Positions 1-44,344 of a stretch of DNA of 44,344 bases are shown piece by piece; position 1 is the first letter of the stretch, and each line of letters opens with the position of its first letter. Both the position numbers and the translations under genes were made by a program. A model generated the notes under the pieces. It searched no databases, was not told the DNA's origin, and saw nothing but the letters and a program-made list of their open reading frames with translations. The stretch is taken from the NCBI GenBank assembly GCA_003566455.1, contig PXDF01000019.1, positions 1-44,344 of the forward strand, read 5' to 3'. Source of the DNA: Desulfonatronovibrio sp. Lineage in GTDB: Bacteria; Desulfobacterota; Desulfovibrionia; Desulfovibrionales; Desulfonatronovibrionaceae.

Positions 1-5
1 GCTGA

Positions 6-466
6 GGTCAGCAAGCAGTCGGTCTCAGACCGGAGAACATTTCCCTTTATGAGCAATCAGATTTTCCGGGCGGAATCTCTCTTGGATTGTCCCGTGATTC
101 TTTGGTTCTTGACGCTGCTTCAGTACCTGAACATTCAATAGAACTCATGCCAATAGTGTCCGAGGAGAGCCATTCACCTTTCGGGATCATCTTTTTTATT
201 CCGAGCATGAATTATAGGGGGGATATCCTCTGCATGGTGTTTATGGTCCATCCGCCTTTGAGTTTTCACTTGATAAAGCCATGAAGATGACCCTGGCCCG
301 GGAAGCGTGGGTCATCTGCCTTGTCCTGCCGGACAGTCTCAAGACAAATAGTCTGGGAAAAAAACTTTTTTACTCACTTGATCTGGACAGCAAAATCAGG
401 TTCAGCTGGATGAAATGCCCAGAGAATATTAACTTCCTGATTACCCTGGTATCCCCCTGTCATTGA
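6..466 (+). pseudogene. possible frameshifted gene remnant, family unknown
   Basis: Two open frames abut here. Frame 3 is open from about 6 to 283 and frame 2 is open across the G6 run at 217-222 to the stop at 464-466. If the frame is changed at that run, one continuous protein results, with the join reading MNYRG-GYPLHGVYGPSAFE and ending ITLVSPCH. The residue mix across the join looks protein-like (for example the AREAWVICLVLPDSL stretch). I recognise no family and cannot say where the gene starts, because an in-frame stop lies at 3-5. It may be a dying gene, a sequencing slip in the homopolymer, or chance. Confidence 0.3.
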
Positions 467-611
467 CTGTTATGAGGCTTCCCTTCTTTGGATTTACAAG
501 AAAAGGGGATGCACAAAATTTGACTTATCCACCAGACAAAAGTCTCAATTGATTGAACAGGTCCGAGTACAAATAAAATAATTTTTCAGACCGGTTTTGA
601 CCTCTCTGATA

Positions 612-1679
612 TCAGAACAGTCCTGTCATTGCCTTTCTGGCGGTTTCCGCGAAGCCAGCGACATCTTCTGCGGCAGTATCGTAGTTGGTGACAAGCCTGG
701 CCTCTGATCTGTTCTCATCAAAAATGTAAAAAAGATACCTGCGCCTTATCTCTTCCACCGCCTTGAGCGGGATAATGCAATAGACCATGTTTGTCTGGAC
801 CGGGCGGGTCACTTCCAGGCCTGGGATTCCATCCAGTTCTTCCTTCAGCAGACGTGCCATATAATTGGCATGCCTGGCGTTGTTCAGCCAGAGTCCATCT
901 GTAAGCAGGGCTTCCATCTGTACGGCAAGAAAGCGCATCTTGCTCGCGAGCTGCATGCCCTGTTTCCTGATGTACTGAAATCCTTCCGCAAGTTCCGGTC
1001 TGAAGAAGATCACCGCCTCCGAACCCAGAAGACCATTTTTGGTCCCTCCCAGAGAAAGGGCGTCCAGTCCGGCGTCAGCGGTCATTTCCTTCAGGGAGAC
1101 TCCCAGGGCCGCGCATGCGTTATAAATCCGGGCCCCGTCCATATGGACGTACATGTTATTGGCGTGGGCGAAATCACATAATTGCCTGACCTCTTCCACG
1201 CTGTAGCATATGCCCAGATCACTGGCCTGAGTCAGGGAAATGACCCTGGGCTGGGAATAATGCTGGTTTCCCCGGTAACTTAAAAAAGCTTCAACATCAG
1301 AAAAAGTAATCTTGCCGGAACTGGATGGCACAGTGTACAGCTTCACCCCTGCAAATTTTTCAGGAGCTCCGCATTCCGCCGAATTCAGGTGGGCGTTCTC
1401 AGAACAGATGACCGCGTTGTAAGATCTGGCCAGTGCTGAAACGCAAAGAGTGTTGGCCCCTGTACCGGTATAGACGAAAAAGGGATCGCACGAGGTCCCG
1501 AATGTTTCTTTGAGCAGCTTGGAGGCACGCTCAGTGTAGTAGTCGTCTCCATAGGCCAGGGCGTGCCCCCTGTTGGCGTCCAGGATGGCTTCCATGACTG
1601 CTGGATGAGCCGGTGAGTTATTGTCGCTGGCAAAATGATTTCTGGGAGTGCCGGTGTGCTTCAAGCCCTCGATTTTCAT
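612..1679 (-). CDS. ltaE: low-specificity L-threonine aldolase
   Basis: A PLP enzyme of the beta-eliminating lyase family that splits L-threonine (or allo-threonine) into glycine and acetaldehyde in the cytoplasm. At 355 aa it is full length. The Schiff-base lysine is K214 in SLGGTKNG, the cofactor-binding aspartate is D181 in HMDGAR, and H97 in SENAHLNS fits the ring-stacking histidine. The glycine-rich TGTGAN stretch near residue 71 fits phosphate binding. The ATG is preceded by AGAGGA at good spacing. The gene stands alone, with a long non-coding stretch upstream, so its own promoter is likely. A 12-bp palindrome (TCTGATATCAGA, 605-616) covers the stop codon. Family assignment is secure; substrate preference is not visible from sequence. 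Confidence 0.93.
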   Translation of the reverse strand: MKIEGLKHTGTPRNHFASDNNSPAHPAVMEAILDANRGHALAYGDDYYTERASKLLKETFGTSCDPFFVYTGTGANTLCVSALARSYNAVICSENAHLNSAECGAPEKFAGVKLYTVPSSSGKITFSDVEAFLSYRGNQHYSQPRVISLTQASDLGICYSVEEVRQLCDFAHANNMYVHMDGARIYNACAALGVSLKEMTADAGLDALSLGGTKNGLLGSEAVIFFRPELAEGFQYIRKQGMQLASKMRFLAVQMEALLTDGLWLNNARHANYMARLLKEELDGIPGLEVTRPVQTNMVYCIIPLKAVEEIRRRYLFYIFDENRSEARLVTNYDTAAEDVAGFAETARKAMTGLF

Positions 1680-2435
1680 GATTTATTCCTCTGAAAAAAT
1701 ATTGTTCCTGGTAAATATACTTCAAAAGTCGGTTGGGTTATCAGGGATCAGGACAAAACACAACTGTCCAAGCCTTCAGCCAGGCTGACCTTTTACCGGG
1801 ACCAGACCAGAAATTGCCTTTGCTGTTCCTGTTGCCGAGTAATTTGGTGATTGCTTGCGATGGCTACTACTTATGGCGGCATAACTATCTGTAAACGGCT
1901 GCAGACGCGGCTTCGGTCGGGCTTTCAGACACCTTTTTTTGTATAGAACATAAAATTTTGTTGATCTTTTGAAAAATCTTTGCAAACTTAATTTCAATAA
2001 ATTTAGCATTATTTTCACAGGTTCCATGCAACCGGTAAGTTTTCAGCCTGATCTGCCAAGCCTGACACAGGAAGGAAAGCGGGTATCTTTCATCAGGTTT
2101 ATCTGACTCCCTCTCTATCTGCCTGCCGCTCTCATTCACCTTCTGTTTTCTGTTTATAGATACCCTGCTGTTGAATCTCTTGTTACCGTCCTGGCTTCTT
2201 TATTAATTTGTGCTTATCACTGCTCTTGTCATTTTCTTGAAATGAAGGGTAAATGGAACCGGCACCATGTTTTGCAGAGGCTGCCGCGATTATGGCAGTC
2301 CAGAATTTTTTCAAGATGAGCAATGAGCATCCGGGTAACAAGCTTTTCGGCCCTAACAGGTAATTATTTCAAAGAACATGAACGGTTATGTGTAAAATAA
2401 TAACTCATAGATTTGAGTTATAAAGAGAGGAACCA
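1680..2435. other. long intergenic region, no gene seen
   Basis: These 756 bases separate the divergent ltaE and TadZ-like genes. The short minus-strand open frames here (up to about 84 codons) lack a ribosome site and a protein-like composition, so I do not call them. The part near 1920-2010 is AT-rich. The only clear structure is the inverted repeat next to the downstream gene, listed separately. Confidence 0.5.
2400..2421 (+). promoter_or_regulatory. 8-bp inverted repeat in leader of TadZ-like gene
   Basis: ATAACTCA and TGAGTTAT form a perfect 8-bp inverted repeat around a 6-base centre. It ends just before the ribosome site (AGAGAGGA) of the gene starting at 2436. It could be an operator or an RNA hairpin that affects translation; nothing decides between them. 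Confidence 0.35.
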
Positions 2436-3566
2436 ATGCCTGCAGCCGCATACAAGATACGGATCAAGTTAGAGAACAAGCTTATGCAGAAAAAGTTTGA
2501 AAAGATCATCTCTCAGATACCGGATTTCATTACCCAGGATGATGAAGATTTTGAAAGAACCGACCTGATGATTATTGAGTTGAGTAAAGATCCGAATCTC
2601 ACTTTTGAACTCATGCAAACTCTTTTGAACAATTATGAAGTTGGAGAAATTTTTCTTTCATCCGATTCCATAGATCATAACATTCTCACCAAAGCCAGAT
2701 GGGCGGGTGCCAGGGAATTTTTCGGGCCCAACACTGAAGAATCGGAAATTAAATCTGCCCTGGAGCGCTTTGTCCTGCGGCAGGCCAAGGCCAGAGCTGA
2801 AGATGCTCCTGTCAAAGAAGGTCAGGTCATCTCTGTCATGGGCAGCAAGGGCGGGGTTGGCGTCACTACCATCGCTGTCAACCTGGCCGTAAGTCTTGCA
2901 GCTAAAGAACATAATAAGGCAGTCGCCCTTCTGGATATGAAACTGTTCGGCGACGTTCACCTTTTCATGGAAATCGAACCATCATACACCTGGATGGAAA
3001 TCACCAAAAACATCCCCCTCATGGATGCCTCTTTCCTCAAAAGCATTCTGACCTCTGCCCCTTCAGGGGTTCATGTGCTGCCCTCCCCGGCCTATCTGCC
3101 CACCCATAACATGGCCACGCCGGAAAAAATCGAGCGCCTGTTCAAAGTCATGAGCCAGATGTTTGATTTTATTGTTGTGGATATGGGGCATGTCCTGAAC
3201 CAAACAACCCTTAAGATTCTGGAGGTATCGGACAGGGTTTTTCTTGTGGCTGTACAGAACTTCCCCTGCATGGCCAAGATACACATGATGCAGCGCACTT
3301 TCAGGGATCTGGGGTATCCGGCCAGAGAGGACATCCATATTATTTTGAATGGGTATGTAAAAAAGGCCAATATAGATATTGAGGACGTGAAAAAATCCCT
3401 GGGCCAAGAAGTTTTCTGGACCATTCCCAAAGACTATCTGACGACCATATCCGCAATCAATGAGGGCCAGCCCCTGGCTAAAATCGCGCCAAAGAAGGGC
3501 ATAACAAAGAGTTTTAAGGAACTGGCTCAGTTATTGATTAATGAACCGGAAGAGCGGAAGAGATAG
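2436..3566 (+). CDS. TadZ/CpaE-like MinD-family ATPase
   Basis: A 376-aa protein in two parts. Residues 1-120 resemble a degenerate receiver-like domain as in TadZ/CpaE. Residues 130-376 are a MinD/ParA-type P-loop ATPase. The deviant Walker A is GSKGGVGVTT (136-145): the signature lysine K138 is kept, but the usual lysine before TT is replaced by valine, as often happens in TadZ/CpaE proteins. LLDMKLFGD holds the A-prime aspartate and DFIVVDMGH is the Walker B strand. Such proteins place pilus or chemosensory machinery at the cell pole. No tad/flp pilus gene lies nearby, so the partner is unknown here. The start is supported by AGAGAGGA upstream. Because the P-loop lysine is missing, ATP hydrolysis may be weak or absent. 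Confidence 0.8.
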   Translation: MPAAAYKIRIKLENKLMQKKFEKIISQIPDFITQDDEDFERTDLMIIELSKDPNLTFELMQTLLNNYEVGEIFLSSDSIDHNILTKARWAGAREFFGPNTEESEIKSALERFVLRQAKARAEDAPVKEGQVISVMGSKGGVGVTTIAVNLAVSLAAKEHNKAVALLDMKLFGDVHLFMEIEPSYTWMEITKNIPLMDASFLKSILTSAPSGVHVLPSPAYLPTHNMATPEKIERLFKVMSQMFDFIVVDMGHVLNQTTLKILEVSDRVFLVAVQNFPCMAKIHMMQRTFRDLGYPAREDIHIILNGYVKKANIDIEDVKKSLGQEVFWTIPKDYLTTISAINEGQPLAKIAPKKGITKSFKELAQLLINEPEERKR

Positions 3567-3713
3567 AAATTGTGGCCTTAGATAATGACGGTGTTACGGC
3601 TTCGAGGGAGGCCCGCGTACCGCAAGAATTTATGTTTACACTTCCTCAAAGGTGTTTTGTAAACAAAGCACAAATAAGGGCTTACGACTTTTGTTGTAAC
3701 TCCTTGATTTTAC

Positions 3714-3789
3714 TGGAGCCGGGAAAGGGACTTGAACCCTCGGCCTGATGATTACGAATCAACTGCTCTACCATCTGAGCTATCCCGGC
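3714..3789 (-). tRNA. tRNA-Thr (anticodon CGT)
   Basis: Read on the minus strand, the acceptor strands GCCGGGA and TCCCGGC pair fully, followed by T and an encoded CCA. The D arm (GCTCAGATGGTAGAGC), the anticodon loop TTCGTAA and the T arm around TTCAAGT are all standard, giving 76 nt. The anticodon is CGT, reading ACG threonine codons. The anticodon stem has one U-U mismatch at its second pair. Confidence 0.95.
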
Positions 3790-4090
3790 TCTGGCCAATG
3801 AATCAATTATATCCAAGCATAGGGGCTGTCAAGAAATCCTGGTGCCTTGTACCTCATCTGATTCTTTGAACTTTTTTGCTTAATATTTATTTAATCACCA
3901 GCTTCAACCTGTTTTTCGTTTCTTGAGAACAACTTATTCCCGGCTATGGAAATTTATGTTGGTTTTCGGCTGTCTCAAAGGAGCTAGAAAAGACCTGGAA
4001 ATTTGCAAATTCTCATTGCCAAACCAATCCTGAGAATTATGATTTTGCTTTATGATTTCTTTTAACAGGATATTATAAAGCGAACAAGAC
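3790..4090. other. intergenic region between tRNA-Thr and archease
   Basis: About 300 bases hold the divergent tRNA-Thr promoter at the left and, presumably, the archease promoter further right. I see no gene here: the minus-strand frame that overlaps it (3934-4314) runs antisense into archease and looks like a shadow. Confidence 0.5.
3806..3832 (-). promoter_or_regulatory. promoter of tRNA-Thr
   Basis: On the minus strand a perfect TTGACA (3827-3832) and a perfect TATAAT (3806-3811) lie upstream of the tRNA. The spacer is 15 bp, shorter than the 17-bp optimum. The -10 box lies 16 bp before the tRNA 5' end, so the leader would be very short. Confidence 0.65.
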
Positions 4091-4513
4091 ATGCGCGACA
4101 TCAGCTGGAGCCATTTTGAACACAAGGCTGACATGGGAATAGAGGGAAGAGGTCCGAGCATGGAAATAGCCTTTGCCCAGGCAGGCCTTGCCCTGAACGC
4201 CATAATATCTGATTTGAAATCAATCAGTCCCCGGGTTGTCCGACAGATCAGATGTCTTGGTGATGATCCTGAGATTTTGTTTTTTGACTTCATCAATGAG
4301 ATAATTTTTCTCATTTCATCTCAAGGCATGATTTTCTGCCGGATTGAGGTGAAGATCACAGACTCTGAGCTTGCGGCCTGGCTCTCAGGTGAAGACATAG
4401 ATCCCGCGAAACATGATCCGGCAGTAGAAATTAAGGGCGCCAGCTTTAATAATCTTTCCGTGAAGCAGGATAAAAACGGCCAGTGGGTGGCCAGATGCGT
4501 TGTTGATGTTTAG
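4091..4513 (+). CDS. archease
   Basis: A 140-aa protein of the archease family, full length. The family's N-terminal pattern is present (HFEHKADMGIEGRG: the conserved H, D and G before the first helix, then A-FAQAGLAL), as are the central DPEILFFDFINEI segment and the acidic VVDV end. Archease activates the RNA ligase RtcB by helping its guanylation and allowing multiple turnovers. RtcB is the next gene, 96 bp downstream on the same strand, which strongly supports the call. The ribosome site is weak. Confidence 0.88.
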   Translation: MRDISWSHFEHKADMGIEGRGPSMEIAFAQAGLALNAIISDLKSISPRVVRQIRCLGDDPEILFFDFINEIIFLISSQGMIFCRIEVKITDSELAAWLSGEDIDPAKHDPAVEIKGASFNNLSVKQDKNGQWVARCVVDV

Positions 4514-4609
4514 AGTTTGACATAACTGGCCCCAATAACTAGTCATGAATATGGCCTCTCAGAAAAACTATAACAACAATTTGTAATTAATATAAAAAAA
4601 CAGAATATT

Positions 4610-6040
4610 ATGGATCCAGGAATTCTTAAAAAAATCGCCCCAAACACCTTTGAGCTGGAACAAACAGGCGCCATGCGCGTTCCTGGAATCCTGTTTGCCG
4701 ATGAGGCGCTTCTCAGGGAAATGGAAGACAAGGTCCTGGAACAGATTGGCAATGTGGCAACTTTACCAGGCATTGTCCAGGCTTCCATGGCTATGCCCGA
4801 CGCCCACTGGGGATATGGATTCCCCATTGGCGGTGTAGGCGCTTTTGATCCGGACCAGGGAGGAGTCATATCAGCCGGAGGAGTGGGGTTTGACATTGCC
4901 TGCGGCGTGAGGACCATGGCGACCGGTATTCACAGACAGGACATTCTGGATAATCAAAAACCGCTGGCTGACCTGCTTTTCAAGAATATCCCCGCGGGCC
5001 TGGGCTCAACAGGCGGAATCAGGATCAAGGGCAGGGAAATGGATGAGATGCTTACCCATGGGGCCTCATGGGCTGTCAAAAGAGGCTATGGCTGGATGAG
5101 CGATCTTGAAAAGATTGAAGAAGGCGGTGTGGCCCGCGGCGCGATTCCTGATTTTGTTTCAGAAAAGGCCAAACAGAGACAGGAAAAGGAAATGGGCACC
5201 CTGGGTTCAGGCAATCACTACCTTGAGGTCCAGATCATTGATGAAATATTTGACAAAATCGCGGCCAGGGCATTCGGCCTGAGAAAAGATGACGCAGTCA
5301 TAAGCATTCACTGCGGATCACGCGGTCTGGGCCATCAGGTGGCGACAGACTATATGCGGCTCATGGTCATTGAAGCACGCAACCAGAAAATAAATCTCCC
5401 TGACCGGGACCTGGCCTGCGCTCCCATTCATTCAGAAACCGGCAGGCAGTATCTAGGGGCCATGCGTTCAGCCATAAACTGCGCCCTGGCCAACAGGCAG
5501 ATAATCACCCATCTGGTGCGGGAGGCTTTTGCCCGGATATTCCCTTCAGCCACCCTGGATCTGATTTATGATGTCTCCCATAATACATGCCGGGAAGAGC
5601 GTCACGAGGTCAACGGCAAAATGACCAGGCTGTTCGTCCACCGAAAAGGGGCAACCCGATCCTTTGGCCCGGGAAGCCCTGATCTTCCGAAGCAGTACAT
5701 GGACATCGGCCAGCCCGTTCTTGTGGGCGGAAGTATGGGCTCCTCTTCCTATATCCTGGTTGGCAGCAGAGAGGGGATGAAACTCAGCTTTGGATCAGCC
5801 TGCCACGGAGCAGGAAGGGTAATGAGCAGGAAACAGGCTACCAAAAGATTCCGGGCCAGCCGGCTCATTGATGAACTGCAGGAACAGGGCATTGAGATCC
5901 GGGGACACTCCTTCAGGGGTCTGGCTGAAGAGGCACCTGACGCGTATAAGGATGTCAACCGGGTCATCCAGGTTTCTCACGACACTGGTCTGGCCAGAAA
6001 GGTTGCCCGGCTGACGCCCGTGATTTCCGTAAAGGGTTGA
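4610..6040 (+). CDS. rtcB: RNA-splicing ligase RtcB
   Basis: A 476-aa GTP- and Mn-dependent RNA ligase that joins 2',3'-cyclic-phosphate and 5'-OH RNA ends, used in RNA repair or tRNA splicing. The metal and catalytic residues are all present: D95 and C98 (GVGFDIACG), N202/H203 (GSGNHYLE), H234 (SIHCGSRG), H324 (VSHN) and the guanylated histidine H399 (GSACHGAGR). The N terminus (KKIAPNTFELEQTGAMRVPG) matches the start of the family, which fixes the ATG at 4610, although there is no clear ribosome site before it. It pairs with archease upstream. Bacterial rtcB genes are often stress-induced from sigma-54 promoters under RtcR; I see neither here. Confidence 0.96.
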   Translation: MDPGILKKIAPNTFELEQTGAMRVPGILFADEALLREMEDKVLEQIGNVATLPGIVQASMAMPDAHWGYGFPIGGVGAFDPDQGGVISAGGVGFDIACGVRTMATGIHRQDILDNQKPLADLLFKNIPAGLGSTGGIRIKGREMDEMLTHGASWAVKRGYGWMSDLEKIEEGGVARGAIPDFVSEKAKQRQEKEMGTLGSGNHYLEVQIIDEIFDKIAARAFGLRKDDAVISIHCGSRGLGHQVATDYMRLMVIEARNQKINLPDRDLACAPIHSETGRQYLGAMRSAINCALANRQIITHLVREAFARIFPSATLDLIYDVSHNTCREERHEVNGKMTRLFVHRKGATRSFGPGSPDLPKQYMDIGQPVLVGGSMGSSSYILVGSREGMKLSFGSACHGAGRVMSRKQATKRFRASRLIDELQEQGIEIRGHSFRGLAEEAPDAYKDVNRVIQVSHDTGLARKVARLTPVISVKG

Positions 6041-6290
6041 GGGATTAATCAGCAGTCAGTTGTCAGTGAGGAAGAATTAAGGAATTGAAAAATGATGGGA
6101 TGCTGGAATGTGGGAACGAAGCGGAGATCACCCCTTGGCGTGACTGGGGTTGAGGGGTTTAGGAATTCAGGAATTCAGTAATTTTGGGATTTAGGGATTG
6201 GAAAAATCGGACATGGCATATCGGTAAGAGGGTATTGAGAACCTTGTTAATTAGAGACTTTTTATAACCTGAAGACAAATAGGTCTGGCC
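6041..6290. repeat. low-complexity intergenic repeats
   Basis: The 250 bases between rtcB and the DUF1992 gene contain short tandem AGGAATTC-type units (around 6160-6180: ggaattcaggaattcagtaa) and related GGGATTTAGGGATT units. A TCAGCAGTCAGTTGTCAGT stretch is at about 6049-6067. The latter resembles the hairpin-forming sequence at 25782-25825. No coding potential is seen. Confidence 0.5.
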
Positions 6291-6671
6291 ATGGAGATCT
6301 TTGCCAGGATTGCTGAGGAAAAAATCCAGGAAGCCATGAGAAACGGCGATTTTGACAGCCTGTCCGGCCATGGGAAACCCATGCGGCTTGAAGATGACAG
6401 CCGGGTGCCGTCGGACTTGCGCATGGCATATAAAATATTGAAAAACGCTGGTTATGTGCCTGAAGAGGTGCAGCTGAGAAAGCAGATAAACACCACACGG
6501 GATCTGCTTGAGCAATGCACTGATGAAAAGGAAAAATACCAGCAGATTCAAAAACTCAACCTGCTCATAACCAGGATGAACATGAGGCGCAAGATCCCGG
6601 TAAATCTGGAGGAAAATCAGCTTTACTATGAAAAATTGGTTGATAAAGTTAAAATAAACCCAAAAAATTGA
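6291..6671 (+). CDS. DUF1992 (DnaJ-homologue C28-like) protein
   Basis: A 126-aa soluble protein matching the DUF1992 / DnaJC28 conserved-domain family. It opens with AEEKIQEAMRNGDFDSLSGHGKP, the family hallmark (Ixx-A--GDFD-L-G-GKPL), followed by PSDLRMAYKILKNAGYVPEE. The rest is predicted to be helical. It has no J domain despite the family name. The biochemical role of DUF1992 proteins is not established. An FKBP-type isomerase follows 51 bp downstream, so the two may be co-transcribed, which would fit a folding-related job; that is inference. Confidence 0.85.
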   Translation: MEIFARIAEEKIQEAMRNGDFDSLSGHGKPMRLEDDSRVPSDLRMAYKILKNAGYVPEEVQLRKQINTTRDLLEQCTDEKEKYQQIQKLNLLITRMNMRRKIPVNLEENQLYYEKLVDKVKINPKN

Positions 6672-6725
6672 AAAAACAGCCCTGTTTCATTTCCTGATCA
6701 GGGCAACAAACAAGGAGCATTATTG

Positions 6726-7151
6726 ATGACAAAAGTTACTGACGGAAGCAAAGTCAAAGTTCATTACACCGGTAAACTCAATGACGGAACTGTTTTCGAT
6801 ACATCTCAGGACAGGGAGCCCCTGGAATTTACAGTCGGCCAGGGCCAGGTCATTCCAGGCTTTGAAGATGCTGTCCGGGGAATGGAAACCGGAGACAGCA
6901 AAAACGTTACCATTAATTGCGAACAGGCTTATGGTCAGCGCCGCGATGATATGATTCTGGACGTCCCCAGGGACAGGTTCCCTGATGAGATTCCTCCAAA
7001 GGTGGGCCAGCAGCTGATGCTCAGGCATCCTGAAGGTCAGGAGTTTCCAGCATTTATCATTGATGTCAAGGAAGACGCCATCACCATTGACGCCAATCAC
7101 CCCCTGGCCGGGGAAGACCTGGATTTTGAGATTGAACTGGTGCAGCAGTAA
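6726..7151 (+). CDS. FKBP-type peptidyl-prolyl isomerase (SlyD/SlpA-like)
   Basis: A 141-aa cytoplasmic peptidyl-prolyl cis-trans isomerase. The FKBP core is split by an insert-in-flap chaperone domain, as in SlyD and SlpA: HYTGKLNDGTVFDTSQ and GQVIPGFEDAVRGME give the FKBP half. The middle (about 70-120) is the insert, and NHPLAGEDLDFEIELV closes the FKBP fold. It lacks the histidine-rich tail of E. coli SlyD, so it is closer to SlpA in that respect. I choose ATG at 6726, 8 bases after AAGGAG; an upstream in-frame TTG at 6723 is less likely. Confidence 0.92.
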   Translation: MTKVTDGSKVKVHYTGKLNDGTVFDTSQDREPLEFTVGQGQVIPGFEDAVRGMETGDSKNVTINCEQAYGQRRDDMILDVPRDRFPDEIPPKVGQQLMLRHPEGQEFPAFIIDVKEDAITIDANHPLAGEDLDFEIELVQQ

Positions 7152-7181
7152 ATCCCGTCGGTCCATGGACCGGTTATCCGG

Positions 7182-7230
7182 GGAGCCGGCGTGCCCATGA
7201 GGCATTTCCGGCTCTCTCTAAATTGTTTTT
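7182..7230 (+). terminator. hairpin terminator after FKBP gene
   Basis: GGAGCCGG (7182-7189) pairs with CCGGCTCT (7208-7215). An inner TGCC/GGCA stem continues the hairpin, and a T-rich run (TCTAAATTGTTTTT) follows. It lies between the convergent FKBP and rel genes and may serve both strands. Confidence 0.65.
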
Positions 7231-7264
7231 GGTTGACCCTCCTGTCCGGCTTTCCTGCAAAGGC

Positions 7265-9421
7265 TCACTCGCTGATCCTGGTAACCTCAACCACTTCCTT
7301 TAACTTTCTCATCTTGGCGATGCTGTTGTAAAGATGTGAAGAATCATTGACCATGATGGTGAATAGAAGTTCGCTTTTTCCGTCAACATTGGACTTGAAT
7401 GTTCCTGAGTCGATATTTACGTTTTCCTTGGTCAGAAGCGAGCTTATCTTGGCCAGGACCCCCTTTTTGTTCTGACAGATTATCTTGATCTTGGCGGGAA
7501 AGGCTTTATCCATCTCGCTTTCCCAGAAAACCTCGACCATTCGCTCGGGCTCCATTTCCTGGACATTATGGCAGTTGGCAGTGTGAATGGTTACGCCTCT
7601 GCCCCGGCTGATGTATCCCACAATGGGGTCCCCAGGCAGAGGATTGCAGCAGTGGGCGAACCTCACCAGCACATCCCCCACGCCCTTGATTTGTATCCCT
7701 TCTTTTTTTGTGCCCGGGGGAGAAACTTTCTCTTCTTCTCTGGGCTGTATTTCCTTTGCTTCAATCCTGGCTTCTGGATCTTCTTCCCTGGATAAAATGC
7801 GGTTCAAAATCTGCCTGGGAGTAACTCTGGCATAACCAATGGCGGATAACAGGTCATCCTCGGAATGAAAGGAATATTCAGCAGCAATTTCCTTGAAAAC
7901 TCCCTGCTTGAAGGCCCTGTTTATATTGATGCCAAGCTTTCGTCCTTCTTTTTCCAGAACTTCTCTGGCCAGGGTAATGCTTTGCTTGCGCTCTTCATTG
8001 CGGATCCAATGCTTGATCCTGGTCCTGGCCTTGGCTGTCTTGACCAGCTTGAGCCAGTCTCTGCTGGGGTGGCGGTTGGGATCAGTTATGATCTCAACGG
8101 TATCTCCGTTTTTCAGCTTGGTGTTCAGGGGCACCAGCTTGCCGTTGACCCTGGCCCCGGAACAGCGGTCTCCCACTTCAGTATGAATCAGGTAGGCGAA
8201 ATCAATGGGGGTTGCCCCTTCGGGCAACTCTTTGACCTGTCCCCTGGGAGTGAAAACATAAACTTCATCTTCAAACAGATCAAAACGCAGCGAAGCCATG
8301 AACTCTCTGGGGTCTTTGAGCTCCTCCTGCCAGTCAAGAATCTGCCTGAGCCAGTTGAATCTCTCAGCATCTTTTTCATTGAGCTTGCCTTCCTCTTTGT
8401 ATTTAAGGTGAGAGGCAACTCCGAACTCAGCCATCTTGTGCATTTCCTCTGTTCTGATCTGTATCTCTATGCGCTCTCCATCAGGGCCGATTACAGTGGT
8501 ATGCAGACTCTGATACATATTGGCCTTGGGCATGGAGATATAATCCTTGAATCGACCCGGAACAGGCTTCCAGATTGAGTGGACCAGCCCGAGCACGGCA
8601 TAGCAGTCCTTTATGTTTTTGACCAATACCCTGAAGGCGATAACGTCATAGACCTGATCCAAAGTCAGGCCCTGCTGCATCATTTTGTGATAGATGCTGT
8701 AGATGTGTTTAAGTCTCCCGGAAACTTTTCCTTCTATTGAATTTTTTTTCAGGACTTCATCAACCAGGCTGCATACCTTTTGAATATACTGTTCACCGAC
8801 AAATTCATGTTTTTTAATGCCTTCCTGGACCTGAAAATAGACATCCGGCTTGAGATACTTGAGGCTCAGGTCTTCCAGCTTGATCTTGATCCGGTACAGA
8901 CCCAGGCGGTTGGCCAGGGGAGCGTAGATGTCCATTGTTTCCTGGGAAACAATCTTCTGTTTGATGGTCTTCTGAAACTCCAGGGTCTTCATATTGTGGA
9001 GCCTGTCAGCCAGTTTGACCATGATTACCCTGATATCGTCAGCCATGGCCAGGATCATCTTCCGGATATTTTCAGCCTGGGCCTCTTCTTTTGACTCAAA
9101 GCTTATTTTGCTGATCTTGGTCACGCCATTGACTATCTTGGTTACATCATCGCCGAACTGTTCCTGTATTTCCTCTAGCGTGGCCCGAGTGTCCTCCACG
9201 GTGTCATGCAGCAGTCCGGCAACAATGGTTGAGGCGTCGAGGCGCATTTCAGTAAGAATATTGGCTACTTCAAGTGGATGGGAAAGATAGGGCTCCCCGC
9301 TGAGGCGGATCTGTCCTGCGTGAGCGGCAGCGGAAAAGACATAGGCCTTCTGGATAAAAGCCTGTTCAGGTCCTGAAAGGTAGACAGCGGCCTTGTCCAG
9401 TATTTCATTAATCCTGATCAT
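7265..9421 (-). CDS. bifunctional (p)ppGpp synthetase/hydrolase Rel/SpoT
   Basis: A 718-aa stringent-response enzyme that makes and degrades (p)ppGpp. The N-terminal HD hydrolase is intact (H72-D73 and E77-D78 in HDTVED). The synthetase domain (about 235-345) carries RFKD at 290-293, the RxKD form typical of bifunctional Rel/SpoT rather than monofunctional RelA, and an intact EIQIRT strand. A TGS domain (VYVFTPRGQVKELPEGATPIDFAY), the zinc-finger-like region (VRFAHCCNPLPGD) and a C-terminal ACT domain follow. Its ATG lies inside the end of mltA (14-bp overlap) without a strong ribosome site, so translational coupling is likely. No separate relA or spoT is seen in the window. Confidence 0.96.
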   Translation of the reverse strand: MIRINEILDKAAVYLSGPEQAFIQKAYVFSAAAHAGQIRLSGEPYLSHPLEVANILTEMRLDASTIVAGLLHDTVEDTRATLEEIQEQFGDDVTKIVNGVTKISKISFESKEEAQAENIRKMILAMADDIRVIMVKLADRLHNMKTLEFQKTIKQKIVSQETMDIYAPLANRLGLYRIKIKLEDLSLKYLKPDVYFQVQEGIKKHEFVGEQYIQKVCSLVDEVLKKNSIEGKVSGRLKHIYSIYHKMMQQGLTLDQVYDVIAFRVLVKNIKDCYAVLGLVHSIWKPVPGRFKDYISMPKANMYQSLHTTVIGPDGERIEIQIRTEEMHKMAEFGVASHLKYKEEGKLNEKDAERFNWLRQILDWQEELKDPREFMASLRFDLFEDEVYVFTPRGQVKELPEGATPIDFAYLIHTEVGDRCSGARVNGKLVPLNTKLKNGDTVEIITDPNRHPSRDWLKLVKTAKARTRIKHWIRNEERKQSITLAREVLEKEGRKLGININRAFKQGVFKEIAAEYSFHSEDDLLSAIGYARVTPRQILNRILSREEDPEARIEAKEIQPREEEKVSPPGTKKEGIQIKGVGDVLVRFAHCCNPLPGDPIVGYISRGRGVTIHTANCHNVQEMEPERMVEVFWESEMDKAFPAKIKIICQNKKGVLAKISSLLTKENVNIDSGTFKSNVDGKSELLFTIMVNDSSHLYNSIAKMRKLKEVVEVTRISE

Positions 9422-10604
9422 TCTTTATCACCATAAGGTAAACATTGGCCCTGTCTTTCATCTTTCCAGCCAGGAACTCGGACCGTTCTCCGAATCCGCA
9501 AAACAGATCAAGGTGTCTGCCTTTGATGGCTCCTCCGGTGTCCTGGACCAGTACCGGACCGGAAACAGAACTGGAATTGCCCTGGTACTCAGGAAGAACA
9601 GCGTCCAGTATCATGACCGATCCCCAGGGAATAAATGAGGGGTCAGCGGCAACGCTGACATAAGGAGTTAGTATCTGCCCTATGGAACCTTTGGGTCCGT
9701 GGTCAGCAAGGGTGAAAAAGATATAACTGGGATTGTAGGTAAAAAGATAATCCATGAGATGGGGATTATCTTTCAGAAATCTCCGTATGGACTGCATTGA
9801 TACTTCTTCGGGCTCAAGAAACCCCTTGCCGGCCAGCACCCTGCCCAGGGCAACGTATGGCAGGCCGTTACGCCCGGCGTAAAGCACGTGCTCAAAGTTG
9901 CCGTCCGGATATCTGAGGCGTCCTGATCCCTGGATATGCAGGAAAAAAAGATCAACAGGATCCCTGACCCAGGCAATTTCCAGGTCACGGCCGCGCAGGA
10001 CCTTTTCCTGATCAATGGTCATCCGGTCATGGTATGGTTCTATGCGCCCGTTATTCAGGCGATAGATCAATGTCTGGCCCTGCCAGCGGGAATGAAAGCG
10101 TCCCAGATCCACGGTCATGAGGTCATCTGGAACAGAATACACGGGATATGGATATTCAGGATGAGGATGCCTTGAAGCATCCAGAAGGGGCTCATAATAG
10201 CCGGTGAGGAGGATATCCGGATCAATGGCATAAAAATCAAAAAAGTATGTGAGTACCCGGGGATTCCGGTCAATATCTGGCAACAGGAGCAAAAAGATTT
10301 CCAGGGTCTCCTCAATGTCCCGCCATTTGAGGCAAAGCTCGGGCAGGCAGACAGCCTCTGCCTGCGAATCTCTGGACCGGATGTAAACCAGGCTGCGCTC
10401 AATGGGCTCCTGGAGCTGAATCCAGTTTTTAATGCCCTGATTTTCAAGGCCTTTGGACAATACTTCAAGCACCTGGTCCGGGTCAGCCTTCAGGTAGAAA
10501 ACCGGTTCAGGCTCAGGCTCCAAAACCGGGGGCCTGGGGCTGCATGCCCAGACAAAGGCGGCTGAAACAAATATAATCAAATAATAGTAAACTCTGGTAT
10601 TCAT
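9408..10604 (-). CDS. mltA: membrane-bound lytic murein transglycosylase A (MltA)
   Basis: A 398-aa lipoprotein that cleaves peptidoglycan glycan strands to 1,6-anhydro products in the periplasm. A short N-terminal membrane segment ends at FVWAC, with C21 as the likely lipidated residue; tryptophan at -2 is unusual for a lipobox. The MltA beta-barrel domain starts near GYYEPLLDAS, and the 3D domain at the end carries the catalytic aspartates (D355 in VQDTGGAIKG and D366 in GRHLDLF). It lies 29 bp after the DUF89-like gene and overlaps rel, so it is within the NAD kinase-to-rel run. Confidence 0.93.
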   Translation of the reverse strand: MNTRVYYYLIIFVSAAFVWACSPRPPVLEPEPEPVFYLKADPDQVLEVLSKGLENQGIKNWIQLQEPIERSLVYIRSRDSQAEAVCLPELCLKWRDIEETLEIFLLLLPDIDRNPRVLTYFFDFYAIDPDILLTGYYEPLLDASRHPHPEYPYPVYSVPDDLMTVDLGRFHSRWQGQTLIYRLNNGRIEPYHDRMTIDQEKVLRGRDLEIAWVRDPVDLFFLHIQGSGRLRYPDGNFEHVLYAGRNGLPYVALGRVLAGKGFLEPEEVSMQSIRRFLKDNPHLMDYLFTYNPSYIFFTLADHGPKGSIGQILTPYVSVAADPSFIPWGSVMILDAVLPEYQGNSSSVSGPVLVQDTGGAIKGRHLDLFCGFGERSEFLAGKMKDRANVYLMVIKNDQD

Positions 10605-10633
10605 ATGCTTAAATCCGTGCCCGTGATTTTCTC

Positions 10634-12418
10634 TTAATAGATCTCATAATTAGCTGCGACAAAGGGCTCCCTTTCAATATTGGCGTCAAAGAATTTGCCC
10701 ACACCATACTCCCTGCGCCGGAAAAATTTTTCCGGACTGGGGCCGATTATCTGCATTTCAGGGTATTTTTTCTGGACTTCCAGGGCAATATGCATTTCCT
10801 TGGTACAGCCTGTGGAATATGTGGCGTCTTTGCCGGCCCAGATCGGAGGGACCTTTTTGCCCATCAGCTCGAAGCTTTTCTCAATATCATTGACTGACTG
10901 AAACCACCACACATCAATGAGTCCGCTGCGCTGAACCATTTCCCACATATACATGAGATCGTCGCCATCCATGCCGTGTTCAAAGTGCTCGGCCGGGTTG
11001 ACGATAAATGTCTGATCCATTCGTTCCCGTAAATAGTTGACAAAGTGATTGATCACTTTAATGGCCACTTTGGTCTGGCCGGGGATGCTGCCGATTATGG
11101 CGCTGTAGAAAAACACCCTTTGTCCCTTGAGCCTGGCACTGAGCATGCTTTTTTTGATTTCTTCTGCCTTTTGCAGGATTTCTGCTTCAATGAACTTGCG
11201 AACCCTTGAGCTTCTTTTCTTGAACTGGAAATGGACTTCGCCTCTGGAGTCCCGGTAAAAGGCCAGGATATCCCTGGTGAAAAGGTGAGAATTATTGATA
11301 AGCCGTCTGAAATTGCCGTTTCCCTTGGCAATGACCAGGTCGGATTCTTTCCAGGCCCTGGCAAATGTAATGCTGGTCCGGTAAAGATTCATCCTTTCCC
11401 TGGTTCCGTCGGAAATAATCAGCAGCCTGTTTTCCCTTTGTTTTTTTAAAAAATTCTTTTTGGAGATCTGGCTTTCCTGAACCAGTCTGGCCTCGCGCAG
11501 CGCTCTGGCCAGAACAGAATCTGAATCAACGTCCCAAAGGGTTGGATATTCAAAATAGAACCCTTCCTTTAAGGCCAGAACAACTTTGTGCCCCAGTCTG
11601 ATAAGGGTATTGATGATTTTCAGGTCAAACATGATTCCGCCGGCGCTGTTGGGCAGATAGAGTATCTTGTAGCTGTGCATGTTGTCTGGTCCGAAAAGAC
11701 TGGTCATGACTGTTTCAAAACCTTCCCACTGCGTGCTCAATTCCTTTTGCACAAGGGATGAATCAGGATTGAAATCCTCCTGTTCCCAGATATCCGACCA
11801 TGTGGATATACAGAAAAAACGCTTTAATTCCAGGAGATCAAGTTCCCATCTGAGATCCTGAATTTTTTCGCAACCCATTGTGGAATCGGGGCAGCTGCTG
11901 ATGAACCTGAAAAAAACAGGTTTGTTCATAAATTCCAGAGCCTTTTGGTTGTAGTCTTTTTTCCTGGAAAGATAAGGATCCTGTAGGGCATTCTGGCTCA
12001 GAAATATATCCAGCATCCTTTTCAGAAGCCTGGAAGGGATCATGAAAGGAGAATGGAGCGCTTTTTTGAACAAGTGCTTGCATAACGACAGGATCTTTTT
12101 GCGGATAAAAGGCTCTCCTGAAAAGGCATGAATAAGGATGACCAGCCTTCTCCATGTGTTAGTGTACTCTTTTCTGAGCTCTCTGGTCATGGTGGATTTC
12201 AAAAGATTGTCAAACATCCAGTCAGTGCAGGGAGCAAAGACCTGATCTTCCTCAAGGTCAACCATGAATCTGAGTTGTTCCGGGGAAGCGTTCACCCTGG
12301 GGTTGACCAGATGCTCAATGTTGTTTTCAATCATAAAATGTAAAAACCAGGCATCCAGATAAGGATCCTTCCCGGTATGTATTTCAGATATTGAAGCTAT
12401 GTCTGGCAGCTTGGACAA
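10634..12418 (-). CDS. large DUF89/ARMT1-like protein of unknown function
   Basis: A 594-aa soluble protein with no signal peptide. Residues 1-200 are helical and unrecognised. Residues 250-375 resemble the DUF89/ARMT1 fold: YLPNSAGGIMFDLKIINTLI (254-273) matches the family's DNAGE-hFDhhhh strand-helix, and SDLVIAKGNGNF (359-370) matches its DhVIxKGxxNF motif. The metal-binding aspartate expected at the start of the first motif is P256 here, so the site looks altered. Residues 430-594 form a further conserved-looking part (FFYSAIIGSIPGQ, WWFQSVNDIEKSFELMG, GPSPEKFFRRREYGVGKFF) I cannot name. It sits 3 bp after NAD kinase and 29 bp before mltA. DUF89 proteins include metal-dependent phosphatases acting on sugar phosphates and damaged metabolites; that role cannot be assumed here. 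Confidence 0.75.
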   Translation of the reverse strand: MSKLPDIASISEIHTGKDPYLDAWFLHFMIENNIEHLVNPRVNASPEQLRFMVDLEEDQVFAPCTDWMFDNLLKSTMTRELRKEYTNTWRRLVILIHAFSGEPFIRKKILSLCKHLFKKALHSPFMIPSRLLKRMLDIFLSQNALQDPYLSRKKDYNQKALEFMNKPVFFRFISSCPDSTMGCEKIQDLRWELDLLELKRFFCISTWSDIWEQEDFNPDSSLVQKELSTQWEGFETVMTSLFGPDNMHSYKILYLPNSAGGIMFDLKIINTLIRLGHKVVLALKEGFYFEYPTLWDVDSDSVLARALREARLVQESQISKKNFLKKQRENRLLIISDGTRERMNLYRTSITFARAWKESDLVIAKGNGNFRRLINNSHLFTRDILAFYRDSRGEVHFQFKKRSSRVRKFIEAEILQKAEEIKKSMLSARLKGQRVFFYSAIIGSIPGQTKVAIKVINHFVNYLRERMDQTFIVNPAEHFEHGMDGDDLMYMWEMVQRSGLIDVWWFQSVNDIEKSFELMGKKVPPIWAGKDATYSTGCTKEMHIALEVQKKYPEMQIIGPSPEKFFRRREYGVGKFFDANIEREPFVAANYEIY

Positions 12419-12421
12419 TTA

Positions 12422-13264
12422 TTATCTCCTCTTTAAAAATCTTTTGGCCACAAGCTTTGATATAAAGCTTTGCACCGGAACACAAAGAACTTTAAAGTCT
12501 CTAGGGTGTCTGGATATCTGAATCCTGTCCCCTGGCCTGAGCCTGACCCCCAGCTGGCCGTCGACAGTCAGGAAGCAATCCGCGTCTGACTGGGCAATGC
12601 CGGCATAGACAGTTTCCTTGGAGGGCAGAACAAGGGATTTGAAATCATGCAGAAAAGGGCAGATTGGAGTAATGATCATCACTTCAAGATCAGGATGGAC
12701 AAGAGGCCCTCCCGCTGAAACTGAATAGGCTGTTGATCCTGTAGGAGTTGAAAAAATAACGCCGTCGGCCCTGACTTCCTGGCTGACGCCTCCGGGTAGC
12801 TCCAGTTTCAGGTTGATGAGTCTGGCCAGCTCACCCCTGTTGATCACAACTTCATTGATGGCGCACCCCTGTTCAATGATTTTTTCATCCCTTGTCAAGA
12901 TATAGCTGAGAACCACCCTTTGGGAAATGCTCATATTACCAGAAATTATTCCTGCCAGTTGATCCTGCCATGAGAGAGGGGAAATTTCAGCCATGAAGCC
13001 AACCTGACCCAAGTTTATTCCAAGAAAGGGAACCCCAAGGTCCAGCAGGTTCCTGGCCCTGCTGAGGATGGTGCCGTCTCCTCCCAGAACGATGATCAGG
13101 TCAGGCACAGGCTTGCTCGGTTCAGGTTTTAAATGGTCAGGCAAACCTTGAAAGGAGATCACCAGTATCCCCTGATCTTCCAGCCATTTTCTGACCTTCT
13201 GACCGAGGGCAGAAGCTTCCTTGCTGCTTTTCTTGGTAGTGAGGATAACTGAACTTATTTTCAT
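12422..13264 (-). CDS. nadK: NAD kinase
   Basis: A 280-aa cytoplasmic enzyme that phosphorylates NAD to NADP. The ATP-binding GGDGT motif follows LIIVLGGDGTILS (around residue 60), NEVVINRG is the conserved NE/D segment, and TPTGSTAYSVSAGGPLVHP is the family signature for NAD binding. It has normal length and only a weak ribosome site. It appears to be the first gene of the nadK, DUF89-like, mltA, rel run. A 147-bp gap separates it from the hypothetical gene upstream. Confidence 0.95.
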   Translation of the reverse strand: MKISSVILTTKKSSKEASALGQKVRKWLEDQGILVISFQGLPDHLKPEPSKPVPDLIIVLGGDGTILSRARNLLDLGVPFLGINLGQVGFMAEISPLSWQDQLAGIISGNMSISQRVVLSYILTRDEKIIEQGCAINEVVINRGELARLINLKLELPGGVSQEVRADGVIFSTPTGSTAYSVSAGGPLVHPDLEVMIITPICPFLHDFKSLVLPSKETVYAGIAQSDADCFLTVDGQLGVRLRPGDRIQISRHPRDFKVLCVPVQSFISKLVAKRFLKRR

Positions 13265-13411
13265 AAATTACCAACTTTGGAGCAACCCAATTGAAAAATA
13301 GTTTCTAATAAATAAGTTCTGTTTGTTTAGCCAAGAATACACCTTGATTCAAGAAGAAGTTTTTCCTGGAGATCTTACTTGGTCGAAAAAAGGCTTATTT
13401 CCTACCAGGGG

Positions 13412-14383
13412 CTAGTGTCTGGATCTGTTCAGATAGATCTGGACCGCTTCACAGGCATTGTGGGCGGAAAGATTTTTGATCTGAGGATACAGGCGGGCGC
13501 ATTGTTCCAGATCCAGGCTTCCGGACAGACTCACAGCCCGGATCTCATCATTGGACTGGGGAAAATCGCTGACACCTGCTTCAAGTTCATGTTTCTGGAT
13601 CAGCTTGTTATAGATCAGGCTTCTGGCTGCCAGCAGGTTTGCCCTTGGCCCTGAATAATCGTAATTCCAGGTATAAATCAGGGTTAAGACGTCTCCCGGG
13701 CCCATGATCTGGCGCTTTCCAATCCTGGACATAAAGTAATCCTGCAGGCTGTAGAAGGTGAGAAGCCTGGCATCAGCGGGCAGTCTCTTGCGCAGCTCCC
13801 TTAACAGAACAAAATGGATATAGCCGGCTTCCACATAAAGTTTTTCATACCTGCTGAAGAGATTTTCTAATGCCTGGGCGCGCAAAACATCCCGGAACCT
13901 GCCTTTTCGCGAATCAGCACGGGCGAATTCCTGAACCGCCCTGATTACACTGGAAAAATCACTGCTGAGCGCCTTTTCGTAAAAATCAACCAGTTTGGCT
14001 GTCCAGTCCCGTTCACAATCATAAACCTGCCTGACCCTTGTGCCGGTCTCAATTTCATGGGGACTGCCCCCTGAAGCGAAAAATTCATGAATGCAGGCCA
14101 GTTCCTCTAAAAAGGGATCAACCTGGATCACGGCGATATTTCTGGAGTGGAGATTCTGCAGGAGCCGGCACTGTTTTCTGGCAAATTCAGGAAAGCCAAA
14201 GTCCGTTAACATCAGGTAGTCTTCTATGTTCATCTCCAGTCGCAGCATTTCCTCAAAACCGGGAGTGGGGGGCTCTTCAAGAGCAACGCATTGATATTCC
14301 AGCATTTTATCCTGAACAAACGGAATGGTTTCCTGGCGATATGACGTGTAGCCAAGAATTAGTTTTCGCAGAATCACAGACAA
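13412..14383 (-). CDS. hypothetical protein, possibly TraB/ChaN-like
   Basis: A 323-aa protein I do not firmly recognise. It has no signal peptide or membrane segment. Its pattern recalls the TraB/ChaN/EreA-type fold: an early strand leading to acidic residues (QCVALEE, E36-E37), a later arginine-rich helix (RFRDVLRAQALENLF), then a strand and histidine (KLYVEAGYIHF, H190). In those families Glu, Arg and His line a metal or substrate pocket. This is a weak, pattern-level inference. The C-terminal part (about 205-323) has RIGKRQIMGPGDVLTLIYTWNYD and no family I can name. It lies 147 bp upstream of nadK on the same strand and may belong to that operon. Confidence 0.65.
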   Translation of the reverse strand: MSVILRKLILGYTSYRQETIPFVQDKMLEYQCVALEEPPTPGFEEMLRLEMNIEDYLMLTDFGFPEFARKQCRLLQNLHSRNIAVIQVDPFLEELACIHEFFASGGSPHEIETGTRVRQVYDCERDWTAKLVDFYEKALSSDFSSVIRAVQEFARADSRKGRFRDVLRAQALENLFSRYEKLYVEAGYIHFVLLRELRKRLPADARLLTFYSLQDYFMSRIGKRQIMGPGDVLTLIYTWNYDYSGPRANLLAARSLIYNKLIQKHELEAGVSDFPQSNDEIRAVSLSGSLDLEQCARLYPQIKNLSAHNACEAVQIYLNRSRH

Positions 14384-14590
14384 GACCTCTTTTAGATTGA
14401 ATCAGGCTTATGACATTAGACTGTCATGAAATTGTGGACCAAGGAAAGACAAATTGAATAAAACCAGCCATAAACCACATCTAATGCTGATCAAATTGTC
14501 TATACATTGCAGTATATTTTTAAAAATGGATAATTTCAAGAAGCTGCGCGCCAGAGGATGGGGCCAACTGAGGCTTCACCCATTGGTTGA

Positions 14591-14627
14591 ACAAAAAAAG
14601 GGATTACGCCTTATGACGCAACCCCTT
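14591..14627 (-). terminator. terminator of tRNA-Ala
   Basis: On the minus strand, directly after the tRNA, AAGGGGTTGCG pairs over 11 bp (two G-U pairs) with CGTAATCCCTT around an 8-base loop, followed by a T run. It is a textbook intrinsic terminator, so the tRNA is transcribed alone. Confidence 0.85.
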
Positions 14628-14635
14628 GAAATTTC

Positions 14636-14711
<76 letters not shown>

Positions 14712-14730
14712 GGTTATTCCGGAAACAAGT

Positions 14731-14759
14731 TTGATATAGACCAAAAGTCTGTTTGTCAA
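14731..14759 (-). promoter_or_regulatory. promoter of tRNA-Ala
   Basis: On the minus strand a perfect TTGACA (14754-14759) and TATCAA (14731-14736, 4 of 6 bases) are separated by exactly 17 bp. The -10 box lies about 20 bp before the tRNA 5' end. Confidence 0.65.
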
Positions 14760-14787
14760 CATCAATAATAAAAGTTTTGAAATTTTC

Positions 14788-14818
14788 TTGAAACCACAAC
14801 ACCTTTCTGGTAGATAAT
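14788..14818 (+). promoter_or_regulatory. possible promoter of the cyclase gene
   Basis: TTGAAA (14788-14793) and GATAAT (14813-14818) with a 19-bp spacer lie 57 bp before the cyclase ATG, divergent from the tRNA-Ala promoter. The spacer is longer than ideal, so this is tentative. Confidence 0.35.
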
Positions 14819-14874
14819 GAATTATTTTCAGTCTGCTTTAAGAATATAAACATTGTCAAACCTGGAGAGTTGGC

Positions 14875-16326
14875 ATGCGCATTAGCCTCAAGATCTTCAT
14901 CCTCATGTTTTCCGTAGCTTTTACCATTTCCGGAGCTACAGGGTCATTTTTTTACTTCAAAGCCAAGGACGCCATGCTGGATGCTGTCAGGGACCAACTT
15001 AAGACCGCCGCCAGCGCCTTTTCACAGACCATTTCCGGTGATGACCTAGACCTCATCACCAGACCTGAACATTCAGATACTCCTGTATATCAGAATATTC
15101 AGAGAATGCTTCTCAACATTACCCAGACCAACCAGGACTTTGTTTTCGCTTATACAATGCGCATCCAGGACGGCGAGGTTGTCTTTGTGGTGGACTCTCC
15201 GGCGAGCTATGATACAGGGGAAAACACAATATCCCAGATTGAGCCTCCGGAACCGGTGGGGGAAGTCTATCCAGATCCTCCGGGTACCATGCTTGAAGGA
15301 TTTGTTCGTCCATCTTCGGATGATATGCCATATGAGGATCAGTGGGGATGGACCATATCAGGATACGCTCCTGTTCAGGACTCTCAGGGTCGCAACGTTG
15401 GTCTCCTGGGTATAGACATGTACCTGGACCGTTTTGATGAAAAACTGAGCAGCATCAGGCAGGCAGGAATCATATCTCTGGGGATTGCCCTGTTTCTGGC
15501 CATAATCCTGACCCTTATCCTTACCAAAACCATTCTGCGTCCTGTAAGGTCCCTGCAGTTCGGATTTGAACGGGTGATCAAGGGCGATCTGGAGACCAGG
15601 CTGGATGTCAAGGGTAAGGACGAACTGGCCTGGCTGACCAGGCATTTTAACCAAATGGTCAAGGAACTCCAGGAAAAACAGCTGCTCAAAGACACAATGG
15701 GCAAGATAATGCCCAAAGGGGCTCTGCCCGGCATGCTGTCGAGGGAACTCAAACTTGGAGGAGAGATTTTCTGGACAACCATTGTTTTCTGCGACCTGAG
15801 GCATTTCACCAGAATCAGTGAAAAGCTTCCACCAAAAATCCTGGTGGGCCTTTTAAATGATTATTTCACAGCCATGGTCAGGATTATTGAGAAAAATTCC
15901 GGCATTGTGGACAAGTTTGTCGGGGACAAGATCATGGCGGTTTTTGGACATCCAGTCCCAACAGGCAATGACTATGAGAACGCCTTGACGGCCGGCCTGG
16001 AGATGCTGGAAAAGTGTGATGAATTGAATCAAAAGCTGGGGCTCAAGGATAGTTTGAGGTTGGAAAACAGCATCGGCATCCATAGCGGACAGGTCCTGGC
16101 TGGAAATATCGGCTCCCCTGAAAGGATGGAATTTACCATTATCGGCGACGCGGTGAATACCGCGGCCAGGCTTGAGGGCTTAACCAGAAAAATCAATACA
16201 AGACTGGCCGTGAGCGAAGTAACAGCCCAGGAAATCAGGGCCTTGCCCGAAGGCCTGGAATACGTCGGCGAACAGAGCCTTGAAGGCAGAACAGAAAAAA
16301 TAGGGGTTTTTATATTGAAAAAATAG
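14875..16326 (+). CDS. membrane class III adenylate/guanylate cyclase
   Basis: A 483-aa inner-membrane protein. A transmembrane helix (about 5-28), a periplasmic sensor region (30-195, probably Cache-like, with VGLLGIDMYLD before the second membrane segment), a transmembrane helix (about 197-218), a HAMP domain (219-272, DELAWLTRHFNQM) and a class III cyclase domain (298-483) follow in order. The metal aspartates are D307 (VFCDLRHF) and D351 (KFVGDKIM). K346, D425 (GDAVNTAAR), N428 and R432 fit substrate and transition-state positions; K plus D suggests cAMP rather than cGMP, though this is only a motif argument. GGAGAG precedes the ATG. The signal sensed is unknown. It converges on glcD with an 8-bp gap. 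Confidence 0.92.
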   Translation: MRISLKIFILMFSVAFTISGATGSFFYFKAKDAMLDAVRDQLKTAASAFSQTISGDDLDLITRPEHSDTPVYQNIQRMLLNITQTNQDFVFAYTMRIQDGEVVFVVDSPASYDTGENTISQIEPPEPVGEVYPDPPGTMLEGFVRPSSDDMPYEDQWGWTISGYAPVQDSQGRNVGLLGIDMYLDRFDEKLSSIRQAGIISLGIALFLAIILTLILTKTILRPVRSLQFGFERVIKGDLETRLDVKGKDELAWLTRHFNQMVKELQEKQLLKDTMGKIMPKGALPGMLSRELKLGGEIFWTTIVFCDLRHFTRISEKLPPKILVGLLNDYFTAMVRIIEKNSGIVDKFVGDKIMAVFGHPVPTGNDYENALTAGLEMLEKCDELNQKLGLKDSLRLENSIGIHSGQVLAGNIGSPERMEFTIIGDAVNTAARLEGLTRKINTRLAVSEVTAQEIRALPEGLEYVGEQSLEGRTEKIGVFILKK

Positions 16327-16334
16327 CTGCATCC

Positions 16335-17714
16335 TTACCAGACCTTACCGGGATTGAGGATATTACCCGGGTCAAATACTTTTTTGACTTTGCGCATGAT
16401 TTCAAGCTCGCCCGGACCCAGCTGCCAGGATATAAAAGGCTTTTTGCTCAGGCCAACCCCATGTTCACCGGACATGCTTCCACCCAGGTCCAGGATCAGT
16501 CTGAGGACCTCCTGCCTGCTCCTTTCCACGTCCTTTTGCCGGTTCTGATCTGAAGCGTCATACATGAAGTTGACATGGATGTTACCGTCTCCAACGTGTC
16601 CGAATGCAAGGGTATTCAGCCCGTATTTTTTGGAGATGTGCCGGATGCCCCGGATTGCATCCAGGATTTTGCCCCTGGGCACAACAACGTCGTCACTGAC
16701 CTTATCCGGGCCGAGAACATACGAAGCCGGATTTATGAGCCTTCTTATCTCCCATATGCGGTCTTCATCCTCGCCCATTGTCAGGTCAAAGTGTAAAACA
16801 TTTTCCATGACAGACTGAATTTTTTTTATTTCTCTCTCCACGCACTCTCTTGAGCCGTCCAGCTTGATAATCAGAGCGCTTTTGGATCCTTCAGGCCAGG
16901 GTACAGGTCCATAAACAGCCAGGCATTTTATAACCTCTGAAGGAAAAAATTCCATGGCACAGGGAAGAATTCCCTGTCTAAAGACATCCCTGACAGTAGC
17001 CAGGGCTTCTTTTTCATGTCCAAAACAGGCCAGGACAGTGGCTGAAGATTCAGGCCCGGGCAATAGTTTGAGCCAGGCCTTAACGATTACTCCCAGGGTT
17101 CCCTCTGATCCCACCAGCAGACTGGTCAAATTAAGGCCGACAACGTTTTTATGGACTCTGCCCCCGGTCCTGATCAGCTCGCCTCCGGGCAAAACTACCT
17201 CCAGCCCCAGGATATAGTCTCTGGTTACGCCGTATTTTACAGCGCTCATGCCTCCGGCATTGGTGGCAATATTGCCGCCGATGGTTGACACACGCATGCT
17301 GGCCGGGTCAGGGGGATAAAAGAGACCTATGGCTCTGGCCTTTTGCTGCAGGTCATGGGTTATCACACCGGGCTGGACCTGGGCCGTGAAATCATCAGGG
17401 TCAATGGAAAGGATTTTGTTCATTTTCAGGCAGGAAAGAACAATTCCTCCCTGGTCAGGGACGCAGGCTGAAACCACATTGGTTCCCCTGGCCCTGGGAA
17501 CGACTGGGATGTCCTCCTCATGAGCCAGGCGCAAAAGCTGCTGGACCTGACTGACTCTTTCAGGACGGACAACGGCCCAGGGCATGGAAAATTTTCGTCC
17601 CGCGTCTGTTCCATAGATGAGCATTTCCGCCGGCATCAGGGTCATTGAGTCCCCGGGGAAAATATTTCCCAGGGCTTTGATCTGGGATCTGCTTAAGCTG
17701 GACTTGATGTTCAT
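16335..17714 (-). CDS. FAD-linked oxidase, GlcD/D-lactate dehydrogenase type
   Basis: A 459-aa flavoprotein of the VAO/PCMH family, oxidising a 2-hydroxy acid such as glycolate or D-lactate. The PP-loop region VVPRARGTNVVSACVP and TIGGNIATNAGGMSAVKYG (FAD pyrophosphate binding) lie in the N-terminal half, and LLVGSEGTLGVIVKAWLKL follows. The C-terminal FAD-oxidase domain has FGHVGDGNIHVNF and GSMSGEHGVGLSKKPF, typical of GlcD. No glcE, glcF or lactate permease gene is next to it, so the electron acceptor and exact substrate are open. It starts 6 bp after the lpxR-like stop, suggesting co-transcription. Confidence 0.9.
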   Translation of the reverse strand: MNIKSSLSRSQIKALGNIFPGDSMTLMPAEMLIYGTDAGRKFSMPWAVVRPERVSQVQQLLRLAHEEDIPVVPRARGTNVVSACVPDQGGIVLSCLKMNKILSIDPDDFTAQVQPGVITHDLQQKARAIGLFYPPDPASMRVSTIGGNIATNAGGMSAVKYGVTRDYILGLEVVLPGGELIRTGGRVHKNVVGLNLTSLLVGSEGTLGVIVKAWLKLLPGPESSATVLACFGHEKEALATVRDVFRQGILPCAMEFFPSEVIKCLAVYGPVPWPEGSKSALIIKLDGSRECVEREIKKIQSVMENVLHFDLTMGEDEDRIWEIRRLINPASYVLGPDKVSDDVVVPRGKILDAIRGIRHISKKYGLNTLAFGHVGDGNIHVNFMYDASDQNRQKDVERSRQEVLRLILDLGGSMSGEHGVGLSKKPFISWQLGPGELEIMRKVKKVFDPGNILNPGKVW

Positions 17715-17720
17715 AGTTTG

Positions 17721-18722
17721 TCAGAATCTAAGCGTCAGGGTGACAGCGCCGTAGTTATCCTTTCCATCCTGTTTCTTGAACTCCCTGGTCCTTAGAACAT
17801 GGGTGTATGCCAGGCGGGTCTTTTTGAAGGTGATAACCGCCCCGCCCATTACGTCTCCAACAAAGTATTTTTTATCCACGCTGCGGCTGCTTCTGAAGGT
17901 GTTGCCGTCCAGAAAGATATTTCTGGCAACTGCCCGGCCTTCAAATCCGGCAAACAGATACCAGCCAAAGACATTGGAGGGGACGAAAAAGTTGCTGCCG
18001 GCCATGCTGGGGCTGATCAGCGGAGGTCCATAATCCTGGGGCAGATCAAATCCCGCTCTGAAGATTCCCCCGGCTGTCAGGTGAGTGAAGATATTTCCAA
18101 GAGACACTCCAAGGTGGGGTGAAAAATCAATACCCAGGCCGGCTACCTCAACAAATTCCTTTCCTGCCTTCCATTTGCGCTGGTAGGAAATAATGATTCC
18201 AGGTTCCGTCTTGAGCTGGGTATGCCAGCCCTTTGGGTCTGGTGATCCGATTAATTTATGAACCGCTTTCTGGGTTTGTTCTGCCTGGGAGTGCCTGCCA
18301 AGCATGCCAAGGGTTATCTGAAATTGATCCAGAGTCCGGCCGGTATCAGAACTGATCTCCATGGTAGTGTAAAACCAGCCCGCGTATGGACGCTCATCCT
18401 CTGGGGGGGATTTCTCGGTTATATCGTCAGAGGTGAATATGCTCTGGCCAATTTGGAAGCCAAAGCGCTTGATTCCATGTTCCGGGAAAAAGGGAATCCT
18501 GTCCAGGTTGCGGCGAAATATCTCAGGGAGCCTTTCCTCAGCCCTAAGGGCTGAAAATCTGACCCCGCTTGTGTAGCGCTGATCCCTGGCAGCAAAAAGA
18601 TCGTTCTCAACGCTCAGGCTGTAATAGGTTCCCTGTTTTGTCTGTGTTTCATTATCTGGGCAGGCTTGAACAGGGAAAAATAAAATCAAGGTCAGAATGA
18701 ACAGACATGGTTTTATCTTCAT
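17721..18722 (-). CDS. LpxR-family outer-membrane lipid A deacylase-like protein
   Basis: A 333-aa beta-barrel protein (DUF2219/LpxR family). It has an N-terminal export signal ending near PVQA (residues 17-20) and an aromatic C terminus (TLTLRF) typical of outer-membrane barrels. LpxR removes the 3'-acyloxyacyl chain of lipid A. The family hallmarks are SVENDLFAARDQRYTSGVR (N40, D41, T51, S52), RPYAGWFYTTME and the GMLGRHSQAEQTQ segment with H144, a candidate catalytic histidine. Alternating strand patterns run through the rest. The gene lies 15 bp after smpB and 6 bp before glcD. Enzyme activity is inferred from family; lipid A specificity is not shown. Confidence 0.85.
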   Translation of the reverse strand: MKIKPCLFILTLILFFPVQACPDNETQTKQGTYYSLSVENDLFAARDQRYTSGVRFSALRAEERLPEIFRRNLDRIPFFPEHGIKRFGFQIGQSIFTSDDITEKSPPEDERPYAGWFYTTMEISSDTGRTLDQFQITLGMLGRHSQAEQTQKAVHKLIGSPDPKGWHTQLKTEPGIIISYQRKWKAGKEFVEVAGLGIDFSPHLGVSLGNIFTHLTAGGIFRAGFDLPQDYGPPLISPSMAGSNFFVPSNVFGWYLFAGFEGRAVARNIFLDGNTFRSSRSVDKKYFVGDVMGGAVITFKKTRLAYTHVLRTREFKKQDGKDNYGAVTLTLRF

Positions 18723-18737
18723 TTTTTTAAAATCGCC

Positions 18738-19208
18738 TTAAAAGTGACCGCCCATTTCACGGTCCATATCTCTTTTAACAGCTCTTTGTTTTAACTCTTC
18801 ACGCTGATCATGAAGCTTGAGTCCCCTGGCCAGGGCCAGTTCAACCTTGATTTTTCCTTTTTTAAAATACACCTTCAGGGGCACGACAGTCAGGCCTTTC
18901 TGCTCCACTTTGCCCATGAGCCGGGCGATTTCTTTTTTATGCAGCAGGAGCTTGCGGTTTCTTTCTGGTTCATGCTGAGCATATCCAGCGTTTGCATATG
19001 GAGCTATATGCACGTCCACCAGGAAAGCCTCTCCCTGGTCAAATTTCACATATCCGTCCTTGAAGCTGATCTGCCCGGCCCGCAGAGATTTGACCTCTGA
19101 TCCGGTCAGGGAGATCCCCGCCTCAATGGTTTCCATGACCTGGAAATTTCGGCGGACCTTTTTGTTCAAGGCTATAATTTTTATGCCTGAAGAAGTGTCT
19201 TTGGCCAT
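18738..19208 (-). CDS. smpB: SsrA-binding protein SmpB
   Basis: A 156-aa RNA-binding protein that delivers tmRNA to stalled ribosomes for trans-translation. The OB-fold core carries ETIEAGISLTGSEVKSLRAG and the family signature HKKEI--L-GKVEQKGLTVVPLKVYF; the basic C-terminal tail (LKQRAVKRDMDREM) that enters the mRNA channel is present. It lies 6 bp after the HD-domain gene. The tmRNA gene is not seen in the window. Confidence 0.97.
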   Translation of the reverse strand: MAKDTSSGIKIIALNKKVRRNFQVMETIEAGISLTGSEVKSLRAGQISFKDGYVKFDQGEAFLVDVHIAPYANAGYAQHEPERNRKLLLHKKEIARLMGKVEQKGLTVVPLKVYFKKGKIKVELALARGLKLHDQREELKQRAVKRDMDREMGGHF

Positions 19209-19214
19209 ATTGAA

Positions 19215-19808
19215 TTATTTTTTACCGTTCTTTCTGATCCACCAGGACCTGTCCGGTCCGTTGAACCACCAGTCTGTGTGATCAGTCTCCATAATCTGCA
19301 GGCCAAGGGCCTTGCCTTCGCTGGTGCGCAGGCGCTGCGCGGCGTACTTGAGCCATTTGGCCGCGTATTTATTGCCCAGGTCCTGCTGCTCCTTAAGGTT
19401 CAAAATAAGGTCCAGCTGATCCGCGTCATGGGCCAGTGACGCTTCAGTGCTGTTTACCTCTTCCAGTTCATCAAACAGCTGCAGGATTTCCACTTCAAGG
19501 CCGGTGCCCTCCAGGGCATCGGACAGGGCTCTGCGGTCATCGGTCTGGTTGTAAATCCGGTTGACATAATTCATGTCCCCCACCCTGGATTCGTGCAAAT
19601 CGTGAAAAAGGCACATGAGAACAGTTTTTGACTGGTCCGCTCCGGCCATTCCAGCCAGGATATACCCGATGACCGCGGCCCGGAAAGAATGTTCAGCCAC
19701 GTTTTCAGAGCCGGAGCCCAGGAACTGATACCCGGTCCTGGGGGTCCTTTTAAGCATGCCCACTTCATAGAGAAAATGGGTTATTCTGTTCAGATCAAAG
19801 TTGCTCAT
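19215..19808 (-). CDS. HD-domain phosphohydrolase (YfbR/HDDC2-like)
   Basis: A 197-aa cytoplasmic HD-domain protein resembling YfbR/HDDC2 5'-deoxynucleotidases, which dephosphorylate deoxynucleoside monophosphates. The metal ligands are H40 (VAEHSFR), H69-D70 (LFHDLHESRVGD) and D128 or D130 (AHDADQLD). The ESRVGD motif after the HD pair is typical of this subgroup. The gene follows argJ by 34 bp and precedes smpB by 6 bp. The substrate is inferred from family only. Confidence 0.85.
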   Translation of the reverse strand: MSNFDLNRITHFLYEVGMLKRTPRTGYQFLGSGSENVAEHSFRAAVIGYILAGMAGADQSKTVLMCLFHDLHESRVGDMNYVNRIYNQTDDRRALSDALEGTGLEVEILQLFDELEEVNSTEASLAHDADQLDLILNLKEQQDLGNKYAAKWLKYAAQRLRTSEGKALGLQIMETDHTDWWFNGPDRSWWIRKNGKK

Positions 19809-19842
19809 TTAAATATGGTTTATGGATAAGTTAAAAGAAAAA

Positions 19843-21039
19843 TCAAGTCCTGTAGCGGGCGTTGATCTCAATGTATTTTTCAGTCAAATCAGATGCCAGC
19901 AGTGTATAGCTTCCAGGCCCCGCGCCCAGATGGATCTGGATATCAACATCCCTGCCTTTCAATAAAGGCTCAAAAACAGAGTCCCGGTCCATTTCCAAAG
20001 GGCGGCCGGAAGAGAATATCTCCACCCCGGCCAGACTGACCCGGACTTTAGAGGGGTTAAATTGAGCCCCGCTTCGGCCCAGGGCCGCGACAATCCTTCC
20101 CCAGTTGGGGTCCTGCCCGTACATGGCAGTCTTGACCAGGGGAGAATTGCCCACAGCAGACGCAGCCATTTTTGCCTGACTGTTATCCTTTGCTCCCTTG
20201 ACTTCTACCCGTAAAACCTTGGTCCCGCCCTCAGCGTCCATGACAATTTTATAGGCCAGTTCAGAGCAGATCTTGTCCAGGGCGGAAACAACCTGATTCA
20301 GATCTTCGTCACCGGATATTTCAGCCTTGCACTGGCCGTTGGCCAGGGCGAGGACACAATCATTGGTAGAGGTGTCGCCGTCAATGGTCAGGGCGTTGAA
20401 ACTCCTGTTCACCGAGTCAGCCAAAATTTTCTGCCAGAGCTTATGATCAATCCTGAGATCGGTCAGAATAAAACCAAGCATGGTGGCCATGTTGGGGCAG
20501 ATCATGCCCGCTCCTTTGGCCATGCCCCAGAACTTGACCATTGAATTGCTGAGCTGCGCCCGGCAAGAGGAGGTTTTAGGAAAGGTATCCGTGGTCATGA
20601 TGGCCTTGGCAGCCTCTTCCCCTGTTGAACTTCCAAGGTTTTGCACCAGCCGGGGCAGGTTTTTTTCAAACAGATCCATTTTCAGATGATCTCCTATTAC
20701 CCCTGTGGAAGCTGGAAGAATATCCTCAGGATCCATGTTTAGAAGATCAGCAAGGATTTCAAGGGTTTTCCGGCAGTTGGATATACCCATATCTCCGGTG
20801 CAGGCGTTGGCCTGGCCGGTATTCACAAGAATGGCCCTGATCACGGGTGATTTTTTCAGGTTGTCCATGGCTACTGTAACCGGGGCAGCCTGAAAAAGGT
20901 TGGTGGTAAACAGTGCCGCGCACCTGGCCGGGCTTTGGCTGACTATAAGGGCCAGGTCCGGCCGGTTTTTATATTTGAAGCCCGCATGAACCGTGGCCAG
21001 TGAAAACCCTGCAGGAATTTCTGCTGAAATATTGACCAT
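19843..21039 (-). CDS. argJ: ArgJ glutamate N-acetyltransferase
   Basis: Transfers acetyl from N-acetylornithine to glutamate in the cyclic arginine pathway; some homologues also make N-acetylglutamate from acetyl-CoA. The proenzyme cleaves itself before the nucleophilic threonine in KGAGMICPNMATMLG (T186 from this start). TTDTFPK and the FNALTIDGDTSTNDC substrate-loop motif are present. I chose the ATG at 21039 (398 aa), preceded by GGAAGA, over an upstream in-frame ATG at 21072 that overlaps the end of secA and gives an 11-residue basic extension. Whether it is mono- or bifunctional cannot be read from sequence. Confidence 0.95.
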   Translation of the reverse strand: MVNISAEIPAGFSLATVHAGFKYKNRPDLALIVSQSPARCAALFTTNLFQAAPVTVAMDNLKKSPVIRAILVNTGQANACTGDMGISNCRKTLEILADLLNMDPEDILPASTGVIGDHLKMDLFEKNLPRLVQNLGSSTGEEAAKAIMTTDTFPKTSSCRAQLSNSMVKFWGMAKGAGMICPNMATMLGFILTDLRIDHKLWQKILADSVNRSFNALTIDGDTSTNDCVLALANGQCKAEISGDEDLNQVVSALDKICSELAYKIVMDAEGGTKVLRVEVKGAKDNSQAKMAASAVGNSPLVKTAMYGQDPNWGRIVAALGRSGAQFNPSKVRVSLAGVEIFSSGRPLEMDRDSVFEPLLKGRDVDIQIHLGAGPGSYTLLASDLTEKYIEINARYRT

Positions 21040-21059
21040 GTTTTCTTCCAGCACCTTTT

Positions 21060-23567
21060 TTACCCGCAACATTTTTTATGTTTTTTGCCGCTTCCGCAGG
21101 GGCAGGGGTCATTTCTGCCCACTTTTGGCTCTGATCTTTTGACCGGTTCTTTTCTGGCAGCCTTTGACTGGTCTGCAGGACCCGCAAACTGAAGGTTTTC
21201 CTGTTCTTTATGCTTAAATTCGTCTTCCTTGACAGCCTTCTGGATACGCAGCCTGGTAAGAGCCCTGAGGGCATTTTCCTTGATCCTGTAAAGCAGGTTT
21301 TCAAACATTTCAAAGCCTTCTCGCTTATATTCGCGTTTGGGGTCTCTCTGACCGTATCCCCGAAGACCTATGCCCTGTTTGAGATGGTCCATGTTCAGCA
21401 GGTGTTCCTTCCAGTTGCGGTCCAGGCTCTCAAGCAAGAAGAAACGCAAAATTTCATGAAAATGATCATCGGCATCTTTTTTGAGCTGGTCCAGGTGGTC
21501 ATTGACCGCTTTGAGGCTTTCTTCCTTGGCGGGGACGTGATTGTCCTTCATGATCCGGCCAAGATTGAACACCTCTTCCAGTCTGCCCCTGAGCATGGCC
21601 CTGGCGTCTTCGTCAAGGGTTTCAGGCGCGGCGTCGCCCACGGAAGAATAGACATCATCCATTATTTCTTCCATTACCTGGTCCACCAGATCACGCATAT
21701 CTTCTGAGGTCATTATCTCGCGCCGCTGGGCATAGATGACCTCTCTCTGCTGATTCATGACATTATCAAAATCAAGGAGCTGCTTGCGGATATCAAAGTT
21801 ATGGGCTTCAACCTTGGACTGGGCGTTTTCAATGGCCCTGGAGATCATCTTGTTTTCAATGGCCTGACCTTCTTCCATGCCCAGTTTGTCCATTATCCCG
21901 GAAATGCGCTCAGATCCGAAAAGCCTGAGCAAGGTGTCATCCAGGGCCAGGTAAAAGCGGGAAGAACCAGGATCTCCCTGCCGACCGGCACGGCCCCTGA
22001 GCTGGTTGTCAATCCGTCGGCTTTCGTGTCTTTCCGTGCCCAGGATATGCAGGCCTCCCAGCTCTCGAACCCCCTCTCCCAGCACGATATCGGTGCCGCG
22101 ACCGGCCATATTGGTTGCCAGGGTGACCCTTCCCTTCTGACCGGCATGAGCAATGATTTCCGCCTCTTTTTCGTGATGTTTGGCGTTTAATACATCATGG
22201 GGAACTTTAGTCTTTTTCAGCATCCGTGATATGAGTTCGGATTTTTCAATGGAAGTGGTGCCCACCAGAACAGGCTGACCTTTGTGGTAAAGGCTCTGAA
22301 TTTCCTGGGCAATAGCCTTGAATTTTTCGGTCTGGGTTTTATAGACCATGTCGGGAAAGTCTTTTCTGACCATGGGCTTATGCGGAGGGATGACAATTAC
22401 GTCCAGGTCATATATTTCCTTGAATTCAACGGACTCGGTATCAGCTGTTCCCGTCATCCCGGCCAGCTTTTCGTACATCCGGAAATAATTCTGAAAAGTA
22501 ATGGAGGCCAGGGTCTGGTTTTCCGCCTCAACCTTGACCCCTTCTTTGGCCTCCAGGGCCTGGTGCAGGCCGTCGCTGAAGCGCCTGCCGGGCATGAGCC
22601 GTCCAGTGAATTCATCCACTATGATCACCTGGCCGTCTTTGACAATATAATCCACATCATGGGTAAACAGATTGTGGGCTTTGAGGGCCTGGAGCACATG
22701 GTGCTGAAAGGTGATGTTTTCAGGATCAAAAAGGTTTTCGACTCCAAGGATTTCCTCGACTTTCTGAACCCCCTCATCAGTCAGGGATACTGACTTGGCC
22801 TTTTCATCAATGGTGAAATCCTGATCCTTTTTCAACCTGGGAATGATGGAGTTTATGCGCTTGTAAAGGGATGTGGAATCCTCGGCCGGCCCGGAAATAA
22901 TAAGAGGAGTCCTGGCTTCATCTATGAGGATGGAGTCCACTTCATCCACAATGGCGTAATTGAGATCCCGCTGAACCAGCTGGTGGGGGTAGAATTTCAT
23001 GTTATCCCGCAGATAATCGAAGCCGAACTCATTATTGGTGCCGTAAGTCACATCAGCAGCATAAGCCTGTTTCCTTTCCAGGTCATTAAGGCCGTGGACA
23101 ATAACGCCCACCTCAAGACCCAGGAAATTATACAGCCTGCCCATCCACTCGGCGTCCCGCCTGGCCAGATAATCATTCACAGTGACTATATGTACCCCTT
23201 TTTCGGTCAAAGCGTTGAGAACAACCGGCAGGGTGGCCACCAGAGTCTTTCCCTCACCTGTTTTCATCTCAGCAATCCGGCCTTCGTGCAGGGCTACCCC
23301 TCCCATAAGCTGCACGTCAAAATGCCGCATTGAAAGGGATCTCTGGGAAGCTTCCCTGACCACGGCAAACACATGGGGCAAAAGATCGTCCAGTTGAGCG
23401 CCGGAGCTGACCTCCTGCTTCCAGGCAGCAACCCTCTGCCTAAGTTCATCGTCACTCAGGGCCTGAATTTCGCTTTCAAGGGAGTTGATCCTGTCAACCA
23501 TGGGCCCCAGTTTTTTGAGGTAGCGTTCGTTTTTGCTTCCAAATATTTTTTTGACTATTCCAAACAT
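21060..23567 (-). CDS. secA: preprotein translocase ATPase SecA
   Basis: An 835-aa motor ATPase that drives proteins through SecYEG. The nucleotide-binding domain has [13 protein letters not shown] (Walker A) and [20 protein letters not shown]. The [13 protein letters not shown] and [12 protein letters not shown] helicase motifs, the helical scaffold and the C-terminal zinc SEC-C motif ([16 protein letters not shown]) follow, so it is complete. AAAGGA precedes the ATG. It heads the minus-strand run secA, argJ, HD phosphohydrolase, smpB, lpxR-like, glcD-like. Confidence 0.98.
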
Positions 23568-23700
23568 TTTTTTTCCTTTACGGCAATAAACCAGGGACTC
23601 TGATCCATTTCCCTATAGCCCCTGCCTCTTCTGTCTTTCCAATATCAGACGTCCGACCCCCGATTTCCCACATCGGACATTTGACATCTGGTCTCTGTTT
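23568..23700. repeat. intergenic imperfect hairpin element
   Basis: Between the RNase II gene and secA, TCAGACGTCCGA (about 23645-23656) and TCGGACATTTGA (about 23673-23684) can pair at 11 of 12 positions. The look is like the GTC/GAC-rich inverted repeat at 25782-25825 and the stretch after rtcB. It may be a dispersed intergenic repeat or a read-through hairpin. Confidence 0.4.
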
Positions 23701-25752
23701 TTACTCCTCCCAGGCCTCAAGCACGCTTACTTCATTATTCAGAGGATCGACTTTTCCCAATCTAAGCCTGAAAGCCTGCCCCAGCCTGGTCTTGCCTCCG
23801 AACAATTCGTGATCCGCGCGGACCATCATCAATTCTTCGGGCAGAGACAAAACAACAAAGGGACCGCTGTTATCAACAACAATTCCTCTCCAGGTTCTGT
23901 TTTTGCAGTTCTGCTTCAAATACAGAAGTTTCCAGTATCTAGGGCGAAATCTCTGAACTTGAGAGACCAGGGCAATTCTTGCGTTAAAGCCCGGAAGCAT
24001 CTCTTCCATTTTTTCTTTGTTCAGAGGGGGTTCTTTTTTTTCAACGAATCCCAGTAGCTGGAGTTCATTTATCAAATCCGTGTAGCGCCTGAGGGGTGAT
24101 GTTACTGGGGCGTAACAAGGCACTCCAATGGAGCGGTGGGGTTTGGGAGACGTTTCAGTCAGCGTCGCCCCAAGGGATCTGATAACCTGATAGATATCCT
24201 CCGGCCTTGACCAAACTCCGCAATAATCCTTGGGCAGGGCAATATCCTGTGTTCTGTAATACAGCGGAATCCCTCTGTCCCTGGCCCACTGGGCCAGAGC
24301 GGAATTGGCCAGGATCATGAATTCTGAAACAATAAGCTGGGCCCGCCTGCAGGCCGGCTTATCCTCAATATATACCCTGACATCACTGTTTTGCTCCAGC
24401 TTGATTTCCGGGTCGTTCTGTTCAATGATCACGGCGTTGTCAGCAACCCTTTTTTCCCGCAGCTGTTTTGCCAGCCTGTAAGCAAGCTCCAGAGCCTCAG
24501 AACGGCCGTCTTGCAGCTGTTTTTCAACAAGTTCATAGGTAAGGTTTGAATCCACCATGACCCAGTTTTTACCAACATCCATATGACGTACTAAAGAGTT
24601 TTCATCAATTTCCAGTCTCAGGACCATGGCCGGCCTGGGTTTTTTTTCCAACAGGCTGAACAGGTCCTCGGCCATGAGCCTGGGCAGCATATTGCTGGTG
24701 CCTTCCGGCAGGTAAAGACTGGTAGCCCTGTGGGCCACTGCTCTGTCAAGTTCTGATCCCGGTTCCCAGACCATGGCCGGGCAAGCCAGGGAAAGGGTCA
24801 AGGAAAAACCCTGATCCCGGGTTTCTACTATAAAGGCGTCGTCGATATCTCTGGTGGTCTCTGAGTCAATGCTGATTAAACCCCTGATTTCGGGTTCACG
24901 AGTCTCCTGATCAAATTTTTCAATTATCCGGCGGAGTTCATCAACGTGTTCATCTGTCCATGAATCATTCCAGACGTAATCTGCCTGGTCCAAAAGAAAA
25001 TTATGGTGGGGTGAAAAAATGCCCCAGTTTTTTCCAAGAATAAAGGCCAGGTTCTGGTCCTGAGGAAGCCCTGTGGTCACCTTGGACCACACATCCTGGG
25101 TTTCAGAGTCATCAGGGTTCTTTATCCTGGTAATGATGAGGTTTTTCAGTTTATCAGCAATTTCCTGGTCTTCAATCCGGGGCGCAGGTGTATTTTTTGT
25201 CCCGGACTCCCACAGCGACTTGAATAAATCACGGCCAATGCTGACCAGCTTTTCTTTTTCCCTGGCAATCCTCTCCTGCTCAAGACGAGTTTCGACTACA
25301 TCCTCAGGGTAAACCTCAAAAAAAGGAGGACTGAACTTGAAATGAGCCCGGTCCTGAAGCATGGTTCTGCCAAGTGCCGCTGTCTGGTCATAGCCGGGTT
25401 CATTCCAGACCAGACCGGAAAACCAAGAAATACGGGCTTGATCAATTTCTCCCTGAGACATTTCCCAGACTTCCAGGACTTTGAGCTCTTCCTGTTCTTC
25501 AAGGCGTCTTCGGTTGTGTTCCTTGAGCAGGCCGATAATCTCCTCCCTGGAAAGGCCCTGAGGGTAATAAGGACCAACCCAGGGTAGTATTCTTGAAACA
25601 GCAAGCTTGACTTCGCGCTGGTTGATGTTCAACGCTCTGACGCGTGAACTCTGGGCCTCCATGACCCATGCCAGAGTGGGCTGATTGTTCTGCAGGTATT
25701 CAATGATCAACCCTGGCCTGACTTCCTCCCTGATCTGTTCTTTTTTATTCAC
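23701..25752 (-). CDS. RNase II/RNB-family exoribonuclease
   Basis: A 683-aa 3'-5' exoribonuclease of the RNB family. The catalytic aspartates in GLISIDSETTRDIDDAF are D296, D302, D304 and D305, spaced exactly like D201, D207, D209 and D210 of E. coli RNase II. PLRRYTDLINELQLLG is the conserved late RNB motif. The N-terminal 280 residues are less typical than the cold-shock domains of RNase II/R. The C-terminal S1-like part is short, so substrate range may differ. The start is GTG with no clear ribosome site. Confidence 0.9.
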   Translation of the reverse strand: MNKKEQIREEVRPGLIIEYLQNNQPTLAWVMEAQSSRVRALNINQREVKLAVSRILPWVGPYYPQGLSREEIIGLLKEHNRRRLEEQEELKVLEVWEMSQGEIDQARISWFSGLVWNEPGYDQTAALGRTMLQDRAHFKFSPPFFEVYPEDVVETRLEQERIAREKEKLVSIGRDLFKSLWESGTKNTPAPRIEDQEIADKLKNLIITRIKNPDDSETQDVWSKVTTGLPQDQNLAFILGKNWGIFSPHHNFLLDQADYVWNDSWTDEHVDELRRIIEKFDQETREPEIRGLISIDSETTRDIDDAFIVETRDQGFSLTLSLACPAMVWEPGSELDRAVAHRATSLYLPEGTSNMLPRLMAEDLFSLLEKKPRPAMVLRLEIDENSLVRHMDVGKNWVMVDSNLTYELVEKQLQDGRSEALELAYRLAKQLREKRVADNAVIIEQNDPEIKLEQNSDVRVYIEDKPACRRAQLIVSEFMILANSALAQWARDRGIPLYYRTQDIALPKDYCGVWSRPEDIYQVIRSLGATLTETSPKPHRSIGVPCYAPVTSPLRRYTDLINELQLLGFVEKKEPPLNKEKMEEMLPGFNARIALVSQVQRFRPRYWKLLYLKQNCKNRTWRGIVVDNSGPFVVLSLPEELMMVRADHELFGGKTRLGQAFRLRLGKVDPLNNEVSVLEAWEE

Positions 25753-25781
25753 TTAATGACTTGTGTTTTATGGATTAGTCA

Positions 25782-25825
25782 GTTGTCTGTTATCAGGGAG
25801 AACCAGATAGCAGATAACAGACAAC
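25782..25825. repeat. 13-bp perfect inverted repeat (long hairpin)
   Basis: GTTGTCTGTTATC (25782-25794) and GATAACAGACAAC (25813-25825) are exact reverse complements around an 18-base centre. The element lies between the stop of the AICAR transformylase gene and the start of the RNase II gene, both on the minus strand. There is no T run directly after it, so it is not a classical terminator. Options are a dispersed repeat, an RNA stabiliser or processing site, or an operator for the RNase gene. Confidence 0.7.
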
Positions 25826-25930
25826 AAACTCAATAATTTTGGTTTATCTCGCGAAACTTTCCTGTTTGTTTATGACAGGGTCTCAGGAATAACTCTTTTA
25901 AATGGGCAACACTCAAGTATGCCATCGTGT

Positions 25931-27205
25931 TTAATGCTTGAAGGATCTCTGCCCGGTAAAGACCATGGCCACTTGAGGCACTGCCTCATTGACCGCTTCA
26001 ATAACCTCCAGGTCCCTGATGGACCCTCCTGGCTGGGCAATGGCTGTAACACCCTGGGCAATGGCTTCGTCCACTCCATCCCGAAAAGGAAAAAAACCAT
26101 CTGAAACAAGAACTGAACCAGGCAGGCCTGCCTTGGCCTTCATGGTCCGGGCCAGTATTTCATGAAGCTCAGCGCTGGAAGACTGGTCTTTTTGGGCCTT
26201 TTGCTTGAGCTGATAAATGGATTTTTTGTTTTTTTCAAAAACAAGCATGTCAGCATATTTATTATAGGCCTTCTGGATGGCCATGTCCACGCAACCAACC
26301 CGGTCCTGCTCTCCAGTGCCAATGGATATGGTGCAGCCGTTTTTTGCGAAAATAACCGAGTTGGAGGTTACGCCCGCTTCCACAGCCCAGGCGAAAAGCA
26401 GGTCTTCCATTTCCCTGGCATCGGGCTTTCTGGCCATGACTTCTTTGCCGTCTCCGGCGGCCGCGGCAGGAAGGAAGTCTTCAGGCTTCAGTATCCTGTT
26501 GGCAAAGGAAAACTGGACTATCATACCGCCATCGCTTAATGATTTGATGTCCAGAAACGGGCTGCCCTGAAAATCTTCCAGTCTGCCCAGACCGGGAATC
26601 TTCAGGATACGCAGGTTTTTTCTGGCCTGAACGATATCCAGTGCTCCCGGCTCATAATCAGGAGCAGCCAGGACTTCCAGGTAATTTTCTGCCAGAAACT
26701 GAGCGCTTTCCTTATCCAGAGGCCTGTTTAAGACTACAGCGCCACCGAATGAGGCTATCCTGTCCGCATAAAGAGCTTTTTTCACGGCTTCAAAAAGGCC
26801 CTGATCAGACCAGGACGCGCCGCAGGGGTTATTGTGCTTGAGTATGACCGCGGCAGGCTTTCGGGTCAGATACTGCAGGATATTGATACCGTTATCAACG
26901 TCAGTCAGGTTTGTCTTACCTGGATGCTTGCCCGCCTGAATCATATTTTCCTCTCTGATGGAAGATACCAGACCATAGCCCCCGGATCTGAACATTATAC
27001 CGCCCAGTTCCGGAACGCCGTCAACAGGTTCATAAAGGGCTGCGGGCTGATCAGGGTTTTCACCGTATCTGAGCCCCTTTTCCTGGTTATCAATTATCCA
27101 GGTACGTTTTTTAAACTTTACTGTCTGATCACCCAGTCTGATACTCATTTCTTGCGGAAAGGGATCTTTCAGGATATCCTTGTACATGTTTTGCAGATCA
27201 TTCAT
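25931..27205 (-). CDS. AICAR transformylase (PurH formyltransferase domain only)
   Basis: A 424-aa enzyme that formylates AICAR to FAICAR with 10-formyl-THF, the ninth step of purine synthesis. It corresponds to the C-terminal AICARFT domain of PurH: LRYGENPDQPAALY, the catalytic ILKHNNPCGA (K123, H124), and FFPFRDGVDEAIAQGVTAI near the end. The N-terminal IMP cyclohydrolase (MGS-like) domain of normal PurH (about 520 aa) is missing. The ATG follows GGAGAG, so this is not a truncated open frame. A separate IMP cyclohydrolase must be encoded elsewhere; none is in the window. Confidence 0.92.
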   Translation of the reverse strand: MNDLQNMYKDILKDPFPQEMSIRLGDQTVKFKKRTWIIDNQEKGLRYGENPDQPAALYEPVDGVPELGGIMFRSGGYGLVSSIREENMIQAGKHPGKTNLTDVDNGINILQYLTRKPAAVILKHNNPCGASWSDQGLFEAVKKALYADRIASFGGAVVLNRPLDKESAQFLAENYLEVLAAPDYEPGALDIVQARKNLRILKIPGLGRLEDFQGSPFLDIKSLSDGGMIVQFSFANRILKPEDFLPAAAAGDGKEVMARKPDAREMEDLLFAWAVEAGVTSNSVIFAKNGCTISIGTGEQDRVGCVDMAIQKAYNKYADMLVFEKNKKSIYQLKQKAQKDQSSSAELHEILARTMKAKAGLPGSVLVSDGFFPFRDGVDEAIAQGVTAIAQPGGSIRDLEVIEAVNEAVPQVAMVFTGQRSFKH

Positions 27206-27458
27206 ACCAGTAGACTCTCCATGGCTTGATTATTTTATAAAAACAAAACCCAAAGTGCGTGGGTCTGAAACACCTTTGCGCGGGCGCACCCGGATGTGAA
27301 CCAGTTTTTTCTGCCTGCTATGCCGCTGATTACTTCCATTAGCACAGGCCTGGCAAAGGAGCAAATATTTTACCCAGCTGTCAAGGGATGACTTTTAAAT
27401 GAGCAACCAAGAAAAATCCGGTCGAAAAAACCAAAGCCGGAAAACATAAGGGACCGAC
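27206..27458. other. divergent regulatory region purH-like / 100-aa gene
   Basis: This 253-bp region must hold both promoters of the divergent AICAR transformylase and 100-aa genes. A small hairpin (ACCCA/TGGGT, about 27250-27266) and a GC-rich GCGCGGGCGC stretch are visible. I see no recognisable purine riboswitch. Confidence 0.4.
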
Positions 27459-27761
27459 ATGGAAAAAGTACTTAAAAAACTGGCTGACCGGTTAAACAGC
27501 CTGGATGAAGCATCTCTGATAAGTCTATGGGATAAATATTATGAAAAGGTTCAGCAATTCACCCCCAGCCGGGAATGGGAAGAGGACATTCTGATATTGT
27601 CTCTTATCCAGTCAGTCAGGTGGAAAAATCAGCTTTTCAATCATTGTATGGCCAACCAGACTCAGGAAAGACCCGGGGAAGATAAAACATCAGTCCGGCC
27701 AGAGGTCGGGAACAAAGTCAAGAAATCCGCCAAGGTGCTCAACTTCAGGCCTAGAGAGTGA
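27459..27761 (+). CDS. small hypothetical protein, 100 aa
   Basis: A soluble, charged 100-aa protein with no signal or membrane segment. Residues 1-65 look well structured and helical (SLISLWDKYYEKVQQF, REWEEDILILSLIQ, VRWKNQLFNHCM); the last 35 are polar and basic. An AAGGGA ribosome site sits 5 bases before the ATG, which supports a real gene. Its last 72 bp overlap, tail to tail, the end of the MltF-type gene on the other strand. Function unknown; the WEEDILILSLIQ-VRWKNQLF pattern is reminiscent of a small conserved protein of Desulfovibrionales, from memory only. Confidence 0.7.
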   Translation: MEKVLKKLADRLNSLDEASLISLWDKYYEKVQQFTPSREWEEDILILSLIQSVRWKNQLFNHCMANQTQERPGEDKTSVRPEVGNKVKKSAKVLNFRPRE

Positions 27762-29120
27762 GATCATGCTGTGTAGGAGATAATAATAATACCTGACGTT
27801 ATCCACAAAATTTACTGCTTCAAAGCCGCGGGCATAGCCACGTGGCAGGGTTTCAAAGTATCTTCTGTAGCTCAAAAGGGGATATACCTCTTTCAGCTCA
27901 GACCAGCTCAGACTGTTTTTCCCCTTTCTCTCAGCCAGTTCCATGGCGTCATACAGATGCCCCAGTCCCTGGTTGTACGCGGCTAACGCGAAAAACCACT
28001 TATCCCATGAAGAAACGCCTGTTGCCTCAACCTGCTCCAGAAGATACCCGAGATACATGGCTCCGCCCATGATGCTTTGCTGGGGGTCAAGTCTGTTCTG
28101 AATTCCCAGGAAATCAGCCGTATCCAGAGTGATCTGCAGTAAACCCCGCACCCCTGTCCTGCTCTGGGCGTGGGGATCAAAATGGGACTCCTGATAGATA
28201 AGGGCTGTCAGAAGCAGAGGATCAATATTATATTCCCTGGCAGCCTCCTTGATGGTGTCCATGTAAAGGGGTAGCATGTCCTCAATGGCCCTTACAAAGT
28301 GACGAAGCTGATAATTATCCTTTTCAGAAGGAAAAAATCCAAAATATTTTTCCTTTAGGGTCAGAATATAGTGATCATCAGTCATATCTCTCCAGAATTC
28401 CGAGAACATTCTGTCCAGATTCCTGTACCTGCCGCCCCATAACCAGGAGTATCCATACTCGGTATTGAAGACGTAAGTTTTATGGACTTCAGGAAAAAAG
28501 CCATGCCATAGATCAAAGTTGAGTTCATCAACAAGGCCAAAGCGAAATTCGCGGTTGGACAATTGATGGAAAAAATCCTCACCAACATTGTGAATCGGAG
28601 TCAGGTCAATGGAACACCCAAGGTCATCTTCCAGCCCTGTAATTTTACTGGAAAACACAGGCCGTTCAGGAGCAATCACCTGAGTAAAGCACAGGTCGTC
28701 AATGCTTCTTAAGGGATAGCGCCATTGATTGTGAGCTATAAGAATCCGGCTGGCCATGTACTCGGGGCCAGTAACGATATCATCCCATGCCTGCCGGGAG
28801 ACTCCAGGCTCGGCAATGAGCAGGTTGGCCTTGCCGGACTGAATCATGGCTATGCCGTCCAGAAAACTGTCCACCCTGACCCAGACAGGCTTTAACCTGT
28901 GTCTGGAAGTGAAATATTCCACCAGCTCTTTTTCAAAGCCTGGCCCGTATGGGGAAAGGTCGTCCTTGATCCTGCCCGAATCCATGTAAGCAACCAGCAG
29001 CTTGTCCTGTGACCAGTAGTTTTTTTGGTGGTATGAATAACCTGTCACAAGGCAGAACTGGATGAAAACCAGCACAAAAAGCAATATTTTTTGGTTGCGT
29101 ATTTCCTTTTTTTCTTTCAT
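27690..29120 (-). CDS. MltF-type lytic transglycosylase with solute-binding domain
   Basis: A 476-aa periplasmic or membrane-anchored protein. An N-terminal hydrophobic helix (11-28) is followed by a periplasmic-binding-protein-like module (40-265). The SLT lysozyme-like domain (about 290-450) has the catalytic glutamate E311 in IYQESHFDPHAQS and GVRGLLQIT and ALAAYNQGLGH motifs. The domain order matches MltF, whose binding domain senses murein turnover products and regulates cleavage. No ribosome site is visible before the ATG, and the leader is very AT-rich. Confidence 0.9.
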   Translation of the reverse strand: MKEKKEIRNQKILLFVLVFIQFCLVTGYSYHQKNYWSQDKLLVAYMDSGRIKDDLSPYGPGFEKELVEYFTSRHRLKPVWVRVDSFLDGIAMIQSGKANLLIAEPGVSRQAWDDIVTGPEYMASRILIAHNQWRYPLRSIDDLCFTQVIAPERPVFSSKITGLEDDLGCSIDLTPIHNVGEDFFHQLSNREFRFGLVDELNFDLWHGFFPEVHKTYVFNTEYGYSWLWGGRYRNLDRMFSEFWRDMTDDHYILTLKEKYFGFFPSEKDNYQLRHFVRAIEDMLPLYMDTIKEAAREYNIDPLLLTALIYQESHFDPHAQSRTGVRGLLQITLDTADFLGIQNRLDPQQSIMGGAMYLGYLLEQVEATGVSSWDKWFFALAAYNQGLGHLYDAMELAERKGKNSLSWSELKEVYPLLSYRRYFETLPRGYARGFEAVNFVDNVRYYYYLLHSMISLSRPEVEHLGGFLDFVPDLWPD

Positions 29121-29207
29121 TTAAAAATAATAAAGTTAAATTATATAAAGCATAACTTTTTATAATATAATCATTAATCATAAATAGCAAACTATATATT
29201 TCATGAA

Positions 29208-30560
<1,353 letters not shown>

Positions 30561-30613
30561 TGTCCTTGATGATGACTGAGGCTGGGCATTCCCGCGAGGG
30601 CCATTAATTTAGA

Positions 30614-31486
30614 ATGCAAAGAAATATGTTGGAGAATCCGGTATTAAAATCGCAATCAAGGATTGTCTCGTTAATGGGCAAACTCAAGCTCCATCCACCC
30701 AATTGCCTTCTCCTGGAAGGGGGATCATCCCAGGAGCGCAAACTTCTGTCCCTTTACTGGTCCATGTCCCTCAACTGCCAGGGCGATGCAGGCCCTTGTC
30801 TTCGATGTAGACCCTGTGTCCAGATCAGAGATGAGTCCTTCAGGGATTTGTATTTTCTGGGTTCAGGCGATAAGGTCAAGATTGATCAGATAAGAGAGCT
30901 CAGAACCATCTATTCCCAGAAACCGCATTTTTCCTGGAGAGTGGTGGTCATCTCCGAAGCCCAGGCCCTTAGAGGGGAACCAGCAAACGCCCTGCTAAAA
31001 TCTCTGGAAGAACCAGCACCGGGCAACAGCTTTGTTCTGCTGGCGCCACAACGCGAAGGCGTATTTTCAACGCTGGTCTCCAGAAGCGTTGTCATGACTT
31101 TGAGTCGACAGGCGGGTATTAATTTTGATGAAGACCTGGAACTGGTCTTCAGGGAGCTGAAGGATTTTGTCCGCACCGGCAAAGGATGGCTGAACAGGAC
31201 TGCAGGCAAAAACAAGCCTGATATTATTCAGACCAGGCAGATAGTTTCCAGATGCAGACATGAACTTGTCTTATCAATGCTGAAAAATGACAGCCAGAAT
31301 CTCTTTCACCAATATTCTCCGCTGGACCGGTACCATGTCCAGAATATTTTAACAAAAGCTGAACATTGTCTGGCTCTAAACTATATCAGGGTGGACCTGG
31401 TTGTTGAATGGCTGGCAGTCAGCCTCTGGAAAAATTTCAACTGTAGAGAGAAAGATGTTTACAGAACAAGACATTTATCTGTTTAA
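30614..31486 (+). CDS. DNA polymerase III delta-prime-like clamp-loader subunit
   Basis: A 290-aa protein of the clamp-loader AAA family, which helps load the sliding clamp during replication. A four-cysteine zinc module (C55, C62, C65, C68 in CQGDAGPCLRCRPC) is present, as is WRVVVISEAQALRGEPANALLKSLEEP, the delta-prime/tau signature with the LLKSLEEP helix. The P-loop position is degenerate (LLLEGGSSQERK), as expected for a non-ATPase delta-prime subunit. The start is uncertain, since the ribosome site is weak. The end overlaps glgB by 32 bp. Confidence 0.85.
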   Translation: MQRNMLENPVLKSQSRIVSLMGKLKLHPPNCLLLEGGSSQERKLLSLYWSMSLNCQGDAGPCLRCRPCVQIRDESFRDLYFLGSGDKVKIDQIRELRTIYSQKPHFSWRVVVISEAQALRGEPANALLKSLEEPAPGNSFVLLAPQREGVFSTLVSRSVVMTLSRQAGINFDEDLELVFRELKDFVRTGKGWLNRTAGKNKPDIIQTRQIVSRCRHELVLSMLKNDSQNLFHQYSPLDRYHVQNILTKAEHCLALNYIRVDLVVEWLAVSLWKNFNCREKDVYRTRHLSV

Positions 31487-33338
31487 ACAGGGCCGGCATT
31501 TCAGGCTTTATCAACATCTTGGAGCTCAGGTGGTCACCCATGGAGGGGTCAGGGGGACCTACTTCGGTGTCTGGGCACCCAATGCCAGTTCCGTATCGGT
31601 TATAGGCGATTTCAATCACTGGACCCCGGGTTCGCACCAGCTCAATGCCAGAACCGACGGCTCAGGGATATGGGAAGGTTTTGTTTCTCAGGCCATGCCA
31701 GGTCATAACTATAAGTTTCATGTTGAGTCCAGGTTTGACGGTTATCGCGCTGACAAGGGCGATCCCCTGGCTTTTTTCTGGGAAATATCCCCTAAAACCG
31801 CATCCAGGATCTGGAAGATGGACTATAACTGGAAGGACCGGGACTGGATGGAAAAACGAGGGGAAAAAAGCAGCCTGGCCACGCCTGTGGCCGTTTACGA
31901 GATGCACCTTGGTTCCTGGAAGCGCGACCCCAGGGATCATTCCCGTTTTTTAAGCTACAGAGAACTGGCGGATATGCTTCCAGAGTATCTGAAACAGATG
32001 GGCTATACCCATGTGGAGTTTATGCCCGTGGGAGAACACCCGTTTTACGGTTCCTGGGGCTATCAGTGTCTGGGCTTTTTCGCCCCGTCCAGCAGATACG
32101 GTACTCCTCAGGAATTCATGGGCCTCATAGATGCTTTGCACCAGCATGACATCGGGGTTATCCTGGATTGGGTTCCATCTCATTTTCCCACTGATGAATA
32201 CGGCCTGGGATATTTTGACGGGACCCATCTCTACGAACATAGGGATCCGCGCAAGGGTTTTCATCCTGACTGGAAAAGCTTTATTTTCAATTACGGCCGG
32301 AACGAGGTGGTCAATTTCCTCATAAGCAGCGCATTGTTCTGGCTGGACAAATATCATATTGACGGCTTGAGGCTGGACGCGGTGGCTTCCATGCTTTACC
32401 TGGACTACTCCAGAGAGAATGGAGAGTGGATCCCCAATGAATTCGGAGGCAATGAAAATCTTGATGCCATCAATTTTCTCAAAACCTTAAACAGTGCGGT
32501 TTATGAAAATTATCCCGATGTTCAGACTTTTGCTGAAGAATCCACATCATGGCCCATGGTATCAAGGCCAACTTATGTGGGCGGGCTTGGTTTCGGCTAC
32601 AAATGGAATATGGGCTGGATGAATGATACACTGAGTTACATGTCCAAGGACCCGGTGTTTCGCAAGTTTCACCATGACCAGCTGACCTTCAGCATCTGGT
32701 ATGCTTATTCAGAAAATTTCGTCCTTCCCCTGTCTCATGACGAGGTGGTCCATGGCAAAGGATCACTCATCAGTAAGATGCCCGGGGACGACTGGCAGAG
32801 ATTCGCCAATCTCAGGCTGCTCCTGGGATACATGTACGCCCATCCCGGGAAAAAGATGACCTTTATGGGATCGGAGTTTGGACAATGGTCTGAGTGGAAC
32901 CACGACACCAGCCTGGACTGGCATCTTCTTGAACATGAGCCTCATTGGAAGCTGAATCTGTGGATGTCCCGCCTTAATCAATATTACAGGGAACACCCCC
33001 AGCTCTATGAACTTGATTTTTCCAGGAAGGGTTTTTCCTGGGTTGACTGCCATAACGCTGATGACAGCATTCTATCCTTCCTGCGCTTTGACAAAAGCAA
33101 CAACCAGCTGCTGGTAGTGGCAAATTTCACGCCTGTACCCAGAACCGGTTATCGAATCGGGGTTTCTTCATCAAAAACCTGGATTGAGACCCTGAACAGC
33201 GACCATGCCGATTTTGGGGGGTCAAACCTCATCAACCATGGAAGGGTTTTTCCTCACAACGAGCCGGCGCACGGTTATTACCACTCTCTGGAACTGAATC
33301 TTCCTCCCCTGGGGATAACATTTCTGGAGATGGAATAA
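31455..33338 (+). CDS. glgB: 1,4-alpha-glucan branching enzyme
   Basis: A 627-aa GH13 enzyme that makes alpha-1,6 branches in glycogen. An N-terminal CBM48 module (WAPNASSVSVIGDFNHW) is followed by the TIM barrel: the nucleophile is D308 in DGLRLDAVASML, the acid/base glutamate E361 in TFAEESTSWP, and LSHDEVVHGKGS holds the third carboxylate. A C-terminal beta domain ends the protein. It lacks the extra N-terminal domain of E. coli GlgB. I prefer the ATG at 31455, after GAGAGAAAG, over an in-frame ATG at 31401. It overlaps the upstream gene and abuts malQ, so coupling is likely. Confidence 0.96.
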   Translation: MFTEQDIYLFKQGRHFRLYQHLGAQVVTHGGVRGTYFGVWAPNASSVSVIGDFNHWTPGSHQLNARTDGSGIWEGFVSQAMPGHNYKFHVESRFDGYRADKGDPLAFFWEISPKTASRIWKMDYNWKDRDWMEKRGEKSSLATPVAVYEMHLGSWKRDPRDHSRFLSYRELADMLPEYLKQMGYTHVEFMPVGEHPFYGSWGYQCLGFFAPSSRYGTPQEFMGLIDALHQHDIGVILDWVPSHFPTDEYGLGYFDGTHLYEHRDPRKGFHPDWKSFIFNYGRNEVVNFLISSALFWLDKYHIDGLRLDAVASMLYLDYSRENGEWIPNEFGGNENLDAINFLKTLNSAVYENYPDVQTFAEESTSWPMVSRPTYVGGLGFGYKWNMGWMNDTLSYMSKDPVFRKFHHDQLTFSIWYAYSENFVLPLSHDEVVHGKGSLISKMPGDDWQRFANLRLLLGYMYAHPGKKMTFMGSEFGQWSEWNHDTSLDWHLLEHEPHWKLNLWMSRLNQYYREHPQLYELDFSRKGFSWVDCHNADDSILSFLRFDKSNNQLLVVANFTPVPRTGYRIGVSSSKTWIETLNSDHADFGGSNLINHGRVFPHNEPAHGYYHSLELNLPPLGITFLEME

Positions 33339-34859
33339 ATGAACAGGTGCAGTGGAATTCTCATGCATATATCTTCCCTGCCTTCAAAATTCGGGGTAGG
33401 GGACATGGGAGAAGGAGCATACTCTTTTGTGGACTTTCTGGCCAGGACAGGTCAGAAAGTCTGGCAGATCCTGCCCCTTAACCCCACCACCCCGGGAACC
33501 GGAAATTCACCATACTCCAGTTACAGTGCCTTTGCCGGGAACCCTCTGTTTATAGACCCCTTATCCCTGGTAGAATCAGGTGTTCTTTACCCTGAGGACC
33601 TGGGAGAGATCCCAGAATTTTCTTGGGTGAGAACCGAATATGAACGGGCCTGGCAGTATAAGAAAATGCTGCTGGACAGGGCATTTTTCAGAAACATGGC
33701 TGACATAGAGTCTGATCCGGGATTTATGCTGTTTTGCCGGAAGAGCTCTTTCTGGCTGGATGATTTCTCCGTGTTCAGCGCCTTGAAATCCAGATACAAG
33801 GGAGCGCCATGGTATAGATGGCCCATTGAGGTCCGTTTCAAAAACAAGGAACAGATTCAGCATATTAACAACAATCTGGAAGAGCTGGTGCTCAGGGAGA
33901 AGTACTGGCAGTATCTTTTCTATTCCCAATGGAGCAAACTCAAGACCTACGCCAACAATCAGCATATAATAATATTTGGCGACCTGCCCATATACGTCAG
34001 TCTGGACAGCTGCGATATCTGGTCTCATGCTGATATTTTCCTTTTGGACCAAGATAATATGCCCACATATGTTGCAGGGGCTCCTCCGGATTACTTCAGC
34101 GAAACAGGTCAGCTTTGGGGCAACCCTCTTTATGACTGGCAGGCGTGCGAAAGGGAGGATTTTCTGTGGTGGAGGAAGCGAATTGAGCAGAATCTGATCA
34201 TGTTTGACCTGCTCAGGTTTGATCATTTTCGAGGCTTTGCCGCCTACTGGGAGATAGACGCAGGGGAAAAGACAGCTGTCAATGGACAGTGGAAAAAGGG
34301 GCCAGGCGCAAAATTTCTGTCCAGGATTACTGAAAGCTTTTCACCGGCTCAGTTTGTTGCTGAAGATCTTGGCCATATAACGCCTGATGTTCTGGAACTG
34401 CGCGACAGATTCGGTCTGCCGGGCATGAAGGTGCTCCAGTTCGCCTTTGGTCCGGATATGCCGGACAATCCTTATATTCCCCATAACCATGTCTATAATT
34501 GCGTTGTATACACCGGCACCCATGACAACAACACCATAATCGGCTGGTTTGAAAATGAACTGGATAAAGAATCTGTTTCCAGGCTCAGGGAATACCTGGG
34601 AAAAGATGTTGGCAGGAAAGATATCTGTCTAGAATTGATACGTTCAGCCATGTCTTCCCCGGCCAGATTCTGCGTGATCCCCATGCAGGATTTTTTATGT
34701 CTTGACCAGCAATCAAGAATGAACAGACCTTCCACCTCCAGCGGCAACTGGGAATGGCGGCTATTGCCTAAACTTTTAAATCAGGGTATTGAAGATTTTC
34801 TGACTCGCTTTACCTACATCTATGGAAGGACAAACCACAGACAGGGAGACTTTGGGTGA
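33339..34859 (+). CDS. malQ: 4-alpha-glucanotransferase (amylomaltase)
   Basis: A 506-aa GH77 enzyme that transfers alpha-1,4-glucan segments between oligosaccharides in glycogen or maltodextrin metabolism. NSPYSSYSAFAGNPLFIDP near the N terminus is a family signature. The nucleophile is D295 in LRFDHFRGFAAYWE and the acid/base E342 in VAEDLGHITPDV; the late YTGTHDNNTIIGW motif gives the third acid. The ATG follows the glgB stop with no gap, and its own stop overlaps the next gene's GTG, so translation is coupled on both sides. No glgA, glgC or glgP is in the window. Confidence 0.96.
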   Translation: MNRCSGILMHISSLPSKFGVGDMGEGAYSFVDFLARTGQKVWQILPLNPTTPGTGNSPYSSYSAFAGNPLFIDPLSLVESGVLYPEDLGEIPEFSWVRTEYERAWQYKKMLLDRAFFRNMADIESDPGFMLFCRKSSFWLDDFSVFSALKSRYKGAPWYRWPIEVRFKNKEQIQHINNNLEELVLREKYWQYLFYSQWSKLKTYANNQHIIIFGDLPIYVSLDSCDIWSHADIFLLDQDNMPTYVAGAPPDYFSETGQLWGNPLYDWQACEREDFLWWRKRIEQNLIMFDLLRFDHFRGFAAYWEIDAGEKTAVNGQWKKGPGAKFLSRITESFSPAQFVAEDLGHITPDVLELRDRFGLPGMKVLQFAFGPDMPDNPYIPHNHVYNCVVYTGTHDNNTIIGWFENELDKESVSRLREYLGKDVGRKDICLELIRSAMSSPARFCVIPMQDFLCLDQQSRMNRPSTSSGNWEWRLLPKLLNQGIEDFLTRFTYIYGRTNHRQGDFG

Positions 34860-35695
34860 ACGCTTTCAGAGTATTGTTCTTGACCCTTGTATTTGTCTTC
34901 AGCATGCTTTTTCTGGTACAGAACACACCCGTCCTTGACACCAGGGCCAGCCTGATTCTGGATTTATGGTGGGTTGAATTGAGTTCGCCGGAGATTGCTT
35001 TTTATGTGTTTGTTTTTATGTGTTTTGTCTTGGGCATTGTTTTCGGAGCAATCGCCTTTTCCCCAGGAAACAGGGAGTCGCGAGAAAAGCTTAAACTGCT
35101 CAGGCTGAAAATAAAAAACTTGACCCGGGAGATCATTGGTATGCAGAAAAAGGAAGAGAAACAAGAGGAAAAGCCGGCTGAGGATTTCAAGATTAAGGAA
35201 CAGGAACCGGCTGAAGATCTCAAATCCCAGCCTGAGCATCCGAGCCTGGAAAAGGATGTTGAAATAAAAACCGGAGGAGCAGCTGGAAAGCTGGCCCTGG
35301 TGGGGGTTTTTGCCTTATTTATCCTTGTAACGGCCCTTTATTTCTTCATGGATCAGAAAATTTCAGATTTCCAGACCCAGATGGAGCTGACCATTCAAAA
35401 CAGTGCCCAGGCTGTTGATCTTACCCAAAGGCTGGAGCAGGACACTGCTGAGTTAAAGGGAGAGGTTTCAATTCTTTCCAGTTCCTTGATGGAGCATGAA
35501 AAGGAAATTTCCGCCCTGCAGCGCCTTCCTCAGGATACAATGGATTATCTGACCATGATGCTCATTAATGAGTACGCGGTGAAAATCGACCAGTTGATGG
35601 AGAGGGCCGAGTCTGAAAAGGACAGGGAAATCCTGGAGGAGGTTCTTGAGTCCATTGGAAGGGCTCTTGATCACTACAAGGAAAAGGTCAACTGA
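34856..35695 (+). CDS. LapA-like membrane protein with extra coiled-coil domain
   Basis: A 279-aa inner-membrane protein beginning with GTG that overlaps the malQ stop by 3 bp. Residues 1-68 match LapA/DUF1049: two transmembrane helices (about 5-21, 47-67) with the VQN motif (21-23). A charged, proline- and glutamate-rich linker (95-138) contains two similar EEKPAED / EQEPAED units. A third transmembrane helix (about 145-165) precedes a C-terminal coiled coil (166-279). LapA of E. coli works with LapB in lipopolysaccharide control; this one is far longer than the usual 100 aa. Function of the tail is unknown. Confidence 0.7.
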   Translation: MNAFRVLFLTLVFVFSMLFLVQNTPVLDTRASLILDLWWVELSSPEIAFYVFVFMCFVLGIVFGAIAFSPGNRESREKLKLLRLKIKNLTREIIGMQKKEEKQEEKPAEDFKIKEQEPAEDLKSQPEHPSLEKDVEIKTGGAAGKLALVGVFALFILVTALYFFMDQKISDFQTQMELTIQNSAQAVDLTQRLEQDTAELKGEVSILSSSLMEHEKEISALQRLPQDTMDYLTMMLINEYAVKIDQLMERAESEKDREILEEVLESIGRALDHYKEKVN

Positions 35696-35699
35696 CAGG

Positions 35700-35726
35700 G
35701 CGCTGGGATTCTTTCATCCATAGCGC
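35700..35726. terminator. possible bidirectional terminator
   Basis: GCGCTGGGAT (35700-35709) pairs with ATCC-A-TAGCGC (35716-35726) with one bulged A and a 6-base loop. A short T run follows on the plus strand. It lies between convergent genes (lapA-like stop 35695, thioesterase stop 35740). Confidence 0.5.
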
Positions 35727-35739
35727 TTTCATCCGGCAT

Positions 35740-36165
35740 TTACTCGCTGCAAATCTTTTTCAGCCAACTGGGCACCCGCACGGGCCTGCCCTTTTCATTT
35801 ACGCAGGCGTGGCCAGTCTGCCCCATAGCCAGAACAACGCTTTTGTCTTCATTTATGACCTCGTAATCAAAGGTAAATGACGCCCGTCCCCAATTACTGA
35901 TGGCCGCCCGGATAAAAACCAGATCATCAAACCTGGCCGGACGGAAATAACGACATGAAGCGCTGAAAACAGGCAGGTACACGCCTCTTTGTTCAATAAG
36001 CACGTAACTCATTCCCTGCTGGCGGATATAGCCGCTTCTGGCCATCTCAAACCAGTGCAGATAATTTGCGTAGTACACCACTCCCATGGCATCGGTTTCT
36101 CCATAAGAAACCCTGTGGGCATGCCAGATTTCAGGGAGGGGAAAATGATTGGACGGGGTATTCAT
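35740..36165 (-). CDS. YbgC-type acyl-CoA thioesterase (hotdog fold)
   Basis: A 141-aa hotdog-fold thioesterase of the 4-hydroxybenzoyl-CoA/YbgC class, hydrolysing acyl-CoA esters. The active-site motif is ETDAMGVVYYANYLHWFEMAR with the catalytic aspartate near residue 25. YFRPARFDDLVFIRAAI is the conserved core. Its ATG overlaps the stop of the PGM-like gene by 4 bp, making it the last gene of the amino-acid run. No tol-pal gene, the common neighbour of ybgC, is here, so the substrate is open. Confidence 0.9.
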   Translation of the reverse strand: MNTPSNHFPLPEIWHAHRVSYGETDAMGVVYYANYLHWFEMARSGYIRQQGMSYVLIEQRGVYLPVFSASCRYFRPARFDDLVFIRAAISNWGRASFTFDYEVINEDKSVVLAMGQTGHACVNEKGRPVRVPSWLKKICSE

Positions 36166-37376
36166 GGGTTCAAGATTTGTTTTTTGAAATTTTCATTTTC
36201 AAGGGCAAAGGGCAGAAGTTCATGTCCGTGGTCGATCACCAGTTTTGTTGACCTGGCCAGTTCCTCACTAAAAGCCCTGGGTCCATTTAGGGGGATGAGG
36301 CTGTTAAAAATCAGAAAAGGTACCGGATCTCTGGAATGGGTTCGGATTTTTATGGGGGTGAGGTGATCACAGCAGATGATCATTATAAAGTCCCGCCCCT
36401 GCAGGGAATCCGTTAATGGCCCCACAATGAGGCGGTCAAACCGGGAAATGGCTTCAGTCTTATCTTTTACAGAGCCCATGTGTCCGCATTCATCCGGTCC
36501 CTCCAGATGGACAAAGACAAAGTCGTTTTCCTCAAGAAAAGACAGCGCGGCCTGAACTTTGCCCTGATAATCAGTATCCAGCAATCCTGTGGCCCCGGGT
36601 ACATCCATTACCCTGAGCCCGGCGGCTCTGCCCAGGCCCTTTATGAGATCCACAGCTGAAATTACCGCTCCTTTGAGGCCAAACCTTTCCCTGAAGGACG
36701 GCAGGGTCAAAGGAAGTCCCTGTCCCCAGGGCCAGATGGAATCGGCTTTGGAGTCTGATTTTATTTTGCCCAGAATATTCCAGGAGTTATCCACAAGTTT
36801 CCATAAGGGGGGGTAAGATCTGAATTCGTTGAGGTCATGGTCAATATCCTGATCAAGGATGTCATGGGGCGGACGGACATTAACCCTTGCCGCCTCAGTC
36901 CTGCATCCGTTTTTCTGCACAAGCAGATGCCTGTACTGAACCCCGGTGTGGAAGGTGAATTCCTGGTTTCCCAGTTTGTTCTGCAAAGAGTCAATTAAAG
37001 GTCTTGAACTTTCAGAGGAAATATGCCCGGCTGAGTAGTCAAGCATTTTTCCGCCCACCCCAAGAAAGTCAATGGATACAAGATTGCATCTCCAGATGAG
37101 ATCATGGAGATCTGTCTTGAGCCCCTGGGCCGCGGCTTCAATAGGACCTCTTCCTGTGTGATGCCTGCCCGGGTCATAGCCCATGAGGGCCATATTGGCT
37201 ATATCTGATCCAGGCGGCATTGCACCGGGTATGGTCTGGCATGTTCCAACCAAAGACCTGGAAGCCAGTCGGTCCATATTGGGAGTTTCAGCTTCCTGCA
37301 TGGGTGTTTTACCACCCAGATCGTCAAGGGGCCAGTCTCCCATGCCATCGGCCACCAGCATGAGAACCTTGGTCAT
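36162..37376 (-). CDS. archaeal-type PGM-like protein, candidate homoserine kinase
   Basis: A 404-aa alkaline-phosphatase-superfamily enzyme resembling cofactor-independent phosphoglycerate mutase of the archaeal (ApgM) type. The metal-binding D10 (VADGMGDWP), the nucleophile S57 (MPPGSDIANMALMGYDP) and the late metal site (FVHLEGPDECGHMGS, CCDHLTP) are intact. Members of this subfamily adjacent to homoserine dehydrogenase have been proposed as a non-homologous homoserine kinase. Here it overlaps hom by 4 bp (ATGA), which favours that role over glycolysis. No classical thrB is in the window. The biochemical activity is an inference from family and context. Confidence 0.85.
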   Translation of the reverse strand: MTKVLMLVADGMGDWPLDDLGGKTPMQEAETPNMDRLASRSLVGTCQTIPGAMPPGSDIANMALMGYDPGRHHTGRGPIEAAAQGLKTDLHDLIWRCNLVSIDFLGVGGKMLDYSAGHISSESSRPLIDSLQNKLGNQEFTFHTGVQYRHLLVQKNGCRTEAARVNVRPPHDILDQDIDHDLNEFRSYPPLWKLVDNSWNILGKIKSDSKADSIWPWGQGLPLTLPSFRERFGLKGAVISAVDLIKGLGRAAGLRVMDVPGATGLLDTDYQGKVQAALSFLEENDFVFVHLEGPDECGHMGSVKDKTEAISRFDRLIVGPLTDSLQGRDFIMIICCDHLTPIKIRTHSRDPVPFLIFNSLIPLNGPRAFSEELARSTKLVIDHGHELLPFALENENFKKQILNP

Positions 37377-38668
37377 TTTAATATCCTGTAATGGACTGTG
37401 GGTGCTGTTATGAATTCAAATTCGTCAATGACCTGAAGAGCAGAATAAACAGCCTTGAGCTGGGCCCTGTGAGTAAGAAATACTATGGGCACGTCCCTGC
37501 CCTCAGGGCCAGGTTTCTGAACTGCCTGAGCAATGCTTATATTATGCTCGCCCATCACTCCTGAAACGGCTGAAAGGACCCCTGGCTTATCCAGGGCGGT
37601 CATTCTGAAATAATGCCTGTAAACAGCAAGGTCAGGCTCAACAATATCCGCTCTGGGCAAAACTTTTTCTCTGAAACCAGTGTTGTTGATTCCTGCCTTG
37701 TCCCTGCCCAGGGTCATGATATCCGCCAGCACCGCGCTCCCTGTGGGCAGATCCCCGGCTCCCTGGCCGTAAAGCATTATGGGGCCTACCGCGTTACCTT
37801 TAAGCAGAATGGAATTGAATGGTCCATCCACCTTGGCCAGGATATGATCCATGGGCAAAAGGGCCGGAAAAACTCCAGCCTGAAGATGACCTGATTTTTC
37901 CCGAACCTGTGCTATGAGTTTGAGAACATAGCCGAATTCAGCGGCCAGGGCTATGTCCATGGCTTTTACTCCGGAAATGCCCTGTACAGGAAGGATGCTC
38001 AGGGGATAATCAGCTCCATGGGCCAGGCGGATAAGAATGACCAGCTTATGGGCCGCGTCCATGCCCTCGATGTCCAGGGTGGGATCAGCCTCGGCATAGC
38101 CCATTTCCCTGGCAGCATCAAGGGCAGTGATAAAGTCCTGGCCTTTGGAGGTCATCTCGCTGAGGATAAAATTGGCTGTTCCGTTGAGGATGCCGGTGAT
38201 GGATGTTATCCTGTTGCCGGCCAGGCTGTCCTTGAGGGTTTGAACTATGGGTATGCCACCGGCAACGCTTGCTTCATAGTAGAGCCCCAGTTTCTTCTCG
38301 TGGGCAAGGGCAAAAAGTTCATTGCCCTTTTCAGCCAAAAGGGCTTTGTTGGCGGTGACCACATGCTTGCCCTTTTCAAAACTTCTTCTTATCAGCTCCA
38401 GTGCCGTTTCCAGTCCCCCCATGAGTTCAACAACAATATCTATTTCCGGGTCAGACAGAAGGTCCTGGACATTGTCGGTCAGTATGGCCTCAGGGCCAGG
38501 GATAAACGGCCTGACTTTAGAGAGGTCCCTTACCAGTATCTTCTTGATGACCAGCTTTTTGCCGGTTCTTCTTTCAATCCACTCTCCGTTTTCCTGAATG
38601 ATTCTGGCCAGACCCGTGCCCACTGTGCCGAATCCAGCCAGGCCCAGGATGATGGTTTTTTTGTCCAT
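37373..38668 (-). CDS. hom: homoserine dehydrogenase
   Basis: A 431-aa NAD(P)-dependent enzyme reducing aspartate semialdehyde to homoserine. The Rossmann motif is GLAGFGTVGTGLARII (9-24). GGIPIVQTLKDSLAGNRITSITGILNGTANFIL is the family signature (given here only as landmark: GGIPI and GILNGT), followed by the catalytic region GYAEADPTLDIEGMDAAHK. A C-terminal ACT domain (RMTALDKPGVLSAVSGVM) suggests feedback control by threonine. Its ATG overlaps the aminotransferase stop (TAATG). Confidence 0.96.
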   Translation of the reverse strand: MDKKTIILGLAGFGTVGTGLARIIQENGEWIERRTGKKLVIKKILVRDLSKVRPFIPGPEAILTDNVQDLLSDPEIDIVVELMGGLETALELIRRSFEKGKHVVTANKALLAEKGNELFALAHEKKLGLYYEASVAGGIPIVQTLKDSLAGNRITSITGILNGTANFILSEMTSKGQDFITALDAAREMGYAEADPTLDIEGMDAAHKLVILIRLAHGADYPLSILPVQGISGVKAMDIALAAEFGYVLKLIAQVREKSGHLQAGVFPALLPMDHILAKVDGPFNSILLKGNAVGPIMLYGQGAGDLPTGSAVLADIMTLGRDKAGINNTGFREKVLPRADIVEPDLAVYRHYFRMTALDKPGVLSAVSGVMGEHNISIAQAVQKPGPEGRDVPIVFLTHRAQLKAVYSALQVIDEFEFITAPTVHYRILK

Positions 38669-39840
38669 TATCCACCCAGAACTTTTTTGATGCCTCTTAA
38701 GGCCTGGTTTATGCGGTGCCTGTTTTCCACAAGGGCGAAACGAACATGGTCGTCTCCGTAATGCCCAAAACCGAGTCCCGGTGAAACTGCCACCTTGCCT
38801 TCCTTGAGCAGCAGTTTGGAAAATTCAACCGATCCCAGCTTCAGAAATTCTCCGGGGATCCTGGCCCATACAAACATGGTCGCCTTGGGTTTTTCCAGAT
38901 CCCACCCCACCCGGTTCAGTCCTTCCACCAGGGCGTTGCGCCTGTCTTCATAGACGTCAACTATCTCCTGAACACAGTCCTGGGGGCCGTTGAGGGCAAT
39001 GATTGAAGCGATCTGAATTGGCTGAAATATTCCATAGTCCAGATAACTCTTGATCCTGGTCAGGGCGTTGACCATATCCCTGTTTCCACAGCAAAACCCC
39101 ATTCGCCATCCGGGCATGGAATAGCTTTTGGACAGGGAAAAGAATTCAACCCCCACATCTTTTGCTCCTGGAATCTGGAGAAAACTGGGAGCAACGTAAT
39201 CGTCAAAGCAAAGGTCGGCATAGGCCAGATCATGGATCACGTAAATATTGTGCTCTTTGGCAAAGTCCACGATTTTCTGAAAGAAGTTCAGCTCAACAGT
39301 GGCTGTGGTTGGGTTGTGAGGATAGCATATAATCAAAACCTTGGGCTGGGGCCAGGTCTGTTTGGTGGCAACCAGCAGGTCTTCAAAAAAATCCCGGTCC
39401 AGACCGATGGGAATCCTTCGAACATCTGCACCGGCTATAATGGCTGAATAGGGATGAATGGGGTAGGTGGGATCCTGGGCAAAAACCACATCTCCGGGAC
39501 TGAGCATGGCCAGGGCCAGGTGGGATAAACCCTCTTTAGCCCCCATGGTGGCGATGGCTTCGGTTTCTGGATCAAGAACAACATCAAACCGTCGTTTATA
39601 CCAGTCGCAGATGGCCCGGCGCAGGTTGGGTATGCCTCTTGAAGCGGAATATCTGTGGTTGACAGCCTTGGACGCGGCTTCTATCAGTTTGTCCACAATG
39701 TGCCTGGGCGTGGCCAGGTCCGGATTGCCCATGCCCAGATCAATAATATCCTCTCCCTGGCGGCGCATCTGCATCTTTAATTCGTTTACTATAGCGAAAA
39801 CATATGGCGGCAACCTGTTAATGCGCTCAAATTTTGCCAT
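38668..39840 (-). CDS. class I aminotransferase, alanine-transaminase (AlaC) type
   Basis: A 390-aa PLP fold-type I aminotransferase. The PLP lysine is K238 in [17 protein letters not shown], the phosphate/pyridine contacts include D204 (VIHDLAYAD) and NPTTATVE (176-183), and R365-region [10 protein letters not shown] lies near the C terminus. It resembles the AlaC glutamate-pyruvate aminotransferase group. Being first in a run with hom and the PGM-like gene, a role with aspartate or other amino acids is also possible. AGGAGC precedes the ATG at good spacing. Confidence 0.9.
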
Positions 39841-39961
39841 GAACAGCTCCTGGAATATGGTTGAGGATTATAATAAGTTAAGAGTAAATTATAAGTCTTC
39901 ACCTTAAACAATAGATGTGTTCACATTAATTGCTCAAGTGGACAAATGTCAAATAATTAGG

Positions 39962-39990
39962 TTGACGGTCTTATTCATTTTAGATAGATT
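39962..39990 (+). promoter_or_regulatory. possible promoter of tRNA-Ser
   Basis: TTGACG (39962-39967) and TAGATT (39985-39990) with a 17-bp spacer lie 67 bp before the tRNA-Ser 5' end. The -10 box matches 4 of 6 consensus bases. Confidence 0.4.
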
Positions 39991-40057
39991 TTAGACCCTT
40001 TGAGGTTGCACTGATATGGATTTTTACTCTTTTCCCTGAGATAATCCGAATAACAAT

Positions 40058-40152
40058 GGAGAGGTGGCCGAGTTGGCTGAAGGCGCTCGCCTGCTAAGCG
40101 AGTATAGGGGCATAAACCTCTATCGAGGGTTCAAATCCCTCCCTCTCCGCCA
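40058..40152 (+). tRNA. tRNA-Ser (anticodon GCT)
   Basis: GGAGAGG pairs with CCTCTCC, followed by discriminator G and an encoded CCA. The anticodon stem CTCGC/GCGAG encloses CTGCTAA (anticodon GCT, reading AGC and AGU). A long variable arm (class II tRNA) and a regular T arm with TTCAAAT give 95 nt. Confidence 0.97.
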
Positions 40153-40163
40153 CAGTCAACAAT

Positions 40164-40194
40164 ATCCGGTCGTTCGCGCGGCCGGATTTTTTTT
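40164..40194 (+). terminator. terminator of tRNA-Ser
   Basis: ATCCGG (40164-40169) pairs with CCGGAT (40182-40187) and the stem extends inward by three pairs (TCG/CGG). A run of eight T follows. A strong intrinsic terminator 11 bases after the tRNA. Confidence 0.88.
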
Positions 40195-40345
40195 GGACCT
40201 GGCTCCTGTCTTGGGTGTCCCCTTATGCCCCCTTGAAGTTTTTCCAGCCGGTGAGTCAGTAATGCTTATGATCAGTCAGAATTGATTCAACACTCAGATA
40301 AACCTTTAATCATGAAATGCTGTCATTTATCCCCAGGGAGGTCCT

Positions 40346-41308
40346 ATGCAAATATCAGCAGACAAAAAAATCGAGATGCTCCAGACCATGATCCTTACCA
40401 GAAAGTTCGAGGATGCCCTTGCTGAGCTATGTAAAATTGAGGGAAAGATACCTGGAATGATGATCCTGTGCACCGGCCAGGAAGCCGTGGGCTCAGGTGC
40501 ATGCGCTGCCCTGGAACCACTGGACGTGATCATTACGAATCACCGCAGCCACAATCATTTACTGGCCAAAGGAGCTGATCCCGGAGAACTCATGGCTGAG
40601 ATTTTCTGCAAAAGCACCGGATGCAACAAAGGGAAAAGCGGTACCCTGCATCTTGCGGTGCCTGAGGTCTGCGCCCCGTGCACAACCACTGTGGTTGGAG
40701 GAAGTCTGCCCATTGCCGTTGGCCAGGCTTTTGCCCAGCAGTACAGACAGCAGGACAGGGTCACAGTCTGTTTTTTTGGAGACGGCGCAGCCGACGAAGG
40801 ATCTTTTCATGAATCCCTGAACCTGGCAAGCCTGTGGCAGCTTCCGGTTATCTTTGTGTGCGAGAACAACCTCTATGCCGGGGCCCAGCGCTTTGATGAA
40901 CACGCCAGGGTTAAAGACCTGGCTCAGAGGGCATCGGCTTATGCCATGCCTGGCAGAATTGTTGACGGCAACGATGTTCTGGCTGTCTATCAGGCCACCA
41001 TGGAGGCCAGGCAGAGTGCCGTTACCGGGGGAGGTCCCACGCTGATCGAGTGCAAAACTTATCGATGCCGGGGGCATGGTGAAACAGATCAGCAATTGTA
41101 TCAGCCCAGGGATGAAATTGAGAAATGGCAGAAAAAATGTCCCATTCCCAGGCTGAGCGATGAGCTAGTTTCCCAGGGCCTGATCACTCCAGACGGATTG
41201 AAGGAAATGGAAACCAGGGCCGGGGATATTGTTGACCAAGCCGTGCGATTCGCTGAGGAAAGCCCTTATCCCCTGCCGGAAGAGGCCCTTGATGACGTGT
41301 TTGCTTAA
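40346..41308 (+). CDS. pyruvate/acetoin dehydrogenase E1 alpha subunit
   Basis: A 320-aa thiamine-diphosphate-dependent E1 alpha chain of the PdhA/AcoA family. The TPP/Mg motif starts with GDGAADEGSFHE (145-156) and ends with ENN (173-175). HRSHNHLLAKGAD and the KGKSGTLHLA segment are typical of acetoin and pyruvate dehydrogenases. It makes an alpha2beta2 E1 with the next gene, 38 bp downstream. GGGAGG precedes the ATG. No E2 or E3 follows in the window, so whether it acts on pyruvate or acetoin is unclear. Confidence 0.92.
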   Translation: MQISADKKIEMLQTMILTRKFEDALAELCKIEGKIPGMMILCTGQEAVGSGACAALEPLDVIITNHRSHNHLLAKGADPGELMAEIFCKSTGCNKGKSGTLHLAVPEVCAPCTTTVVGGSLPIAVGQAFAQQYRQQDRVTVCFFGDGAADEGSFHESLNLASLWQLPVIFVCENNLYAGAQRFDEHARVKDLAQRASAYAMPGRIVDGNDVLAVYQATMEARQSAVTGGGPTLIECKTYRCRGHGETDQQLYQPRDEIEKWQKKCPIPRLSDELVSQGLITPDGLKEMETRAGDIVDQAVRFAEESPYPLPEEALDDVFA

Positions 41309-41346
41309 TCAGGATACATGAAACAAAAATTACAGGAATAATCATC

Positions 41347-42336
41347 ATGCAGAAATTAGGTTTGGGACAGGCAGTTAATCAGGCGTTAAGAGAAGAAATG
41401 AGACGCGATCCCAGGGTTTTTATTGCCGGAGAAGGGGTTGGGGTTGGCATACACAACAGTCCAATGCTTCCCACAGACGGGCTTGTTGAAGAATTCGGGC
41501 CGGGCAGAGTAAAGGACACTCCCGTGTCAGAGGCGGCAATTGCCGGCCTGGCTGTTGGAGCGGCAGAAGCTGGACTAAGGCCGGTAGTGGAAATCATGTT
41601 CAATCCTTTTTTTACCCTGGCTTCGGACATGATTGTCAATCACGCGGCCAAGCTGCGGTATCTTTCAGGGGGCAAGTCCTCCTTTCCTCTGGTGGTGAGG
41701 ATGAAAAGCGGAGCAGGATTTGGAGCGGGATGTCAGCACTCTCATAACCTGGAAGCATGGGCAGCCCATTGCCCGGGGCTCAAGGTTGTAATGCCGTCCA
41801 CCCCGGCTGATGCCAAGGGATTGCTCAAGTCGGCGATCAGAGATGAAAACCCTGTTGTGTTTATTGAAAACATGGGGCTGTACTTTACCCCTGGTCCTGT
41901 TCCACAGGAAGAATATCTTACGCCTATAGGCAAAGCTGATATAAAAAGGCAAGGCAGGGACGTCACTGTGGTAACATGGTCCAGCATGCTTTGGGTGGCC
42001 TTTGGAGCGGCTGAAAAACTGGCGGGGCAGGGCATTGAAATGGAAATTGTTGACTTGCGGACTCTAACGCCCCTGGACAAGGAAACAATCCTGGCTTCAG
42101 TCAAAAAAACAGGAAGGCTGGTGGTGCTGCATGAAGCCACGCGAACTGGAGGGTTTGCCGGAGAAATCGCGGCCGTGGTCATGGAAGATGGATTTCCCAG
42201 CCTTAAAGCCCCTTTCCGCCGCGTGACAGGCCCGGATATACCGGTCCCTGCCAGCCCGCCTCTGGAGCGTTTTTATATTCCGGATGAAGAGCAGTTGATT
42301 GCCGCGGTGAAAGAGATAGTCGAGACAGGCGGATAA
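41347..42336 (+). CDS. pyruvate/acetoin dehydrogenase E1 beta subunit
   Basis: A 329-aa E1 beta chain of the transketolase-like PdhB/AcoB family. FIAGEGVGVG, the DTPVSEAAIAGLAVGAAEAGLRPVVE region (landmarks DTPVSE and GLRPV), HSHNLEAWAAHCPGLKVVMPSTPADAKGLL (landmarks HSHNLE and MPSTP) and the C-terminal domain DLRTLTPLDKETI are all present. It pairs with the E1 alpha gene before it. The stop is only 5 bp from the left 32-bp tRNA-end repeat, so any E2 gene once downstream may have been displaced. Confidence 0.93.
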   Translation: MQKLGLGQAVNQALREEMRRDPRVFIAGEGVGVGIHNSPMLPTDGLVEEFGPGRVKDTPVSEAAIAGLAVGAAEAGLRPVVEIMFNPFFTLASDMIVNHAAKLRYLSGGKSSFPLVVRMKSGAGFGAGCQHSHNLEAWAAHCPGLKVVMPSTPADAKGLLKSAIRDENPVVFIENMGLYFTPGPVPQEEYLTPIGKADIKRQGRDVTVVTWSSMLWVAFGAAEKLAGQGIEMEIVDLRTLTPLDKETILASVKKTGRLVVLHEATRTGGFAGEIAAVVMEDGFPSLKAPFRRVTGPDIPVPASPPLERFYIPDEEQLIAAVKEIVETGG

Positions 42337-42341
42337 TATTT

Positions 42342-42373
42342 TGGTGCCCCCGCCAAGATTCGAACTTGGGCTA
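42342..42373 (-). repeat. left 32-bp repeat: tRNA 3'-end fragment (candidate att site)
   Basis: On the minus strand this is the 3' end of a tRNA: T arm CCAAG-TTCGAAT-CTTGG, acceptor strand CGGGGGC, discriminator A and CCA. No matching 5' strand (GCCCCCG) or tRNA body lies to its right in 42374-42450, so it is a fragment. It is identical over 32 bases to 44313-44344. Confidence 0.85.
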
Positions 42374-42545
42374 ACCAGGATTGCCTTTCTTTCATCCAGG
42401 GCGTACAAACGCATCCCAAGCGTATAGCTTTCACCTGAAACATCATGATATAACAACAGAATCCCCATGAAAGTATGGAAAACAAGAATGCTAAACGTTG
42501 AAAAATTTCAGAACAAAAAATCCGTGAGTTAGTAAGGCTTTTTTT

Positions 42546-43367
42546 CTATGGCTTTGTGGAAGAGCGCTTAGTGTATTGCTTGGAGACGAGTTCGGCGACA
42601 AAGCTCCCGACAGCCACCTCGCTTTCTATCCTCACCGGGATCGAAGTGCCATCGGCTGTGACCCAAATCTGGAGTCTGGAATCCCTTTTCTTATCAAAAA
42701 CACCCCCAAGATGCTCCAGGTCCGGCTCAACAAGGAAGGTATCATAGGTGGTGCCAGCCACTGTGATGTTTTCTCTCTTGATCACCGTCAGTTTTCCCAT
42801 GACGCATCTTTTTCCGTCCGTAACCGGAGATTGATAGACGAGGCCTTCTCCCAGCTCAAGAAGACGAAAGGCGTAGAAGACAGACAAGGGATCGAATGAT
42901 CCGGGAATTATTGAGACAGGTCTGTTCTCCCTTCTAACATCTTTCCCTCTGATATCGGTGTAGAACGCTTTATTCTTTTCCCAGTCAAAGTTCACTGTGA
43001 TCTTCCGGTTCCTATTGCCCTTCTGGTGTTTGGTATAGAGCAGGGAGTGAGTCATGGCGTGATCGGTGTAGGCGTCGATGCGATCTCTGACTTTATAGAA
43101 GATATCTGCCAGCTTAGAGGTCCTGGCAGTGAAGGAGAAGTGGTATGATGGAATATTGTTCACTGTTGTCATAGGATGAATTTCAAGAACGGCTTCTCCG
43201 GCAGGGATAAACCCCCATCGAACATGAAAGATAAGCTTTTCACCTGAAGAAAAACGAATTTCCTTGTCTTCGGCGCCTGCGGGAAGAGAAATGAGCAAAA
43301 GGGCAAAAAGAAAAAATAAAACCCGCGCCCAAACCCGACTCAAACAAAAAAGGAATGAATCTTTCAA
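42546..43367 (-). CDS. DUF3108 periplasmic protein
   Basis: A 273-aa exported protein of the DUF3108 family. It begins with a signal peptide (VLFFLFALLLISLPAGA, then EDKEI). GEKLIFHVRWGFIPAGEAVLEI is the family's opening strand pair (landmark FHVRWG-IPAGEA), and DRIDAYTD, GSFDPLSVFYAFR, and RLQIWVTADGTSIPVRIES are its later landmarks. I choose TTG at 43367, after GAGGT, because it places the signal peptide at the N terminus; an upstream in-frame ATG at 43460 would add 31 polar residues. Function of DUF3108 is not established. It lies inside the tRNA-flanked islet. Confidence 0.8.
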   Translation of the reverse strand: MKDSFLFCLSRVWARVLFFLFALLLISLPAGAEDKEIRFSSGEKLIFHVRWGFIPAGEAVLEIHPMTTVNNIPSYHFSFTARTSKLADIFYKVRDRIDAYTDHAMTHSLLYTKHQKGNRNRKITVNFDWEKNKAFYTDIRGKDVRRENRPVSIIPGSFDPLSVFYAFRLLELGEGLVYQSPVTDGKRCVMGKLTVIKRENITVAGTTYDTFLVEPDLEHLGGVFDKKRDSRLQIWVTADGTSIPVRIESEVAVGSFVAELVSKQYTKRSSTKP

Positions 43368-43832
43368 CCTGACCTCTTGATTTTGGCTCTGTTTACCGGA
43401 TGGCAATGGAGAGTATCTGGATTGCCATTCAGAGTTAATGCTGTTGTTTATGTGAACCACCTTAACAGCCCTTGTTTAAATTCTCAAATGCTCGGTATCT
43501 CACTCTCATTGGCAAGGAGGGCAGCACCAAATTGTGAGCGCTTGGAAAACATTTACTGTAACCATATTAAGTCAAAACAGAAATGACAAGCCAAGCCGGT
43601 GATGAAAATCACTTGTTTCAGGCAAGAGCATATTCTTTGTTTTTATTTGGGCAGGGTTTGACAGTCAGTCGATTTTAAATGTATTTTTTTGATGATGATC
43701 TGCAAAACCTCTATTCCCTGAAGAATCCCCGGGGGCACCCTGAGCAGAAACAACTTGATCATTGCCATGATCAACCCCTTGGTTGTCACCAAGGAACAAG
43801 GAATTCTATAAATTCAACTGCGAGGTGATGGA
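43368..43832. other. intergenic region within the islet
   Basis: About 465 bases between the divergent DUF3108 gene and the NlpE remnant. A CCTTGG/CCAAGG hairpin with a 6-base loop lies at about 43776-43793. The 69-codon plus-strand frame at 43377-43586 has no ribosome site and is not called. Confidence 0.5.
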
Positions 43833-44220
43833 ATGAAAAGCAAGATTATATATATTGTGCTGCTGGTAATGTGTGCTGGAGGCTGTTCAGGCAAAACCCC
43901 ATCCAGGAATAGTAATTATGCTTATGATTTCCATTCCAGCCGGATTTCCCTGGACTGGGCCGGCACATACCATGGAGTTGTTCCGTGCGCTGACTGTCCG
44001 GGCATTGAAACATACATAACCTTAAACAGTGACCAATTCTTTTTTCATGACCAGGCGTTATGTGTAAAAAGATCATAACTTGTTTGAATGCCAGAGTTAT
44101 TTTAACTGGGATGAAAAGGGGAACATTATTCATCTGCGGGATGTGTCCTGTGGGCCCCCTTATTATCAGGTTGGAGAAAACAGGCTTTTTCAGCTGGATA
44201 TAGCGGGAAGGTTATTGTGA
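43833..44220 (+). pseudogene. frameshifted NlpE-like lipoprotein gene
   Basis: The first 60 codons encode a lipoprotein signal (IVLLVMCAGGCSG, lipidated C18) and the NlpE N-terminal domain motif DWAGTYHGVVPCADCPGIET with its CxxC pair. The frame then fails after the T6 run near 44038-44043. The rest of the domain continues in frame 1: MTRRYV, a TAA, then FECQSYFNWDEKGNIIHL and YYQVGENRLFQLDIAG, ending at 44220. So at least a frameshift plus an in-frame stop (or a second frameshift at the A5 run near 44069) break it. NlpE-type proteins sit in the outer membrane and sense surface or copper stress. Confidence 0.8.
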
Positions 44221-44312
44221 GAATATTTGCAGAGTTATTATTTTCTGCTGCTTACATAGTGCTTACCAGGCTTGACGCCTTCTTCACATATTCTCTGAAA
44301 AGTATTTATTTA

Positions 44313-44344
44313 TGGTGCCCCCGCCAAGATTCGAACTTGGGCTA
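44313..44344 (-). tRNA. partial tRNA 3' end at window edge (identity not determined)
   Basis: The same 32 bases as 42342-42373: CCA, discriminator A, acceptor strand CGGGGGC and a complete T arm, read on the minus strand. The 5' part lies outside the window. The implied 5' end is GCCCCCG, which would fit for example a tRNA-Leu, but the anticodon is not seen. It is probably the intact gene, since the DNA between the copies adjoins its 3' end. Confidence 0.6.

Follow-up and report, generated by a model that had tools for sequence, protein, structure and literature searches.

Among the elements described to date, the closest analogs of the locus analyzed here are CIMEs (cis-mobilizable elements, a category defined for relatives of ICEs and IMEs), in which the genes for integration and transfer have been lost and both attachment sites, attL and attR, have been kept, and which are found in tandem with elements inserted later (PMC5704250). 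Another point of reference is Islander, which requires an integrase and a length of at least 2 kb (range 2–200 kb; PMC4383910); because of these demands, islets of the sort described below are unlisted there. Our locus occupies the right end of contig PXDF01000019.1 (C203), one of the 245 contigs of a Desulfonatronovibrio sp. genome (GCA_003566455.1); this entire contig, 44,344 nucleotides long, is the window referred to throughout. Judging from sequence comparisons, we put at roughly 0.78 the probability that the islet is a deletion remnant, CIME-like in character, of an integrase-bearing island at a tRNA-Arg(CCT) hotspot. As such, it is most likely an unremarkable vestige at a frequently used insertion site and an element of a known kind.

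The islet is bounded by a direct repeat with 32 of 32 identical base pairs (42342–42373 and 44313–44344), exactly as reported in the initial annotation, and this sequence is the 3' end of a tRNA-Arg(CCT). The size of the repeat has to be amended: 32 bp is what the two copies share because the sequence ends inside the right copy, at the contig end, whereas the left copy is actually 41 bp long (42342–42382, minus strand) and reaches from the 3' terminus of the tRNA as far as the anticodon loop. All 41 positions of the left copy are identical to the intact tRNA-Arg(CCT) genes that are present elsewhere in the same genome, on contigs C72 and C178. An exact tRNA-end match of this length cannot reasonably be put down to chance (E = 6e-17 for the window), and the left copy appears as a displaced tRNA 3' fragment that marks the outer end of an islet of 1,971 bp (1.97 kb), measured from core to core. 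An Rfam search of the window detected three known tRNAs and nothing else; none of the other tRNAs of the window has a duplicated 3' end.

The recognizable content of the islet comprises two genes. The first one, an intact cargo gene of 304 codons, encodes a DUF3108 protein (42546–43460, minus strand; Pfam PF11306, E = 1.3e-43). The second one encodes an NlpE-like lipoprotein (43833–44222, plus strand) and is frameshifted and cut short: an initial 81-codon open reading frame matches PF04170 (E = 1.6e-9), and the remainder lies in a different frame and stops near the arm junction. The earlier observation that the islet carries no recombinase holds: there is no recombinase or integrase among the open reading frames between the repeats, and four integrases produced no match in the window. 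The DUF3108 gene shares 89–90% DNA identity with its copies in G012 and G014, two genomes of another genus (g2), compared with 75% for two neighboring core genes that encode homoserine dehydrogenase and an aminotransferase, and because of this excess of similarity, it was probably acquired horizontally. Three stretches of about 60–110 bp within positions 43450–43790 have copies, 74–84% identical, on seven other contigs of the same genome and represent dispersed, intergenic repeats.

The right copy of the repeat (44313–44344, minus strand) is incomplete because the contig ends there, not because of the choice of the window, and its nature can be gleaned from an overlap with C72. Positions 276–425 of C72 and 44195–44344 of the window are identical at 143 of 150 sites (95%), the tRNA core included, and the last 86 bases are the same; past these shared bases, C72 continues into a complete tRNA-Arg(CCT), followed by a gene that looks to encode a short, NfeD-like membrane protein. 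Hence the right copy likely is an intact tRNA-Arg(CCT) gene, as deduced from C72 and not read directly. The part of the shared stretch internal to the core (44195–44312) is denoted here the inner arm; to the left of it, the DNA of C72 differs from that of the window. Given that the two are only 95% identical over 150 bp, C72 would represent the site as it exists in a different strain, or else a second copy or neighboring unit. This difference to the left of a shared arm might suggest a longer run of accreted islets to which the present one belongs, the right copy being another displaced fragment and the intact tRNA being reached only past the C72 sequence or additional islets; tandem fragments spaced 0.9–1.8 kb apart are found at tRNA-Arg(CCT) in other families. 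However, C72 joins the inner arm directly to the intact gene, and the 86-base identical overlap of the contig ends could come from a path through the shared tRNA, so that an accreted run appears quite improbable. Contig-end overlaps, at 86 versus 90 bases, gave no single value for the assembler k; in a soda-lake study that includes genomes of this genus, assembly was done by MEGAHIT (k from 21 to 121; PMC6704655), which may not be the method applied to the window.

The tRNA-Arg(CCT) of C178 has similar DNA on its 5' side. Because one bin contains two tRNA-Arg(CCT) loci (C72, L011, 276–471; C178, L012, 166–243) whose 5' neighbors resemble each other, this bin probably mixes strains or species. 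No tRNA fragment was found beside the gene in the 3' flank of C178 that is shared, past a 3.3-kb extra stretch, with G003, a genome of the same genus. Such a mixed bin, with a contamination of 4.4% and similar genes next to its two tRNA-Arg(CCT) loci, invites the question whether the left copy is an integration scar at all and not a chance duplication or an artefact of assembly or binning. We find the latter hardly credible: the left copy is located inside the 44-kb contig, with 2 kb separating it from the contig end, has its boundary at the anticodon loop in common with many integrase cores (PMC4383910), and has an identical counterpart in an integrase-bearing element, PXAT01000052.1.

An exact scan of the named genomes for the 41-bp core returned three records. 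In PXAT01000052.1 (L131, 1–4380), the tRNA-Arg(CCT) 3' fragment is followed by the paired 11-bp direct repeat CTGCTTACATAGTGCTTAC (240–258), an integrase gene and, further on, a primase-polymerase gene. The integrase is a tyrosine recombinase of 418 amino acids that contains Arm-DNA-bind_3 and Phage_integrase domains. ARAGORN called no tRNA at the fragment. The outer flank of the fragment, in all 74 bp present on the contig, is identical to the DNA that lies 3' of the intact G012 tRNA, with a terminator-like hairpin included in the shared stretch, and by this match, PXAT01000052.1 and G012 read as the occupied and unoccupied versions of one site. PXAT01000052.1 is labeled as Ectothiorhodospiraceae; this label is contradicted by the flank matching G012, a genome of the same family as the window that appears to be a Desulfonatronospira sp., and the contig is probably misbinned.

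The same paired repeat is present in the islet, at 44248–44266 (plus strand) within the inner arm, with 19 of 19 positions identical to PXAT01000052.1, and is a putative arm-type site for integrase binding. When up to 3 mismatches were allowed, the 18-bp motif occurred once in the window, against 0.01 occurrences expected. In two related elements, the motif is positioned 166–174 bp from where the core begins. Repeats of 7 bases with such spacing arise in about 4% of shuffled arms and so are not rare by themselves; because the repeats alone are not rare enough, the argument relies on the shared sequence together with its position. The outer arm region (42383–42545), next to the left fragment, lacks the paired motif, the best 18-bp match there having 7–8 mismatches; the only match in the window is at the opposite, inner end. 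Taken together, the related integrase-bearing element, the unoccupied site and the shared arm-like motif give good support to the original suggestion of an integrase-type insertion at the tRNA 3' end.

The form that the unoccupied site had been predicted to take at this locus, acoB followed by 5 bp and an intact tRNA, was not found: acoB is beside no tRNA in the relatives checked, and none of 15 acoB loci contains a tRNA within 1.5 kb of the gene. The 3' side of tRNA-Arg(CCT) differs in nearly every genome. In the window, a block consisting of tRNA-Ser, the aminotransferase gene and the homoserine dehydrogenase gene adjoins acoAB; in G001, of the same genus, this block lies no more than about 7 kb from tRNA-Arg(CCT), facing it from the other end. 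The aminotransferase gene in G005 (L170) is accompanied, at 4318–4364, by just the 5' half of a tRNA-Ser(GCT), with the 3' half absent from the stretch read.

The genome of the window also encodes an integrase that is 53% identical to that of PXAT01000052.1 and has the same two domains. It belongs to a complete 3.5-kb island on C107 (L163, 8969–12534) that is delimited by an intact tRNA-Leu(TAA) and a tRNA-Leu fragment and has paired 11-bp repeats, TGAGTACATAGTGAGTAC and a variant, at its two ends; by analogy, this island illustrates a complete version of such an element. The C107 island additionally encodes a toxin-antitoxin-like gene pair. The tRNA core had no match in the viral contigs in which it was sought. 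With a related integrase encoded on C107, both cores and a well-kept inner arm in place, and small integrase-less islets recurring at tRNA-Arg(CCT) in other families of the order, one could envisage a live minimal satellite without an integrase of its own, excised and mobilized by an integrase that a related element, in this cell or a different one, provides. Yet the motif of the outer arm is missing, whereas the complete C107 island has repeats at both ends; the C107 repeat is a different one (TGAGTAC), and its host gene is a tRNA-Leu; and the nlpE-like cargo gene has been disrupted. The missing arm motif speaks against a satellite moved in trans, and we regard such a satellite as improbable. 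Thus, of the three options offered for the islet in the initial annotation (remnant, satellite moved by a helper, cassette exchange site), the first fits best, since the integrase is gone and so is the motif of the left arm, and the satellite has become less likely.

Fragments of the tRNA-Arg(CCT) 3' end were also detected in several other genomes of the order, and this gene is an insertion hotspot used across the order. The intervals bounded by such fragments include one of 10.9 kb that encodes an integrase and a Zot-domain protein (G058), one of 7.6 kb with integrase pieces (G057) and one of 44 kb (G036), along with small intervals of 0.9–1.8 kb that contain one or two genes each and no recognized integrase. 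The contents of the small intervals are a BrnT toxin, an Rrf2 regulator and an HD-domain (HD_5) protein in G044, a Fic protein in G052, and RRM proteins in G028 and G060. Tandem fragments were found in G044 (L088, 580–4883), G052 (L087, 4666–11632), and G060 and G028 (L090 and L091, 2947–4580). Several of the small tandem intervals share outer-arm sequence with the integrase-bearing element of G058. In G044, the interval nearest the tRNA encodes a 78% homolog of the G058 integrase, with integrase-less intervals behind it, the order expected if recent insertions go in next to the tRNA while earlier arrivals, pushed outwards, decay. The tandem arrays behind tRNA-Arg(CCT) in family f3 are the part of these observations that specialists might pursue. 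That tRNA-Arg(CCT) functions across the order as a port for small cassettes, bounded by tRNA ends and arms and moved in trans by the integrases of other elements, with the islet being one of them, seems very unlikely to us.

The remnant reading, then, is preferred over a live satellite because the arm and the integrase are missing and the nlpE-like gene is broken. Under this reading, the anticodon-loop region of tRNA-Arg(CCT) would have been the target of a mobile element encoding a tyrosine integrase with an Arm-DNA-bind_3 domain. A tRNA 3' end carried by the element itself would have made the tRNA on the right whole again, while the end that the gene had before was displaced leftward, to its position beside acoB. 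Later, the integrase gene and the left arm would have been deleted and the nlpE-like cargo gene would have decayed, the outcome being a 1.97-kb islet that retains both core sites and one arm. The arm-like motif points to a former integrase in the islet, and we infer that this integrase was lost after the insertion, rather than missing from the outset. The islet would then be a well-bounded example of how tRNA islands can decay to small cargo islets that standard island finders discard.

Tycheposons and PICMI-type satellites, by description, resemble it in being small, tRNA-linked or helper-dependent elements that carry cargo, but the islet has no recognized replication, packaging or integrase gene and no tie to phages. 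In contrast to a satellite moved in trans, it has a putative arm motif at the inner end only, not at both ends. With the tRNA islands of Islander, the islet has in common a displaced 3' fragment in the fitting orientation and on the fitting side and a core of the anticodon type, with the intact tRNA deduced from C72; it differs from them in having no integrase and, at 1,971 bp, falls short of 2 kb. The elements of C107 and PXAT01000052.1 resemble it in that their cores are tRNA 3' ends and that they carry a paired arm-like motif of 11 bp, the one in PXAT01000052.1 being identical, but, unlike the islet, have an integrase gene beside the fragment. By the definition of CIMEs, the islet would derive from an ICE or IME, would once have possessed genes for integration and transfer, and would be capable of moving in cis once another element had inserted in tandem. 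Conjugative ancestry is unsupported in its case, the nearest integrase-bearing relative, PXAT01000052.1, encoding a primase-polymerase within the 4.4 kb available, too short a stretch to judge conjugation genes, and the loss of one arm motif is another difference. Nevertheless, the islet, like CIMEs (PMC5704250), keeps both cores (41 bp and at least 32 bp) while lacking integration and transfer genes, and resides at a site where other elements insert, with tandem cases in other families of the order.
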